The notes beneath the pieces were generated by a model. The model did not search any database and was not told the origin of the DNA. It saw nothing but the letters and a program-made list of their open reading frames with translations. Made by a program: the position numbers and the translations under genes. This document shows positions 1-64,000 of a stretch of 64,000 nt of DNA, in pieces. Each line of letters begins with the position of its first letter. The stretch's first letter is position 1. The stretch covers positions 1 to 64,000 of the forward strand of contig NZ_JAQQTF010000004.1 in the NCBI RefSeq assembly GCF_028561275.1, in the 5' to 3' direction. Source of the stretch: Aureisphaera galaxeae (GTDB lineage: Bacteria > Bacteroidota > Bacteroidia > Flavobacteriales > Flavobacteriaceae).

Positions 1-2400
1 ACCAACCTTGTGGACAACGGTGACGGTACGATCACCTATACCAATGAGGCCGGTGTGGCCCAGACGGTCGACATCGCTGCCATCGTGGTGGCCTTCGAGA
101 CCACTTCGACCATTGTGGACAACGGCGACGGAACATACACCTACACAGACGAGGACGGTAACACGACCACCATCGACATCCCAGGGAATGAAACGGTAAC
201 CAACCTTGTGGACAATGGTGATGGGACGATCACCTATACCAATGAGGCCGGTGTGGCCCAGACGGTCGACATCGCTGCCATTGTGGTGGCCTTCGAGACG
301 ACCTCTACCATAGTTGACAACGGTGACGGAACCTATACATACACAGACGAGGATGGAAACTCAACAACATTTACAGGGACCGACGATCAGGACCTGACAG
401 GGGCGACCTTAACCGGAACAATGCTAACCGTGGATATAGAGAACGGTGCTTCCGTAACTGTAGACCTTGCTGGGTTGGAAACGACATCTACCATGGTAGA
501 CAACGGAGACGGCACCTATACCTATACGGATGAGGATGGTAACAGTGTGACCTTTACGGGAACTGATGACCAAACATTGAGCCTTACGGGTACGACCCTG
601 TCCATCGAGGATGGAAACAGTGTAGACCTATCGGTGATCGGAAGTGATGACCAGAATTTGACGGGTGCTTCTGTAACAGGAACGACACTGCAAGTAGATA
701 TCGAAGACGGTACCCCTGCCATGGTGGATCTTGCCGGTGCGATCACCGACGGAGAGACGACAACCTCGATGGTACAGAACGATACGAATGGTGTGATTAC
801 CTATACCGATGAAGACGGTGGTACATCGACAGCAGACGTGACCAGTACCGATGCGGGTAACCTATTGACCACAGGAACCGATGGAGGATCATTTTTCGAT
901 CAAGTCGCTATCGCTGCCAATGAAACAACCTCTATCCTTACGGATAATGGAGATGGGACTTACACCTATACGGACGAGGATGGAAACTCCACCACATTTA
1001 CGGGTACAGACGATCAGGACCTGACAGGGGCGACCTTAACCGGAACAATGCTAACCGTGGATATAGAGAACGGTGCTTCCGTAACCGTTGACCTAGCTGG
1101 GTTGGAAACGACATCTACCATGGTAGACAATGGAGACGGTACCTATACCTATACCGATGAAGATGGAAACAGCGTCACCTTTACGGGTACGGATGACCAG
1201 AACCTGACATTGACAGGTACGACCTTGAGCATCGAAGACGGAAACAGCGTGGACCTGGCGGCATTGAGCGATTCCCTGGTGGACAACGGTGACGGGACCT
1301 TCACCCATACGGCGGTGGACGGTACGGCAGTGACCTTTGATGCCAACACCAGTACCTTGACCGACAACGGTGATGGCACCTATACGATCACCAATGACGA
1401 TGGTAGTACCATCACCTTCACAGGAACTGATGACCAAACATTGAGCCTTACAGGTACAACCCTAACCATCGAGGATGGAAATAGTGTGGATCTTTCAGCT
1501 ATCGGCGGTACCGATGATCAGAACCTGACCGGTGCTTCTGTAACGGGAACGACACTGCAAGTAGATATCGAAGATGGTACTCCTGCCATGGTGGACTTAG
1601 CTTCAGCCATTGTTGCGGGAGAAACCACCTCTAGATTGGTAGACAATTTGGACGGTACGTATACGTATACCGATGAAGACGGAACTGCAACCACTTTCGT
1701 GGGTACGGACGATCAGGACCTAACAGGGGCGACCTTAACCGGAACAATGCTAACCTTGGATATAGAGAATGGTGCTTCCGTAACCGTTGACCTTGCTGGA
1801 TTGGAGACGACCTCTACGATGGTAGACAACGGCGACGGGACCTATACCTATACCGATGAGGATGGGAACAGTGTGACCTTTACAGGTACGGACGATCAGA
1901 CTTTGAGTCTAACCGGCACGACATTGAGCATCGAGGATGGAAACAGCGTAGACCTCTCGGTAGTGCAGGACGGAACCGGAACGGATGACCAGAACTTGAG
2001 CCTTACGGGTACTATATTGAGTATCGAAGACGGAAACAGTGTAGATTTGGCCGGTGCGATCATCACAGGGGAGACCACTACAAGCATGGTGCAGAACGAT
2101 ACGAGTGGAGTGGTAACCTATACCGATGAGGACGGTGCGACTTCTACAGCAGATGTGACCAGTACCGATGCTGGCAATATCTTGACTACTGGAACCGATG
2201 GAGGTTCCTTTATAGACCAAGCTGTGGTGCAAGCGATAGAAACCGATTTGGTGGTCACCACAGATGGAACTGCTACAGGAGTGACTCTATCAGGAACCAA
2301 TGACCATACGGCAGACATCACTCTATTGAGCACGGACGCAAACAATGCTTTGAGTACGGGTGCCGACGGAGGTGTCTACTTAGATGCAACGGCTACCGTC
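1..2400 (+). repeat. Nested coding repeats in the giant repeat protein
   Basis: DNA-level repeats lie inside the coding sequence. A 198-bp unit is repeated at 1 and 199. A block starting GACGATCAGGACCTGACAGG recurs near 382 and 1009, and near 1708 with a few base changes, giving periods of 627 and 699 bp. Near-identity over roughly 70 bp suggests recent recombination between units, so copy number may vary between strains. Confidence 0.75.
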
Positions 2401-2898
2401 GTAGACAAAATGGTTTTCAGTGCGGAGTACGCAGGAGCGGCTTTGGACGCAGACGGAACAGATAACCTCGGGTTCCTTACAAGTGATAACGCAGGATCGG
2501 CAAACAACTGGATGAACTACTACCACTGGAGCAATACCCAAACTGATGGTGGTACAAACGATTACGATGTCATTTTACGATTTACCCTACCCAACGATTT
2601 TGCGGCTTGGGAAACCAATGCCATCCAAATCGATTATGCAGGAACCACGGATGCCAACTTTACGGCCAACGTGTACATAGAAACGAGTGCCGCGGCTCAA
2701 GCAACCTTGGGAGCTACGACGAGTACGAGCACGACGGATTGGCAACAGGTAAACATCTCCAGCGCTGGATTAACCATAGGGGCAGGAGATACAGGAATCA
2801 TTGTACTGAAAATGACAGCTACCGACGTGGGCACTGCCGGAAACAGTGCCATACGACTAGGGGACGTAACCTTGAATTTTACACGAACTCGATACTAA
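1..2898 (+). CDS. Giant acidic repeat protein, 5' end outside window
   Basis: The frame is open from base 1 and the first codons already lie inside a repeat, so this is the C-terminal part (about 965 residues) of a longer protein. Most of it consists of repeats containing VDNGDGTYTYTDEDGN, TGTDDQ and IEDGNSVDL, with higher-order units of about 66 residues (bases 1 and 199) and about 209-233 residues (bases 382, 1009, 1708). The last 160 or so residues are non-repetitive and beta-rich, resembling a jelly-roll cap. No T9SS sorting domain is visible at the C-terminus. It precedes a T9SS cargo and PorP/PorE-like genes, so a cell-surface adhesin or stalk role is inferred. The repeat part looks richer in G+C than the genes downstream. 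The exact family is not recognised. Confidence 0.75.
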   Translation, partial: TNLVDNGDGTITYTNEAGVAQTVDIAAIVVAFETTSTIVDNGDGTYTYTDEDGNTTTIDIPGNETVTNLVDNGDGTITYTNEAGVAQTVDIAAIVVAFETTSTIVDNGDGTYTYTDEDGNSTTFTGTDDQDLTGATLTGTMLTVDIENGASVTVDLAGLETTSTMVDNGDGTYTYTDEDGNSVTFTGTDDQTLSLTGTTLSIEDGNSVDLSVIGSDDQNLTGASVTGTTLQVDIEDGTPAMVDLAGAITDGETTTSMVQNDTNGVITYTDEDGGTSTADVTSTDAGNLLTTGTDGGSFFDQVAIAANETTSILTDNGDGTYTYTDEDGNSTTFTGTDDQDLTGATLTGTMLTVDIENGASVTVDLAGLETTSTMVDNGDGTYTYTDEDGNSVTFTGTDDQNLTLTGTTLSIEDGNSVDLAALSDSLVDNGDGTFTHTAVDGTAVTFDANTSTLTDNGDGTYTITNDDGSTITFTGTDDQTLSLTGTTLTIEDGNSVDLSAIGGTDDQNLTGASVTGTTLQVDIEDGTPAMVDLASAIVAGETTSRLVDNLDGTYTYTDEDGTATTFVGTDDQDLTGATLTGTMLTLDIENGASVTVDLAGLETTSTMVDNGDGTYTYTDEDGNSVTFTGTDDQTLSLTGTTLSIEDGNSVDLSVVQDGTGTDDQNLSLTGTILSIEDGNSVDLAGAIITGETTTSMVQNDTSGVVTYTDEDGATSTADVTSTDAGNILTTGTDGGSFIDQAVVQAIETDLVVTTDGTATGVTLSGTNDHTADITLLSTDANNALSTGADGGVYLDATATVVDKMVFSAEYAGAALDADGTDNLGFLTSDNAGSANNWMNYYHWSNTQTDGGTNDYDVILRFTLPNDFAAWETNAIQIDYAGTTDANFTANVYIETSAAAQATLGATTSTSTTDWQQVNISSAGLTIGAGDTGIIVLKMTATDVGTAGNSAIRLGDVTLNFTRTRY

Positions 2899-3015
2899 AA
2901 ACGAACAGCATATAATGAGCATTGCTTCCGTAGGGATGGTTGGCGATGAAAATGTGGAAACAATGCTCAAAAAGCTTACAAAGCGGAAACAACAAATTGG
3001 ATTAAACAATACGAT

Positions 3016-6000
3016 ATGAAAAATCCTTTTTACCCTATACATACAAACCAATGGATGTGGATATTGCTCATGGCAATGGTATGTCAATTGCCTGTAAACG
3101 CAACTCTCATTCCTCCTTCCAACACGGGAAATACCCAACAAGAAGGGATAGGATATTATGGCCTTGGCGATTTTGCCCTTGGAAAAGAAATCTATGTTCC
3201 TAATCCTAGCTTTGATACGAAGTCGGAAGCTACAAGCGAATTCATAAGCGGTGGAACTCCCATACTCACGTATACTACGGGAACCTATAACGTTAGCTCA
3301 GCCAGTTTTGTAGATACCTTTTCGGTGGCTGCCCAAGATGGAAACCCCATGGACATGCTCTTTAATGACGATGGAACCAAATTGTACGTTCTTGGACTGT
3401 CAGGAGATGATGTCAACGAATATGACCTTTCTACACCCTATGATGTGTCGACCGGAACTTTTGTTGATACCTTTTCTATAAGTGGGCAGGAAGCCAATCC
3501 TACGGGAATGGCATTTAATGATGATGGAACCAAGTTGTATATTGTTGGTCTTTCTTCAGATGCCGTACACGAATACGATTTGGGAGTGGCTTGTGATGTT
3601 TCTACGGGAGTATTTCTTCAAAGTTTTTTCGTATCTGCTCAGGAATCCAACCCGGAAGATGTCGCCTTTAACAAGGACGGTACAAAAATGTATGTTTTAG
3701 GAAGTACGGGGGATGATATTAATGAATATGATCTTTCCACGGCTTTCGATATTTCGACAGCTGTTTCCAATGATACCTTTTCAGTGGGCGGACAGGATAC
3801 CTTTCCTACAGGTATGAGTTTTAACAATGATGGGACACAATTGTTTGTAACGGGAGATACCGGGGCTGATGTTAACCATTATATTCTGTCGATACCTTTT
3901 GATGTTTCCACGGCTACGTTTGTGACCAACTTTTTGGTGAGTGGGCAAGATTTTACTCCTGAGGGCATCGCTTTTAATAGAACCGGGAGTAAGATGTACG
4001 TGGTTGGGAATTCAGGCAATGATATCAACGAATACGATCTAAGTACGATCAGTAATTATCTGGAGTCTTTTACCAACGACGGGAGTATTAATAACACTTT
4101 TCCTTTACAATTGGAACTTACGGGAGACACTTTTGCAGATTTGGGATCTGGTACCCTTACGGCTGCACAAGTAACAGTAGGTAGTGTACCCGCAGGTCTC
4201 ATAGCGACCCTGACGATCATCAATCCGAATACGGTAGAACTTACCTTTTCGGGCAATGCGACCGATCATCAGAATGTAGACGATCTGTCGGAGATTACCT
4301 TTACCATTGCAGATTCGGCCTTTACCAATTCTACGGTAGCGCAGGTAAGTATTCCGCTTTCATCCGGAGTAGGAATCAACTTTATTGATAATCTGGCGCC
4401 TTTACTGTCTTGTACTTTAGGGAGCTACGATGTTACTACAGCAAGTTTTGTGGATGTCTTTTCGGTAAGTAGCCAAGAGAGTGCCCCGAGAGATATGTCC
4501 TTTAACCATGATGGAACGAAGCTTTACGTTCTTGGAGCTGCCGGAGTGGATATCAACGAATATGATCTTTCGACTGCTTACGATGTATCTACCGGTACAT
4601 TTGTAGGGACCTTTTCTGTAAGTGCACAGGAAACGGCCCCTACAGGTATGGCTATGAATAGTGAAGGTACGGTATTGTATGTTGTGGGAACGACCACGGA
4701 TACCGTTTATATGTATACCATGTCAACTGCTTTTGATATTTCTACAGCCAGCTTTTTTCAAAGTTTTTCGATATCCGCTCAGGAGGTCACCCCTCAGGAT
4801 GTAACCTTTAACAATGCAGGAACGAAGATGTACATTACAGGAAGTACAGGAGATGATATTGATGAGTACGACCTGTCAACGGCTTTCGATATTTCTACAG
4901 CTAGTTTTGTAAGTTCTTTTTCGGTGTCCGGAGAAGACACAGAACCTACAGGGCTTGTTTTCAACCATGACGGTAGCGAGTTCTTTGTAATAGGAGAAGC
5001 AGGCAATGATGTGAACCAATATAGCCTTAGCACCCCCTTTGATGTTTCCACAGCTACCTTTGTGACCAATTTTTCTGTGGGCGGTCAGGATGGAAACCCT
5101 GAAGGTATCGCTTTCAATAGATCGGGAAGTAAGATGTATGTTGTAGGCGATGCAGGTAATGATATTAACGAATACGATCTGGGTACGATCAGCAATTATC
5201 TGGAGTCCTTTACCAATGATGGGAGCGTAAATAATTCGACACCTCTGCAATTTGAACTTACGGGAGATACCTTTGCCGATCTGGGATCAGGAGCTTTAAC
5301 GGCAGGTCAGGTAACGATCAACAATGTGCCTGCGGGGCTTACGGCCACGCTTAGTATACTAACGCCAACCACGGCAGAGCTTACCTTTTCGGGCAATGCG
5401 ACCGATCATCAGGATGTGGACGATGTAGGGGAGATCACCTTTACCTTTGATGATACCGCCTTTACCAATTCCACTGCTGCACAGGTAGCGGTACCTTCCT
5501 GTGGTGTGGGAATTGATTTTACAGACAATATTTCCCCGGCACTTTCATGCATTTTGGGACCTCTTGAGCTTTTCAATACCAGTTTTACAGATACCTTTTC
5601 GGTAGCTGCACAGGCTACAGATCCTCAGGATATTTCCTTTAACCATGATGGGACCAAACTTTATGTTGTAGGGTTTACTTCAGATGCTGTGGATGAATAT
5701 GATTTGTCTACACCCTATGATGTATCCACAGGTACTTTTGTGGATTCTTTCTCGGTGTCCGGTGAGGAAGGAAATGCTACAGGAATGGCTTTTAACAATG
5801 CAGGGACCCTATTATTCATTGTAGGAACTTCCAGTGATACCTTATATATGTATACATTGGCCATTGCCTATGACGTATCTACGGGCGTTCTTTCTCAAAG
5901 TTTTTCCATAGGTGCTCAGGAGGCTACCCCGCAAGATGTGGCTTTTAATAAAGATGGTACCAAGATGTATATTGTTGGGAATACCGGAGATGATATTAAT

Positions 6001-9000
6001 GAGTATGACCTGTCTTCGCCTTTTGATATTTCCACGGTTGTTTTTAATGATACCTTTTCTGTGGCGACTCAGGAAACGAACCCTACAGGAGTGGCTTTCA
6101 ATAATGATGGTACCCAACTGTTTGTAAGTGGTGATTCAGGCAACGATGTTAACCAATACACCCTTAGTACCCCCTTTGATGTCTCTACTGGAACCTTTGT
6201 GACCAACTTCTCAGTGAATAGTGAGGATGGAAGCCCCGGAGGTATTGCTTTTAACAGTAGTTACAGTAAGATGTACATAGTTGGAGGTGCCGGAGATGAT
6301 ATCAATGAATACGATCTTGTTACAATCGGAGACTATCTGGAATCTTTAGTAAATGACGGGAGTATCAACAATGGATCACCTTTACGATTGGAACTTACTG
6401 GTGATACCTTTGTCGATCTGGGTTCTGGAGCTTTGACGACAGGTCAGGTAACGATCAACAATGTCCCTACAGGACTTACCGCTACACTTGCCATACTGGC
6501 ACCAACGACGGTAGAACTTACTTTTTCAGGAAATAGTGCCAGCCATGAGGATATAGATGATGTAACCGAGATCACCTTTACTTTTGACAATACCGCCTTT
6601 ACTAATTCCACTGCTGCACAGGTAGCTGTACCTTCCTGTGGAATAGGTATTGATTTTATAGGCCCGGAGATTTGTGGTGATGGTATAGATAATGATCTGG
6701 ATGGTAAGATAGATGCCCTCGACGAGGACTGCCCTTGCGATCCCAGTGCTTCGGGCGGGTTGTATACCCATTGTAGCCAGCCATTTGCATGTACGGGACC
6801 GGTTAGTCTGGGCAGCTTGGATTTTGAGGCATCATTTTTAGAATCGGGAAGTGCCATAGGGCATGTCTATGTTGCCGATATAGATGGTGATGGTAATACG
6901 GAGATCATCCATGGTTTTGAATCAATTATTGATGGACAGACCAAAGCTATTGAAGGCAGTACGCCAATAAACTTAGGCGGATTGGCTGATGTAGATGGTG
7001 ATGGTGGAGTAGAGTTTTTTGACGCCGGAGGGTCATCACATAGATTTCGTAGTTATGATACCGATGGGACTCTTCTTTTTAATGCAACAGTTGCTTCCGG
7101 TCTTCCCGCAGAAGATGACGTACCATTATTTGCTGATTTTAACCATGATGGTATTCCCGAAGCGTATCTGTCAAATAAGATACTTAATGCCCAGACAGGA
7201 GCTCTGTTACTGGATGCAGGAGCAGGACATCGAGGTATTCCGGGAGGATTATTCAGACTTTCCTTGCCCGTTGCAGCCGATGTGATAGGCGATGATACTC
7301 TGGAACTTATTGCTGGGCATACCGTATATAGTGTAAATATTACCAATACTACGGGTACAGCAGGAAATACCATAACGCCAATCACCTATCCGGGGATTAG
7401 CACTAGTGATGGTCTTACTTTTGTGGCAGATATGGATCTGGATGGAGCACTTGATGTTATTACAGCCAATACCACAACAGATATTTTGAACATATGGAAC
7501 CCACGAACGGGGATACTCATGTCGAGCGCATTGCCGGGGGACTTAAACCTGTCTCGAACCCCTACCATTATGATCGGGAATGTTGATGATGACCCCTATC
7601 CGGAAATTGCAACCTTAAGAAGCGGTACTCAATTTAGTGTATTCGATTACGATGGTAACAGTACATTGAGTGTAAAATGGACTGATGTTGTAGCTGATAC
7701 CTCTTCCGAATGGACAGGAGCCACGATGTTCGATTTTAATGCTGATGGCAAACAGGAGGTCGTCTATAGAGATGAAGTGGAGCTTCACGTGTATGATGCT
7801 GAGACGGGAATTCCCTTTTATACGTTTCCTCTGACTTCCAATACCAGAAATGAATACCCTGTAATTGCCGATGTGGATGATGACGGTGAGGCGGAGATTC
7901 TCATAACGGGAAACGGAGCGTCAGGTACGGGATTATATCTATTTGAGAGCGGTCCGTTAAGTACTTGGGCTTCCGCACGAAATATCTGGAATCAATATAC
8001 GTATCGCGCTGTGTCTATAAACTCCGATGCTACTGTACCTCAGTATGAGACTAATGCATCTATAAGTTATACGGTAGGACCTGATACGTTTCGTCCTTAT
8101 AATATAAGTAATGTGCAAGTAGGGGGATTATTGAGTACAGGTCAACCCGTGACTCTTCCATTGCCTGATGCATCGGTCACTTCGGTTACCGAACAGGTAG
8201 GAAGTAATTGTACTGGAGGAGATGCTATTATACAAGTGAATATTGACAATCTGGGTGATGCCGATCTTCCGGCAGGAACCCCTATAGCCGTATATGACGG
8301 GGATCCCCAAGTTGGCGGAGCTGTACTTTTAACAGTAGGAACGCTAAGTACCTCTATTGCTCCCGGGGGATCGGGATCGGAATCCATTAGTGTTCCGGGA
8401 ATAACGTTACCTACAACGATATATGTTTTGGTAAGCGACGATGGTACAGGCACCCTGCCGCTTACCATCCCTACCGATTTTCCACTTTCTACAATAAACG
8501 AATGTGACTATACCAATAACTTAGGCAATTTGGCCGTGACCTGTGCCGATACCGATAATGACACGATCCCGGATAGTGTAGATATTGACGACGATAATGA
8601 CGGGATTCTGGATTTGGAAGAATGCCCGCCACCTGTACCCATAGTAGGCGCCGACGGAACCTTCGAATCTTTGGCCGGAGTGGCTAGTGGAGATGTATTT
8701 AATAGCAATGTAACCGGAGGAGGATGGATTAATGGCGTGGGATCGGCAGATTCCTGGGTCTCGCCCATGCCTACCATAGGAACCGGCGTATGGGGAGGAA
8801 TGGCAGATGGAATGCCCTCTTCACCCGATGGAGGGGTATTTGCCGGAGCTTGGTCCAATGGCGGCAATGATGAATCCTTCTACACAGATGTGACAAGTCT
8901 CGTCGTAGGGCAGACCTACTCAGTGGTATTCTATCAGGGAAATGCCGGAATTGAAGGGACTACTGCTATTGGAACTAATATGAGATGGCGTGTAGATTTT

Positions 9001-11364
9001 GGAAGCACTACACAATATTCTTCCGAAATGCCCTATTTGGGAGAAGGGAATCAAGTGTGGCAGGAGGAAGCACTTGTCTTTACAGCTACAGCAACTACCA
9101 TGCGCTTGGAGTTTTTCTCCGATCCCGGTTCCGATGGATCAGCACAATTGGAGTGCATGGCAGTGGACGGAATACGTGTGTTCGAGGGGGCTTTTGGTTC
9201 GGGAGATACCGACACGGATGGAATTGTTAATTGTCTGGATTTAGATAGCGACAACGACGGGATTAGCGATCTGTACGAAAGTGGCTTTGCCAATCCCGAG
9301 TACGATACGAATAACGATGGTACCATCTCTATTGCAGAAGCCGAAGCCGTACTAGGAGCGGGCAATGCCGATCTGGATGGTGACGGGCTTATGGACATTT
9401 TCGATGCCGATACAGGCGATAGCACTCCAATAGCCTCCATAGGCACTATTGCTGTAGATACGGATACGGATGGGGTGAACGATTTTATTGATCTGGACAG
9501 TGATGCCGATGGCATCCCGGATACCGTAGAAGCTTTCCCAACCCCCAACTTTGCTACTAACTACCCCAATGATGGGGACGTTACCGATGACGACAATGAC
9601 GGCGACGGAGTTATTGCTTTGTTCGATGCAGACGACGCCACGGGCGATTTTGGAGGTGATTTTATGACACCCGTAAACACTGATGGTGTGGACAACCCGG
9701 ATTTCTTGGATACGGATAGTGATAATGATACCATACCAGATAGTACTGAATCCGGCCTTACCCTAAGCAGTGCCGATGCCAATGGCGATGGTATTGATGA
9801 TGATGCCAGTATAGGAGCAAGTTACAGCGATCCTAACGGGGCGATCGATGATCCAAGTGCTACCCTAGACAACGAAATTGGGGATACCAGCGAGGTAGCT
9901 TATAGGGAGGTAACAGATACCGATAATGACACGATCCCGGATAGTGTAGATATAGACGATGATAATGACGGGATTTTGGATATTCAGGAATGTCCACCTC
10001 CTGTACCCATAGTAGGCGCCGACGGAACCTTCGAATCTTTGGCCGGAGTGGCTAGTGGAGATGTATTTAATAGCAATGTAACCGGAGGAGGATGGATTAA
10101 TGGCGTGGGATCGGCAGATTCCTGGGTCTCGCCCATGCCTACCATAGGAACCGGCGTATGGGGAGGAATGGCAGATGGAATGCCCTCTTCACCCGATGGA
10201 GGGGTATTTGCCGGAGCTTGGTCCAATGGCGGCAATGATGAATCCTTCTACACAGATGTGACAAGTCTCGTCGTAGGGCAGACCTACTCAGTGGTATTCT
10301 ATCAGGGAAATGCCGGAATTGAAGGGACTACTGCTATTGGAACTAATATGAGATGGCGTGTCGATTTTGGAAGCACTACACAATATTCTTCCGAAATGCC
10401 CTATTTAGGAGAGGGAAATCAAGTATGGCAGGAAGAGGCACTTGTCTTCACGGCTACGGCAACCACCATGCGGTTGGAGTTTTTCTCCGATCCGGGCTCC
10501 GATGGATCAGCACAATTAGAGTGTATGGCCATGGACGGAATTCGTATGTTCGAAGGAACTTTTGGTTCGGGAGATACCGATACTGACGGAATTGACAACT
10601 GTCTGGATCTGGACAGTGATAACGACGGGATTAGTGACTTTTATGAAAGTGGCTATGCCAATCTGGCGCACGATACCAACAACGATGGTACGATCTCCAT
10701 CGCTGAGGCAGAGGCTGTATTGGGAGCGGGCAATGCCGATCTGGATGGTGACGGGCTTATGGACATTTTCGATGCCGATACGGGAGATATCACCCCGACG
10801 GCCTCTATAGGAACGGTTCCCGTAGACACGGACACCGATACAGTAAATGATTTTATAGACCTAGACAGTGATGCCGATGGCATCCCGGATACCGTAGAAG
10901 CTTTCCCAACCCCCAACTTTGCTACTAACTACCCCAATGATGGGGACGTTACCGATGACGACAATGACGGCGACGGAGTTATTGCTTTGTTCGATGCAGA
11001 CGACGCCACGGGCGATTTTGGAGGTGATTTTATGACACCCGTAAACACTGATGGTGTGGACAATCCCGACTATCTGGATACGGATAGCGATAACGATACC
11101 TTACCAGATAGTACCGAGTCCGGCCTCACCCTAAGTGGTAATGATGCCAATGGTGACGGTATCGACGACGATGCCAGTATAGGGGCTAGCTATAGTGATC
11201 CCAACGGAGTGATCGATGACCCAAGTGCAACTTTAGACAACCAGATAGGTGACACCAGTGAGGTGGCCTATCGAGAGACAGGTGTGATCGACTACATGCG
11301 CCACGGAAAATACTTTATGAACAACAGTGAGCAACCAATGGAATTTGGTAAAGGCGGTAATTAA
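3016..11364 (+). CDS. Very large secreted multi-module protein (propeller-like, FG-GAP, TSP3 repeats)
   Basis: 2782 residues, with an N-terminal hydrophobic signal segment (about residues 10-30). Residues ~90-1210 are three ~380-residue modules. Each has five ~48-residue repeats of the type FNDDGTKLYVxG...EYDLSTPYDVST (propeller-like) and then a ~110-residue beta domain starting FTNDGSINN. A CGDGIDNDLDGKID segment follows (~1218), then FG-GAP/VCBS-like DxDGDG repeats (~1260-1660) and a CARDB-like domain (~1720-1840). The rest is two tandem 456-residue units that open and close with thrombospondin-type-3 DxDNDG calcium-binding repeats. The C-terminus carries a short MRHGKYFMNN tail and no recognised T9SS domain. 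The next gene starts 5 bp after the stop, so they are probably co-transcribed. A surface adhesin or matrix protein is inferred. Confidence 0.8.
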   Translation: MKNPFYPIHTNQWMWILLMAMVCQLPVNATLIPPSNTGNTQQEGIGYYGLGDFALGKEIYVPNPSFDTKSEATSEFISGGTPILTYTTGTYNVSSASFVDTFSVAAQDGNPMDMLFNDDGTKLYVLGLSGDDVNEYDLSTPYDVSTGTFVDTFSISGQEANPTGMAFNDDGTKLYIVGLSSDAVHEYDLGVACDVSTGVFLQSFFVSAQESNPEDVAFNKDGTKMYVLGSTGDDINEYDLSTAFDISTAVSNDTFSVGGQDTFPTGMSFNNDGTQLFVTGDTGADVNHYILSIPFDVSTATFVTNFLVSGQDFTPEGIAFNRTGSKMYVVGNSGNDINEYDLSTISNYLESFTNDGSINNTFPLQLELTGDTFADLGSGTLTAAQVTVGSVPAGLIATLTIINPNTVELTFSGNATDHQNVDDLSEITFTIADSAFTNSTVAQVSIPLSSGVGINFIDNLAPLLSCTLGSYDVTTASFVDVFSVSSQESAPRDMSFNHDGTKLYVLGAAGVDINEYDLSTAYDVSTGTFVGTFSVSAQETAPTGMAMNSEGTVLYVVGTTTDTVYMYTMSTAFDISTASFFQSFSISAQEVTPQDVTFNNAGTKMYITGSTGDDIDEYDLSTAFDISTASFVSSFSVSGEDTEPTGLVFNHDGSEFFVIGEAGNDVNQYSLSTPFDVSTATFVTNFSVGGQDGNPEGIAFNRSGSKMYVVGDAGNDINEYDLGTISNYLESFTNDGSVNNSTPLQFELTGDTFADLGSGALTAGQVTINNVPAGLTATLSILTPTTAELTFSGNATDHQDVDDVGEITFTFDDTAFTNSTAAQVAVPSCGVGIDFTDNISPALSCILGPLELFNTSFTDTFSVAAQATDPQDISFNHDGTKLYVVGFTSDAVDEYDLSTPYDVSTGTFVDSFSVSGEEGNATGMAFNNAGTLLFIVGTSSDTLYMYTLAIAYDVSTGVLSQSFSIGAQEATPQDVAFNKDGTKMYIVGNTGDDINEYDLSSPFDISTVVFNDTFSVATQETNPTGVAFNNDGTQLFVSGDSGNDVNQYTLSTPFDVSTGTFVTNFSVNSEDGSPGGIAFNSSYSKMYIVGGAGDDINEYDLVTIGDYLESLVNDGSINNGSPLRLELTGDTFVDLGSGALTTGQVTINNVPTGLTATLAILAPTTVELTFSGNSASHEDIDDVTEITFTFDNTAFTNSTAAQVAVPSCGIGIDFIGPEICGDGIDNDLDGKIDALDEDCPCDPSASGGLYTHCSQPFACTGPVSLGSLDFEASFLESGSAIGHVYVADIDGDGNTEIIHGFESIIDGQTKAIEGSTPINLGGLADVDGDGGVEFFDAGGSSHRFRSYDTDGTLLFNATVASGLPAEDDVPLFADFNHDGIPEAYLSNKILNAQTGALLLDAGAGHRGIPGGLFRLSLPVAADVIGDDTLELIAGHTVYSVNITNTTGTAGNTITPITYPGISTSDGLTFVADMDLDGALDVITANTTTDILNIWNPRTGILMSSALPGDLNLSRTPTIMIGNVDDDPYPEIATLRSGTQFSVFDYDGNSTLSVKWTDVVADTSSEWTGATMFDFNADGKQEVVYRDEVELHVYDAETGIPFYTFPLTSNTRNEYPVIADVDDDGEAEILITGNGASGTGLYLFESGPLSTWASARNIWNQYTYRAVSINSDATVPQYETNASISYTVGPDTFRPYNISNVQVGGLLSTGQPVTLPLPDASVTSVTEQVGSNCTGGDAIIQVNIDNLGDADLPAGTPIAVYDGDPQVGGAVLLTVGTLSTSIAPGGSGSESISVPGITLPTTIYVLVSDDGTGTLPLTIPTDFPLSTINECDYTNNLGNLAVTCADTDNDTIPDSVDIDDDNDGILDLEECPPPVPIVGADGTFESLAGVASGDVFNSNVTGGGWINGVGSADSWVSPMPTIGTGVWGGMADGMPSSPDGGVFAGAWSNGGNDESFYTDVTSLVVGQTYSVVFYQGNAGIEGTTAIGTNMRWRVDFGSTTQYSSEMPYLGEGNQVWQEEALVFTATATTMRLEFFSDPGSDGSAQLECMAVDGIRVFEGAFGSGDTDTDGIVNCLDLDSDNDGISDLYESGFANPEYDTNNDGTISIAEAEAVLGAGNADLDGDGLMDIFDADTGDSTPIASIGTIAVDTDTDGVNDFIDLDSDADGIPDTVEAFPTPNFATNYPNDGDVTDDDNDGDGVIALFDADDATGDFGGDFMTPVNTDGVDNPDFLDTDSDNDTIPDSTESGLTLSSADANGDGIDDDASIGASYSDPNGAIDDPSATLDNEIGDTSEVAYREVTDTDNDTIPDSVDIDDDNDGILDIQECPPPVPIVGADGTFESLAGVASGDVFNSNVTGGGWINGVGSADSWVSPMPTIGTGVWGGMADGMPSSPDGGVFAGAWSNGGNDESFYTDVTSLVVGQTYSVVFYQGNAGIEGTTAIGTNMRWRVDFGSTTQYSSEMPYLGEGNQVWQEEALVFTATATTMRLEFFSDPGSDGSAQLECMAMDGIRMFEGTFGSGDTDTDGIDNCLDLDSDNDGISDFYESGYANLAHDTNNDGTISIAEAEAVLGAGNADLDGDGLMDIFDADTGDITPTASIGTVPVDTDTDTVNDFIDLDSDADGIPDTVEAFPTPNFATNYPNDGDVTDDDNDGDGVIALFDADDATGDFGGDFMTPVNTDGVDNPDYLDTDSDNDTLPDSTESGLTLSGNDANGDGIDDDASIGASYSDPNGVIDDPSATLDNQIGDTSEVAYRETGVIDYMRHGKYFMNNSEQPMEFGKGGN
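3280..6660 (+). repeat. Three ~1140-bp direct repeats (propeller-like modules)
   Basis: The segment around AGTTTTGTAGATACC at 3304 recurs at 4444 and 5581, giving periods of 1140 and 1137 bp. Each unit codes for five ~48-residue repeats plus one ~110-residue beta domain. Copies are clearly diverged at the DNA level, which makes this an older triplication than the one at 8548-11277. Confidence 0.75.
8548..11277 (+). repeat. Tandem 1368-bp duplication with perfectly identical tracts
   Basis: The unit 8548-9915 is repeated at 9916-11277 with a constant offset of 1368 bp (456 codons). Two tracts are base-for-base identical between copies: 8632-8993 (362 bp) and 9496-9695 (200 bp). The intervening sequence carries scattered, mostly synonymous differences. 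This mosaic is the pattern expected from gene conversion. Confidence 0.9.
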
Positions 11365-11369
11365 GGAAA

Positions 11370-12644
11370 ATGACACAAATGAACAGTACAATGAACATAC
11401 AACGATTTATAGTACGGACAGCGCTGCTGTTACTGTTTGGATGCAGTACAAGTTTGCTAGCTCAAACAGCGAACTACGGCGAGATGACGGTACTTCCCAA
11501 TACGGAGGTTGGAGTCATGAACGATTTTAACAATACGCCTTCAGGAACGGTTTTCAATGATGGGGACGTATATCTCTATGCCGATTTCAACAACGATGGG
11601 GTGGTAGATTATATAGATGGTGGCATGACACGTTTCCGTGGATTCGCCATTCAGGATATCTCCGGTACCAACACCAGTTACCTGTACGACGTAGAGTTTT
11701 CTAACGGCAGTAGTGTAAATGCCTTCCAGCTTTCGGGAAGTCTTAATGTAGCCAACGAGGCTACTTTCGATGAAGGCGTGGTAGACAACGATACCTTTGG
11801 GGGGACCTTTCAATTTGAACAAAATGCGGTTCACTTTCAGACAAGTCATGCCAGTCATGTAGACGGAGAAGTGATCAAGGTGGGCGATACGGGCTTTCAA
11901 TTTCCCATTGGGGATGGAGGTTTCTTTCGTCCCGCAGCCATAAGTGCTCCTTCCAACAACAACCATACATTTACGGGGCACTATTTCCATGAAAGCAGTG
12001 ATACGCCCGGAACTCCCCATAATTTAGCAGCCGGTGTCATCGAACGAATCGATGACACCGAATACTGGCTGGTAGAGCGTACAGCGGGAACTTCGGACAT
12101 TCTTCTTACCCTTGGTTGGGACGAAAACACTTCGCCCTCCTTTATAACCAATGCCAATCCCAATGCCATTCACATTGTACGATGGGACGAAGCCCAAGGA
12201 TTTTGGGTAGATATGGGAGGTGTGGCAGATGCAGCCAACGATGAGGTAACCACCATAGTAGAAGTGGACGGATATGGCATTTTTACCCTTGCCTTGGTAA
12301 AAACAGAAGAAATACTGCCTGACGATGTGGTGATCTACACCGGGGTTTCGGTTAATGATAATGACAAGAACGATTTTTTCTTCATAGACGGGATAGACCG
12401 CTACCCAAACAATGAGGTAAAGATTTTCAATCGCTGGGGAGTTGAAGTATTCAGCACCCGCGGTTACAACGAAACGAACAACGTCTTCCGAGGATATTCG
12501 GCCGGCCGCCTTACCATAGATAAGAACAGACCGCTACCCACGGGGACCTACTATTACATTTTAGAATATGATTTCCCGGGAAGCGAACAAATTCCCGCTC
12601 AGCGCGTACGAAGAGCAGGTTTCCTGTATTTGGAAACCCAATAG
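11370..12644 (+). CDS. Secreted protein with gliding-type (type B) T9SS C-terminal domain
   Basis: 424 residues. A hydrophobic signal sequence ends near residues 30-32 (SLLAQ); an FGC upstream could be read as a weak lipobox, but export by signal peptidase I is more likely. The middle is a beta-rich region of unknown fold. The last ~85 residues match the gliding-motility-associated C-terminal family (CHU_C/TIGR04131 type): VSVNDNDKNDFF, then EVKIFNRWGVEVF, PLPTGTYYYILEY and a final GFLYL strand. Such domains direct cargo through the T9SS. The gene is followed 33 bp later by a PorP/SprF gene, the usual pairing for type B cargo. A start at ATG 11370 is supported by an AAGGAAA box just upstream. 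Confidence 0.88.
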   Translation: MTQMNSTMNIQRFIVRTALLLLFGCSTSLLAQTANYGEMTVLPNTEVGVMNDFNNTPSGTVFNDGDVYLYADFNNDGVVDYIDGGMTRFRGFAIQDISGTNTSYLYDVEFSNGSSVNAFQLSGSLNVANEATFDEGVVDNDTFGGTFQFEQNAVHFQTSHASHVDGEVIKVGDTGFQFPIGDGGFFRPAAISAPSNNNHTFTGHYFHESSDTPGTPHNLAAGVIERIDDTEYWLVERTAGTSDILLTLGWDENTSPSFITNANPNAIHIVRWDEAQGFWVDMGGVADAANDEVTTIVEVDGYGIFTLALVKTEEILPDDVVIYTGVSVNDNDKNDFFFIDGIDRYPNNEVKIFNRWGVEVFSTRGYNETNNVFRGYSAGRLTIDKNRPLPTGTYYYILEYDFPGSEQIPAQRVRRAGFLYLETQ

Positions 12645-12677
12645 TAGATGAAATGTGAAATAAAAACTTGATGATCC

Positions 12678-13610
12678 ATGATTTTCAATAGCAAAAAATA
12701 TATAATCGCTTGTGCATGCATGGTATTGATGACCCTCTCGGGATGGGCCCAACAGGACCCGCAATATACCCAGTACATGTACAACACAGCGACCATAAAC
12801 CCTGCCTATGCGGGTACACGCGGTATGCTGAGTTTTACGGGAATTTACCGTAGCCAATGGGTAGGACTGGATGGTGCTCCTAAGACGGCACAATTCTCTA
12901 TGAATACTCCCATAGGAGAACGGGGTGTTGGTTTAGGGGCTTCCTTCTACAATGAAGAGATAGGTCCTTCTATAGAGAACAATCTTGTAATAGACTACTC
13001 CTATACCATACAGTTATCGCGTAGCGATGCAAAACTTAGTTTTGGGCTGAAGACGGGCTTCCAATTGTTAGATGTCGATTACACCAAATTACTTATCTAC
13101 GACCCAACGGAGCCCGTTTTCCAGACCAACATAGACAACAGGTTTCAGCCCATAGTAGGGGTGGGATTCATGCTGCATCAAGACAATTGGTATGTAGGAC
13201 TCTCATCCCCGAACCTGTTGGAGACAGAACATTATGACAGCTCGACCATTTCTACCGCTTCCGAAAAGGCGCACGTCTTCCTTACGGGAGGCTACGTGTT
13301 CGAACTGAGCCAAATGTGGAAGTTTAAACCCGCCTTTTTGGCAAGAGGGGTGTCGGGTGCTCCGGTAGGGGTGGACCTTTCGGCCAACTTCTTGTACGAT
13401 GACAGTTTTTATCTGGGAGGTGCTTACCGTTTGGATGCTGCGTTCAGTGGAATGGCTGGTTTTCAGGTAAATGATCAGGTAATGATAGGATATGCTTACG
13501 ATCTGGATACCACAGATCTAGGGCAGTACAATAACGGCTCGCATGAAATTTTTCTGCGATGGGAACTCTTCACGCGCGTACGTAGGAAGATATCCCCTCG
13601 ATTCTTTTAA
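12678..13610 (+). CDS. PorP/SprF family type IX secretion membrane protein
   Basis: 310 residues with a signal peptide (cleavage near GWAQ, residue 25). The mature start QDPQYTQYMYNTATINPAYAGTRG is the family hallmark, followed by alternating beta strands typical of an outer-membrane barrel (GLGASFYNEEIGP, LKTGFQLLDVDY, GLSSPNLLE). PorP/SprF paralogues serve individual type B T9SS cargos and attach them at the cell surface. The position between a type B cargo and a PorE-like gene supports a dedicated role for the upstream protein or proteins. Confidence 0.92.
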   Translation: MIFNSKKYIIACACMVLMTLSGWAQQDPQYTQYMYNTATINPAYAGTRGMLSFTGIYRSQWVGLDGAPKTAQFSMNTPIGERGVGLGASFYNEEIGPSIENNLVIDYSYTIQLSRSDAKLSFGLKTGFQLLDVDYTKLLIYDPTEPVFQTNIDNRFQPIVGVGFMLHQDNWYVGLSSPNLLETEHYDSSTISTASEKAHVFLTGGYVFELSQMWKFKPAFLARGVSGAPVGVDLSANFLYDDSFYLGGAYRLDAAFSGMAGFQVNDQVMIGYAYDLDTTDLGQYNNGSHEIFLRWELFTRVRRKISPRFF

Positions 13611-13638
13611 AAAGAAACAGGGTTGGAATTTATAACCT

Positions 13639-15591
13639 ATGAAAACAATACGAAAGATGGGACATACAACAATAAAGAATTATATCATCCTAGTGCTACT
13701 GGCTTTGGTAGGTTCGGCATACGGACAGGAGGCGAGATTGGCAAAGGCCAACAAGAAGTATGCAGATCGCTATTATGTGGATGCGGCCGAAATCTATGAA
13801 CGTGTGGCGGAATCCGGCTATGAATCGGGCGAGCTGTACAAGAAACTGGGCAACACCCATTATTTCAACTCGGAATACGGAAAAGCCTTGCCTTGGTACG
13901 AAAAATTGGTAACCCTAGGCGAGGTAGATGAGCACATTTATCTGTTGCGGTATGCACAAACATTAAAGAATTTAGGGCATAACCAAAAGGCCGAACAAGT
14001 CTTTAATGAGTTTCTTTCCAAAACTGGAAATGAAGGCACGTACAATTCTGCACAGTCCTATTTGGACATCATTATGCAAAACTCCAATAGGTACGAAATA
14101 CGTTCCGCTGCAATTAATACAGAAGCTATAGAATATGGTGGCACCTTGGTAGAGGATATGTTTATCTACGCATCCAATGACCCCAAGGAAGGAGTAACCA
14201 AACGGATCGATGGATGGACGGATAGTGCATTCTTAGACCTTTGGTCGGCCACGATGAATAAAGAAACAGGGGACCTGGAGCATCCGAAACGACTCAAGGG
14301 AAAGGTTAATAAGAGGTATCATGAGTCATCCCCTGTTTTTACCAAAGACGGAAACACCATGTACCTTACGCGGTCCAATTATACCCCGCGATTGGCCTCT
14401 GGCGACAAGTACAAGGAAAATTTAAAAATCTACAGGACCCGAAAGAATCCGGCTGGCGATTGGGATAATTTTGAAGACCTATCCATAAACGCGGATACCT
14501 ATTCTACGGCCCATCCAATGTTGAGTCCGGACGGCAATACCCTATACTATGTTTCTAACCAAGCCGGCGGTTTTGGGGAAACCGATATTTATAGGGTAAC
14601 TATTAATGTGGATGGTTCGTTGGGGGTTCCTAGGAACTTGGGTCCTGCAGTCAATACCAAGGGAAGGGAATCCTTTCCTTTTATTACCGAAACCTATGAA
14701 ATGTACTTTTCTTCAGACGGACATTTCGGTTTGGGAGGCTACGATGTTTTCTATATCGATTTAAAATCTGAAGATCCACAAATGATCAATGTGGGACGAC
14801 CCGTGAATGGGGAATACGATGACTTTGCTTTCAAAATAAACAATGAAACCAAAAAAGGGGTATTTAGTTCAAACAGAACCGGAGGTGCTGGAATGGACGA
14901 TATCTATCTCTTTACCGAGTTGGAAAGCATCATGGATGCTACGAAAGCACTCATAAGCGGAACGATCACCGATAAAAAGACAGGGGACATCCTTCAGGGT
15001 GCCAATGTTATGCTTAAAGACATAAGAAACAATGTAGTGGCTCAGATGCTCGCCGATGGCAATGGGCAGTACGAATTTGAATATAACGGAACGATAGACC
15101 ATACGGTGTCTGCCACCCTTACCGATTATGACGGATCCGATTCGTTTGTTCCCAAGGGACTGGGATCTAGGGTCGTTGATCTTCAACTCGACAGGAACAA
15201 GGTAGAGGTACAGGTGGGCACCGATATTGGTCCGCTGTTAAATCTAAGTCCTATTTACTTCGACTTTGACAAGGACATCATAAAGCGAATATCCGAAATG
15301 GAACTGGCTAAGGTGGTTTCCTATATGAAGGATAATCCAAATATTTCCCTCGAGGTGGGATCGCACACAGATAGTCGAGGTTCTGATACCTATAATCAAA
15401 GGTTGTCGGAAATGCGTGCCGCTGCAACGGTACGCTATATCATAGCCCAGGGAATTGATTCCAATCGAATATCGAGCAAGGGATATGGAGAGTCCCGTTT
15501 GCTCAATGCCTGCTCTAATGGAGTAGATTGTAGTGAAGATGATCACAGTATCAATAGACGAAGTGAGTTTGTTATTGTTAAGATAGAATAA
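13639..15591 (+). CDS. PorE-like OmpA-family protein (TPR, propeller, CRD, OmpA)
   Basis: 650 residues: signal sequence to about residue 30 (GSAYGQ), TPR-like helices ~31-145, a TolB/WD40-like propeller ~165-430 with SPDGNTLYYVSN and FPFITETYEMYFSSDG strands, a carboxypeptidase-regulatory-like beta domain ~435-520, and an OmpA C-terminal domain ~535-650 (YFDFDKDII, GSHTDSRGS, NxRLSEMRA). This domain order is that of T9SS PorE, which links the secretion apparatus to peptidoglycan. It closes the cargo/PorP/PorE-like cassette, 28 bp after porP. Many Bacteroidota carry several such paralogues, so the main PorE may be elsewhere. Confidence 0.85.
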   Translation: MKTIRKMGHTTIKNYIILVLLALVGSAYGQEARLAKANKKYADRYYVDAAEIYERVAESGYESGELYKKLGNTHYFNSEYGKALPWYEKLVTLGEVDEHIYLLRYAQTLKNLGHNQKAEQVFNEFLSKTGNEGTYNSAQSYLDIIMQNSNRYEIRSAAINTEAIEYGGTLVEDMFIYASNDPKEGVTKRIDGWTDSAFLDLWSATMNKETGDLEHPKRLKGKVNKRYHESSPVFTKDGNTMYLTRSNYTPRLASGDKYKENLKIYRTRKNPAGDWDNFEDLSINADTYSTAHPMLSPDGNTLYYVSNQAGGFGETDIYRVTINVDGSLGVPRNLGPAVNTKGRESFPFITETYEMYFSSDGHFGLGGYDVFYIDLKSEDPQMINVGRPVNGEYDDFAFKINNETKKGVFSSNRTGGAGMDDIYLFTELESIMDATKALISGTITDKKTGDILQGANVMLKDIRNNVVAQMLADGNGQYEFEYNGTIDHTVSATLTDYDGSDSFVPKGLGSRVVDLQLDRNKVEVQVGTDIGPLLNLSPIYFDFDKDIIKRISEMELAKVVSYMKDNPNISLEVGSHTDSRGSDTYNQRLSEMRAAATVRYIIAQGIDSNRISSKGYGESRLLNACSNGVDCSEDDHSINRRSEFVIVKIE

Positions 15592-15734
15592 GGCTCACTC
15601 ACAGCTCTAGAAATAGAGGCCGTGGTTCAAATATTTCCATACCATCGACTATAGAACCTTGTACCCCCCTTTAAGGTAATGAAGTGGGTGGTTTTGGGTT
15701 TTTTGAAACAGAAAAGGGATGGTAACATTAAAAT

Positions 15735-16562
15735 TTGAATACGTTGAGTTTTGAAGACAGACATTTGAAGTACATATACCTTTTAATGAAGTACAGTAAT
15801 GCCGAAGACTTTAACACCTTTATGGATTTTGGGACCGAAAATAAAAGTGATTTCAGGAATGAAGTTTTAGCAATTGCTAGGGCAAAGGATGAAATTTCCT
15901 TAATTCGATACGAAAGGGAAAATGGTATTTTCAATGATTACGAGATCATCCCTCCCCATACTACAATTGCCATGCGGGATATATCGGTAAAAATGTCCCA
16001 GAAGATTCCCTTGTTGGCCAAAGATGTAGCAAAACTGCAAGACTATGTGTTGTCTGAACTCCTCTTATTTTACGACACCTGGATACTGTACACGCCTAAA
16101 TTAAATCATCGATTGTCCGAAAAAGGGTGGGCCTTTTCCCATATGAATGTATTGGAGAGTATCTATTGTTCCTACGAACCTGCGACCATACAACTGAAGT
16201 TTGGTTATGAGCCCACCTTATATGAATATTTGAGAAAGAAGTCCTTGGAATTATTATCAGCTTCAAGCGATTATGGCTTGTTAAAGAATGCCTTTTCTCT
16301 AGGGATTTTGCGTAAAGACAAATTGAAGAAGTACGTAGTCCCCATAGCAGAAGAATTAACCAAAAGACTTGTAGGATTTGCTGCGAAGTTCAAATTTGGA
16401 ACGGATTCCTTAGAGAATAGAAAAATGATTTTTTTGGTGCACGAGATCATCGTCACCTTCTATGTGAAAGTAGAGTTCGATCTATTACTTTCTCAAGAAG
16501 TACCATGGAAAGAATTGTGTAACGATAATAGGAATGAATATATGAAAAAGGCAAAGTTGTAG
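15735..16562 (+). CDS. Uncharacterised cytoplasmic protein
   Basis: 275 residues from a TTG codon; an in-frame stop lies directly upstream (15729), and ATG at 15786 (residue 18) is an alternative start. There is no signal peptide or membrane segment. It is mostly predicted helical, with conserved-looking aromatic stretches (LLLFYDTWILYTPKLNHRL, MIFLVHEIIVTFYVKVEF). I do not recognise the family. It precedes a receiver-like protein and a LytTR regulator in the same orientation, so a regulatory or input role is possible but not shown. Confidence 0.6.
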   Translation: MNTLSFEDRHLKYIYLLMKYSNAEDFNTFMDFGTENKSDFRNEVLAIARAKDEISLIRYERENGIFNDYEIIPPHTTIAMRDISVKMSQKIPLLAKDVAKLQDYVLSELLLFYDTWILYTPKLNHRLSEKGWAFSHMNVLESIYCSYEPATIQLKFGYEPTLYEYLRKKSLELLSASSDYGLLKNAFSLGILRKDKLKKYVVPIAEELTKRLVGFAAKFKFGTDSLENRKMIFLVHEIIVTFYVKVEFDLLLSQEVPWKELCNDNRNEYMKKAKL

Positions 16563-16643
16563 GTGACGCGTAATTACTCTGCGCATAAAATCAAAATACG
16601 ACTGGTAATAACTATAGTTTAGATAAAAGTTTGGATATTCTAT

Positions 16644-17036
16644 ATGAAAGAAGCAATTGATAATTCTGATAAAACTGTTTTAATTTTCGACGGACAGGGT
16701 CCTTTGGGCACACTCATTAGAAAGAACTTGGACAGTGCCGGAACCAAAGTAACCTTGTACAAGAATATCCTTGCGCTAGTAGAACGTCTTAAGAATAACC
16801 CAAGTAGTGATTTTTTGTGTATCGTGTTCTTATTTACCAATGAAAGGGAACTGATCGATTACCTCCAAATCGTAAAATTCAGAGATACCCCTGTGGTTTT
16901 TGGACCCACAAATCGGCAGATTTATGCCAAGTTGAAAAAAAATGAGTATTTTAAAACTATAGATCTCAGCAAGAATAAGTTGAATTATATCATGGAACTT
17001 CAGAATATAGTGGAGTTATACCAAAACATGAGTTAA
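16644..17036 (+). CDS. Degenerate response-regulator receiver-like protein
   Basis: 130 residues. The pattern of strands (TVLIFDG, DFLCIVFLFT, TPVVFGPT) and the length fit a CheY-like fold. The acidic pocket and the phospho-acceptor Asp expected after the third strand are not recognisable; IVFLFTNE occupies that place. If it is a receiver it is probably phosphorylation-independent. It lies 45 bp before the LytTR regulator gene. Annotation by fold is an inference from pattern only. Confidence 0.55.
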   Translation: MKEAIDNSDKTVLIFDGQGPLGTLIRKNLDSAGTKVTLYKNILALVERLKNNPSSDFLCIVFLFTNERELIDYLQIVKFRDTPVVFGPTNRQIYAKLKKNEYFKTIDLSKNKLNYIMELQNIVELYQNMS

Positions 17037-17081
17037 AGATCTAATTGCAACAACCCTAACAACCAATAAATTTTAGAAAGT

Positions 17082-17840
17082 ATGATGCACGTTGTTATCA
17101 TTGATGACAATCCAGACGAGCTGGAATACAATTATCAGCTTCTGAAAAAGAACTTCGATTCTATTGTGAGTGAGATATTCACTTTCAATATTCCCGAAGA
17201 AGGGTTGGAATTCATCAACGAAAATGAGCCCGATTTATTGATACTCGATGTGGAAATGCCCACCATGATGGGGCTGGATCTTATTCGAAGAATTACTTCG
17301 TATAGAACAAGAGTTGTGTTTTGTACCGCTCATGAAAAATACGCGTTGGATGCTTTTAAGAGTTTTGCCTTCGGATTCTTGCATAAGCCCTATGATGAAA
17401 GTGTTTTTGTTACCGTAGTTTCGAAAGCACTGAACAGGATTGCCAAAGAATTGCATGAAGACGAAATGTTTGAAGCAAACCCAACGGGAATCACCAATGT
17501 GGAAGATGTCATCGTTTCGATCCCCACCCAAGGATGTACCTATTTCTCCAAAATTTCTGAAATCGTTCGTGTAGAGAGTGTTAACAATTATGCCAAGGTA
17601 TATTTAAGGAGTGGCGAAATGTATATTAGCGCATACGGTATGCGCTATTTTGACAAACTCTTGGTCGCCCATCCCAATTTTTTTAGGGTCCATAAATCCC
17701 ATATTGTGAATTTCTCCATGGCCAAGAAGTTCTTCCCCGATGGTACGTTAATCATGTTCGACGGTACCCATATTCCGGTAGCGAGAAGACGTAGAACCGA
17801 AATGCTGAAACTGTTCAACGCTCAAGAAAACAAGACCTAG
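17082..17840 (+). CDS. LytTR-family DNA-binding response regulator
   Basis: 252 residues. The N-terminal receiver (1-125) has VVIIDDNPDE with the acidic pair, phospho-acceptor Asp in LLILDVEMP, FCTAHE and the HKPY lysine. The C-terminal LytTR domain (~150-250) has IVRVESVNNYAKVYL, FFRVHKSHIVNF and a basic ARRRRTEM end. It binds DNA as direct repeats in characterised relatives. No histidine kinase is adjacent; a degenerate receiver and an unknown protein precede it. The start ATGATG at 17082 may equally be read at the second codon (17085). Confidence 0.92.
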   Translation: MMHVVIIDDNPDELEYNYQLLKKNFDSIVSEIFTFNIPEEGLEFINENEPDLLILDVEMPTMMGLDLIRRITSYRTRVVFCTAHEKYALDAFKSFAFGFLHKPYDESVFVTVVSKALNRIAKELHEDEMFEANPTGITNVEDVIVSIPTQGCTYFSKISEIVRVESVNNYAKVYLRSGEMYISAYGMRYFDKLLVAHPNFFRVHKSHIVNFSMAKKFFPDGTLIMFDGTHIPVARRRRTEMLKLFNAQENKT

Positions 17841-17939
17841 CAAATTTCTGTAGCATATCGTTTTCTGAATCTAACGTGATTTTCTTGTAACCAAGGGGGG
17901 TATAGATGCGTCCTATGGGAAATCATCAAGACAAACATC

Positions 17940-19586
17940 ATGAAATCAATCAAAAAACAAATGCTGCTTATGGCACTGGTGTTACTTTCCAGTATAGCCC
18001 TACAAGCACAGTCCCTCACAAGCACCTTAGACAATTTATTGAATGAAAACTATCCTCCCGAACTACCGGGCGCCACGGTTTTGGTAGCCGAAAAAGGAAA
18101 GGTTATTTACAGAAAGGCCTTCGGAATGGCGAATTTGGAGTTGGATGTTGCCATGCGACCCGAGCACGTTTTCGAAATAGGATCCATCACCAAACAGTTT
18201 ACCACGGTCTCTATTTTAATGTTGATGGAAGAAGGGAAGCTTTCCCTAACCGATGAGATCACCAAATTTATGCCCGATTATCCTACAAACGGGAAGAAGA
18301 TTACCGTACATCACTTAATGAACCATACTTCTGGGATAAAGAGTTATACCGAAATGCAAAGCTTCTTTTCGCGAGCACGGGAAGATATGAGTCCCACCGA
18401 ACTCATTGATGTATTCAAGAATGAACCTATGGATTTCGATCCCGGAGAGCAATATCATTACAATAACTCCGCCTATATCATTCTTGGGCATATTATAGAA
18501 GTGGTTTCCGAAAAGACCTATGCCGAATTTATTGAAGAGCGCATTTTTGAACCACTAAAAATGAAAGATTCCTATTATGGAAGTCATTCAACCATCATTA
18601 AAAATAGAGCCGATGGATATCAGCCCACAGAAAACGGATATAGAAATGCCGATTACCTAAGTCTCACGCTACCCTATGCAGCAGGATCGATCATGTCTAA
18701 TGTAGACGATATGCTAAAATGGCAACAAGCCCTTCACAACAATACATTGATCTCTGAAAAGAGCAAACAGCTGGCCTTTACCAACTATAAGCTTAACGAT
18801 GGGAAGCCTATCTACTATGGTTATGGTTTTAGTGTGGATGAAGTAAATGGTACGCCAAGTATTGAACATGGGGGTGGAATTTTTGGGTATGAAACCTATG
18901 CCATTTATGTGCCCTCTAAAGATTTGTATGCGGTTATTCTCACGAATAAAAATGGAAGGGGACCCACTGATATTACCATAGAAGTAGCAGCTCATGCCTT
19001 GGGAACTCCCTATGCCAAGACCTCCCAAAAGAAAGTTTCGGAAAAAGAGATGAAACAATGGGTAGGTACCTATCAATTCGATAATGATGTAATTCGCTAT
19101 ATCACCTTTCAAGATGGAAGCTTGTATAGCGAGCGGGAAGGAAGCCAAAACTTGAAACTGAATGCCCTTGGCAATGATGAATTCGCTTTCGAAGATAGTT
19201 TTACAACATACGCTTTCCGCACAGAGAATGGTAAAAAAGTAGCGCTTTTTAAGTCTCGCATCAGAGAAGGGAAGGGCGTTGAGACAGATAAGGCGCGTCC
19301 CGCCGAAAAGCAAGCTATCACCTTAGCTCCGGATATTTTAAAGAGATATGAAGGAACCTATGAATTACAGCCCGGTTTCGAAATCGAAATTACGACCCAG
19401 GGCAACCAAATATTTGCGGAAGCGACGGGACAGGGACAATTCGAAATCTTCGCCGAAGATGAAACCACATTTTTCTTGAAAGTGGTTTCGGCACAGATCG
19501 TATTTACCACCAACAATCAAGGCATAGCAGAAAGTCTTACCCTATATCAGGGAGGACAGGAAATGCCAGGGAAAAAGAAAAATTAA
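17940..19586 (+). CDS. Serine hydrolase, class C beta-lactamase / S12 family, secreted
   Basis: 548 residues; signal peptide ends near residue 24 (SIALQAQ). The catalytic SxxK is S82-I-T-K85, the second motif is YNN in QYHYNNSAYI, and the third is HGG in IEHGGGIFGY. Residues ~30-370 form the beta-lactamase/D-aminopeptidase-like domain. The C-terminal ~170 residues are a lipocalin-like extension common in this group. The substrate cannot be predicted; such proteins include peptidases, esterases and PBP-like enzymes. The gene is monocistronic and ends at a bidirectional terminator. Confidence 0.88.
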   Translation: MKSIKKQMLLMALVLLSSIALQAQSLTSTLDNLLNENYPPELPGATVLVAEKGKVIYRKAFGMANLELDVAMRPEHVFEIGSITKQFTTVSILMLMEEGKLSLTDEITKFMPDYPTNGKKITVHHLMNHTSGIKSYTEMQSFFSRAREDMSPTELIDVFKNEPMDFDPGEQYHYNNSAYIILGHIIEVVSEKTYAEFIEERIFEPLKMKDSYYGSHSTIIKNRADGYQPTENGYRNADYLSLTLPYAAGSIMSNVDDMLKWQQALHNNTLISEKSKQLAFTNYKLNDGKPIYYGYGFSVDEVNGTPSIEHGGGIFGYETYAIYVPSKDLYAVILTNKNGRGPTDITIEVAAHALGTPYAKTSQKKVSEKEMKQWVGTYQFDNDVIRYITFQDGSLYSEREGSQNLKLNALGNDEFAFEDSFTTYAFRTENGKKVALFKSRIREGKGVETDKARPAEKQAITLAPDILKRYEGTYELQPGFEIEITTQGNQIFAEATGQGQFEIFAEDETTFFLKVVSAQIVFTTNNQGIAESLTLYQGGQEMPGKKKN

Positions 19587-19592
19587 TAAGAA

Positions 19593-19628
19593 AGAGCCGC
19601 CTCGATTTTAACCCTATGAGGCGGCTCT
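19593..19628. terminator. Bidirectional hairpin terminator
   Basis: Perfect 11-bp inverted repeat AGAGCCGCCTC / GAGGCGGCTCT with a 14-nt loop. It lies between the convergent serine hydrolase gene and the repeat-protein gene. There are only short U-runs on either side. Confidence 0.8.
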
Positions 19629-19654
19629 TCTGTTATGAAAACTAAAACTAAATC

Positions 19655-22036
19655 CTAAATTCCGTTGTTCTTTTCTACTTCTACTTGCATAGGGTTCTCT
19701 AATGCCCATGTATCTTGACGGGTACCGGTTATTTGCCAGCTAACTCCAATATTGGGGGAATTGGTCTTAATGACAAACGTATTGGTTTCACCTTGGATCG
19801 GCTCCCAGATAATGGCTTGTGCGAACGACTTGTCTACAATGGTCAATTGGTATTTAAAGTCAGTGTTTAAAGCCGTCATATAATTAGGAAGCTGTACCGT
19901 GGCATATCCTTCTTCATTTGTAGTCACATTTCCACTGTAAATATTGATTCGCTCGTTACTTTCAATAGAGTTGTGAACCAGATATTTGTTCTCTGGATCT
20001 AATGGGTGATCTATCTTAAAGGCCTTGGCTGCAGCACTCATGGTTCCACCAATGGTGATATCGGAAGATACTTCTACATCTCCTTCAAAAACTCCCGCTA
20101 ATTTAGTTGCGTCGGCGGCTATTACTCGCAATGCACTGGAACCTGCTGAAGTTGCTCCAGAACGAATCAGCACCGCTGAATCCGCAGAGGTTCCTGCCGG
20201 GTGTAGATCGAATACTGCCGTTCTTCCCATGGTAGTTACGGTAGAGGAATTGCCTTGTTCTACGTACAAGGTAGCTTCTACATTTCCGCCATTATCAAAA
20301 CTATCGATATGCGCTCCATGACCAGCACTGTTGTTCTTTACTTCTAAGGTAGCCGAAGTGTTGTCGGACTTGGTGGTTTCTAAGAAAGCTCCGTTTCCGT
20401 ATCCTTTGTGAGAGGATAAAAGTCCAGGTTCCGTATTAATATTAACACCGCCCATGTCGTTGGAAAGATCAATAGTGATTCCGGCACCCTTTCCGTTAGA
20501 ACGTGCCGTTATAATAGGCTTGTCGTTTTCCTTGTCCCCGGCATCTTCATCCATAATAAGGAATTCTCCAGCGCTTCCGTTCCCCATATTGTTAGCTACT
20601 AGGGTAGAGGCAGAGTTGGCATTGTTGTCTTCGGTAACAAACAATCCTACATTTCCTACTCCAGCTGTCGATGCCAGCAATACTTCGGCAGCGTTTAAGG
20701 GAACAACATTAAAGAAATGAGCTGCTTTTCCGGGTCCTCCATTATCCACTTCAAGGGCAGTTCCGGTGCCTCCTTGCTCAATTTTTACGGCCGAAGCAGC
20801 ATTAGCAGGATTTCCATTGAAGACATTAATTCCAAAAGACGTTCCAGCATTATCTACAAACAAAGCTCTCCCAGCACCACCTTGGAAAACCTTTAAGGCT
20901 TCTCCGGCAGCTGCTTTAGTGCTACCTCCGTTCAATGGATTGGTAACTCCTTTTTCAATATTAAGGCCGATTCCAGTACCTCCATCAAAGATATTAACTC
21001 CATTACCAGCTCCCGATTGAGATACTCCAATTCCGTGGCCGCCACCATCATTTTCAACATCGATTCCAGCACCGCCACCGTCATTTAGAATGTCTACAGC
21101 GGCTAGTCCTCCATCATTGGTTACCGAGATGGCAAAACTTCCAGCACTGTCTGTATTATCTACGAAGATGGCATCGCCAGCTCCACCGTTGTCTATGGTA
21201 ATACCATCACCACCCCCGTCGTTTACAAGGTTCAATGCATCTCCTCCGCCGCTTTCCGAATTATCCAATCGTACGGCATCACCCAAACCATCGTTATCTA
21301 TTCTAACGACTTCAGAAATATTGGCAACATTGGAGTTTTCTACATCGAGTGCCCTGTTGGTTCCAGAATTATTAATGTCCAGTCCTTTTCCACTATCTGT
21401 AGGGATAATGTTCATGGCATTGGCAGTACCGTCATGTGCTATCGTAATCCCTGTACCTGCACCGGCAGCAGATATGTTCAAAGCATTGTCTGCAGTAGCA
21501 GGGTCTGCTGTCAGTTCTAGTGCACTGTTTCCAGTAGCTATAATTTCAACACTTCCGTCGTCTGCATTTATGGTTCGAGGGGCGGGAGAAGTTGTCATTT
21601 CCTGATTATAGGCCTCGTCCAGCGTATTTCCATTGGCGGTACTATTTGAGTACAGTGCATAAGGAACACTTAATAACTGATGGGTGCCTTCAATAGAATA
21701 ACTGGTACCTCCTGTAGGATCTATTTCAGATTTGAGGTAGTAGCTGTCGCTTCCCCAGTCGATAGTAGTGAAATCTCCGCTAACCACGGAACCGTCACCT
21801 ACTTCCAAGGTGAATAATCCATTGGCATTGGTCGTAGGGGTGTGGGTTTCTACATATACTGCAGTTCCGGTTCCCGAACTTTCCAAAATGCTAATCTGCA
21901 CTCCAATGGCAGTATCGGTAATAAGCGTTCCACCCGCATCACGGGCCACCGCTTGATAGCTCATTTTTTGAGGCGCTTGGGCAAAGATCGTCCCAGTGGC
22001 CAACAGTAATATGATATATGTGTAAATTGTTCTCAT
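19655..22036 (-). CDS. Secreted repeat protein with glycine-rich beta-helix-like core
   Basis: 793 residues with a signal peptide (GTIFAQ, residue 20). Residues ~22-135 are an N-terminal domain frequent in Bacteroidota tail-fibre-like proteins (KMSYQAVARDAGGTLI ... LLSVPYALYS). Residues ~150-640 contain many short rungs of ~12-15 residues such as NDGGGAGIDVENDGGGHGI, consistent with a parallel beta-helix. Residues ~680-793 are a conserved beta C-terminus (AKAFKIDHPLDPENKYL ... WQITGTRQD). No T9SS domain is visible. It follows the T9SS type A protein gene by 12 bp on the same strand, so the two probably form an operon. Confidence 0.8.
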   Translation of the reverse strand: MRTIYTYIILLLATGTIFAQAPQKMSYQAVARDAGGTLITDTAIGVQISILESSGTGTAVYVETHTPTTNANGLFTLEVGDGSVVSGDFTTIDWGSDSYYLKSEIDPTGGTSYSIEGTHQLLSVPYALYSNSTANGNTLDEAYNQEMTTSPAPRTINADDGSVEIIATGNSALELTADPATADNALNISAAGAGTGITIAHDGTANAMNIIPTDSGKGLDINNSGTNRALDVENSNVANISEVVRIDNDGLGDAVRLDNSESGGGDALNLVNDGGGDGITIDNGGAGDAIFVDNTDSAGSFAISVTNDGGLAAVDILNDGGGAGIDVENDGGGHGIGVSQSGAGNGVNIFDGGTGIGLNIEKGVTNPLNGGSTKAAAGEALKVFQGGAGRALFVDNAGTSFGINVFNGNPANAASAVKIEQGGTGTALEVDNGGPGKAAHFFNVVPLNAAEVLLASTAGVGNVGLFVTEDNNANSASTLVANNMGNGSAGEFLIMDEDAGDKENDKPIITARSNGKGAGITIDLSNDMGGVNINTEPGLLSSHKGYGNGAFLETTKSDNTSATLEVKNNSAGHGAHIDSFDNGGNVEATLYVEQGNSSTVTTMGRTAVFDLHPAGTSADSAVLIRSGATSAGSSALRVIAADATKLAGVFEGDVEVSSDITIGGTMSAAAKAFKIDHPLDPENKYLVHNSIESNERINIYSGNVTTNEEGYATVQLPNYMTALNTDFKYQLTIVDKSFAQAIIWEPIQGETNTFVIKTNSPNIGVSWQITGTRQDTWALENPMQVEVEKNNGI

Positions 22037-22048
22037 CGCTTCTAATTT

Positions 22049-22534
22049 TTATTTCTTAATGATTTTGAATGTTTTTAATAGTGAGTAATTATCGCTTACC
22101 CGTAGTATATAGGTGGCCGAAGCCAATGCTTCCATCGGAATGATGGTCTCGTTAAAGTGGACCTCGTTCTCGTATAAGGATCTACCCAAGATGTCATACA
22201 GGGCTATGCGCATTCCCGGAGTGGGAGCTTGATCCAATCGCAGGGTAAGGTTCGCCTGTGTTGGGTTGGGGAACACCGCCATTTCTATGGTAATGTTGGG
22301 TTGATCGTCTACCCCCAAGACAAAAATTTCAAAAGGTTGCTGCAAGCCTAGGTTTGCAGAGCCTCCGCTTCCTGTGGCTTCGGTATAATCGATCTGCCCT
22401 ACGGAGTAGCCCACCGTTCCTCCGCTACCCGTTGCTTCACCTCCTGTGGCGACCGTATTTCTTTGCGCCATAGCAAGTGGGGCTGTGAGTAGCAGAAAAC
22501 CCAATAACCAATAGGTCATTCTTTTGTGTTTCAT
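22049..22534 (-). CDS. Small secreted protein with type A T9SS sorting domain
   Basis: 161 residues from ATG 22534, preceded by GAGATT; an in-frame ATG at 22558 and TTG at 22564 would add 8-10 residues before the signal peptide. The signal peptide ends at PLAMAQ. The mature part holds two short glycine-rich SVGQI-type segments. The last ~75 residues are a Por-secretion (type A) domain: AVFPNPTQANLTL, IALYDILGRSLY, ATYILRVSDN and a TFKIIKK end. It is exported by the T9SS and probably acts with the downstream repeat protein. Confidence 0.85.
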   Translation of the reverse strand: MKHKRMTYWLLGFLLLTAPLAMAQRNTVATGGEATGSGGTVGYSVGQIDYTEATGSGGSANLGLQQPFEIFVLGVDDQPNITIEMAVFPNPTQANLTLRLDQAPTPGMRIALYDILGRSLYENEVHFNETIIPMEALASATYILRVSDNYSLLKTFKIIKK

Positions 22535-22715
22535 AATCTCAATTTTTAAGTGATTCATATTCAATTTTTTTGGGGTTTTACATTTCTATGTCAATTCTCG
22601 ATTTGGCTTTGTAATCACTTTTCTGAAATTTTTTTTACTATTTTTATTACACTGGCATATTCTAATTACACTAACAATTAAAACAGCACCTACAGACCGC
22701 GAGTTACTTCAGAAG

Positions 22716-23267
22716 TTGAAGGGTTCTAAAGCAGAGCGCGATTTTGCATTACGGGCTGTTTATAAGGGCAATAAGGAAAAAGTTTGCTCTTTTGTCCTAC
22801 GAAATCAGGGCAGTGAGTCGGATGCGAAGGATATTTTTCAGGAAGCGATGATTGCTTTTTACGAAAATGTCCGAGACGGAAAGTTTAAAGGGGAAAGTGC
22901 CATAGGCACCTACCTTTATTCCATTGCAAAGTTCAAGTGGCTTAACCAAATTAAAAAGGATAAGATACGGGAGGGTCATCACGAAAAAGCAGCAATGGAA
23001 ACCGTTCAGGAGAGTCCTCTCAACACCTTGATAGAAGGGGAAAAAAAACACGGGGTTTTACAGGTCTTAGACGAACTGGGGGCTGTATGCAAGCAGCTTC
23101 TCATCGAAAATCTGTACCACAATGCTTCCATGAAGGAAATAGCAGCGAGTGGTAATTTTAGTAGCGAACAGATTGTGCGCAACAAAAAGTACAAGTGTTT
23201 GCAGAAGTTAAAAGAACTAATTAGAATGAAACCTTCACTCATTCCTATACTGAAAGGATATGGATAA
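22716..23267 (+). CDS. ECF-type RNA polymerase sigma factor
   Basis: 183 residues from TTG 22716. Sigma2 region: DAKDIFQEAMIAFYENVRDGKF and IGTYLYSIAKFKWLNQIKK. Sigma4 region: CKQLLIENLYHNASMKEIA and NKKYKCLQKLKELI. The open frame continues upstream without any ATG/GTG/TTG and reads TDRELLQKL, which looks like the usual start of this family. The true start may therefore be ATT at 22677 (IKTAPTDRELL...). It overlaps the downstream membrane protein gene by 8 bp, the classic sigma/anti-sigma coupling. Confidence 0.85.
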   Translation: MKGSKAERDFALRAVYKGNKEKVCSFVLRNQGSESDAKDIFQEAMIAFYENVRDGKFKGESAIGTYLYSIAKFKWLNQIKKDKIREGHHEKAAMETVQESPLNTLIEGEKKHGVLQVLDELGAVCKQLLIENLYHNASMKEIAASGNFSSEQIVRNKKYKCLQKLKELIRMKPSLIPILKGYG

Positions 23268-24021
23268 TACTCAGGATCATATTGAAAAGTATTTAGATGG
23301 GGAACTAAATCCTGAAGAAGCCAAGGCTTTTGAAGCCCGATTGGCTAATGATAACGAACTTAAAACAGCTTTCGAAGAAACTAAAGCGGCTAGAAATTTA
23401 ATTACGGCAGCCGGACGAATGGAACTCAAGGAAACTTTTGAAGGCTTTGAGAAAGAAATGAAGTCCTCCGAATCCTCGGACTCCGAGCAGGTGCGCGTTA
23501 TTCCCCTTTGGGCCAAACGTGTTATGCCCATTGCTGCCATGATTGTGGTATTTGTAGGGGTGTATTGGTTCATGCTCGGAGGAACGTATACCACAGAATC
23601 TGTATACAACAAATACTATGAGGTGTACGATGCTCCCTCGGCCTTGCGTGACTCTGGAACTGAAACGCCTTTGCATTGGAATACCGCTGTGCGTTACTAC
23701 AATGAAGGGAAATACAACGAAGCACTTCGCAACTTCGAAAAATCCGAAGCCGAAATCCCAGAATATCTAGTCGATTTCTATTCTGGAATCTGTGCGATGT
23801 CCAAGAAAAATCCGGACTATGCGAGTGCTGTAAGTTATTTTTTGGATGTTGAAAAACGTGATAACGACTATAGGCAACAGGCGCTTTGGTATCGCGGTAT
23901 GGCTTTGCTGGGACAAGGAGAAAAGGACAAAGCTTTTGCGGTATTTCACAGCATCGTAGAAGCGAAATCCTATGGATACCGGGATGCGCAAAAAATCATA
24001 AAGCTGAAGCTATCGGAATAG
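23260..24021 (+). CDS. Putative anti-sigma factor with membrane helix and periplasmic TPRs
   Basis: 253 residues. The N-terminal cytoplasmic part (1-85) begins with HIEKYLDGELNPEEAKAFEARL, resembling the helical start of zinc-finger-type anti-sigma factors but without a HxxxCxxC motif. One transmembrane helix lies at ~88-107. The C-terminal ~140 residues have TPR-like helices (AVRYYNEGKYNEALRNFEKSE, ALWYRGMALLGQGEKDKAF). Translational overlap with the sigma gene supports partnership. It ends 4 bp from the end of the convergent CHAT gene. Confidence 0.72.
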   Translation: MDNTQDHIEKYLDGELNPEEAKAFEARLANDNELKTAFEETKAARNLITAAGRMELKETFEGFEKEMKSSESSDSEQVRVIPLWAKRVMPIAAMIVVFVGVYWFMLGGTYTTESVYNKYYEVYDAPSALRDSGTETPLHWNTAVRYYNEGKYNEALRNFEKSEAEIPEYLVDFYSGICAMSKKNPDYASAVSYFLDVEKRDNDYRQQALWYRGMALLGQGEKDKAFAVFHSIVEAKSYGYRDAQKIIKLKLSE

Positions 24022-24025
24022 TGCT

Positions 24026-26971
24026 TTAGCGTTGTTTTCTTCTATAGAATACGATGGCAAAAATAATGAAGAGAACCCCTGCGCCTATCCAAATGGGAAT
24101 CGGGTTCCATTCTTCTGAAAAAACCATGGTATTTCCGGTAAGCTTAAAACTACTCCAATAGAAGGGAGCCAACTTTTCGGGTGAGGTGTTATTGATGAAT
24201 TTAAGTTTGGCCTCCTGCAAAGCAACATCCTTGTGTTTTCCCATGTCCAGATTTTCCAGAAAGTATTGGGTGATCTCTGCTGAAGAAGCATCGTCTACCG
24301 TCCAAAGGGTAGAAAGTAATGATTTACTGCCGGCATACTGAAAAGCACGTTCCAAACTTAGGATACCTTCCCCGCTTTCTAACTTTCCTGTGGCGGTATT
24401 ACAGGCACTAAGAATGACCAATTGAGAGGGAATATCCAGACTGTAGATTTCGTACGTATGGAGTAATCCATCTTCTTTCTCGGAAGGGTTGAAGTATAAT
24501 TTTGAAAGCAATGGATGTTCATCCTCCACTTCCCCATGCATGGCCAAATGGAGAATGCCTGCCTTTCCCGAATGTTCCTTCAAAAGTTCTTCGGAAACAC
24601 CGTTTCCTACCCAACTGTTCCCACCAAACAATTTTTTGGCAAAGGTGACTTCGGTAGTGTTGTGCTTTAATTGAGAAAGCTCTTGCCGTATTTCGTTATC
24701 CGCAGGGCCTTCATAGGAAGGAGCGAATCCAATGTATTGACTATGTGTTCCTTCAAGATTTTGGGCCAAGAATCGAACGGAAGCCGACTGACTGTAGGAT
24801 ACAGCGTGATCCTTCAGTAAATAAGATAGATTTTGATAGTCACGTTTTTCCGAAGCCGGTTGAGAGAGTAACATTTCGAAAGGAAGATAGGCCAGATTCC
24901 CATCGGGAATGATGATAAGACGTTTGCTGTTCTTTCCTTGTAATTCGGGCGCGATAAGGATATTGTAAAGATCATGGGACAAAGAACCGAATGCTTCATA
25001 CGATTTCTGCGGGTTTTCAGCAATTTCCTTTTGTGAACTAATGTTGGCAAACAGCATATTCACTTGGTTCAACACTAGATCGGGATTTTCAATACTCCGA
25101 ACGGAAATGCCCGACTTTTGAATAGAGAATACTTGAATGGAGTTGTTTCCATAAAAATAGGAAATGAGCTGTGTTTCATCGTCCAATAAAGATTCCTGAA
25201 TTTGCTCCACCGTCACGATTTCGGGATCGTATTTCAATTCATAATATTCCGGATAATCATTCTTCAATTGATCCAACAAAAGATCGTATTCCCCTTGTGT
25301 ACTCTGTAATTCGTTTTTGAAAAGCGTCAACAACGAGGCGCGGACTTCCCCACAACGCTTTTCTTCGTTATTAATCTTTCCGCGGTATTCGTTAATACGA
25401 TCCTTAAAGTACTTTTCCTGTTCAGTAATCTCTGCGGGAACCTTGGAAAATGACATGGTTTCCTGTTCAAACAAAGAGGAAAGGAGTACTAGGGCCTTAC
25501 TGCGTTCTGAAAAATTAAAGGCCTCATCCAGATAAGAGTTGTCCTGTTTTACTTCGGCAAGCTGTAGGGCTGTTTCCATACTACCTTCAATAAGGGAACG
25601 GGTTTTAGACGTCCAGAAAAGCTTAGAAGATTCAGATATATGGGTATTCTTTATGCGCTCCAAAATCCCAATGGCGACCTTTTGGGTTTGCAAGGCGCCT
25701 TCCAAATAGGATACATCTTGGTTTTGTGCGTAACGTTCCTGCAGTAATTCCCCCTTGGCCGTTAAGGCTTCCAAAAGATAGATAAGGGAATTGATTTTCA
25801 TATCGGCCGACGGATTGGAGGTCCAATCGGTATCCTGTAGTTCTGGAACGAAGATTTGGATGGCTTCCTGATACATGGAAAGGGCTCCTTCGGTATCACC
25901 TGAAGAACGGATGGCCCGTGCCACAAAGTTTTTGCAAGCCCCGGTCATGGTGTGGGCCTCACCATAGGTCTTTTCACGCCATGCTACCGCTTCTTTGTAA
26001 TAGGAGATAGCGTCTGCATAGTTTCCTTTTTGCAGCAAACTATCGGCATTGGAAATGGTAAGTTCGCTCGCATCATTATTTACTAAAGCTTCATTTTCGG
26101 TGGCCTTTTCAAAATAGGAAAGGGCGTTGCTCTGATCGCCCAATTCCCAATACATATCCCCAATGGCTTCATTGAGGGTTTTCATTCTGTAATGATCGGA
26201 TGCATAACGTTTTTCCCAAACCGGAGGTACTTTTAAGTAATGGTCCAATGCACTTTGGTACTCTAAGGTTTCATAAAACACATTTCCCATATTAAAATTA
26301 CAGATGGAAATATTGAAATGATCTTCGGGATAGTGTTGGGCATACAGATCACGTTCCTTACTGTAATAGGCGAGGGATTTTTCGAAATCCCCCTGATTTC
26401 GATTCATATTCCCAAGGCCTCTTAGGGTAACACCCATATGGAATACGGGTGGATTTTCCATTTGCTCAAAATGCCCCAATGCCTTCAAAAAGTTAGGAAT
26501 GGCATTATTACCTTCATAGTTGATGAGGAAATAATAGCGGCCTAAATACTCGTGGTAATCGCTTTCATTTTTAGCAAACAACTCGTCCCGAAAAGCGCGT
26601 AGCATCGGATTGTAAACAGTAGTATCCTTCCGCAAGGCAGAACTTTCAATAAGCAGTAAGCGAAAATTGAAACTAAAAGGTTTACCTGTTTCTTCCCAAA
26701 GGGACTTGGCTCTTAGGATGGCCCTATTGGCGTTTTTTTCCCGGTAATGGTTGCGATGGAGCTTAAACTGCCAAATGTGAAGCTCAATTTCTTCTTCTTT
26801 AGAAAGTGGGGTGCAGGCCAATAAAGCTTCCGATTTTTCGAATGCAGAAGCAGAATCTCCCTTCGCTTCCAAAGCGGCAATCGATTGCAGTCCTTTGGCA
26901 ATATCACAGTCTTGTGCCCATAGTGGGGAGGACACAATGAAAAATAGCGTAAGCCACAGGGTCTTTTTCAT
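24026..26971 (-). CDS. Periplasmic TPR-CHAT protease-like protein, C-terminal membrane anchor
   Basis: 981 residues. The signal peptide ends near SSPLWAQ (residue 20). Residues ~25-420 are TPRs (including SLAYYSKERDLYAQHYPEDHFN and NADSLLQKGNYADAISYYKEA), then helical coiled-coil to ~600. The CHAT domain (~650-945) has catalytic His812 in HLAMHG and Cys857 in LSACNTA. A single transmembrane helix near residues 955-973 is followed by RRKQR, placing the body in the periplasm. CHAT proteins are caspase-like peptidases or scaffolds; TPR-CHAT examples are activated by a partner. Convergence with a sigma/anti-sigma pair suggests, but does not prove, a link. Confidence 0.88.
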   Translation of the reverse strand: MKKTLWLTLFFIVSSPLWAQDCDIAKGLQSIAALEAKGDSASAFEKSEALLACTPLSKEEEIELHIWQFKLHRNHYREKNANRAILRAKSLWEETGKPFSFNFRLLLIESSALRKDTTVYNPMLRAFRDELFAKNESDYHEYLGRYYFLINYEGNNAIPNFLKALGHFEQMENPPVFHMGVTLRGLGNMNRNQGDFEKSLAYYSKERDLYAQHYPEDHFNISICNFNMGNVFYETLEYQSALDHYLKVPPVWEKRYASDHYRMKTLNEAIGDMYWELGDQSNALSYFEKATENEALVNNDASELTISNADSLLQKGNYADAISYYKEAVAWREKTYGEAHTMTGACKNFVARAIRSSGDTEGALSMYQEAIQIFVPELQDTDWTSNPSADMKINSLIYLLEALTAKGELLQERYAQNQDVSYLEGALQTQKVAIGILERIKNTHISESSKLFWTSKTRSLIEGSMETALQLAEVKQDNSYLDEAFNFSERSKALVLLSSLFEQETMSFSKVPAEITEQEKYFKDRINEYRGKINNEEKRCGEVRASLLTLFKNELQSTQGEYDLLLDQLKNDYPEYYELKYDPEIVTVEQIQESLLDDETQLISYFYGNNSIQVFSIQKSGISVRSIENPDLVLNQVNMLFANISSQKEIAENPQKSYEAFGSLSHDLYNILIAPELQGKNSKRLIIIPDGNLAYLPFEMLLSQPASEKRDYQNLSYLLKDHAVSYSQSASVRFLAQNLEGTHSQYIGFAPSYEGPADNEIRQELSQLKHNTTEVTFAKKLFGGNSWVGNGVSEELLKEHSGKAGILHLAMHGEVEDEHPLLSKLYFNPSEKEDGLLHTYEIYSLDIPSQLVILSACNTATGKLESGEGILSLERAFQYAGSKSLLSTLWTVDDASSAEITQYFLENLDMGKHKDVALQEAKLKFINNTSPEKLAPFYWSSFKLTGNTMVFSEEWNPIPIWIGAGVLFIIFAIVFYRRKQR

Positions 26972-27147
26972 GTGAAATAAACTGGTTAGTTGCGTAACTA
27001 AAGGTAAGGATTATTTGGATTTGAAAATGTTATAATTGTGCAAACCCCATAAAATAGAGTGTGTTGGAAGGATTTGAAATAAAATTTAGACCTCAGGTGT
27101 GATTTTTTAAATACCTTTTGTACTAATAGGGTGTAATCGATTACTGC

Positions 27148-27636
27148 ATGCAGCAAAACAAAGAAGACTTTGTCCAGATCATAAAGGCCAATGAGGGGAT
27201 CATTTATAAGATTACCCACATTTATGCTAAGGATGAAGAGGAACGAAAGGATCTGTACCAAGAGATTGTCTACCAAATGTGGAAGTCGTTTCCTTCATTT
27301 AAGGGAAAGGCGAAGGTAAGTACTTGGTTGTACCGTGTGGCTTTGAATACATCCATTGCCCATCTTAATAAAACCAAGAAAACCACGCATGCCCCTTTGG
27401 ACGATTTTCAACTTTGGAACATTGAAGACGAAGAGGATACCGAGTTTAGGGATAGAATGCAATTGCTTCACGATCATATCCAACGACTCAGCGTAGTTGA
27501 GAAAGGGCTTATCCTACTGTATTTAGAAGGGAAATCCTATGAAGAAATCGCGACTATAACCGGCTTTTCGGCAACCAACGTAGGTACTCGTTTGGGAAGG
27601 ATTCGTCAGAAATTAAAAACGAACATTAAAAAGTAA
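27148..27636 (+). CDS. ECF-type RNA polymerase sigma factor
   Basis: 162 residues. Sigma2: ERKDLYQEIVYQMWKSFPSFKGKAKVSTWLYRVALNTSI (in two adjacent segments). Sigma4: LSVVEKGLILLYLEGKSYEEIATITG and NVGTRLGRIRQKLK, a clear helix-turn-helix. It is divergent from the TPR-CHAT gene with a 176-bp shared upstream region. The following membrane protein gene starts 5 bp after the stop, so the two are probably an operon. Confidence 0.9.
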   Translation: MQQNKEDFVQIIKANEGIIYKITHIYAKDEEERKDLYQEIVYQMWKSFPSFKGKAKVSTWLYRVALNTSIAHLNKTKKTTHAPLDDFQLWNIEDEEDTEFRDRMQLLHDHIQRLSVVEKGLILLYLEGKSYEEIATITGFSATNVGTRLGRIRQKLKTNIKK

Positions 27637-27641
27637 TCACC

Positions 27642-28244
27642 ATGGAACTGGAAGAAATGAAAACACTCTGGGAGAACATGAGTGAACGAATGGAAAAATT
27701 GGAAGTTTTAAACAAACAGAACATCATGGAAATGACAGAATTGAAATATAGAAATAAATTCAACAAACTGCGGTTATACGAGACTTCTGGAGCCGTAGTA
27801 TGCTACATCATTGGACTGGGAATATTGCTCAATCTGGATAAATTGGATACATGGTACCTCATGGCTTGCGGGGTCTTCTGTATGCTTTTCTTATTTGTAA
27901 TGCCCATCTTTACCTTGGGATCTATAAATAGATTAACAAAGCTCAACTTGTCTAGTTTCAGCTATAAAGAGATTTTGGTCCGATTTGAAAAGGCAAAAAG
28001 AAGAACCTTGGTCATACAACGCATTTCGATAGCCTCTGGTGTTCTTCTTATGTTCGCAACAATTCCTGTTGCTGACAAATTGCTGAACGGCAATGATTTC
28101 TTTCAAAATGAAATAAAAGCACCTATTTGGTATGCCATTGTCTTTGCCCTCATCTTTTTGGCTTTGGTTTCTCGATGGGGTTATGGTTGGTATATGAAGA
28201 TTACCCAATCTGCAGAAAACGTTTTGAAGGATTTAGAAGATTGA
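27642..28244 (+). CDS. Membrane protein partner of ECF sigma factor
   Basis: 200 residues. A ~45-residue cytoplasmic coiled coil (MKTLWENMSERMEKLEVLNKQ) is followed by four hydrophobic helices (about 48-65, 72-95, 128-148, 163-183) and a short charged tail. Position directly after the sigma gene suggests an anti-sigma function, but no standard anti-sigma motif is seen. Similar sigma/coiled-coil/4-TM pairs are common in flavobacteria. Confidence 0.7.
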   Translation: MELEEMKTLWENMSERMEKLEVLNKQNIMEMTELKYRNKFNKLRLYETSGAVVCYIIGLGILLNLDKLDTWYLMACGVFCMLFLFVMPIFTLGSINRLTKLNLSSFSYKEILVRFEKAKRRTLVIQRISIASGVLLMFATIPVADKLLNGNDFFQNEIKAPIWYAIVFALIFLALVSRWGYGWYMKITQSAENVLKDLED

Positions 28245-28357
28245 ATTATGGGGCCGGAATTATCTGGCCCTTATTAATTTACGTGTTAATACGTAATGCA
28301 TTTTCTAGGGTTTCCCTCTAGTTTTGATATTAGAATAACAAATCTAAAATCGAGTCT

Positions 28358-29611
28358 ATGGAGGAGAAGATACGCGCACCCTACCGCGTCGGCAGATGGT
28401 TGCCCAGCGATCAACGGCGTTTAGACAATTGGCTTAAGGATCTTATTATTGAAGTAGACAATACCCCTAAGCCTTTACATCCTGTCATACAGGAGTTAAA
28501 GGAACTGATCGAGGGAGATGCTGTTATTTACATGAACTTTAAGTCCATGTTTGAGCAGGTTCCGGAAAAGTTCAAAAAGAATCCAGCCGGGGATCCACAG
28601 GTTAGAAACTATTTTCACGCACTTCAGCTTATCAACGGTATTATGACCAAGGCTCCGGAATTCAATTTAACCGGATTGGTGGGGTTTCCTATCAATGCGA
28701 TTTTCGATTGGTCTATGGCGACACCTGCTGGTTTCACCCTGTTTTTGAATGAACGGTTTAATGCGCAATTCAAAAAAGTACTGAATGCATGGGCAAGGTT
28801 CTTGGAGTCCAAAGATTCCGCTTACGTATTGAACAAGCACCCCAGAAATGGTTGGTTTGGAGTCGATGCCCAAAAGGCGATGCCACATTTTGTAGAGGAG
28901 TTTAAGTGCGACCCAAAGGCTCCCCATCATGGTTTTACTTCTTGGGATGATTTCTTTACGAGGGAATTTAGGGAAGGAATGCGACCTATTGCCGAGCCCA
29001 ATAATGATGCGGTAATTGTAAATGCTTGCGAGTCGGCACCTTATCGTTTGAGCAAAAAGGTGCGGTTGCAAAGTGATTTTTGGATAAAGGGACAGCCTTA
29101 TTCCTTATTGCATATGCTGAATGATGATCCCTACACTCCTTTGTTCGATGGAGGAACGGTGTATCAGGCTTTTCTAAGTGCCTTGAGTTATCACAGATGG
29201 CATAGTCCTGTAAGTGGTACTATTAAAAAGGCTTATGTAATTGATGGTACCTATTATTCTGAAACGCCTGCCGAAGGCTTTGACCCTTCGGGACCCAACG
29301 AATCCCAAGGGTATATTACCGAAGTGGCTACAAGAGCACTCATTTTTATAGAGGCCGATAATCCCGACATAGGCCTTATGTGCTTTATGCCTGTGGGAAT
29401 GGCAGAGGTTTCCACTTGTGATATCACGGTGTACGAAGGACAACACGTTACGAAAGGAGAGGAGATAGGGATGTTCCACTTTGGGGGATCGACGCATTGC
29501 CTCATCTTTCAGCCTCATGTGAAACTGGATTTCGATCTTCACGGACGGGATCCAGGGCTTCATTCGGAGAACATACCGATCAATTCTAGGATTGCTACGG
29601 TAAAAAAGTAA
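28358..29611 (+). CDS. Phosphatidylserine decarboxylase-family enzyme (PsiD-like subgroup)
   Basis: 417 residues. An N-terminal ~150-residue helical domain (VIQELKELIEGDAVIYMNF, FPINAIFDWSMATPAGFTLF) resembles the PSD-associated domain of aromatic-amino-acid decarboxylases such as fungal PsiD. The PSD catalytic domain follows: WDDFFTREFREGMRPI, LSYHRWHSPVSGTI, and FGGSTHCLIF near the end. The family self-cleaves in its xGST motif to make a pyruvoyl cofactor; here the Ser would be S378. The soluble N-terminus and lack of membrane anchor make a free amino acid a likelier substrate than phosphatidylserine. The true substrate is unknown. No partner genes are adjacent on the 5' side beyond the sigma operon. 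Confidence 0.82.
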   Translation: MEEKIRAPYRVGRWLPSDQRRLDNWLKDLIIEVDNTPKPLHPVIQELKELIEGDAVIYMNFKSMFEQVPEKFKKNPAGDPQVRNYFHALQLINGIMTKAPEFNLTGLVGFPINAIFDWSMATPAGFTLFLNERFNAQFKKVLNAWARFLESKDSAYVLNKHPRNGWFGVDAQKAMPHFVEEFKCDPKAPHHGFTSWDDFFTREFREGMRPIAEPNNDAVIVNACESAPYRLSKKVRLQSDFWIKGQPYSLLHMLNDDPYTPLFDGGTVYQAFLSALSYHRWHSPVSGTIKKAYVIDGTYYSETPAEGFDPSGPNESQGYITEVATRALIFIEADNPDIGLMCFMPVGMAEVSTCDITVYEGQHVTKGEEIGMFHFGGSTHCLIFQPHVKLDFDLHGRDPGLHSENIPINSRIATVKK

Positions 29612-29686
29612 GGATATAATACCATTTTGGAATGATACTCGAAACTTTCAGATACTTAAAAAAAGGGATTTTTCTTGGCGAAAAGT

Positions 29687-29716
29687 ACGGTTTAACCATA
29701 AAAATATACCGTTTAT
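29687..29716 (+). promoter_or_regulatory. Candidate LytTR-type direct repeat
   Basis: Two 9-mers, ACGGTTTAA (29687) and ACCGTTTAT (29708), start 21 bp apart. The second fits the published LytTR half-site [TA][AC][CA]GTTN[AG][TG]; the first has two deviations. The 12-bp gap is the family spacing. It lies 100 bp before a 50-residue ORF. Confidence 0.35.
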
Positions 29717-29816
29717 CGACAAAAATACGGGTAAGTACGTATTTTCTTACATATCTGAAACTGATATGTTTGCTTCAGATCTCCCCTAAGAACTTAAACT
29801 TAAACACAATCTTACC

Positions 29817-29969
29817 ATGATTCAAGAAAAGAAAGGGGGGTTCGTAGACCTCGCTACCATGCAGACCGATGAGTACAAAATGGCCATTAACGAGGTAATC
29901 GCCCGACAAATGGCGTCCATTGCCTATCATTTGGAATACACCAAGAAATACTTTCGATCTGAAATTTAA
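29817..29969 (+). CDS. Small conserved-looking ORF, 50 residues
   Basis: ATG 29817 to TAA 29967-29969, product MIQEKKGGFVDLATMQTDEY and so on, ending YTKKYFRSEI. It is amphipathic helical, soluble, has no signal or membrane segment, and its codon choice matches neighbours. No family is recognised. It sits alone between the decarboxylase and the GH64-like gene. Confidence 0.55.
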   Translation: MIQEKKGGFVDLATMQTDEYKMAINEVIARQMASIAYHLEYTKKYFRSEI

Positions 29970-30205
29970 AAAATCCCCTCGCAATATCCATTGCACATCC
30001 TCTTAACCCACCTAACACAGTTGTTTTCTACCGATGGCATTCTGCCTTACAACTACAGAGGATCTAGTTCATAAAAAACGACCCCCGCATTTTGAAATCA
30101 GTTATACTGAGTAGTAGTATTTAGTGTCTGGAATTCAGTAATATATGTATTTATACTTAGTGTAAAACTAGGTAAGTCACCTTAGTTTTATAAAAATTAT
30201 ATAGT

Positions 30206-31357
30206 ATGGATACTCTGGCAAGAACCCGCATAACGGTTACCAACACCATCACGATTACCCTTGATAATACTTCGGGAGTGGCCGACAAGGAGGTATTTGT
30301 TACGCTTCAAGGAGGCAATAGTCTTAACAATACGTTGAAAGATGGTGTTTCGGCCGCATTGAATACCATTACAAATAAACAATTCATGCTTACTGCAGGA
30401 AGTCCGGTATCTAGAATATACATATCGTATGGTGCGGGGTTAAATTTTAATGCCTTGCCACAGACAACTGGCCCGCGTTATGATTGGGTAGAAATTACCT
30501 ATGCGGTTCCTGGGGGAGATTCCGTTTGTAATCTAACAGCTATCGATCAGTTTGGGATTTGTCTATCCTTAACCGCCAAAAACGGAGCTACCACATTGGG
30601 GACTTTGGGTTGGAGCAGTAAGGGAAGTGTCATAATTTCTGATATGGCAGCTGCATATCCCGGAGCTGCTGTGCACATTACCAATTCACAAGGAAAAAAG
30701 GAGTTCATCCGAATGTTGGGGCCGGGAAAAACAAGTCCGGGAACGTATACCGTTCCAGATTGGGATAATTATTTAAAGTCGCTTATTGGCCAATCTGTAA
30801 CCATCCAAGGAAGATTTTTCGGAAACCCCAATCTTAACTATGATTATTCGGGAACATTTCAAAGCAATCATACCATAACCCTAACAGGTACTATTGCCTT
30901 GTTCCCAGGACAAAATGGAACCGTTCCGCCTGCATTGCCCATTACCATTTTAGGACCCAAACCTACGGCAATACCTCCTGCCGGAATACCACAATGGTCT
31001 TTTGCCGAACAAATTTATGGCGCGGCGGGTCCTTACTTTCTGAATAATGATCTTACTACCTACCACACAGCAGGGGAAAACAATGCATATTCTGCGATTT
31101 ATAGGGATTTAATTGTAGCCCTTCACTTGGGGTATGTAGGAGGGAAGTTCGGAAATTCCAGTGCCAATTGGAAAGGACAACCGGGGTTTGCAAAAGCCCG
31201 TAGTACAGCCGATGGCTTCTTCAATCACTACGCTTCCGATATTCAAAAATTCAGCAACGGTGAAATCTATGGTTTTCCATTTACGGATCATGCTAGCAAC
31301 ACCCAGTTGCATTTTTCAAATGCCACGGAATTGATTATTGGTATTTTACCGGATTAG
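30206..31357 (+). CDS. GH64-like beta-1,3-glucanase
   Basis: 383 residues. Family-like segments: SRIYISYGAGLNF, RYDWVEITY, NLTAIDQFGICLSL (the Asp/Glu-bearing core) and GEIYGFPFTDH near the C-terminus. Such enzymes cleave beta-1,3-glucans (laminarin/curdlan type) with a thaumatin-like fold. There is no signal peptide or lipobox after ATG 30206, which is odd for an extracellular glycanase; no better upstream start is evident. Family assignment is from pattern memory of GH64, so medium-high confidence. Confidence 0.72.
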   Translation: MDTLARTRITVTNTITITLDNTSGVADKEVFVTLQGGNSLNNTLKDGVSAALNTITNKQFMLTAGSPVSRIYISYGAGLNFNALPQTTGPRYDWVEITYAVPGGDSVCNLTAIDQFGICLSLTAKNGATTLGTLGWSSKGSVIISDMAAAYPGAAVHITNSQGKKEFIRMLGPGKTSPGTYTVPDWDNYLKSLIGQSVTIQGRFFGNPNLNYDYSGTFQSNHTITLTGTIALFPGQNGTVPPALPITILGPKPTAIPPAGIPQWSFAEQIYGAAGPYFLNNDLTTYHTAGENNAYSAIYRDLIVALHLGYVGGKFGNSSANWKGQPGFAKARSTADGFFNHYASDIQKFSNGEIYGFPFTDHASNTQLHFSNATELIIGILPD

Positions 31358-31367
31358 ATAGGAGTAT

Positions 31368-33848
31368 TTAAAGTCGCACAACGTTACTATTCACAAAGAA
31401 TAGACTATTGGCGAAGAATAGTTTTCCGTTTTCCCAAAAACTTCTGAAGAGCACATCATCTACCATATAGATAACGCTTCCTCTTCCCATTCTGGCTTCC
31501 CCAAATACCAAGGAGTTTTTCAAGTTGGCTTTGGCATCGTCACCCGAGAATCCAGAAACACTTACGGCGTCATTTTCAATATACCCAACATTGTATCCGT
31601 TTTCAAGGAATTGATACGACGTACTGCCCAATTTAAGACTGTAGTATTCTTTGCCATAACCAAAGGCCATGGGGTGGGAATCGTCGATTTTTACTTTATA
31701 GATACTTCCGGTAATGAAGTTCTTTACACTTTCTCTTTCCCGTTGATCGTAAGGAATAAGATTTCCTGTATCCTCTTCCTCTTCGTCGCCATTTTCGTTT
31801 CTGTTTAGATCGAAACCTTCTCTTCCGTTGAAGGAATTAACCGCTCCTCCTATGGCAATTACCTTTCCTCCTGCACGGATCCATGCCTGTAAATCTTCCA
31901 CAGCGCTATCATTCAGTATTCTTCCGTACCAACCACCCGGCATGACCAGCACATCAAAATTTTGAAGGGCACTCATGCTAAAATCATTTGTGTCTATGGA
32001 AGTAACAGGATACTGTAATTGAGTTTCAAAATAGTGCCAAATGGCTCCATAGCTCAAGGAAGAAGTTCCCCTTCCTTTCAACAGAGCAACACGATTTTTG
32101 GGAACCAATTTAATATCAGGCGATCCAAAATCGGTACGGTTGTCACTAAAACTAGTGGAAGAAGCGTACAATGTTCGGCCATGCTTATTGGCCAAATCGT
32201 TTACCTGCTTTTCCCAATCCCTATTTTTCTTGTTGTCACTTTTTGTAATGATAAGGCTTCCCTTATTAAATGCCTGTCCGTTAAAGCTCAGGTCTTTTTC
32301 AGAAAAGCGCACTTTAATACCATTTTTCAGCAAATCAGATAGAAAAGTAGCATCTGCATTGCTGTTCCATGAGGCAATATAACCTGCTGTCCCCGGCTTA
32401 CTTACATTAGAAGCAACCGATGGTGCCGCATTCGTGGCCGCAACCACTGTGGTGGAAGCTATACAATCTAATCCATAGGCGTAAGGAACACTCCAAGCGG
32501 TAATGTCATAGGTAAGTGGATCGCTCAATTTGGCATCCTGTTCAAAAAGCACCTTCACCATTTTCCCTTTGGGTTGTTGGGTGCTCACTACAAGAGCCCC
32601 TTTACTATCCATGGAAGAGGTGGAGTTGGATGAAAAACTATAACCATTCACCCTTCCACCATTGGAAAATCCGTATTCAATCTCGTGCTTGTCCAATAAT
32701 TGGGTAAGGGCTTTAATTTTGTCTGGATGTCCTTTCAACACATAGCTTTTGTATTGTAGGTTTCCATTTTGAAAGAATTTCTTGAATTCGGTATTTAGCT
32801 TTTCGGCATTTTGAGAAGAAATCTCAACCGTAGACAATCCGGTGGTGTTGTGATGTGCTACACGATCTACTAGGGTAAGTTCGTAACCTTCGTCTGTATT
32901 GATACCCAATCCGGCACGTCCATGTCCTGCTTGCTCATAGGTCATTCCAATGGCTCCCATAAAGGTAGGGTAGGTATCTCCGTAGCTAGGATATAATAGG
33001 TCGAAACGCTCTCGGGTAAAGAATAACCAACCTTCTTTATCGAAATAACGGGCGTGGTTCTTTCCAATTTCGGTCTGGAAGTCACGTTGCCAAGGGGTAA
33101 TGATTTCATGGAAAGGCTCGGCGGCAGGTGCAAAATAATAAGGTTCGTTAATTCCCTGTTCATGAAAATCCACATGCACATGAGGCATCCATTGGTTATA
33201 TACGGAAAGACGTTGCTCGCTTTCCACCTGTGTCGCCCAAGCCCAGTCTCTGTTAAGATCAAATAAATAGTGATTAGGACGTCCACCCGGCCATGGCTCG
33301 TTGTGCTCCGCAGCTATTTGAGTAGCGTCATAGGGAGTGGCCTTTACTTGATTGTACCAATTGGCGTAACGATCCCTTCCATCAGGATTTACACAAGGAT
33401 CTATAATCACAATGGTATTGTCCAACCAAGCCGTTTTCTGTGTAATAAGTTCGTATAGGGTGACCATAGCTGCCTCGGTAGAAGAGGCTTCATTACCATG
33501 TACATTATAACTAAGCCAGACAATCGCTTTATTTGGACTTGCTGTGCCAGAACCTGATCCCAAACCAATGTTCTGTAGGTTATCCATACGGAGGGATTCT
33601 AGGTTTGCATGGTTCTGCGTGCTAGTAACAATAGCATAGGTAAGTGGTCTTCGCTCATTTGTTTTACCGTAATTATTGTAGGTGACCATCGCACTGTTTT
33701 CAGCCACATGCTCAAAGTAATCCACCACGTCGGCATGCCTCGAAAATTGAGTGCCAATCTCGTATCCTAAGAATTCGGCAGGCGTTTTAAGTTGTGCGAA
33801 AATTTGACAGGTTGTTAGCAGCAGTAATGCAAGTATAATCCTTTTCAT
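31368..33848 (-). CDS. M14-family zinc carboxypeptidase, secreted
   Basis: 826 residues with signal peptide (LLTTCQIFAQ, residue 19). Zinc ligands H117 and E120 in NVHGNE, third ligand region HVDFHE (~225-230), arginine in FDLNRDWAW, and a likely catalytic Glu in MTYEQAGHGRAG. Residues ~580-690 resemble a class I glutamine-amidotransferase-like flavodoxin fold (FDVLVMPGGWYGRIL, GGKVIAIGG). The gene is convergent with the glucanase gene, 10 bp apart, and monocistronic. It probably degrades peptides in the periplasm or outside. Confidence 0.88.
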   Translation of the reverse strand: MKRIILALLLLTTCQIFAQLKTPAEFLGYEIGTQFSRHADVVDYFEHVAENSAMVTYNNYGKTNERRPLTYAIVTSTQNHANLESLRMDNLQNIGLGSGSGTASPNKAIVWLSYNVHGNEASSTEAAMVTLYELITQKTAWLDNTIVIIDPCVNPDGRDRYANWYNQVKATPYDATQIAAEHNEPWPGGRPNHYLFDLNRDWAWATQVESEQRLSVYNQWMPHVHVDFHEQGINEPYYFAPAAEPFHEIITPWQRDFQTEIGKNHARYFDKEGWLFFTRERFDLLYPSYGDTYPTFMGAIGMTYEQAGHGRAGLGINTDEGYELTLVDRVAHHNTTGLSTVEISSQNAEKLNTEFKKFFQNGNLQYKSYVLKGHPDKIKALTQLLDKHEIEYGFSNGGRVNGYSFSSNSTSSMDSKGALVVSTQQPKGKMVKVLFEQDAKLSDPLTYDITAWSVPYAYGLDCIASTTVVAATNAAPSVASNVSKPGTAGYIASWNSNADATFLSDLLKNGIKVRFSEKDLSFNGQAFNKGSLIITKSDNKKNRDWEKQVNDLANKHGRTLYASSTSFSDNRTDFGSPDIKLVPKNRVALLKGRGTSSLSYGAIWHYFETQLQYPVTSIDTNDFSMSALQNFDVLVMPGGWYGRILNDSAVEDLQAWIRAGGKVIAIGGAVNSFNGREGFDLNRNENGDEEEEDTGNLIPYDQRERESVKNFITGSIYKVKIDDSHPMAFGYGKEYYSLKLGSTSYQFLENGYNVGYIENDAVSVSGFSGDDAKANLKNSLVFGEARMGRGSVIYMVDDVLFRSFWENGKLFFANSLFFVNSNVVRL

Positions 33849-33983
33849 AGTCGTTAAAATAAGAGGGCTAAAGGTAACAGAAATTACAGAATAGCAAATT
33901 GTAAATTTTTGCCAAATTCCGAAATTCTCAAATCATTATTCTGAATTATGAGTTATTTTTGAGATTATTTCCGACAAAGCTCT

Positions 33984-35579
33984 ATGCCAAAACAACTGCT
34001 ACCGTACCGGGACACCGGATACTTTTCCAAATTAATGTGCGATTATCTTGCGAAGGAGGAGACCACGATTCCTTTTTATAATCGATTTCCGTCATTGGAA
34101 AGCTTTGAAGAACAGCTAGAAGAAAAACGCGCGTCTTTTTCGCAAGAGTCGAGAGCTACTTTGGTAGCGCAGCTTAAAAAGCAGTATGGAAGCTTGGCAG
34201 TTTCTGAAAGTACCGAAGCCAATATCGAAGCGTTTGGCAATGATAACACGTTTACCATTACAACGGGGCATCAGCTAAACTTATTTACGGGACCCCTGTA
34301 CTTTTTGTACAAGATCGTTTCTGCGATCAACCTTTCGGAACAACTTAAGGAAGCCCATCCTAAGGATCATTTTGTTCCCGTGTATTGGATGGCTACCGAG
34401 GATCATGATTTTGATGAGATCAACTACTTCAATCTTAATGGAAAGAAGGTTGCTTGGGAACGCGAGAGTGGAGGTGCTGTAGGTGAGCTTTCTACAGAAG
34501 GATTGGAAGACGTTCGCGAGGTGTTGCAAAATGCCTTGGGAAGCAGTAAAAATGCAAAGGAGTTGGTCACCCTTTTTACCGAAGGGTATGAAAAACACTC
34601 CAACTTGGCCGATGCTACCCGATATATTGCCAACGAACTTTTTAAGGAGTACGGATTGGTCATCATCGATGGAAATGATCCTGAATTAAAAAAGGCGTTC
34701 ATTCCTTATGCCGAAAAGGAACTTTTTGAAAATCGGTCCTATAAAAAAGTAACGGAAACCACTTCACGCTTGGTTACCGCTGGATATAAAGAACAAGTGC
34801 ATCCTAGGGAGATCAACCTCTTTTACATAAAGCAAGGCATACGGGAGCGAATTGTAGCGCAAGAAGGACAATTTTATGTAAATGATACGGATATCTCCTT
34901 CACTAGTGATGGCATTAACGAAGAACTGAAAAACCATCCGGAACGCTTTTCACCCAATGCTTTATTGCGTCCCTTATTTCAGGAGGCGATTTTACCCAAC
35001 CTCTGTTATATTGGTGGGGGTGGAGAAATGGCCTATTGGTTTCAGTTGAAGGATTATTTTGAATCGGTAGAAGTTCCTTTCCCTATACTATTACTTCGTA
35101 ATTCGGTGGTATTGGTGCCGCAACGACTTTCTGATAAATTAATGAAACTGGAAGTGGACATTTCGAGGCTCTTTCAGAAACAGGAGAAATTAAAGACCGA
35201 GTATGCCCATCAGCTTTCCGAAATCAAGATCGATTTTTCCGAACAACGCGATCACCTTCAAAAGCAATTCGAAAATCTATACACCTTGGCCGAGCAAACG
35301 GACGCCTCCTTCTTAGGAGCGGTAGGAGCGCAGGAAAAGAAACAGCTGAAGGGGCTGGATCGATTGGAAAAAAGATTGCTAAAAGCCCAAAAAAGAAAAC
35401 TGGCGGATCGGCTGGAACGATTAACCATGATTCAAGACCAATTGTTCCCCAAACAAAGCCTGCAGGAACGTACCATGAATTTTTCTGAATTCTATTTGGA
35501 ATATGGTTATGGCCTCATTTCCGAACTGAAAAAGGAGCTGGATCCCTTGGCTCATGAGTTCACGATATTGTATTTGTAA
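33984..35579 (+). CDS. bshC: Bacillithiol biosynthesis cysteine-adding enzyme BshC
   Basis: 531 residues, the usual family length. Diagnostic stretch: TTGHQLNLFTGPLYFLYKI, HFVPVYWMATEDHDFDEI, and ILPNLCYIGGGGEMAYWFQLK; the C-terminal third has a long coiled coil (~395-480). BshC adds cysteine to glucosaminyl-malate in the last step of bacillithiol synthesis. It lies 45 bp upstream of guaA in the same orientation, a common flavobacterial arrangement. Cytoplasmic. Confidence 0.95.
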   Translation: MPKQLLPYRDTGYFSKLMCDYLAKEETTIPFYNRFPSLESFEEQLEEKRASFSQESRATLVAQLKKQYGSLAVSESTEANIEAFGNDNTFTITTGHQLNLFTGPLYFLYKIVSAINLSEQLKEAHPKDHFVPVYWMATEDHDFDEINYFNLNGKKVAWERESGGAVGELSTEGLEDVREVLQNALGSSKNAKELVTLFTEGYEKHSNLADATRYIANELFKEYGLVIIDGNDPELKKAFIPYAEKELFENRSYKKVTETTSRLVTAGYKEQVHPREINLFYIKQGIRERIVAQEGQFYVNDTDISFTSDGINEELKNHPERFSPNALLRPLFQEAILPNLCYIGGGGEMAYWFQLKDYFESVEVPFPILLLRNSVVLVPQRLSDKLMKLEVDISRLFQKQEKLKTEYAHQLSEIKIDFSEQRDHLQKQFENLYTLAEQTDASFLGAVGAQEKKQLKGLDRLEKRLLKAQKRKLADRLERLTMIQDQLFPKQSLQERTMNFSEFYLEYGYGLISELKKELDPLAHEFTILYL

Positions 35580-35619
35580 ACATTTCGAAAATTTAGTGCA
35601 TCAAATTTAAAATTTGGAT

Positions 35620-35627
35620 TATTTTTG
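35620..35627 (+). promoter_or_regulatory. Candidate -7 box for guaA
   Basis: TATTTTTG fits the Bacteroidota -7 consensus TAnnTTTG. No good TTTG -33 partner is visible. If used, the transcript would start at or very near the ATG at 35631, i.e. nearly leaderless. Confidence 0.35.
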
Positions 35628-35630
35628 CGA

Positions 35631-37160
35631 ATGCAAAACAACGTCCTTATTCTCGATTTTGGATCACAGTACACCCAGTTAATCGCAAGGCGTGTAAGAG
35701 AGTTAAACATCTACTGTGAAATCCATCCCTATCACAAAGTTCCAGAAAATTTAGATCCTTTTAAAGCCGTGATTTTATCGGGTAGTCCGTTCTCGGTGCG
35801 CGCCGAGGATGCACCGCATCCCGACCTTTCACGAATAAAAGGACACAAACCCCTACTTGGGGTTTGTTACGGCGCGCAGTACCTCGCGCATTTTCATGGA
35901 GGTGAAGTAAAACCTTCGGATATCCGGGAGTACGGACGTGCGAACCTAACCACCATTTTGGATAACGACGGATTGTTTGCAGGTATCCCAGAAGATACCC
36001 AGGTTTGGATGAGCCATAGCGATACCATAGCCGAATTGCCGGAAGGAGCTGTTCGTTTGGCCAGTACCAACGATGTGGCCAATGCTGCTTATAGAGTAGA
36101 AGGCGAAGAGACCTATGCCATTCAATTTCACCCAGAAGTATACCACACCACGCATGGGAGGCAACTGCTGGAGAATTTCTTGGTAGAAATTGCCAAAATT
36201 GAACCTTCTTGGACCCCAGCTGCCTTTGCGGAAAGCACGGTTCAAGAACTCAAGGACAAAATTGGCGACGGGAAGGTAGTTTTAGGGCTTAGTGGAGGAG
36301 TAGATTCTACTGTAGCTGCGGTATTGTTGAATAGGGCGATTGGCGAAAACTTGTATTGCATTTTCGTAAATAATGGATTGCTGAGAAAGAATGAATTCCA
36401 AAGTGTTTTGGAACAATACAAAGGAATGGGGCTTAATGTAAAGGGAGTCGATGCTTCGGCACGCTTCTTGAAAGCCTTGGAAGGAGAAAGCGATCCAGAG
36501 GCCAAAAGAAAGGCCATTGGTCGTGTGTTCATTGAAGTATTCGACGACGAAGCCCATTTGGTTGAAAATGTAGATTGGTTGGGTCAAGGAACGATTTATC
36601 CGGATGTGATTGAAAGTGTTTCCGTAAATGGACCTTCGGTAACCATAAAATCGCATCATAATGTGGGAGGATTGCCCGACTTTATGAAGTTGAAGGTAGT
36701 GGAGCCTTTGCGTATGTTGTTCAAGGATGAGGTGCGCCGCGTGGGAGCTCAATTGGGAATTGATAAAGAACTTTTGGGAAGACATCCATTTCCAGGACCG
36801 GGATTGGCCATCCGTATCCTTGGGGATATCACCGAAGAAAAAGTTCGTATATTACAAGAGGTAGATGCCATCTTTATCGACGGACTCAAAAAATGGGATC
36901 TTTACAATAAAGTGTGGCAAGCCGGAGCCATCTTATTGCCCATACAAAGTGTAGGGGTCATGGGAGATGAGCGAACATACGAAAGGGTAGTAGCCCTTAG
37001 AGCTGTAGAAAGTACAGACGGAATGACGGCAGATTGGGTAAATCTGCCCTATGAGTTTTTACAAGAAACGTCCAATCATATAATAAATAGGGTTAAGGGC
37101 GTTAATAGAGTGGTGTATGACATTAGTTCAAAGCCACCAGCCACCATAGAGTGGGAATAA
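35631..37160 (+). CDS. guaA: GMP synthase (glutamine-hydrolysing)
   Basis: 509 residues from ATG 35631; a TTG two codons upstream is less likely. N-terminal GATase class I domain: [17 protein letters not shown], catalytic Cys in [10 protein letters not shown] (residue 79) and His/Glu in [11 protein letters not shown]-pyrophosphatase domain with the P-loop [13 protein letters not shown], then the C-terminal dimerisation domain ending PPATIEWE. It converts XMP to GMP with glutamine and ATP. Confidence 0.97.
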
Positions 37161-37205
37161 TTAAATATTGAAAATAGCAGTCATGGCAGGCTGTAGCCCC
37201 AACAT

Positions 37206-39152
37206 ATGAACCTAGAAACTATTTGGAAAGTGAAATATATCGTAATCGCCATTTCATTCCTCTTGGTATCGTGTGCAGGATATGCGGAAATACCCCAACA
37301 GGAAAAATACCGCAGTCATCAAGTACAGCAGGGGGAAACGGTAAACAGTATCGCTGAGAAATACAATATCTCCGCAGCGGCCATCTACCAGTTAAACCCA
37401 GACGCCAAGAATGGCATTGGCCCACGCAACATTCTTATCATCCCCCTTTCGGAAGTTAAGGAAGACCCTGTAGTTGCCTCCTTCAAGAAGCACAAAGTAC
37501 GTCGTAAAGAAACGTTGTTCAGCATAGCGATGAAATACAACGTCACCGTAGACGATATCAAGAAATACAACAAACACCTATATGCTTCCTCGTTGAAGAA
37601 AGGTGAAAGAATTCATATCCCTGTTTATCCTAAGGAAAATACAACCATAGTAGAAACCACTGAAAGTTCTTCTAATAATTCAGGCAATACAGATCTGGCT
37701 GTCCACGTAGTGGCACCAAAGGAAACCAAGTATGGAATTGCAAGAAAATATGGAATCTCTATTCCAGAACTCGAAGCTTTGAATCCCAATATGCCTGGAA
37801 ACTTGCCGATTGGAACCGAACTCTTTGTGCCAAAAGAAACGGTCATTGAAACGGCCACTATTGAAGAGGGTGTATTCGACTTTTATGAAGTTCAACCCAA
37901 AGAAGGTTTTTACCGTCTAAAAGTGAAATTGGGATTAACACAGGAAGAGATCGTTGCGTTAAATCCATACGCCAAAGACGGTCTTAAAGAAGGAATGATC
38001 CTGAAAATTCCAAAAGAAATTTCAGAATCCTTGGGAGTAGAAGATGCCAGTAAGGTTAATCTTGAAGATCGCATTGCCAATATGGATAAAAAGCGACTTA
38101 CGGTCATGCTTCCTTTCCAATTGCGAAAAGCCGATTCGGACTCCGTTAAGTTGCAGGAAGAGGTGATGAAGAACAACAGGCTGTTACGGATTTCCCTTGA
38201 CTTTTATAGCGGGGTGTTAATGGCGGCCGAGTTTGCCAAGGACAAAGGGATTTCTACCTATATTGATGTAATCGATACCGAAGGAAGCGAGCAAATGGTG
38301 TCTTCGAAAATTGAAGATAGAAACTGGGAAGATATGGATGCCGTGATTGGCCCTCTATTGAGCAAGAATGTCGAGAAAGCGGCCACCATGCTTAGAAACA
38401 GGAATATTCCCGTTTTTTCACCTTTGAGCAACCGAAATATAAGGCTTACTTCCAATCTATTCCAGACCTTGCCCAATGATGATTTATTGGAGCAAAAGAT
38501 GATCAAATACCTCAAGGATAATCTAGGGGAACGGAATATCATTGTCATAAGTGACAAGGGAAGGGCCAAACAGAAACAGGCATTGTTAGCTGCATTCCCA
38601 AATGCCGTTACACTATCGCCTAGGGAAGAGGGCTTTTTATATGTGGTCGATATCGATAAGGTGATAGATAGAACCCGTGAAAACTGGGTAGTTCTAGAAT
38701 CCAAGGACCCAGTGATTGTGAGTAATGTAGTTGGACTTTTGAACGGAATGCCTTCGGACACCCACAAAATTCGGCTGTTTACGACCGATAAAAATGATAG
38801 CTACGATTACCATGATATTTCGAATATGCATTTGGCAAATCTGGGCTTCACCTTTCCGTCGGTGAGTAAGAGCTATGACTATTCCGATAAGGATGCTTTC
38901 GTAGTGAGTTATAAGAACAAATACGGTGTGTTGCCCAATAGATTTGCGGTACGAGGATTCGATCTTACCTACGATATTCTATTACGTCTAGCTGCCGAAG
39001 GAAATGTATACGATGCTAGCGAAGAGGATATAGAAACGGAATACGTGGAGAACAAGTTCCGCTATTCTAAGAAAATGTTCTCAGGGTACAACAACCAAGG
39101 ATTCTACATTTTAAAGTATACCGAAGACCTTCAATTCGAAGAAGTAAAATAA
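37206..39152 (+). CDS. LysM-domain lipoprotein with periplasmic-binding-like domain
   Basis: 648 residues. Lipoprotein signal with the lipobox LVSC (Cys23). Four LysM domains follow: HQVQQGETVNSIAEKYNIS (~33-78), HKVRRKETLFSIAMKYNVT (~95-140), VVAPKETKYGIARKYGIS (~168-212) and a diverged one (~225-270). Residues ~290-648 resemble a type 1 periplasmic-binding/receptor-ligand fold (VIGPLLSKNVEKAATML, IPVFSPLSNR, VVSYKNKYGVLPNRFAVRG). It likely anchors to peptidoglycan. The OsmC gene start overlaps its stop (TAATG), so they are translationally coupled. Confidence 0.85.
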   Translation: MNLETIWKVKYIVIAISFLLVSCAGYAEIPQQEKYRSHQVQQGETVNSIAEKYNISAAAIYQLNPDAKNGIGPRNILIIPLSEVKEDPVVASFKKHKVRRKETLFSIAMKYNVTVDDIKKYNKHLYASSLKKGERIHIPVYPKENTTIVETTESSSNNSGNTDLAVHVVAPKETKYGIARKYGISIPELEALNPNMPGNLPIGTELFVPKETVIETATIEEGVFDFYEVQPKEGFYRLKVKLGLTQEEIVALNPYAKDGLKEGMILKIPKEISESLGVEDASKVNLEDRIANMDKKRLTVMLPFQLRKADSDSVKLQEEVMKNNRLLRISLDFYSGVLMAAEFAKDKGISTYIDVIDTEGSEQMVSSKIEDRNWEDMDAVIGPLLSKNVEKAATMLRNRNIPVFSPLSNRNIRLTSNLFQTLPNDDLLEQKMIKYLKDNLGERNIIVISDKGRAKQKQALLAAFPNAVTLSPREEGFLYVVDIDKVIDRTRENWVVLESKDPVIVSNVVGLLNGMPSDTHKIRLFTTDKNDSYDYHDISNMHLANLGFTFPSVSKSYDYSDKDAFVVSYKNKYGVLPNRFAVRGFDLTYDILLRLAAEGNVYDASEEDIETEYVENKFRYSKKMFSGYNNQGFYILKYTEDLQFEEVK

Positions 39153-39559
39153 TGAGTACATCCAAAGTAACCTATTTGGGCAATCTTCGTACCGAGTGCG
39201 AACACCTAAAATCGGGCAATACCTACATTACCGATGCTCCTACAGACAATAATGGAAAAGGAGAAGCATTTTCACCTACCGACACAGTGGCAACAGGTTT
39301 GGCCAATTGCATGTTGACGGTTATGGGTATCAAGGCAAGGGATTTGGAAGTGGTATTAGATGGTAGCACTGCAGAGGTTACCAAAACAATGGCGGCCAAT
39401 CCACGGAGGATATCGAAAATTGAGGTGCAACTCCATTTACCGGGAGGTGTTTCGGAGAAGCATCAAAAAATATTGGAGAATACGGCAAATACCTGTCCAG
39501 TACATCATAGCTTACATCCAGATATTGAGAAAGTTATTACCTTTCACTGGGGAAGTTAA
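39152..39559 (+). CDS. OsmC-family peroxiredoxin-like protein
   Basis: 135 residues. The two redox cysteines of the family are visible: C53 in LANCMLTVMG and C115 in TCPVHHS, with SPTDTVATGL before the first. OsmC/Ohr proteins reduce organic hydroperoxides using thiols. Its start overlaps the stop of the LysM lipoprotein gene by one base. Whether it is an OsmC or a YhfA-type paralogue cannot be told. Confidence 0.9.
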   Translation: MSTSKVTYLGNLRTECEHLKSGNTYITDAPTDNNGKGEAFSPTDTVATGLANCMLTVMGIKARDLEVVLDGSTAEVTKTMAANPRRISKIEVQLHLPGGVSEKHQKILENTANTCPVHHSLHPDIEKVITFHWGS

Positions 39560-39608
39560 AATGTATTGTTCCATTCAATAAATTTCGAGTTCCCGCGTTT
39601 CTTTTTGT

Positions 39609-40145
39609 ATGAAACTAATTACCGCAGCACTACTATTTTTACTAGTTTCCGTAAGCCCTCCTGTAGAGGAGGAGAAGATCCCTTGGAAAGAAGACCGAAA
39701 ACTTACTTGGGCAGATTTTAAGGGAACTCCCAGCGGATCCGAAGAATTTGTAGCAAGTACTAATTCGGGAGTAACGTATTCGTTTTCCTATAGTGAACGA
39801 AATGGAGTGCCCAAAGTAGAATATAAAATCCTAAGCAATTTCTACCCCAACCTTTCTTGGTACCGTCCAGCCAAAGTATCCGATTATATTCTAGGCCATG
39901 AGCAGTTGCATTTCGATATTTCCGAACTGCATGCCCGTAAGTTGAAAAAGGCATTGAGTGAGTTGCCACACAATCGTGAATTTGGTGACAAGTCCAAAGT
40001 GATTTACGAACAAATGGAAGCTGAACGTCGTGCCATGCAAAATCAGTATGATTCAGACAGCGATCATTCGAACATTGAAACCGAAGAGTTCCGCTGGCGA
40101 AAGTATGTGGCAGAGCAATTGGATGTCTACGACGATTGGAAATAG
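39609..40145 (+). CDS. DUF922-type putative zinc peptidase
   Basis: 178 residues with a weak N-terminal signal (ITAALLFLLVSVSP). LTWADFKGTP is typical of the DUF922 family, and ILGHEQLHFDI gives an HExxH zinc motif (H97-E98-x-x-H101). The C-terminal third is charged and helical. Function is not established; a secreted metallopeptidase is plausible. Confidence 0.78.
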   Translation: MKLITAALLFLLVSVSPPVEEEKIPWKEDRKLTWADFKGTPSGSEEFVASTNSGVTYSFSYSERNGVPKVEYKILSNFYPNLSWYRPAKVSDYILGHEQLHFDISELHARKLKKALSELPHNREFGDKSKVIYEQMEAERRAMQNQYDSDSDHSNIETEEFRWRKYVAEQLDVYDDWK

Positions 40146-40360
40146 TGAACAAAGAACACCTTATAGAACTCGCCAACTACAAAATGCCATTTGGTAAATA
40201 CAAGGACGAATACCTTGTGAACATCCCCGAATATTATTATGCTTGGTTTCGGCAAAAAGGATTTCCGCAGGGGAAATTGGGCCGATTAATGCAGGAAATG
40301 CACGAAATTAAAATGAATGGGCTTGAGGAACTGGTTCGTCCATTGATCGTTAGAAAGTAA
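40145..40360 (+). CDS. DUF3820-family small protein
   Basis: 71 residues from GTG 40145, which shares one base with the previous gene's stop (TAGTG). A TTG at 40136 would add three codons. Family signature: MPFGKYKDEYLVNIPEYY and WFRQKGFPQGKLG. Small soluble protein, unknown function; sometimes found near exonuclease-like genes. Confidence 0.78.
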   Translation: MNKEHLIELANYKMPFGKYKDEYLVNIPEYYYAWFRQKGFPQGKLGRLMQEMHEIKMNGLEELVRPLIVRK

Positions 40361-40420
40361 GTGTGCTTTCAACTTTACACTTCACTATTTTATTTCCATT
40401 TTCTCCCTAACCTTCGCTAA

Positions 40421-42103
<1,683 letters not shown>

Positions 42104-42195
42104 TTTGGGCTAGGTTGTTGCTAAGAAACCGTAGTGTTACGTTTTGTGAGAAGAAGCGTCTCATTACAACATTTTGAAATAACTAAACACCACTC

Positions 42196-42210
42196 CCGAA
42201 GAAACTTCGG
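42196..42210 (+). other. Short hairpin before yidC
   Basis: Inverted repeat CCGAAG-AAA-CTTCGG ends 8 bp before the yidC ATG. In RNA it would form a tight stem near the ribosome landing site. Possible translational effect; weak evidence. Confidence 0.3.
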
Positions 42211-42218
42211 AAACGTAT

Positions 42219-44105
42219 ATGGAGAAAAGAAAATTTGATATCAATTCACTTATTGGAATATTGCTTATTGGTGGAATTCTAGCATGGATGACCTATAATC
42301 AGCCCTCCCAAGAAGAATTAGAGGCAGAAAAGCAAAAGCAGGAACAAGCTGTGCAGGAAGCTGAAGAATCTTCCAACCAGCAAGAAGAAACCAAAGATAT
42401 CACACCAGAGATAGTAAATAGTGCAAGTGCTACCGATTCGGTGGCACTACAGGGACTACAAAACCGCCTAGGTTCTTTTGCCTATTCAGGAACGCTTCCT
42501 TCGGCTACAGATGCTACTACGGTCATTGAAAATGATGTGCTGCGTCTTACCGTAAGTAATAAAGGAGGATCTATTGTTGAGGCCAAGCTTAAGAACGAAA
42601 CACAGTATCTAGGGCAACCTGTCTATCTTATTAAGGATGGAAACAGTGATTTTAACCTTCAGTTTAATGCCGAAAATAGAGCCTTAAATACAAAGGATCT
42701 CTATTTTGAACCTACCCTAACTCAAAACGGGGACAACAATGTGCTGTCCATGAAGCTGAAAACGGCTCCCAATGCTTATTTGGAATACCGTTATGAGTTG
42801 AAACCTGGAGACCATATGTTGGACTTCAGTGTTCGTACCCAAGGATTGGATAGGATTATGGATACCAGTCAGCCCATGTACTTGAACTGGGACTTTAAAG
42901 GGTATAGACAGGCGAAAAGTATTACCTACGAAAATCGATATACGCGTCTTACGTATGAGCATGAAAATGGAGATGATCATAGCAAATTATCGCCAGCAGG
43001 AGAAGATGAAGAGATCGAAAAGGACGTAAATTGGATGAACTACAGAACACACTTCTTTAGTTCTATGTTACTTACCGACACGCCTTTTAAAGAGGTAAAA
43101 CTTACTTCTGAAGACTTGGTAAAAGACGAAACCATCGATACCATTTTCACCAAAAGGTATGGAGCTCAAATGTTGTTGGAGCCCAAAGCGGGAGGACTTT
43201 CGTATGACATGAATATGTACTACGGTCCTACCGACTATCAGATATTTAAGCAATACGATCGCAATCTGGATGAAGCCATGCCTTTGGGATGGGGAATCTT
43301 TGGGATTATCAATAAGTACCTTATTATCCCAGTATTCGGATTGTTGAGTAGCTGGTTCCCAGCAGGTATTGCTATTATTCTGTTAACGATCTTATTCAAG
43401 TTATTGCTATCGCCCGTTCAGTATAAACAATACGTTTCTCAAGCGAAGATGAAGGTGCTCAAGCCAGAATTGGATGCTATTAAGAAGAAGCATGAGGGCA
43501 ACCAAATGAAGATTCAGCAGGAAACTTTAAAACTGCAGAATATTGCCGGAGCGAGTCCCTTGAAAGGGTGTTTGCCGGCCTTGATGCAGATTCCGGTCTT
43601 CTACGCCTTGTTCACCTTTTTCCCAACGGCTTTCGACCTAAGACAGAAGAGTTTCCTTTGGGCGGACGATCTGTCCAGTTATGATGTGGTAGCCGAACTA
43701 CCTTTCAACATTCCATTCTACGGAGACCACGTGAGTTTGTTCCCAATCCTTGCTTCCATTGCCATCTTCATTTACATGATGATGAGTACTGGACAGCAAA
43801 TGCAGCAACAGCAGCAACCGGGAATGCCGAACATGAAATTTATCATGTACCTATCGCCGTTGTTCATGTTGGTATTTTTCAACAACTACGCGAGTGGACT
43901 TTCGGTATACTATCTTACGTCTAACCTTATTACTATAGGGATCATGTTGGTGATCAAGAAGTTTATCATCGACGAGGATAAGATTCATGCGAAGATTCAG
44001 GAAAACAAGAAGAAACCTAAAAAGCAGAATCGTTTTCAGCGAAAGATGTCCGAAATGATGGAGCAGGCCGAGGCGCAGAAGAAAGCACAACAAAAGAGAA
44101 AATAA
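42219..44105 (+). CDS. yidC: Membrane protein insertase YidC
   Basis: 628 residues. N-terminal transmembrane helix (~9-25), a large periplasmic beta domain (~90-360), then the conserved Oxa1 core: WFPAGIAIILLTILFKLLLSP, the cytoplasmic SQAKMKVLKPELDAI coiled coil, GCLPALMQIPVFYALF and three more helices. A basic tail (KKPKKQNRFQRKMSEMMEQ) is typical. Inserts and folds inner-membrane proteins with or without Sec. Confidence 0.97.
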   Translation: MEKRKFDINSLIGILLIGGILAWMTYNQPSQEELEAEKQKQEQAVQEAEESSNQQEETKDITPEIVNSASATDSVALQGLQNRLGSFAYSGTLPSATDATTVIENDVLRLTVSNKGGSIVEAKLKNETQYLGQPVYLIKDGNSDFNLQFNAENRALNTKDLYFEPTLTQNGDNNVLSMKLKTAPNAYLEYRYELKPGDHMLDFSVRTQGLDRIMDTSQPMYLNWDFKGYRQAKSITYENRYTRLTYEHENGDDHSKLSPAGEDEEIEKDVNWMNYRTHFFSSMLLTDTPFKEVKLTSEDLVKDETIDTIFTKRYGAQMLLEPKAGGLSYDMNMYYGPTDYQIFKQYDRNLDEAMPLGWGIFGIINKYLIIPVFGLLSSWFPAGIAIILLTILFKLLLSPVQYKQYVSQAKMKVLKPELDAIKKKHEGNQMKIQQETLKLQNIAGASPLKGCLPALMQIPVFYALFTFFPTAFDLRQKSFLWADDLSSYDVVAELPFNIPFYGDHVSLFPILASIAIFIYMMMSTGQQMQQQQQPGMPNMKFIMYLSPLFMLVFFNNYASGLSVYYLTSNLITIGIMLVIKKFIIDEDKIHAKIQENKKKPKKQNRFQRKMSEMMEQAEAQKKAQQKRK

Positions 44106-44153
44106 TTTTGCCATTCCTTACGTTATGAATGCATAAAAATTTTGAACGAAATG

Positions 44154-44843
44154 ATGAAACGTCCCCTTTCAATTTTCTTCAGTTTATGTATCGGTATTAC
44201 TGCCATTACCGCTCAGGAGATTAATCAATTCGACAGTAACGGAGAACGCCATGGAGTTTGGAAAAAGAAATTTCCGGGCACCAATCAGTTGCGGTACGAA
44301 GGTCAGTTTGAGCATGGTAAGGAAGTAGGCGTCTTTAAATTCTACTGTAAGGATTGCAAAAAGCAGCCCGCCTGTGTTCGAACGTATGACAAAAGTGGCG
44401 TAGCCAAGGTGCAGTACTTCACTGCCAGTGGAAAGTTGGTGAGTGAAGGGAATATGATTCAGAAGGATCGCGATGGAGAATGGGTGTACTACCATAAAAA
44501 AGGTAGTTCGGTCATGACGCGTGAATTCTATAAAAATGGGAAATTGGAAGGTAAGAAGACCACTTATTATCCCAATGGACAGGTGACCGAAGAGCTTAAT
44601 TTCATAAATGGTTCCAAAGAAGGGGAGAATCTCTACTATTCACCAGATGGTGTTTTGCTAAAGAAGCTAAAATATCAAAACGATAAATTGCAAGGTGCAG
44701 CCGAGTACTATGATGCGCATGGCAATGTAACCATTAAAGGAAATTACCGCGAAGGGAAAAAGCACGGCCTGTGGAAATACTACAAGAATGGGAAGGTAGA
44801 ATTGGAAGAAACTTACCCTAAGCCCTTGAAGAAAGGATCTTAA
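44154..44843 (+). CDS. YwqK/MORN-repeat secreted protein
   Basis: 229 residues from ATG 44154; ATG 44151 and TTG 44142 are in frame upstream. Signal peptide to about ITAITAQ. The rest is MORN-like beta repeats: GVWKKKFPGTNQLRYEGQF, YKNGKLEGKKTTYYPNGQ, GKKHGLWKYYKNGK. Databases often label this family an 'antitoxin' (YwqK), but there is no toxin gene beside it and the signal peptide argues against that. Outer-surface or periplasmic role unknown. Confidence 0.8.
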   Translation: MKRPLSIFFSLCIGITAITAQEINQFDSNGERHGVWKKKFPGTNQLRYEGQFEHGKEVGVFKFYCKDCKKQPACVRTYDKSGVAKVQYFTASGKLVSEGNMIQKDRDGEWVYYHKKGSSVMTREFYKNGKLEGKKTTYYPNGQVTEELNFINGSKEGENLYYSPDGVLLKKLKYQNDKLQGAAEYYDAHGNVTIKGNYREGKKHGLWKYYKNGKVELEETYPKPLKKGS

Positions 44844-44884
44844 ACAGCTCATACCAAAGGCTCAGGGTAATCAAACAACAACTC

Positions 44885-45481
44885 TTATTTCTTTAAGGCC
44901 AATACGCGGATTTTAATTTTCACGTCTTTTCCAATAAACAGCGCTCCGTTTTTCATTTTCTTATTCATGGCAATGCCGTAGTCGAATCGGTCTATGGTAA
45001 AGTCGGCTTTAATCCCTATGGTTTCGCTTTGCGTAGGATCCTTAAAGGGTCCAGAGACTTCTACAGGAAAGGTAATTTCCTTGGTGACTCCATGAAGGGT
45101 AAAGTTCCCGCTCATTTCATAACCATTTGAAACTTTGCTCACCCCGGTTGATTCAAAAATAATTTCGGGGTAGGTGGCGGCATCCAACCAGAAGGCGCCT
45201 TTTAAGTGTCCATCCCGAGTTTCGTTGTTACTATCCAGACTATTTACTTGTATGACCGCCTTCACCTTTAGTGAGGTGTAATCGTCTCCATCCATTTCTA
45301 TGGTGGCTGTTGCTTCATTGAATCTTCCGGAGACTTCCCCAACCATAAAACGTTCTACATCGAACCCAATATGGGTATGTCCCGGATCGAGCGCATATTT
45401 GTCGGTGGTTATTTCATAGAAGCTGAAGCTGGCAAGGGCAACAAAAAGTAAAAGCAATAACTGAAGTTTGGTTCTTTTCAT
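44885..45481 (-). CDS. YceI-family lipid-binding-like protein, secreted
   Basis: 198 residues with signal peptide (FVALASFSFYE). YceI hallmarks: YALDPGHTHIGFDVERFMVG, SGRFNEATATI, RDGHLKGAFWLDAATYPEI and FPVEVSGPFKDP. The beta-barrel fold binds polyisoprenoids in characterised members; the role here is unknown. A perfect 18-bp palindrome lies 57 bp upstream of its start. Confidence 0.92.
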   Translation of the reverse strand: MKRTKLQLLLLLFVALASFSFYEITTDKYALDPGHTHIGFDVERFMVGEVSGRFNEATATIEMDGDDYTSLKVKAVIQVNSLDSNNETRDGHLKGAFWLDAATYPEIIFESTGVSKVSNGYEMSGNFTLHGVTKEITFPVEVSGPFKDPTQSETIGIKADFTIDRFDYGIAMNKKMKNGALFIGKDVKIKIRVLALKK

Positions 45482-45537
45482 GTGAATGTGTTTTTTAAAT
45501 GAACTTCAATACTAGCCATTCGCCATGCGCAAGTCGA

Positions 45538-45555
45538 CAACCTTTATAAAGGTTG
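45538..45555. promoter_or_regulatory. Perfect 18-bp palindrome upstream of yceI-like gene
   Basis: CAACCTTTATAAAGGTTG is fully self-complementary. It lies between the AraC-type regulator gene and the YceI-like gene, both on the minus strand, about 57-74 bp before the latter's start. Candidate operator, or a hairpin ending the regulator transcript region. Confidence 0.4.
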
Positions 45556-45584
45556 CTGATAAAGGGGGATGATTTTAAGAAAAT

Positions 45585-46796
45585 TTAACCTTCTCTGGTG
45601 TTGAGGTGTTCCTTTCTGAAGGCGGAAGGGGTTTTGTTTTCAAATTTCTTGAAAGCGTTTACAAAGGAAGTTTTGTTGTTGAAACCACAATCGAAAACCA
45701 CTTGTAAGATGGTCTGTTTGGGTTGTGCTATGAGAAGACCCTTTGCTTCAGCAATGCGGTATCGATTCACAAAATCGAAAAAGGAGCAGTGGTATTGTTC
45801 ATTGATGAGTTGTGAAAGTTGATGGTCGCTTACCTTCATAAGTTGGGCAAGATCACTCAAGCGTAAGGTGTTTTTTAAGTAAGGCTTTTCGGCTTCCATG
45901 AGTGTGTCCAGCTTTTGCTTTAAATCGGATTTGTCATTTTCCGAAAGGGAGGAACTGGCATACCGTGTTTTTTGGGGTGGGGTAGATGCCCATTTCAACC
46001 CAGACAAATAGTATCCTACCGAATAAATAAATATTCCCATGGGGATTACATAGATATAATCCATTTCCCGTCTATAGATTTCAGTAGCAAACAAGAGATA
46101 CAGGAAGAGGGATACCAGTAGCAATACAGCAAGTAATAGGATGTTGAAAAGTTTTAACCATTTAATGTTTTCAATATTGGCATATAGGTCTTTCAATTTC
46201 TTATGATACCTACTAACGGTCCTCATATTAAAGAAGAGGTAGCATCCTAGGTGTATAAATTGAAGATAGAAAACCGTAGAGTACAGGTACTCGAAAGCGG
46301 TTACTGTTTTGGGTCGGTGGTCGAAAACGGCCAACATTCCATAATGAATCTGCCGTTGACTTAGGGATTCGTTGCTCAGCCAAGGAATGATAATAACAAA
46401 AGCTACAAAGGGGAGTAGATGAAGGGCTTTCTTTAACGAAAACTTCCAATCTTTTTGGGTAATGGACTGGATATAATAGTAGTTTAAGGGACCTAATAAG
46501 AGCCAAGACCCATATCGGGTGCCGTAGAACATATTGACATTAACCTTTATAACATTGCGGATGGCAAGGAATTCTGCCAAGTACCAAATAAAGGCCAGCA
46601 AAATAAAAGAGAGATATCGATTTTCAATCTTGCTTCTCCGCTCTTTGGAAAGGTACAGTATAGAAAAAACGAACACTCCTTGACAAATACTCAGGATAAT
46701 GAGAAGGGACCACAGATCGAGTTTCATAACTGGTTTCGGAGTTCGTTCCTTCAAAAATAACAGAAAGCCGCTAACTAGGGTGAAAAAAGAGTTCAT
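45585..46796 (-). CDS. AraC-family regulator with N-terminal membrane domain
   Basis: 403 residues. Residues ~20-270 contain about seven hydrophobic helices (LLIILSICQGVFVFSILYL, YLSFILLAFIWYLAEFLAI, ALHLLPFVAFVIIIPWL and others). The C-terminal ~105 residues are an AraC HTH: NTLRLSDLAQLMKVSDHQLS, FFDFVNRYRIAEAKGLL and VVFDCGFNNKTSFVNAFKK. It is a membrane-bound one-component regulator typical of Bacteroidota. An alternative start at residue 24 (MKLDLWSLLI, base 46727) fits a first transmembrane helix better. Target unknown; the adjacent palindrome is a candidate. Confidence 0.87.
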   Translation of the reverse strand: MNSFFTLVSGFLLFLKERTPKPVMKLDLWSLLIILSICQGVFVFSILYLSKERRSKIENRYLSFILLAFIWYLAEFLAIRNVIKVNVNMFYGTRYGSWLLLGPLNYYYIQSITQKDWKFSLKKALHLLPFVAFVIIIPWLSNESLSQRQIHYGMLAVFDHRPKTVTAFEYLYSTVFYLQFIHLGCYLFFNMRTVSRYHKKLKDLYANIENIKWLKLFNILLLAVLLLVSLFLYLLFATEIYRREMDYIYVIPMGIFIYSVGYYLSGLKWASTPPQKTRYASSSLSENDKSDLKQKLDTLMEAEKPYLKNTLRLSDLAQLMKVSDHQLSQLINEQYHCSFFDFVNRYRIAEAKGLLIAQPKQTILQVVFDCGFNNKTSFVNAFKKFENKTPSAFRKEHLNTREG

Positions 46797-46877
46797 TTCT
46801 GAATGGACTTCTCAAATATGATTCTTAATCATTTGTTTGGCAGGTAGGCGATATATGCACAGCACTTAATTATTCAG

Positions 46878-46885
46878 TACCTTTG
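46878..46885 (+). promoter_or_regulatory. Candidate -7 box for mnmA
   Basis: TACCTTTG matches TAnnTTTG, 57 bp before the mnmA ATG. The -33 element is unclear. Confidence 0.5.
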
Positions 46886-46941
46886 CAGTCTGAAATGAAA
46901 TAGGTTCATTTACGTCTCAAGAAGTATAGAATAGAAAGATA

Positions 46942-48129
46942 ATGAAACGTGTAGTTGTCGGATTAAGTGGAGGAGTAGACTCCAGTGTTGCAGCCTATCT
47001 TTTAAAAGAGCAAGGCTATGAGGTTATTGGCCTTTTCATGAAGAATTGGCATGACGATTCTGTGACTATTTCTAACGAATGTCCTTGGTTGGACGATAGC
47101 AACGATGCTATGTTGGTGGCCCAGAAATTGGGGATTCCTTTTCAAACAGTAGACTTGAGCGAACAATACAAAGAACGTATTGTAGACTATATGTTCCGGG
47201 AGTACGAAATGGGAAGAACGCCTAATCCAGATGTGCTTTGTAACCGGGAAATTAAGTTCGATGTCTTTATGAAAATTGCCATGGATCTGGGAGCGGATTT
47301 TGTGGCGACGGGTCACTACTGCCGAAAAGGAGAGATTGAGAAAGACAGAGAAAAGGTATATCAGTTGCTATCTGGAAAAGACCCCAATAAGGATCAATCG
47401 TATTTCTTATGTCAATTATCGCAGGAGCAATTGGCCAAAACCCTATTTCCCGTAGGTGAATTGTTGAAGCCTGAAGTTCGTGAAATAGCCTCAGAACAAG
47501 ACTTGGTTACCGCAGAGAAGAGAGATTCGCAAGGATTGTGCTTCATCGGTAAAGTTCGGTTACCTGAGTTTTTGCAACAACAATTGGCTCCCAAAGAGGG
47601 TGTTATTGTTGAGGTTCCCTCGGAGTACGAAGCGTATTCCAAAGGGGTTCCTTCCTTTCAATCGGTACAGGACGAATTGGATTTTCTTTCCGAAAAGTAT
47701 TCCTATGAATTATCCGATGGCAAAGTGGTAGGTAAGCATCAAGGAGCTCATTTCTTTACCAAAGGACAACGAAAAGGATTGGCTGTAGGTGGAACCAAGG
47801 AGCCCTTATTTATTATTGATACAGATGTAGAGGAAAATGTCATTTATACGGGGCAAGGGAAAGACCACCCTGGATTGTATCGACGTGGACTCTTCGTTAA
47901 GAATGAAGAAACGCATTGGATACGGGAAGATCTTGCTCTAGAAGTAGATGAAAAAATGGAGGTGCTGGCACGTATTCGCTATCGACAACCCTTGGAAAAA
48001 GCAACCTTGTATCAAACAGTATCCGGTCTTTATGTTATCTTTGAAGAAGCACAGTCTGCCATTACCGAAGGTCAATTCGTAGCTTGGTATCGGGATGACG
48101 AATTACTAGGCAGCGGTGTTATTTCTTAA
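46942..48129 (+). CDS. mnmA: tRNA 2-thiouridine(34) synthase MnmA
   Basis: 395 residues. P-loop [17 protein letters not shown], the [16 protein letters not shown] stretch bearing the first catalytic Cys, [25 protein letters not shown], and the second catalytic Cys in [11 protein letters not shown]-terminal beta domain with [10 protein letters not shown]. Transfers sulfur to U34 of tRNA Lys/Glu/Gln using ATP; cytoplasmic. Confidence 0.97.
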
Positions 48130-48165
48130 GTTTAAATCACTTTCATTTTAGATCATTAAATAATA

Positions 48166-49107
48166 GTGCAGAATAAGGTTACTCAACTTTTCGATATAAA
48201 ATACCCGATCATTCAAGCAGGAATGATTTGGAATAGTGGCTGGCGATTGGCCAGTGCTGTAAGTAACGCAGGAGGACTGGGCCTTTTAGGGGCTGGATCC
48301 ATGTATCCCGAAGTACTTCGTGAACACATTCAGAAGTGTAAAAAAGCGACGGACAAGCCCTTTGGGGTCAATGTTCCCATGTTATATCCCAATCTTCAAG
48401 AAATCATTGAGATTATTATTGAAGAAGGGGTGAAAATTGTTTTTACTTCCGCTGGAAATCCAAAGACGTATACAAAACATCTTAAAGATCATGGCATTAC
48501 AGTGGTTCATGTGGTAAGTAGTGTAAAGTTTGCACTGAAGGCACAGGAAGCTGGAGTGGATGCTATTGTAGCCGAAGGTTTCGAAGCGGGAGGGCATAAC
48601 GGTAGGGATGAAACTACCACCTTTACCCTTATTCCTATGGTGCGGGAGCAAATCTCCATTCCGCTAATTGCCGCGGGAGGAATTGCCACTGGTAAAGGCA
48701 TGTTGGCTGCAATGGTATTGGGTGCCCATGGGGTACAGGTAGGAAGTCGTTTTGTGGCTTCGGAAGAAAGTAGCGCCCATGAGGCCTTTAAAAACGTAGT
48801 AGTAGATGCCAAAGAAGGAGATACCATTCTAACCTTAAAAGAACTGGCTCCCGTGCGGCTCATAAAAAACAAATTCTATCAAGACGTAAAAGAACTGTAT
48901 GAAACGGCGCCTTCGGTAGAGCAGCTAAAAGAACTTTTAGGTCGTGCACGTGCCAAAAGAGGTATGTTCGAAGGGGATTTGGTAGAAGGAGAATTGGAAA
49001 TAGGACAGGTTTCGGGATTGATCCATGATATAAAACCCGCGGCTCAGATTGTAGCCGAAATGTGGGAAGAATTCCAAAAGGCAAAAGAGGAAGCCGGGAG
49101 TCTATAG
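48166..49107 (+). CDS. Nitronate monooxygenase-family FMN enzyme
   Basis: 313 residues from GTG 48166. FMN-binding TIM barrel: YPIIQAGMIWNSGWRLASAVSNAGGLG, PFGVNVPML, DAIVAEGFEAGGHNG with the likely catalytic His, IPLIAAGGIATG and GAHGVQVGSRFVASEE. Family members oxidise alkyl nitronates; some are enoyl-ACP reductases (FabK). FabK cannot be excluded. It is the last plus-strand housekeeping gene before the regulator array. Confidence 0.87.
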   Translation: MQNKVTQLFDIKYPIIQAGMIWNSGWRLASAVSNAGGLGLLGAGSMYPEVLREHIQKCKKATDKPFGVNVPMLYPNLQEIIEIIIEEGVKIVFTSAGNPKTYTKHLKDHGITVVHVVSSVKFALKAQEAGVDAIVAEGFEAGGHNGRDETTTFTLIPMVREQISIPLIAAGGIATGKGMLAAMVLGAHGVQVGSRFVASEESSAHEAFKNVVVDAKEGDTILTLKELAPVRLIKNKFYQDVKELYETAPSVEQLKELLGRARAKRGMFEGDLVEGELEIGQVSGLIHDIKPAAQIVAEMWEEFQKAKEEAGSL

Positions 49108-49162
49108 GGTACAATTAAATCCGATTCGTCCAAATACTCGTATATACTAGAAAACGCCCCAT

Positions 49163-49261
49163 ATGAATCTAGTTATACGAATTATACAATTTATAATCCT
49201 TTTGTTTTCCGATAGGATTGAAATTCCCGAAGGTTATTCAGAAAATGACACTAGCTTTTAA
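49163..49261 (+). CDS. Tiny ORF A (32 residues), LLFSDR-x-E-x-P family
   Basis: ATG 49163 to TAA 49261. The product has a hydrophobic N-terminal segment (~residues 3-15), then LLFSDRIEIP and a polar acidic tail of ten residues. It aligns without gaps from Met1 to Pro22 with tiny ORF C (55647-55739): 11 of 22 positions are identical, and the DNA 15-mer CTTTTGTTTTCCGAT is shared. It converges on the first regulator gene, 25 bp from its 3' end. No family recognised; function inferred only from context. Confidence 0.5.
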   Translation: MNLVIRIIQFIILLFSDRIEIPEGYSENDTSF

Positions 49262-49286
49262 TTTAAAGCTCACCGAGAATAGTAGG

Positions 49287-51149
49287 CTATAGTTGCCGCA
49301 AGAATTCCGATAAATTGGTATCTGTGCTTAGCCCTAGTTTTTTTCTTAGGGTAAGTCGATAGTTATAAACGGATTGTTCCTTGATCCCCATTTGGGTGGC
49401 CGCCTGTTTTGAGGTCATATTGAGGATGGTATAGATGGCTACCTGAATTTCCTTATGACTCAGGTTTGGGAACTTGCTCTTAAGGTTAAAAGTAAAGTCC
49501 TCCTGTTCGTTCTTCACCTTGATATCCAAAGCTACTTTCTCTTTATTAACTTCCGATTTATCCTTTATATAAAACAATAGTTCGTTCAATCCACTTTTCA
49601 CCGTATCCTCTTTGGCACTCCGCTTCAGGGTTTTTACCTTAGAAAGGCACACATCCAGTAGCTTATTATACTCGTTGATGTGAATGGCATACTCGGTAAT
49701 TTCCTTTTTACTGTGATCAATCTGAGCTTCTTTAAGGCTGCTTAGTTCCTTTTCGGTTTGGAAGGCTGACTTGTTCATTTTACTGATTTTGCGTTCTCGG
49801 TATACAAAAAACAGGAGCCCTGCCGCCAAACATCCAAACAAAATATTTCGATAACTGCTGGCTTTCTGTTTGGTGTCCATAATGGCTAGCCTTTGGTCCT
49901 TTACCAATAGATCTTGTTCAAATTGGGCTATGTCGAATTGCATTTTCAGGGCTTCCAATTCCCGGGTTCTATTCAATTTGGCAATACTGTCCTCCAGGCT
50001 TTCGAACTTTCTAAACGATTCCAGCGCAGCAGGGAAATTACCTTGTTCTTCATAAATCTCAGATTTTAATTTATGTGCGTCCAGCAAAATCTCCGTGATC
50101 CCATGTTCTGTAGATATGGCGATGGATTCATTAAGTATAGCTAACCCTTCTTTTAATTTTCCTTGCTTCTTTGCAATGGAAGCTCTTGCATATTTGGTGT
50201 CACTTAGCAAAGCCGGATTCGCCTTTTCCAGAATTCTTTCAGCTTTACTTAGATAGAGCTTGGCATTATCAATGTTGTTCATGCTGGCCAATATATCTGC
50301 ATATGTGCTATAGAAAATCCCAGTAAAAACGAGGTTGTCAATTTTTGGGACGAGAGCAAGGCCTTTGTCCAAATAAGCCTTTGCCATTTCATGTTCCCCG
50401 TTGCTGTCGTATTGAAGTCCTAAATTGTGATAGCAAATAAATTGTCCTACATGGCTTTCTTGTTTTTCCGCCTCTGCCAGCGCATTTTTCAAAGATTCTA
50501 TAGCCTTTTCGTCATCTCCGTTTTTTGTATGAACGAATGATAAGCCATTGTATATGTCATACAGATAGGTGTCATCTTTAAGTTGATTGGATATGTTGAA
50601 GGCATTATTATAGTAATTCATGCTCGCATCCAAATCATTCAATTGCGCAAATGCATTACCCAATGAGATGTGTGTCATAATAAGGTCCGAGGAGAATACA
50701 TGAGGTAGGGCATCTCGCAGCACTTGTATGGATTCTTTGAATTGAACCTTCATAAAATGGGCATTTCCAATGACCACCTGGGCCGACGCCTTACGGTCCG
50801 TTTTTTCATAACCCTCAAAAACACGAATGGCTTTTTGAGAATAATCTATAGCCAAATCAAAATCGGAATCCAGATAATAGCCTCTTGCCAATCCTAAAAA
50901 TGTCTCCGCAAAGAGAAGGCTATCGTTCTGCATGACGGCTAATTGTTTCAGTCGATTCGCATAGGCAAAAGTACTATCTCTGTTCTGTTCAATTCGCGCA
51001 TAATGAAGTATGAGGGTTTGAAGCGCCTCTGCTACTTCAGAACTCGACTCATTCTTTTGGATAATATCTTTGGCAAATTCGATCTTTTCCTGAGCTGTAA
51101 CGGGCGAGAAAGAGGCTACTATTAGTAGGAGTGAAAGAAATCTTCTCAT
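49287..51149 (-). CDS. Transmembrane TPR / LuxR-like HTH regulator, paralogue 1
   Basis: 620 residues. Signal peptide to ~residue 19 (SFSPVTAQ), so the TPR region (~30-370; e.g. YYLDSDFDLAIDYSQKAIRVF, LGLQYDSNGEHEMAKAYLDKG) lies in the periplasm. A coiled coil (~385-425) leads to one transmembrane helix (~435-453), a cytoplasmic helical linker, and a C-terminal HTH (~555-620: LSHKEIQVAIYTILNMTSKQ, MGIKEQSVYNYRLTLRKKLG) of the LuxR/GerE type. It is a one-component membrane sensor. A four-half-site operator lies 43 bp before the start. Ligand unknown. Confidence 0.88.
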   Translation of the reverse strand: MRRFLSLLLIVASFSPVTAQEKIEFAKDIIQKNESSSEVAEALQTLILHYARIEQNRDSTFAYANRLKQLAVMQNDSLLFAETFLGLARGYYLDSDFDLAIDYSQKAIRVFEGYEKTDRKASAQVVIGNAHFMKVQFKESIQVLRDALPHVFSSDLIMTHISLGNAFAQLNDLDASMNYYNNAFNISNQLKDDTYLYDIYNGLSFVHTKNGDDEKAIESLKNALAEAEKQESHVGQFICYHNLGLQYDSNGEHEMAKAYLDKGLALVPKIDNLVFTGIFYSTYADILASMNNIDNAKLYLSKAERILEKANPALLSDTKYARASIAKKQGKLKEGLAILNESIAISTEHGITEILLDAHKLKSEIYEEQGNFPAALESFRKFESLEDSIAKLNRTRELEALKMQFDIAQFEQDLLVKDQRLAIMDTKQKASSYRNILFGCLAAGLLFFVYRERKISKMNKSAFQTEKELSSLKEAQIDHSKKEITEYAIHINEYNKLLDVCLSKVKTLKRSAKEDTVKSGLNELLFYIKDKSEVNKEKVALDIKVKNEQEDFTFNLKSKFPNLSHKEIQVAIYTILNMTSKQAATQMGIKEQSVYNYRLTLRKKLGLSTDTNLSEFLRQL

Positions 51150-51191
51150 ATGGCATTTGGACTTGGTTGACGGGTAAACTTACACTATTTC

Positions 51192-51227
51192 CTTACTTTT
51201 TGCTTACTATAGTAAGTTTAAAGTAAG
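51192..51227. promoter_or_regulatory. 36-bp four-half-site operator, paralogue 1
   Basis: CTTAC-N6-CTTAC-TATA-GTAAG-N6-GTAAG, all four half-sites exact. Half-sites on each arm are 11 bp apart and the whole is symmetrical about 51209.5. On the minus strand it is followed, 21 bp after its inner palindrome, by TAAGTTTA, a near-consensus -7 box. Candidate site for the HTH regulators themselves. Confidence 0.65.
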
Positions 51228-51306
51228 TCATTTAACATAGCTGATATTCAATTCGTTATACATTTGCTTCAATTCAATTGTAAATCACTGTTAAACAAAA
51301 TATTAT

Positions 51307-51351
51307 ATGGTTTCTAAGTGGTGGATTTTTATCTTTTTTTCATGGAGATAA
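51307..51351 (+). CDS. Tiny ORF B (14 residues), possible shortened relative
   Basis: ATG 51307 to TAA 51351: MVSKWWIFIFFSWR. Its last nine residues match the W-[VI]-F-[LI]-[LF]-F-S-x-R part of tiny ORF C, but it stops where the E-x-P tail would begin. It lies in the same relative place as ORF C: divergent from a regulator gene, across that gene's operator. It may be a decayed or truncated copy. Confidence 0.25.
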   Translation: MVSKWWIFIFFSWR

Positions 51352-51425
51352 CCGAGTGCTCCTAGGTATTTGGGGATACTTTTTACTCGATTCGGCTATC
51401 GGAATTTCCGGCTAACGTATAAACG

Positions 51426-53288
51426 CTAGAGTTCCTTAAGAAAATTGGATAAGTTGGTGTCTTTGGAAAGCCCTAATTTCTTTCTTAGGGTTAATCTATA
51501 ATTATAAACGGATTGTTCTTTAATCCCCATTTGGTGTGCCGCCTGTTTCGAAGTCATGTTGAGTATCGTATAGATGGCCACCTGAATTTCTTTCTGGCTT
51601 AGATCTGGGAATTTGCTTTTGAGATTGAAAGTGAAATCTTCTTGTTCGTTCTTTACCTTCATATCTAAAGCGACTTTTTCTTTATTTACCTCTGTTTTGT
51701 CTTTAATGTAAAACTGAAGTTCGGTCAGTCCGCTCTTAACCGAATCTTCTTTGGTGCTACGTTTCAGGAATCGTATTTTCGAAAGACAAGTATCCAGTAA
51801 TTTATTGTATTCGTTGATATGAATGGCATATTCCGTAATCTCCTTTTTACTATGGTCTATCTGTGCTTCCTTTAAACGACTGAGTTCTTTTTCCGTTTCG
51901 AAAGCAGCTTTGTTCATTTTATTGATCTTACGTTGTCTATATACGAAGAGTAGCATTCCGAAAGCCAAGAAACCGAACAGTACATTTCTGTAATTACTGG
52001 CTTTCTGTTTAGAATCTAAAATGGCGAGCTTCTGGTCTTTCACTAGTAGATCCTGTTCATACTGGGCAATATCGAACTGCATCTTTAATCCTTCAATGTC
52101 TCTTGTTTTGTTCAATTTAGAGATGCTATCCTTGAATCTTTCGTATTCCTTGAAATAGGCTAGGGAAGCGGAATAGTTCCCTAAGGATTCGTGAATTTGG
52201 GATATCTCCATATAGCTGTGCGTTAATACTTCAGAAATACCATTCTCTTCGGCAATTTCGATAGCTTTATGAAATCTATCGAGCCCTTCCTTTGGTCTTT
52301 CCAGTTTTCGGGCGATGCGTCCTCTCAGGGCTTCCGAATAACAAAGTTTGGCTGGGGATGAATGTTCAAAGATGGTTTCACACATTTCTACATAATACTG
52401 GGCTTCTTCTATCTTGTCCATGTCCACAAGCATGTCTGCGTAAGATCTGTAAAGGGAGCCCTTCATATAGGGACTGTCTATCTTAGAGAAAAGGTCAATG
52501 GTTTTGTCATAACAAGATTTAGCCTTACCGTAATCGCCCTTTCGGTAATGTAGAAGCCCCATATTGTGTAATGACATGGCTTGCCCCATAAAGTATTCTT
52601 GCTTTTCAGCAATAAGCAAAGCATTTTTTAAGGATGCCTTTGCGGCTTCATTATCTCCCGTACGTGTTTGTATTACCGACTGACCACTGTATATTTCATA
52701 GAGATAGGTGTCGTTTTGTAACTCATTCGAGATTTTATAAGCTTCGTTAAAATAAAATATGGCAGATTCAAAATCATTGGTCTGTGTACTTACCAAACCT
52801 AGCGAAACGTTTACTAGAATGCGATCGATCGAAACAGTATGGGGAGCAGCACTTGTTAGAACACTAAGCGCCTCGTAATCATTATAAAGAAGGAAGTGGG
52901 CGTTTCCAAGAACGATTTGAGTAGCTGCCTTTCGCTCTTTTACAGCATACCGATCGAAAATACCTATAGCACGCCCGCTATAATCAATGACGGAATCCAG
53001 ATTAGATTGGATGTAGTGATAACGACTATATCCAAGATAGGCTTCGGCAAATAGTAAGCTGTCTTTTTGGGAACGAGCAATGTCTTCCAGCCGTTTTGAA
53101 TAAATGAACGTACTATCGGCATTAGGTGATACCCGACCGTAATACGTTATAATTTCTTTCAGGGCGTTGACAACTTCATTAGATTGGCTGTTCTTTTCTA
53201 GTGTTCTCTTGGCTGAACTAATGTCATCTTGGGCTATCGTGAATGTATGTACTAGAACAAAGAGGGTGAGGAGGAGGGATCGAGTCAT
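51426..53288 (-). CDS. Transmembrane TPR / LuxR-like HTH regulator, paralogue 2
   Basis: 620 residues with the same architecture as its neighbour: signal peptide (VHTFTIAQ), periplasmic TPRs (~30-370; e.g. MGLLHYRKGDYGKAKSCYDKT), transmembrane helix (~435-453, NVLFGFLAFGMLLFVY) and HTH (LSQKEIQVAIYTILNMTSKQ, MGIKEQSVYNYRLTLRKKLG). The C-terminal half is nearly identical to paralogue 1, while the TPR part has diverged much more, as expected if the sensors see different ligands but bind the same DNA. Operator 45 bp upstream. Confidence 0.88.
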   Translation of the reverse strand: MTRSLLLTLFVLVHTFTIAQDDISSAKRTLEKNSQSNEVVNALKEIITYYGRVSPNADSTFIYSKRLEDIARSQKDSLLFAEAYLGYSRYHYIQSNLDSVIDYSGRAIGIFDRYAVKERKAATQIVLGNAHFLLYNDYEALSVLTSAAPHTVSIDRILVNVSLGLVSTQTNDFESAIFYFNEAYKISNELQNDTYLYEIYSGQSVIQTRTGDNEAAKASLKNALLIAEKQEYFMGQAMSLHNMGLLHYRKGDYGKAKSCYDKTIDLFSKIDSPYMKGSLYRSYADMLVDMDKIEEAQYYVEMCETIFEHSSPAKLCYSEALRGRIARKLERPKEGLDRFHKAIEIAEENGISEVLTHSYMEISQIHESLGNYSASLAYFKEYERFKDSISKLNKTRDIEGLKMQFDIAQYEQDLLVKDQKLAILDSKQKASNYRNVLFGFLAFGMLLFVYRQRKINKMNKAAFETEKELSRLKEAQIDHSKKEITEYAIHINEYNKLLDTCLSKIRFLKRSTKEDSVKSGLTELQFYIKDKTEVNKEKVALDMKVKNEQEDFTFNLKSKFPDLSQKEIQVAIYTILNMTSKQAAHQMGIKEQSVYNYRLTLRKKLGLSKDTNLSNFLKEL

Positions 53289-53332
53289 TTTGTCGAGGCA
53301 TTTTGAGAGGTTAGGCGGGCTGTTTTTCTTTA

Positions 53333-53368
53333 CTTACTTTTATATTACTTAAGTAGGCAAATCGTAAC
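53333..53368. promoter_or_regulatory. 36-bp four-half-site operator, paralogue 2
   Basis: CTTAC-N6-ATTAC-TTAA-GTAGG-N6-GTAAC: the same positions and spacing as the other two operators, with one mismatch in each of three half-sites. Three more half-site-like words (GTAAG 53391, GTAAT 53402, GTAGG 53412), about one helical turn apart, lie just beyond it. Confidence 0.55.
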
Positions 53369-53537
53369 TTCCTATTATTGTGGGAATTTAGTAAGTCTTG
53401 AGTAATCTTGCGTAGGCAATTTCTTGATTAGTAGCGGTGGTTGTGTAAAGTGCGCATTTCACGTGATTTCCTGAAATTTGGCTAGTATAAAAAACTGCAA
53501 GGTTTACCTAAAAATTTCGGCAACATCCCTTTGAAGA

Positions 53538-55415
53538 TTATATTTTTTTCAGGAATTCGGCCAAATTCGTATCGCTCGATATTCCTAATTTTTTACGTAG
53601 GGATAACCTGTAGTTGTAGACAGATTGTTCCTTGATTCCCATCTGGTTAGCCGCTTGCTTTGATGTCATGTTCAATAAGGCATAAATCGCTACCTGGATT
53701 TCCTTTTTGCTTAGGTCGGGATACTTACTTTTAAGTTTAAAGGTGAAATCTTCTTGTTCGCTTTTCACCTTCATATCTAGGGTTACTTTTTCCTTATTAA
53801 TATCCATATTGTCCTTAATAAAGAATTGGAGGTCGGTCAGGCCTTTCTTGACGGTATCCTCCTTTGCCCGGCGCTTCAATGTTTTTATTTGAGACAGGCA
53901 GGCATCAAGGAGCTTGTTGTATTCGAATATGTGTATGGCATATTCGGTAATCTCTCGTTTACTGTAATCGATCCGGGCTTCCTTTAAGCGGCTAAGTTCT
54001 TTTTCCGTGGCAATGGCCGATTTGTTCATTTTATTGATTTTTCGTTCCCGATAAAAGAAAATAGACAGCCCAATAGCAATACACACAAATAGTATGTTTC
54101 TGTACTTGCTGGCCTTTTGCTTGGAGTCTAAAATGGCCAACTCCTGGTCCTTTACCAATAAATCCTGTTCATAGTGGGCAATTTCGAATTGTGTTTTTAA
54201 GGCTTCGATTTCCCGACCCTTATTTTGGTTGAAAAGACTGTCCTTAACAGCCTTGTAATTTTTCAAGGCTTCCAGGGATTCCGAAACATATCCTTGGTAT
54301 TCGAGCCATTCCGAAAGTGTTATATAACATTCGCTCAAGGTCATTAGTGCTCCTTGTTTTTTAGTCATCTCTATGGATTCTTGGAGGAGCGCTATGGCTT
54401 CATCGAATTTACCAACGCTATATGTAATATGAGCGCGGATGGTAATAATGGCCCATAAGCGATTGGGATTTATCTTTTTGTAAATCGCTTCTGCTAGATC
54501 TAGGTATCTAGTGGCTTCCCTTATATCACCTAATTCCAAATGGGTTTGGGCGTATTGCCTATATGTAGAGCCTATAACGTATTGGTCGCTTATTTTTGGG
54601 AACAGTGCGATTGTTTTTTCAAAAATGGGTTTAGCCTCTTCGAATTTGTTATTGGCATTAAGTGCAATGCCCAGGTTATGATAGCCTACGACCTGTTTTG
54701 AAGGGCTGTTTTGTTTCTCAGCAATTTCAATGGCATTTTCCAGAGAATTGATTACTTGTTCATAATCTTCTTTATGATCAAGTGATCCGGCAATGCCATT
54801 GTATATATCGAACAAGAACGTGTCATCCGCAAGATCATGGGTAAGATCGAATGCCGTTTTAAAATGGCGTAGACTGGATTCCTTGTCAATCAGTAAGCTA
54901 TAACTTCTTGCAAGACCCAAATGAACCAAAATACGATCCGAACCCACGGCATTCATTTTTGCTTTTTTGTAGTACAACATCGCTTCCTTATTCTCAAAAA
55001 GAGAAAGATGGGTTCTCCCTAATACAATTTGTGCGGAAGCTACTTTATGATCTACTTCGTGCTTCTCGAAAATGCTGAGGGCTTTTTTCGCATTGCTCAG
55101 GGCATCATTATAACTAGCTTCTAGGGAATGGGCCGCACCATATCCCAAATATGCTTCTGCGAATAATAGACTGTCGTTTTGCAATTGAGCAGCTTGCTCC
55201 AGAACTTTAGCATATTTAAAAATGCTGTCACTGTTTCGTTCTCTATAGGTATAAAGGTATATAAGGTTTTTTAACGCATTTGTAGATTCCAATTGCAACG
55301 GATTCCCATTTGCAACCTCTTTAACGTGCTGCAAATTGTTTTGTGCCATACCATGGACGCAAAGAAGACTTAAGGAAAAGAGTATTAGGTTTCTGGTTAT
55401 CCCAAACATAAGCAT
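53538..55415 (-). CDS. Transmembrane TPR / LuxR-like HTH regulator, paralogue 3
   Basis: 625 residues (ATG 55409, residue 3, is an equally good start). Signal peptide to VHGMAQ, periplasmic TPRs (~30-380; e.g. NLGIALNANNKFEEAKPIFEKT), one transmembrane helix (~440-457, NILFVCIAIGLSIFFY), coiled linker, and HTH (LSKKEIQVAIYALLNMTSKQ, MGIKEQSVYNYRLSLRKKLG). It is the most diverged of the three in the TPR part. Operator 30-36 bp upstream; tiny ORF C lies divergently beyond it. Confidence 0.88.
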   Translation of the reverse strand: MLMFGITRNLILFSLSLLCVHGMAQNNLQHVKEVANGNPLQLESTNALKNLIYLYTYRERNSDSIFKYAKVLEQAAQLQNDSLLFAEAYLGYGAAHSLEASYNDALSNAKKALSIFEKHEVDHKVASAQIVLGRTHLSLFENKEAMLYYKKAKMNAVGSDRILVHLGLARSYSLLIDKESSLRHFKTAFDLTHDLADDTFLFDIYNGIAGSLDHKEDYEQVINSLENAIEIAEKQNSPSKQVVGYHNLGIALNANNKFEEAKPIFEKTIALFPKISDQYVIGSTYRQYAQTHLELGDIREATRYLDLAEAIYKKINPNRLWAIITIRAHITYSVGKFDEAIALLQESIEMTKKQGALMTLSECYITLSEWLEYQGYVSESLEALKNYKAVKDSLFNQNKGREIEALKTQFEIAHYEQDLLVKDQELAILDSKQKASKYRNILFVCIAIGLSIFFYRERKINKMNKSAIATEKELSRLKEARIDYSKREITEYAIHIFEYNKLLDACLSQIKTLKRRAKEDTVKKGLTDLQFFIKDNMDINKEKVTLDMKVKSEQEDFTFKLKSKYPDLSKKEIQVAIYALLNMTSKQAANQMGIKEQSVYNYRLSLRKKLGISSDTNLAEFLKKI

Positions 55416-55445
55416 TTGGCGCTTTACGTAAACATACGATATTTG

Positions 55446-55481
55446 CTTACTCGAATCTTACTAGAGTAAATTATTAGTAAG
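55446..55481. promoter_or_regulatory. 36-bp four-half-site operator, paralogue 3
   Basis: CTTAC-N6-CTTAC-TAGA-GTAAA-N6-GTAAG, one mismatch. On the minus strand it is followed, 21 bp after the inner palindrome, by TATGTTTA, the same offset as the near -7 box of paralogue 1. It sits in the divergent region shared with tiny ORF C. Confidence 0.65.
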
Positions 55482-55646
55482 TACATATTTCTTTTAATAA
55501 GCAATTTACCATCATCTTAGCAATCCCAAATAGATAAATACTTGTGTAACACGAGTCACTGTATGAAATGCACTCAGTAGATGATTAGGGTGCCTGATTA
55601 AAAGAAAAGAAGGGTGACCAGTACTAACTCAATTGGAATAATCTCC

Positions 55647-55739
55647 ATGATCATGTTTACAAGATTTATTAAATGGGTGTTTCTTTTGTTTTCCGATCGC
55701 TTGGAAATGCCAAAAGAACGTAGAGACTCAGAATTTTAA
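55647..55739 (+). CDS. Tiny ORF C (30 residues), LLFSDR-x-E-x-P family
   Basis: ATG 55647 to TAA 55739. Hydrophobic segment FIKWVFLLF (7-15) followed by SDRLEMPKERRDSEF, a charged tail. It matches tiny ORF A in length, layout and 11 of the first 22 residues. A second in-frame ATG is at 55653. A rho-independent terminator 73 bp after the stop supports plus-strand transcription. It could be a small membrane protein or a secreted signal precursor; both are inference. Confidence 0.55.
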   Translation: MIMFTRFIKWVFLLFSDRLEMPKERRDSEF

Positions 55740-55811
55740 AAAAATACTCGACCTATGCTTAATCGCGGTTGAGTTTTGCGCTAATACACATGGCTATTAG
55801 TGATTTGGTGG

Positions 55812-55842
55812 AAACCCCGATGAGAATCGGGGTTTTGTTTTT
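55812..55842 (+). terminator. Rho-independent terminator
   Basis: Stem AAACCCCGAT / ATCGGGGTTT with GAGA loop, followed by a T-rich run. It ends the plus-strand transcript that would carry tiny ORF C. Confidence 0.8.
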
Positions 55843-55973
55843 TAATGGTTATGCTAAGACAGTATATTAACTCACTTTTTTACATCAATTTTACGATTTT
55901 ATAAAAAAAATGATGTTAATATTTCCAAATTGTTAATTTTTTTGGGATTTTAGCCCGCGAAAATGCAATTCTT

Positions 55974-56150
55974 GTGAATTCAGAAGTTGTTTATTTCATA
56001 ATTGCCATTGTAGTTTCCCTCGTGTTTATACACGCTGTCCATACACTTGGGAAGATAAGACGTGCGAGGGCGTCGGGTAAAAGATGGAACAGGAAGAATC
56101 CGTATCATGCTTTATTGATTCGGCTTTTTGGAAGGAATCTACCTGACTAA
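55974..56150 (+). CDS. Small single-pass membrane protein, 58 residues
   Basis: GTG 55974 to TAA 56150. One transmembrane helix (VVYFIIAIVVSLVFIHAV, ~5-22) followed by a strongly basic tail (KIRRARASGKRWNRKNPYH) and LLIRLFGRNLPD. Composition and the positive-inside pattern look like a real small membrane protein. No family recognised. It converges on the beta-lactamase-like gene 4 bp away. Confidence 0.5.
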   Translation: MNSEVVYFIIAIVVSLVFIHAVHTLGKIRRARASGKRWNRKNPYHALLIRLFGRNLPD

Positions 56151-56153
56151 ATA

Positions 56154-57290
56154 CTACTTTTCCATTTTTTCTTGACGATGGATTTCCCTACCCAATTGTG
56201 CCAGAAACGGAATCCCAATCTCATCGTATTCGTAAGTATCATCATTAAAAATGCCATTCTGGTTTACCAAAATCGTTGCCGAGAGTAAAAAGTCGATTCC
56301 TTCTTTTTCATCTACGATATAAGCGGTATCTGTCAGCGTGCCATAGGCATACCCCACTTTGTTGTATATCTTAATATGATCTGGGATGCGTTCTTTGGTA
56401 TCGCCAAATAGAAAGAATTTACAGTACCCATCATAATAGTCACTTTCTTCATATCCATTTTTTCTGGGTACTAAGTGCATATGCTTTTTAAGTAACTGTA
56501 AGGTCGCTTCAGAAATTTGAATACGTTCGGATACCTCGAAATTTTCAGGGAAGAAAATCCGCTTCATTAATTCATGCTGTGCTTGCAATGGAAAATGATT
56601 CTTCTCGGAGAAGTCCATAGGTTGGTCGATTAAAGAGTCGTTTCTCATGAAACCCTTTCCTTTTTTCAATCCATCGAACTTATTATGATCCAGCGGATAT
56701 AAAGGAGAATCTGGAACCGCGGCCCAAGTAATAAAAGTATCTTGGTATGTAAATCGAAGGGTATCCAATCTGGGGTACGAAGCACGTGCTACAGATAGTC
56801 TATGTGCAATGCGTACAGAAGGAATTCCTTTGCTGGTCAATTTTCCATTTATATAGTCCCGGCCCATTAGCTCGTACAAGCGATTATTGGCGGCATTGTC
56901 ACTTACGGTAAATATTTGCCGAACGTCGTCCGCAATGGAATGAGGTACCGTATCTTGAGAAAGATAGTAGGTGGAATTGGTGTGTAGTTTATGGGAAGGC
57001 TCTATGATCTCTAAGGCCAGAACCGCGGTAGGAAACTTCACCGTACTTGCCGGATAGAAATAATGCGTGCTATCTAACCGAAAGGAATGGTCCTTAAATG
57101 AAACTTTTCCTGTTGAATCCCTTTCAATTTGAGTATATAAGATCTGAACTTCGAAATAATCACTCCTTTCCATAACCTTTGAAATCGCGGGATGCTCACT
57201 TTGTAAAGCAATGTCCAGTGGACTTTGCGGTTCATTATTACAGGCAACCGTAAAGATTCCTAGGCATATTAGAAAAAAGACATATTTCAT
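56154..57290 (-). CDS. Class A beta-lactamase-like serine hydrolase lipoprotein
   Basis: 378 residues. Lipobox TVAC with Cys17. The catalytic SxxK is S82-T-V-K85 (YPASTVKFPTAV) and SDN is 130-132 (TVSDNAANNRLYELMG), both at class A-like positions. NKVGYAYG probably supplies the KxG motif. It has insertions compared with true class A enzymes (~290 residues), so resistance activity is doubtful; a peptidoglycan- or peptide-acting hydrolase is as likely. Last gene of a four-gene minus-strand operon, immediately abutting the SRPBCC gene. Confidence 0.85.
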   Translation of the reverse strand: MKYVFFLICLGIFTVACNNEPQSPLDIALQSEHPAISKVMERSDYFEVQILYTQIERDSTGKVSFKDHSFRLDSTHYFYPASTVKFPTAVLALEIIEPSHKLHTNSTYYLSQDTVPHSIADDVRQIFTVSDNAANNRLYELMGRDYINGKLTSKGIPSVRIAHRLSVARASYPRLDTLRFTYQDTFITWAAVPDSPLYPLDHNKFDGLKKGKGFMRNDSLIDQPMDFSEKNHFPLQAQHELMKRIFFPENFEVSERIQISEATLQLLKKHMHLVPRKNGYEESDYYDGYCKFFLFGDTKERIPDHIKIYNKVGYAYGTLTDTAYIVDEKEGIDFLLSATILVNQNGIFNDDTYEYDEIGIPFLAQLGREIHRQEKMEK

Positions 57291-57740
57291 TTAGGCATCC
57301 TGTTTTTCGGCAAATGCCTTAAAATTATCCAGCCACTTCTGCACCTGTTTTTTGAACAATCCCGGAAATAGCTTGGCGAACAGCTTTGGCATAAACCCTC
57401 TAAAAGCGGTGTACTCTATTTCTGAAATGTAACGCGTTCGGGAATCGCTTAACGGGATGAATTCACAGCGCATGGTATTGTCCATGTCTTTGTGGTGGTA
57501 CTGCCCTAAAAAGGAATGGGGGAGGTTGTTTTCCAAAATGGTTTCCGTTAGCTCCATTCGCCCTTTCTTTCCTTGTTTGTATAGCATTTTAGACTTAGCT
57601 CCAGCTTTCCCTTCCTCGCCCTCAAGCAATTCCTTGCTTATAAAGGTATCTTGGTATTCCTTCAGATAATTAGGATCGGCAAATAATTCGGCAACCTTCT
57701 GTTGTGGCCGATCAATTTCTATTGTACAAGTGAATTTCAT
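57291..57740 (-). CDS. SRPBCC-family (START-like) protein
   Basis: 149 residues. FTCTIEIDRPQQKVAELFADP at the start, a central YHHKDMDNTMRCEFIPL strand region, and a long C-terminal helix (LFKKQVQKWLDNFKAFAEK) fit the polyketide-cyclase/START-like helix-grip fold that binds hydrophobic ligands. Cytoplasmic, function unknown. It abuts the downstream lipoprotein gene with no spacer and lies 21 bp after the membrane protein gene. Confidence 0.82.
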   Translation of the reverse strand: MKFTCTIEIDRPQQKVAELFADPNYLKEYQDTFISKELLEGEEGKAGAKSKMLYKQGKKGRMELTETILENNLPHSFLGQYHHKDMDNTMRCEFIPLSDSRTRYISEIEYTAFRGFMPKLFAKLFPGLFKKQVQKWLDNFKAFAEKQDA

Positions 57741-57761
57741 GACTTCGATTTTTTATTGAAT

Positions 57762-58175
57762 TTATAGCGCAGGCCATAATACCTTGAAGAATAAATATAA
57801 TAGCAATAGGCACAGCGCAGTCCCCAAAAGGGCTACTTTCAAGTCAAATCGCATATCCGCTACCTTCACCAAGGCTAAGGGGATGAGAAAGAGAAAAAGG
57901 CCTATCAATCCGCCACAGCCAATGAGCGCTACCAGAATAATTAACGCGCCGTCTTTGCCAGAAAAAACATACTTAACGGGACTCAAGCTGTGATCCTTCA
58001 TCTTCTTTTTAATGTAAAGTGCCGCGATACCATAAATTCCGAATATGAGGGGAACATACCAATATAGAACTGCATTTACGAGTTCTGTCTCGGACATATT
58101 ATCAAAATTGAATCCGTAGAAATAGATAAGAAGCCCTAGTCCAATGGCAATGCCTAGATAATACAAGTTTTTCAT
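57762..58175 (-). CDS. Small multi-pass membrane protein
   Basis: 137 residues with four hydrophobic helices (about 3-20, 35-54, 72-95, 113-134). No motif recognised. Middle of the operon between the alpha/beta hydrolase (19 bp upstream) and the SRPBCC gene (21 bp downstream). Confidence 0.7.
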   Translation of the reverse strand: MKNLYYLGIAIGLGLLIYFYGFNFDNMSETELVNAVLYWYVPLIFGIYGIAALYIKKKMKDHSLSPVKYVFSGKDGALIILVALIGCGGLIGLFLFLIPLALVKVADMRFDLKVALLGTALCLLLLYLFFKVLWPAL

Positions 58176-58194
58176 GTCAGGTGGTTTTGGTTAG

Positions 58195-58980
58195 TTATAG
58201 AGATTTTGAAAAAAGCCAAGGTAAAAGCTGTGGCTCTTCAAAAGTATTTGTCCAACTATCATGTTTCACTTTAGGATATAAGGTGATTGTAGAATTCCCC
58301 CCTGCAGCTTTTAAGGCTTCGTGCATTTTCTCTGAATAGTGTGCAGGAACGACATCGTCCTTTTTTCCATGAAAAATCCAAATAGGAGTGTCTTTGATCT
58401 TTTCGGCAATTTTGGGATTGGCACCCCCACAAATGGCGAATGCTGCCGCAAAAAGCTCCGGGTTTCTGTGGAGCATTTCAAAAGTACCCATGCCGCCCAT
58501 AGACAATCCACCTAGATATATTCTCTGTTCGTCTATAAGATGTCTTTGCTGAATATCTTTGAGCAAGCCTTCCAGAAGATCCAGGGTTTCATTCTCTTCA
58601 ATCGTTTCAGGGTAATCAAAAATACGTCCTTGAAAAGATTCCCTTGTTGTGGCATTGTTCCAAGACTTGCCTGTAGGGCATTGTGGAAAAACGACGATAG
58701 CGGGATACGTCTTACGAACGGATGCTTCCAAAAATAAATACGAACCATGCACCAACTGGGCTTCATTGTCATTTCCACGTTCGCCAGAGCCATGTAGGAA
58801 AACGAGTAGTGGATATGACTTTTGTTCATTAAAGTCTTTTGGAAATAGAATACGATAGGGGAGCGTATCCTTTTGCGAAACGAAAAGTTCCTTCTCGTAT
58901 GTAGGTTTTGTTTGTGCCACACCCGAACCAAAAATAAGCAGGAGTAAAGGAAGGAGGAAAAGTCGAAGTCTACTATTCAT
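58195..58980 (-). CDS. Secreted alpha/beta hydrolase (phospholipase/carboxylesterase-like)
   Basis: 261 residues with a signal peptide (LLLLIFGSGVAQ). LVFLHGSGERGND is the oxyanion region, nucleophile S160 in GGLSMGGMG, acid in GKKDDVVPA and His in KVKHDSW. Family relatives include PHB-depolymerase-like and carbohydrate esterases; substrate not predictable. First gene of the four-gene minus-strand operon. Confidence 0.87.
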   Translation of the reverse strand: MNSRLRLFLLPLLLLIFGSGVAQTKPTYEKELFVSQKDTLPYRILFPKDFNEQKSYPLLVFLHGSGERGNDNEAQLVHGSYLFLEASVRKTYPAIVVFPQCPTGKSWNNATTRESFQGRIFDYPETIEENETLDLLEGLLKDIQQRHLIDEQRIYLGGLSMGGMGTFEMLHRNPELFAAAFAICGGANPKIAEKIKDTPIWIFHGKKDDVVPAHYSEKMHEALKAAGGNSTITLYPKVKHDSWTNTFEEPQLLPWLFSKSL

Positions 58981-59023
58981 CGATAAGATGTTTCCCTAAA
59001 TGTACTTCAAATAATTGAAAACC

Positions 59024-59050
59024 ATAAAAAAAGCCCTCATCTGAGGGCTT
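59024..59050 (-). terminator. Rho-independent terminator of lysA
   Basis: Stem AAGCCCTCA / TGAGGGCTT with a 2-nt loop in DNA, followed on the minus strand by a run of seven or eight T. It ends 3 bp after the lysA stop. Confidence 0.85.
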
Positions 59051-59053
59051 ATG

Positions 59054-60259
59054 CTATAACGCTACGGCAACCTGATTTTTAATCAGGTCGTCGAATGTTT
59101 CCCGTTTTCTAATGAGATGGGCTTTGTCATTATACCAAAGTACTTCGGCCGGACGGTAGCGACTATTGTAGTTGCTCGCCATGCTAAAACAATAAGCCCC
59201 GGCATTGCTGAAGGCAAGGATATCCCCCTCGCTTATTTCGGAGATTCTTCGATTGTTTGCAAAGGTGTCCGTTTCACAGATATACCCTACCACACTATAA
59301 AAGCGCTCGCGGCCATTGGTGTGGCTAATGTTTGCAATTTCATGTCTGCTGCCATACAACATGGGGCGAATTAAATGGTTGAATCCACTGTCCACTTGGG
59401 CAAAAACGGTAGAGGTGGTTTGCTTCACTACATTCACTTGCACCAGAAATTTTCCTGCCTCGCTCACCAAAAACTTTCCAGGCTCGAAAGCCAAGGTAAG
59501 TTCTTTGCCATATTCTTTACAGAACTCATTGAAACGTTTGCTCAGTTTCTTCCCCATTTCTTCTACATTGGTTTCAATGTCTCCTTCTTTGTAGGGAACC
59601 TTGAATCCACTTCCGAAATCAATAAATTCCAATTCGCTGAAATGCTTAGCCGTATCGAATAAAATTTCTGAAGCATACAAGAACACATCGATATCAAGAA
59701 TATCACTTCCCGTATGCATGTGAATGCCGTTAATTCGCATCCCCGTGTTTTCCACAATTCGATTGATATGGGGTAATTGATGAATGGAAATACCAAACTT
59801 ACTGTCAATATGCCCTACTGAAATATTGGTGTTACCGCCCGCCATTACATGGGGGTTTATGCGGATGCATACAGGGACGCTCGGATATTTGGCCCCGAAC
59901 TGTTCCAGTATGGAAAGATTATCGATGTTTATCTGTACACCTAATGTTACTGCGGTTTCTATTTCTTCCAATGAAACGCCATTGGGTGTATAAATAATAT
60001 CTTCAGGTGCTGTACCTGCTTCCAATGCCAGCCGTACTTCTTGAATGGAGACCGTATCCATACCCGCTCCCAATGATTTCAAGTATTTCAATACGCTAAT
60101 GTTGGAAAGTGCTTTTACTGCATAATTTATTTTAACCTGTTTGACCTTTTTGAAGGCATCTTGTAAGCGTTTATACTGCCCTGCCATTTTTTGGGCATCA
60201 TACACGTACACGGGACTTCCGAACTCCCGAGCGATCGCTAAAAGGTCTTGATTTGTCAT
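59054..60259 (-). CDS. lysA: Diaminopimelate decarboxylase
   Basis: 401 residues. The PLP lysine is K49 in NYAVKALSN. HMHTGSDI, EFIDFGSGFKVPY, LAFEPGKFLV, and the C-terminal DTFANNRRISEISEGD and NAGAYCFSMASNYNSR segments are characteristic of fold-III decarboxylases of the LysA type. Converts meso-diaminopimelate to lysine. Monocistronic with its own terminator. Confidence 0.93.
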   Translation of the reverse strand: MTNQDLLAIAREFGSPVYVYDAQKMAGQYKRLQDAFKKVKQVKINYAVKALSNISVLKYLKSLGAGMDTVSIQEVRLALEAGTAPEDIIYTPNGVSLEEIETAVTLGVQINIDNLSILEQFGAKYPSVPVCIRINPHVMAGGNTNISVGHIDSKFGISIHQLPHINRIVENTGMRINGIHMHTGSDILDIDVFLYASEILFDTAKHFSELEFIDFGSGFKVPYKEGDIETNVEEMGKKLSKRFNEFCKEYGKELTLAFEPGKFLVSEAGKFLVQVNVVKQTTSTVFAQVDSGFNHLIRPMLYGSRHEIANISHTNGRERFYSVVGYICETDTFANNRRISEISEGDILAFSNAGAYCFSMASNYNSRYRPAEVLWYNDKAHLIRKRETFDDLIKNQVAVAL

Positions 60260-60367
60260 TTTAACTCAGGTTTTTTAAAGGTTTAAAAATTTTTGAAGCT
60301 GTAAAAGTAGTAGGTAAGATTCAATTAAAAGGAGATGGCGGCATAAAATTTTGTGAAAGGAGGTGGA

Positions 60368-60458
60368 AGTGAGGGGTGAAGAGTGAAGGGTGAAGAGCGA
60401 AGGGTGAGGAGTGAAGGGTGAAGAGTGATGAGTGAAGAGTGATGAGTGAGGAGTGAGG
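60368..60458. repeat. Thirteen-unit heptanucleotide repeat
   Basis: Thirteen tandem 7-mers of the form [AG]G[TC]GA[AGT]G (AGTGAGG, GGTGAAG, AGTGATG and so on) in the 380-bp gap between lysA and sucC. The strand is almost free of C and carries a strong purine bias. The rest of the gap (60459-60606) is a low-complexity run of CAAATCAAAAAATC-like and CAACCCACC-like words; no gene is supported there. Confidence 0.9.
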
Positions 60459-60606
60459 AGCAAGATGTTATTCAATTAAGCATTTCAACGATTAAACAGT
60501 CAAACGTTTCAATCCATCAACAAATCAAAAAATCAAAAAATCGACGAATCAACCCACCAACCCACAAAAATCACCTTTTCAAACACATTCTCTCGACAAC
60601 ATTTAT

Positions 60607-60614
60607 TACTTTTG
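60607..60614 (+). promoter_or_regulatory. Candidate -7 box for sucC
   Basis: TACTTTTG matches TAnnTTTG, 26 bp before the sucC ATG. No clear -33 element. Confidence 0.5.
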
Positions 60615-60639
60615 TGGCTGCTAAAAAAATAGACGCACA

Positions 60640-61830
60640 ATGAACTTACACGAATATCAAGGAAAACAGATATTGAACAGTTTTGGAGTAGAAATCCAAC
60701 GTGGTATTGTAGCACAAACTGCGGATGAAGCTGTGGAAGCAGCAAAAAAATTAACCGAAGATACCGGAACCGGGTGGCATGTAATCAAAGCCCAGGTTCA
60801 TGCAGGTGGACGCGGAAAAGGTGGAGGTGTAAAATTAGCCAAGAATTTGGATGAGGTGAAGGAATTGGCTGGCCAGATTATTGGGATGAACCTAATTACA
60901 CCACAAACCAGTGCGGAAGGAAAGAAAGTGCATCAAGTGTTGGTTGCAGAGGACGTTTATTATCCTGGCGACAGTGAGCCGGAAGAGTATTACATGAGTG
61001 TATTGCTAAATCGTGCAACCGGTAAGAATATGATTATGTATTCTACTGAGGGAGGAATGGACATTGAAACTGTTGCCGAAGAAACCCCACACCTTATCTT
61101 TACGGAGGAGATCGATCCCGCGACAGGTTTGTTGCCTTTCCAAGCGAGAAGAATTGCTTTTAATCTCGGATTGAGCGGAACGGCTTTTAAAGGGATGGTA
61201 AAGTTTGTGAACGCATTATACACGGCATACGTTAAGTCGGATTCTTCCTTATTTGAAATCAATCCGGTTTTAAAGACCAGTGATGATAAGGTAATAGCCG
61301 TAGATGCCAAGGTAACTTTAGATGGAAATGCGTTGTACCGTCACAAAGATTATCTGGCAATGCGCGATAAGCGTGAGGAAAACCCAGTGGAAGTAGAAGC
61401 GGGAGAAGTAGGATTAAACTACGTTGATCTTGATGGTAATGTAGGCTGTATGGTAAACGGAGCAGGATTGGCCATGGCAACCATGGATCTTATTAAGCAA
61501 GCAGGTGGAGAGCCAGCTAACTTCTTGGATGTTGGAGGAACAGCCGATGCTGAGCGTGTGGAAACGGCTTTCAACTTAATCCTTAAGGATCCTAATGTAA
61601 AAGCTATTCTGGTAAATATCTTCGGGGGAATTGTACGTTGCGATCGTGTAGCCCAAGGAATTGTAGATGCTTACAAAAACATGGGAACCATCAACGTGCC
61701 GATCATCGTGCGCTTGCAAGGAACCAATGCGGATATTGCGAAGGAATTGATCGACAACAGTGGATTGGATGTGCAATCTGCGATTCAGTTTCAGGAAGCT
61801 GCCGATAAAGTTCAGGCGGTACTGGCATAA
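60640..61830 (+). CDS. sucC: Succinyl-CoA ligase (ADP/GDP-forming) beta subunit
   Basis: 396 residues. MNLHEYQGKQILNSFGVEIQ start, ATP-grasp GWHVIKAQVHAGGRGKGGGV, DAKVTLDGNALYRH, and the C-terminal FLDVGGTADAERV and VNIFGGIVRCDRVAQGI segments. TCA-cycle enzyme; sucD is not adjacent. Terminator follows. Confidence 0.96.
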   Translation: MNLHEYQGKQILNSFGVEIQRGIVAQTADEAVEAAKKLTEDTGTGWHVIKAQVHAGGRGKGGGVKLAKNLDEVKELAGQIIGMNLITPQTSAEGKKVHQVLVAEDVYYPGDSEPEEYYMSVLLNRATGKNMIMYSTEGGMDIETVAEETPHLIFTEEIDPATGLLPFQARRIAFNLGLSGTAFKGMVKFVNALYTAYVKSDSSLFEINPVLKTSDDKVIAVDAKVTLDGNALYRHKDYLAMRDKREENPVEVEAGEVGLNYVDLDGNVGCMVNGAGLAMATMDLIKQAGGEPANFLDVGGTADAERVETAFNLILKDPNVKAILVNIFGGIVRCDRVAQGIVDAYKNMGTINVPIIVRLQGTNADIAKELIDNSGLDVQSAIQFQEAADKVQAVLA

Positions 61831-61857
61831 CAGTTCAGAAAATATATATAAAAGAAG

Positions 61858-61885
61858 CCCTTGTTATCAAAACAAGGGTTTTTTT
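61858..61885 (+). terminator. Rho-independent terminator of sucC
   Basis: CCCTTGTT / AACAAGGG stem with a 5-nt loop, then seven T. Confidence 0.88.
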
Positions 61886-62022
61886 ATGCTTTTGTGTTAA
61901 GCAAGGTTAACGTCGGTTAATAAATAGTTAAAATGAGCATGGTCGAGTAACATTTCTTCCAAAGCTATCGTCTATATAGGTGTTCATCAATCACTTAATT
62001 ATTCATCATAAAACGAACTGTT

Positions 62023-62361
62023 ATGAAAACAATCAAATCAATTATGTTAGCCATGGTGCTATTAGTAGCTACCACTTTATCTGCAAGCAATGGCTTGGTA
62101 GACAAGAAAAAACCGACGACCGTAACTGAAGAAATTGGGTACCTTTTAGAGAACCCTTCTTTTGAGATTAAAAAAGAGATTAACACCACTGCCGTAGTCA
62201 TGTTCAATGAAGATGGCGAATTGGTAGTACTTTCTGTAGATACAGATAACCAAAGAATTGAGCGATTTGTGAAGAGCAGACTGAATTACCAGAAGCTTTC
62301 CAACAAATTGGACGAAGGTAAAAAGTATAAAGTGCCGATTAGATTAATCTCCGGTAAGTAG
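62023..62361 (+). CDS. Small secreted protein of unknown function
   Basis: 112 residues with signal peptide (MLLVATTLSAS-type, residues 1-22). The mature part has FEIKKEINTTAVVMFNEDGE and LVVLSVDTDNQRIERFVKSR, a pattern common in short flavobacterial exported proteins. No family name is known to me. Monocistronic, with a hairpin terminator after it. Confidence 0.75.
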   Translation: MKTIKSIMLAMVLLVATTLSASNGLVDKKKPTTVTEEIGYLLENPSFEIKKEINTTAVVMFNEDGELVVLSVDTDNQRIERFVKSRLNYQKLSNKLDEGKKYKVPIRLISGK

Positions 62362-62382
62362 GTTTTTCAAAAACAACAGAAC

Positions 62383-62417
62383 ATCCCGATGGCTCATGTC
62401 ATCGGGATTTTTTATTT
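62383..62417 (+). terminator. Rho-independent terminator
   Basis: ATCCCGATG / CATCGGGAT stem, 8-nt loop, T-rich tail. Follows the small secreted protein gene. Confidence 0.88.
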
Positions 62418-62424
62418 TTGAAGT

Positions 62425-62823
62425 ATGCAAAACGAACACAGCAAAGCCCTTTTAAGTGATTTAATCGTCCTAGCCAAGGCCGATGAAAAGTTTACCCAAT
62501 CGGAGTTCGATTTTATTTATCGCTTATCGAAGCGCATGGAAATTTCGGAAGCCGACTTCAGGGATTTATTGGAGCATCCCATTCCTTCACAACCCATTCT
62601 ATCCGAATTACAGCGAATTACACATTTCCACAAATTGGTATTGGTGATGAATGTGGATCGCGAAATTCATGAAAATGAAGTGATCGTTTTAAAGAACTTC
62701 GGTTTAAAAATGGGTATTCGCCCAGCGGCCATTGACCAAATTCTTCAGAAAATGGAGAAATATGAAGATAGAGTCATCCCTCCTCAGGAATTGATTCAGA
62801 TTTTCCAGGCCTACTATAACTAA
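62425..62823 (+). CDS. TerB-like helical protein
   Basis: 132 residues, all helical. LLSDLIVLAKADEKFTQSEFDFIYRLSKRM and MNVDREIHENEVIVLKNFGLKMG give the two acidic A-D-x-K/D-R-E helices of TerB-like (TerB/DjlA-type) domains. Cytoplasmic; role unknown. It begins 8 bp after a terminator. Confidence 0.75.
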   Translation: MQNEHSKALLSDLIVLAKADEKFTQSEFDFIYRLSKRMEISEADFRDLLEHPIPSQPILSELQRITHFHKLVLVMNVDREIHENEVIVLKNFGLKMGIRPAAIDQILQKMEKYEDRVIPPQELIQIFQAYYN

Positions 62824-62954
62824 TTTTATAGCTAAATAAGACAAAAAGTCATTCATTTACCCCATAAAACGGACAAAATGACCTGTTTTCCCGTTTGGAA
62901 TTCCTTTTGCAATAAACTCTGCAAAATAATAGGAACTTTAAACAATAAAATATC

Positions 62955-63392
62955 ATGAAAATAGTTAAGAAGAATGACTTTTGGTTTCCATCAATTTTTG
63001 ATGAATTTTTTACTGAAAATCGGTTGGATGTCCCTAATTATGAAAACTTTAGGAAACCCGCTGTAAATATTTCGGAAAATTTTACGACCTTTGTCATCGA
63101 TTTAGCTGTTCCCGGTTATAAGAAGGAACATTTTGCTATCGAAATTGAAAAAGATGTATTGAAAGTGTCCTCGAAGTTTGCCCCAAAGCGAGACTCTGCA
63201 GACACTGAAAACAACAAAAACCAGTTTACTAGAAAAGAATTTAGTTACGGTAAGTTTACCCGTACTTTTACCTTACCTGAAACGGTGAACGTAGAAGATA
63301 TAAAAGCTGAATATACAGATGGAATTTTATCCATCACACTTCCTAAAAAAGAAGGGAAAGAAGATATTAAAAAAATGGTTGAGATTTCATAA
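62955..63392 (+). CDS. Small heat-shock protein, Hsp20/alpha-crystallin family
   Basis: 145 residues. The alpha-crystallin domain is ~36-130: KPAVNISENFTTFVIDLAVPGYKKEHF, FSYGKFTRTFTLPETVN, and the family AxxxDGILSITLPK motif as EYTDGILSITLPK. ATP-independent holdase. Terminator follows. Confidence 0.95.
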   Translation: MKIVKKNDFWFPSIFDEFFTENRLDVPNYENFRKPAVNISENFTTFVIDLAVPGYKKEHFAIEIEKDVLKVSSKFAPKRDSADTENNKNQFTRKEFSYGKFTRTFTLPETVNVEDIKAEYTDGILSITLPKKEGKEDIKKMVEIS

Positions 63393-63426
63393 TTGAAATT
63401 TAATTTGGTTAGTTAGTTGAAAAAGG

Positions 63427-63465
63427 CCGCGCATTACTCAATCGATGCGCGGTTATTTTTTTATT
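63427..63465 (+). terminator. Rho-independent terminator of hsp20 gene
   Basis: CCGCGCAT / ATGCGCGG stem, 10-nt loop, T-rich tail. Confidence 0.85.
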
Positions 63466-63598
63466 AAATCTTCCGTATTTCTGACCTGAAAATAAAGCAA
63501 TTGTAAATACTTTTTATTAATTTGAAATAGGTTGTTCGCGAAGCAAGTGTCTATTATTACATTCGTTGGCAAATACCTATTGCTTAAGAAAAAGTGTT

Positions 63599-64000
63599 AT
63601 GAGGTCTATTTCATTGAAAATCATTGCTTTATGTGGTTTTTGTGTCCTGTTGGGATGTAACAATGAACCCGAGAAACCCAATGTAATTTTTTTCATTGTC
63701 GATGATATGTACCCTGAAATGTTCAATAACATTGCCGCAGGGGTTACTACTTCGGGGGCGCCTGCCAATCTTACACCGGCTATAGATCGTTTGGCCCTAG
63801 AAGGGGTGTGGCTGGATAATATGAAGGTTGTTTCTCCTGTTTGTACGCCCAGTAGGTATAGTTGTTTAACAGGAAATTATGCTAGCAGGGCTACCAACGA
63901 GAGTTTTCTTAAGACGACATCCAGCAATGATGGACAAAAGGTGGTCCAATGGAATAGCTTTATAGTGCCCGGAGGCCAAAAAACCATGGGGCATTATTTT
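63599..64000 (+). CDS. Sulfatase lipoprotein, 3' end outside window
   Basis: ATG 63599; 134 codons visible, open to the window edge. Lipobox LLGC with Cys20. Metal-binding DD (35-36) in FIVDDMYPEM, and Cys82 in VCTPSR, the CxPSR motif that is converted to formylglycine. Such periplasmic sulfatases remove sulfate from marine polysaccharides in flavobacteria. The specific substrate is unknown. Confidence 0.88.
   Translation, partial: MRSISLKIIALCGFCVLLGCNNEPEKPNVIFFIVDDMYPEMFNNIAAGVTTSGAPANLTPAIDRLALEGVWLDNMKVVSPVCTPSRYSCLTGNYASRATNESFLKTTSSNDGQKVVQWNSFIVPGGQKTMGHYF

Follow-up and report, generated by a model that had tools for sequence, protein, structure and literature searches.

Gene arrangement at the locus

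The window, meaning the whole 64,000-nucleotide stretch of Aureisphaera galaxeae DNA that was analysed, is part of contig C14; the genome comprises 4.59 Mb in 19 contigs. The genes are arranged in the order of a gene that we take to be mnmA-like (plus strand), an NMO/FabK-like gene (plus), the tiny ORF A (plus), regulators 1-3 (minus), and the tiny ORF B (plus). Downstream of ORF B lie a 58-codon ORF (plus) and then a beta-lactamase2-family gene (minus). The 58-codon ORF (55974-56150) has a hydrophobic start and is a second likely real small gene. It is retained at the same site in the congeners G004-G008 (56-58 codons), and a counterpart is present in two genomes of another genus.

ORF A (49163-49261, plus strand, 32 aa, MNLVIRIIQFIILLFSDRIEIPEGYSENDTSF) lies on the same strand as the NMO/FabK-like gene, starts 55 nt past it, and is convergent with regulator 1. 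ORF B (55647-55739, plus strand, 30 aa, MIMFTRFIKWVFLLFSDRLEMPKERRDSEF) is divergent from regulator 3, with the start codons 231 bp apart; the arrangements of the two ORFs thus differ. Both were found where the original prediction had placed them, and its gap-free alignment to residue 22 was reproduced with 11 identities (M1, R6, I8, L13, L14, F15, S16, D17, R18, E20, and P22), together with the common 15-base run CTTTTGTTTTCCGAT. The resemblance between A and B is real and beyond chance. The hydrophobic segment and polar tail ascribed to both products are also present; however, the hydrophobic part covers merely about 9-13 residues by eye, and a complete membrane span is therefore doubtful. 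No secretion signal or cleavage motif is apparent by eye in the tiny proteins. The predicted structure of the ORF B product shows a helix at residues 3-19 with a mean pLDDT of 71.6.

The three regulators in tandem on the minus strand were confirmed as TPR-HTH proteins, as TPR_12 and a C-terminal GerE domain each score over the Pfam cut-off in all three. Regulator 1 (49287-51149, 620 aa) and regulator 3 (53538-55415, 625 aa) are composed of TPRs, a membrane segment, and the GerE HTH; regulator 2 (51426-53288, 620 aa) is composed of TPRs and the GerE HTH. Hydropathy was the sole basis for judging signal peptides and membrane segments. By this measure, the N-terminal segment exceeds the cut-off in two regulators (2 and 3) and stays below it in regulator 1. 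An internal segment near residue 435, followed by positive residues, is over the cut-off in regulators 1 and 3 and below it in regulator 2. The structure of regulator 3 as modelled by AlphaFold (mean pLDDT 71.4; residues 401-551 below 50) comprises a TPR superhelix, one long helix, and a helical domain at the C-terminus. The best matches of this model among solved structures are O-GlcNAc transferase and LGN, followed by RapF, RapI, and NprR; such matches of a model reveal the fold, not the function. The best NCBIfam relative is the sensor kinase FimS, which is matched over the TPR-to-membrane part at a score far below the cut-off.

A family of tiny genes within the genus

When ORF B was used as the query against the whole genome, two further copies came up: ORF A (E 0.0105) and one on contig C11 (E 0.076). 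A weak match on contig C12 (E 0.198), which reads MERIKNFVKTVLLLFSDHLDPDP followed by a stop, came from a profile search of 199 genomes. The copy in congener G007 is MRFIEFILLLFSDKLEIPKESQ. A five-row family profile was built from the A, B, C11, C12, and G007 copies; it scores its own rows at 2e-9 to 9e-16, and it found a new copy outside its rows, on contig C28 of congener G005, at 8e-7. In total, six intact copies were found in the nine genomes of the genus (the host genome and eight congeners): four in the host, one in G005, and one in G007. In the remaining six congeners, no match was better than E 0.14; these matches were inspected in part, as were the weak matches of the five-row profile in these congeners and the host genome (E 0.05-1.9). 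Two matches on host contig C16 were rejected as chance, one (C16:163998) within another gene and one (C16:445777) within a coding ORF.

The family proteins have 22-38 residues, or 44 with the longer C12 start. All are laid out as a short hydrophobic, partly amphipathic stretch, an invariant LLFSD at its end, and a polar tail. The best 15-residue mean hydropathy is 0.80-2.27, and charges interrupt the short hydrophobic stretch. Downstream of the NMO gene, at 49108-49162 of the window and at 2443-2522 of locus L104, the sequences resemble each other (AATTAAATCC ... ACTCGTANNTA). This likeness upstream of ORF A and the G007 ORF, seen by eye, suggests orthology between the two; the distance from the NMO gene to the tiny ORF in G007 is 80 nt.

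Profile searches of two genome sets from the family, one of 199 and one of 397 genomes, yielded no convincing match beyond the genus (best E 0.0033 and 0.0056); the host and at least two of its congeners are part of both sets. At a threshold of E <=0.1, the 397-genome search had matches in 45 genomes, 44 of them other than the host. Twenty-nine of the matched loci were read by script, and L151 and L014 were dropped because they are cut by contig ends. The exact nine bases of GTGATTTGG, the core of the RNA element described below, occur within 200 nt downstream at none of the other 27 loci; L150 and L162 carry them with one mismatch. The best-looking peptides among these matches, L143 and L150, were judged chance by their context; the three G022 matches read from the 30 loci of the 199-genome search were also taken to be chance. 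A literature survey, conducted largely without subscription papers, found no account of an LLFSD family.

Selection on the LLFSD motif

Codon differences were counted pairwise among four independent loci (B, C11, C12, and G005 C28). Within LLFSD, 25 differences are synonymous and none is non-synonymous, and the differences at codon positions 1, 2, and 3 number 7, 0, and 24. Over the extended LLFSDxLE, the counts are 30 synonymous and 8 non-synonymous, and over the seven codons preceding LLFSD they are 5 and 29. The LLFSD counts argue that the peptide is under selection, and they bear out the purifying selection that had been named as a check of the original prediction. Judged from these codons, the protein-level selection is focused on LLFSD, which indicates a specific contact beyond mere greasiness. 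In a column permutation, 0 of 5000 trials reached the observed value; this test is biased towards coding, because the copies were found via protein similarity.

A conserved RNA element downstream of the tiny genes

The 3' RNA element of ORF B (55781-55843, plus strand) consists of a hairpin region, GTGATTTGG at 55800-55808, a terminator hairpin, and a T run. The same layout, with a terminator-like hairpin, is found behind four of the six copies, with GTGATTTGG lying 60 (B), 73 (C11), 59 (C12), and 49 nt (G005 C28) past the stop. No 3' element was seen behind ORF A or the G007 copy. The protein profile by itself had led to the G005 C28 copy, and the element of this copy was seen afterwards, which provides independent confirmation. 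The nine bases are identical at five places, including contig C50 of G005, where the element lies beside a regulator without the ORF; there the element-to-start distance is 219 bp against 385 bp at B, 166 bp less.

The pattern GTGATTTGG-N1-9-CC-N8-26-GGTYYY was derived from five known elements, so the recovery of those is by construction and the rarity of others is what is tested. Three matches occur in the host genome, every one behind a tiny ORF, while the reversed pattern gave none in the host and two across the nine genomes. The ten matches in the nine genomes are the three in the host, G005 C28, G005 C50, and five others (G005 C96, three in G007, and one in G008), none of which has an LLFSD frame upstream or a terminator hairpin that could be seen.

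Shuffle tests covered the element and the terminator together. Folding is better than that of shuffles in four of the five (z -3.5 to -4.7); the exception is C12 (z -0.16). A UUUGG stretch is unpaired in the lowest-energy fold of four of the five elements and is paired in B. A CCAAAT able to pair with UUUGG was noted by eye before regulators 1 and 3 and is absent before regulator 2. Searches of the window, L007, L041, and L084 gave no Rfam match at the gathering score, and no Hok-like fold-back pattern was found in the foldings examined. A second tiny ORF (M..SDLV) at the element was rejected because the nine bases never vary, whereas the LLFSD codons do.

Taken together, the firm result from these sequence comparisons is a new genus-restricted family with peptide-level selection and a common RNA element in four of six copies. 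ORFs of 22-44 codons, below ordinary gene finding, are thereby shown by evolution alone to be real genes in a genus of Flavobacteriaceae.

Association with TPR-HTH regulators

All three loci that carry the family in the host genome adjoin a TPR-HTH regulator gene. The predicted pairing of tiny ORF and regulator was therefore found again at two loci beyond the window. The element-bearing host copies (B, C11, and C12) are all divergent to such a gene, the C11 and C12 copies lying 386 and 253 bp from TPR + GerE genes. The C11 regulator has a GerE match of 21.7, slightly below the Pfam cut-off of 23.5, and shares only about 22% identity with regulator 3. We estimate that, with about 11 such genes in the genome, a random position would lie no more than 600 bp upstream of one with a probability of about 0.0014; the two extra loci are thus unlikely to be accidental. 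A motif scan of eight other host regions with related TPR/HTH genes gave no intergenic tiny-ORF match. No remnants of tiny ORFs were found between regulators 1 and 2 or 2 and 3, where alignment scores are no better than those of shuffles.

The congeners present other arrangements. In G007, the tiny ORF lies between the NMO gene and the 58-codon ORF with no regulator at the site; the sole match to the C12 regulator at 1e-20 in that genome is 28% identical and lies on a different contig. At the corresponding site of G005 (C50), one regulator and the element are present and the tiny ORF is missing. The G005 C28 ORF (L139 7003-7119) is 365 bp away from, and divergent to, an AraC-type (HTH_18) gene (L139 5465-6637), and the sensor and response-regulator genes in its neighbourhood match those near the host C11 copy. 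No LLFSD ORF was found beside five homologous regulators in four other genomes (one each in G005, G172, and G170, and two in G280); the search that covered G172, G170, and G280 scored up to three candidates per genome. The expectation that the motif would recur near homologous regulators therefore failed there, and the pairing of tiny ORF and regulator is not obligate across species.

Operator-like sites and likely divergent targets

Operator-like sites with the pattern TTACT-N6-TTACT-NN-AGTAA-N6-AGTAA lie before regulator 1 (51193-51226, 0 mismatches), before regulator 2 (53334-53367, 2 mismatches), and in the gap between regulator 3 and ORF B (55447-55480, 0 mismatches), the last being 166 bp before ORF B. 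At <=3 mismatches, the host genome has only these three sites, G005 has two, and G002 has one with three mismatches; the reversed control gave one site each in G007 and G008. Since the pattern was derived from known sites, the recovery of those is by construction. The core TACTNNAGTA is found 43-57 bp before the starts of regulators 1-3, the C12 regulator, and the G005 regulator. Similarly, TACTATAGTA is found about 50 bp before the regulators of G172 and G170 and one of the two in G280 (the latter genome read by eye). No operator was found at C11. The four-half-site pattern is very probably an autoregulatory operator.

In G172, G170, and G280, the gene divergent to the regulator codes for a secreted protein whose start is of the QVGI type (L121 4991-7318, L122 9461-11974, and L123 11528-12790, respectively). 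No Pfam family scored over the cut-off in the three QVGI-type proteins scanned. The position of these genes in the relatives suggests that the divergent gene is a likely target. The second operator of G005 (L120 7606-7639, contig C73) lies 81 bp before a lone gene for a secreted QVGINTTDP protein, which suggests a regulon. By this comparison, the tiny gene at B and C12 likely occupies the place of a target beside the regulator.

Proposed role and alternative explanations

From this geometry, we tentatively propose, at a probability of about 0.4, that the tiny peptide-plus-RNA gene serves the adjacent regulator as an output or feedback partner. The gene would be the output or feedback arm of the membrane regulator and would be run from the common intergenic region. 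The peptide may reside at the inner face of the membrane, where LLFSD would touch a specific partner; the obvious candidate is the membrane or cytoplasmic part of the regulator. The open UUUGG between both hairpins may pair with target RNAs. Several observations count against this reading: with 166 bp between the operator and ORF B, the site might act on regulator 3 alone; the G007 ORF lacks a regulator, G005 has a regulator with the element and without the ORF, and its intact copy adjoins an AraC-type gene; five regulators and eight host regions lack the ORF, and no operator was found at C11; and the A and G007 copies lack the element. A more specific version, in which the gene would represent a new class of cis-partner, the LLFSD peptide binds the regulator within the membrane or from the cytoplasmic side, the 3' RNA acts on targets in trans, and both are expressed from the divergent promoter region of the regulator, is rather unlikely.

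The main rival, possible if doubtful, is that the family is type I toxin-like, consisting of tiny membrane-active peptides kept silent through mRNA structure and an antisense RNA, with the nearness to regulators incidental or a matter of variable loci. In PMC8309996, membrane type I toxins are described as proteins of <60 aa that are hydrophobic, with a putative helical transmembrane domain, that are toxic, and that have an antisense RNA as antitoxin; the lack of sequence conservation is stressed. The family, at 22-44 aa, lies within this size limit, and its hydrophobic segment (modelled as helical for B), multiple copies, patchy presence in the genus, and structured 3' end fit as well. However, LLFSD is invariant, the hydrophobic stretch is short and charge-interrupted, no antisense RNA is known for the family, and all three host loci adjoin TPR-HTH genes. 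The toxin explanation thus accounts for size, copy number, and patchiness, but not for the strict LLFSD or the neighbours. A quite improbable alternative takes the conserved unit to be chiefly a small RNA, with the ORF as a minor passenger. The unchanged GTGATTTGG at five places, one of them without an ORF, and the differing element-to-start distances there and at B agree with an independent RNA unit. Against it stand the strong protein-level selection, the persistence of ORF A and the G007 copy without the element, and the C12 element, whose fold is no better than shuffles.

The original prediction had suggested that the tiny proteins, or peptides derived from them, may be membrane regulators of the receptors or their ligands, with the TPRs placed in the periplasm. 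The adjacency in the host genome and the resemblance of the modelled TPR superhelix of regulator 3 to the Rap and NprR receptors, among other TPR folds, are consistent with the ligand view, but the best structural matches of the model are general TPR proteins. The ligand view is not supported: the tiny proteins have no secretion signal apparent by eye, the congeners have orphan ORFs and regulators without an ORF, and the 3' RNA element of four of six copies is left unexplained. According to PMC10075063, RRNPP systems comprise a small, SEC-secreted propeptide and an intracellular receptor of about 250-500 aa with TPRs, encoded by direct neighbours. Here, the small proteins of 30 and 32 aa and the TPR families in all three regulators agree with that description; the regulators of 620, 620, and 625 aa exceed the receptor length, and adjacency holds at three host loci and not in G007 or at G005 C28. 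As to the location of the receptor, hydropathy suggests membrane segments at the N-terminus and internally, though not over the cut-off in every regulator. Because the receptor length does not fit and the adjacency is not kept in congeners, an exported ligand is the least supported explanation and a very improbable one.

Whichever role applies, the locus is a compact test case that combines a membrane regulator, a readable operator, a likely target family in relatives, and a tiny divergent gene with a peptide motif and an RNA element. Should the peptide or the RNA act on the regulator, it would be a new type of partner for membrane-anchored transcription factors.

Comparison with known systems

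The LLFSD family shares with the TisB, Ibs, Ldr, and Fst toxins a tiny size, a predicted hydrophobic helix, multiple copies, and a structured mRNA, and differs from them in the invariant LLFSD and in the charges within its short hydrophobic stretch. As in the RRNPP systems (Rap, NprR, and PlcR), a small gene adjoins a TPR regulator whose model, for regulator 3, resembles the TPR domains of NprR and Rap among other TPR folds. Unlike those systems, the regulators have 620-625 aa, are predicted to be membrane-bound, and carry the HTH at the C-terminus, while the tiny protein has no apparent secretion signal and the pairing is not kept in congeners. Some small RNAs are dual-function and also encode a peptide. 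The LLFSD unit is similarly short, with an ORF, a conserved stretch, and a terminator, but its RNA target is putative and it has no Rfam match. Regulators 1-3 resemble TPR + LuxR/GerE one-component regulators in their TPR region and C-terminal GerE HTH. Compared with FimS, they have an HTH output in place of the kinase, and tiny divergent genes are found alongside.
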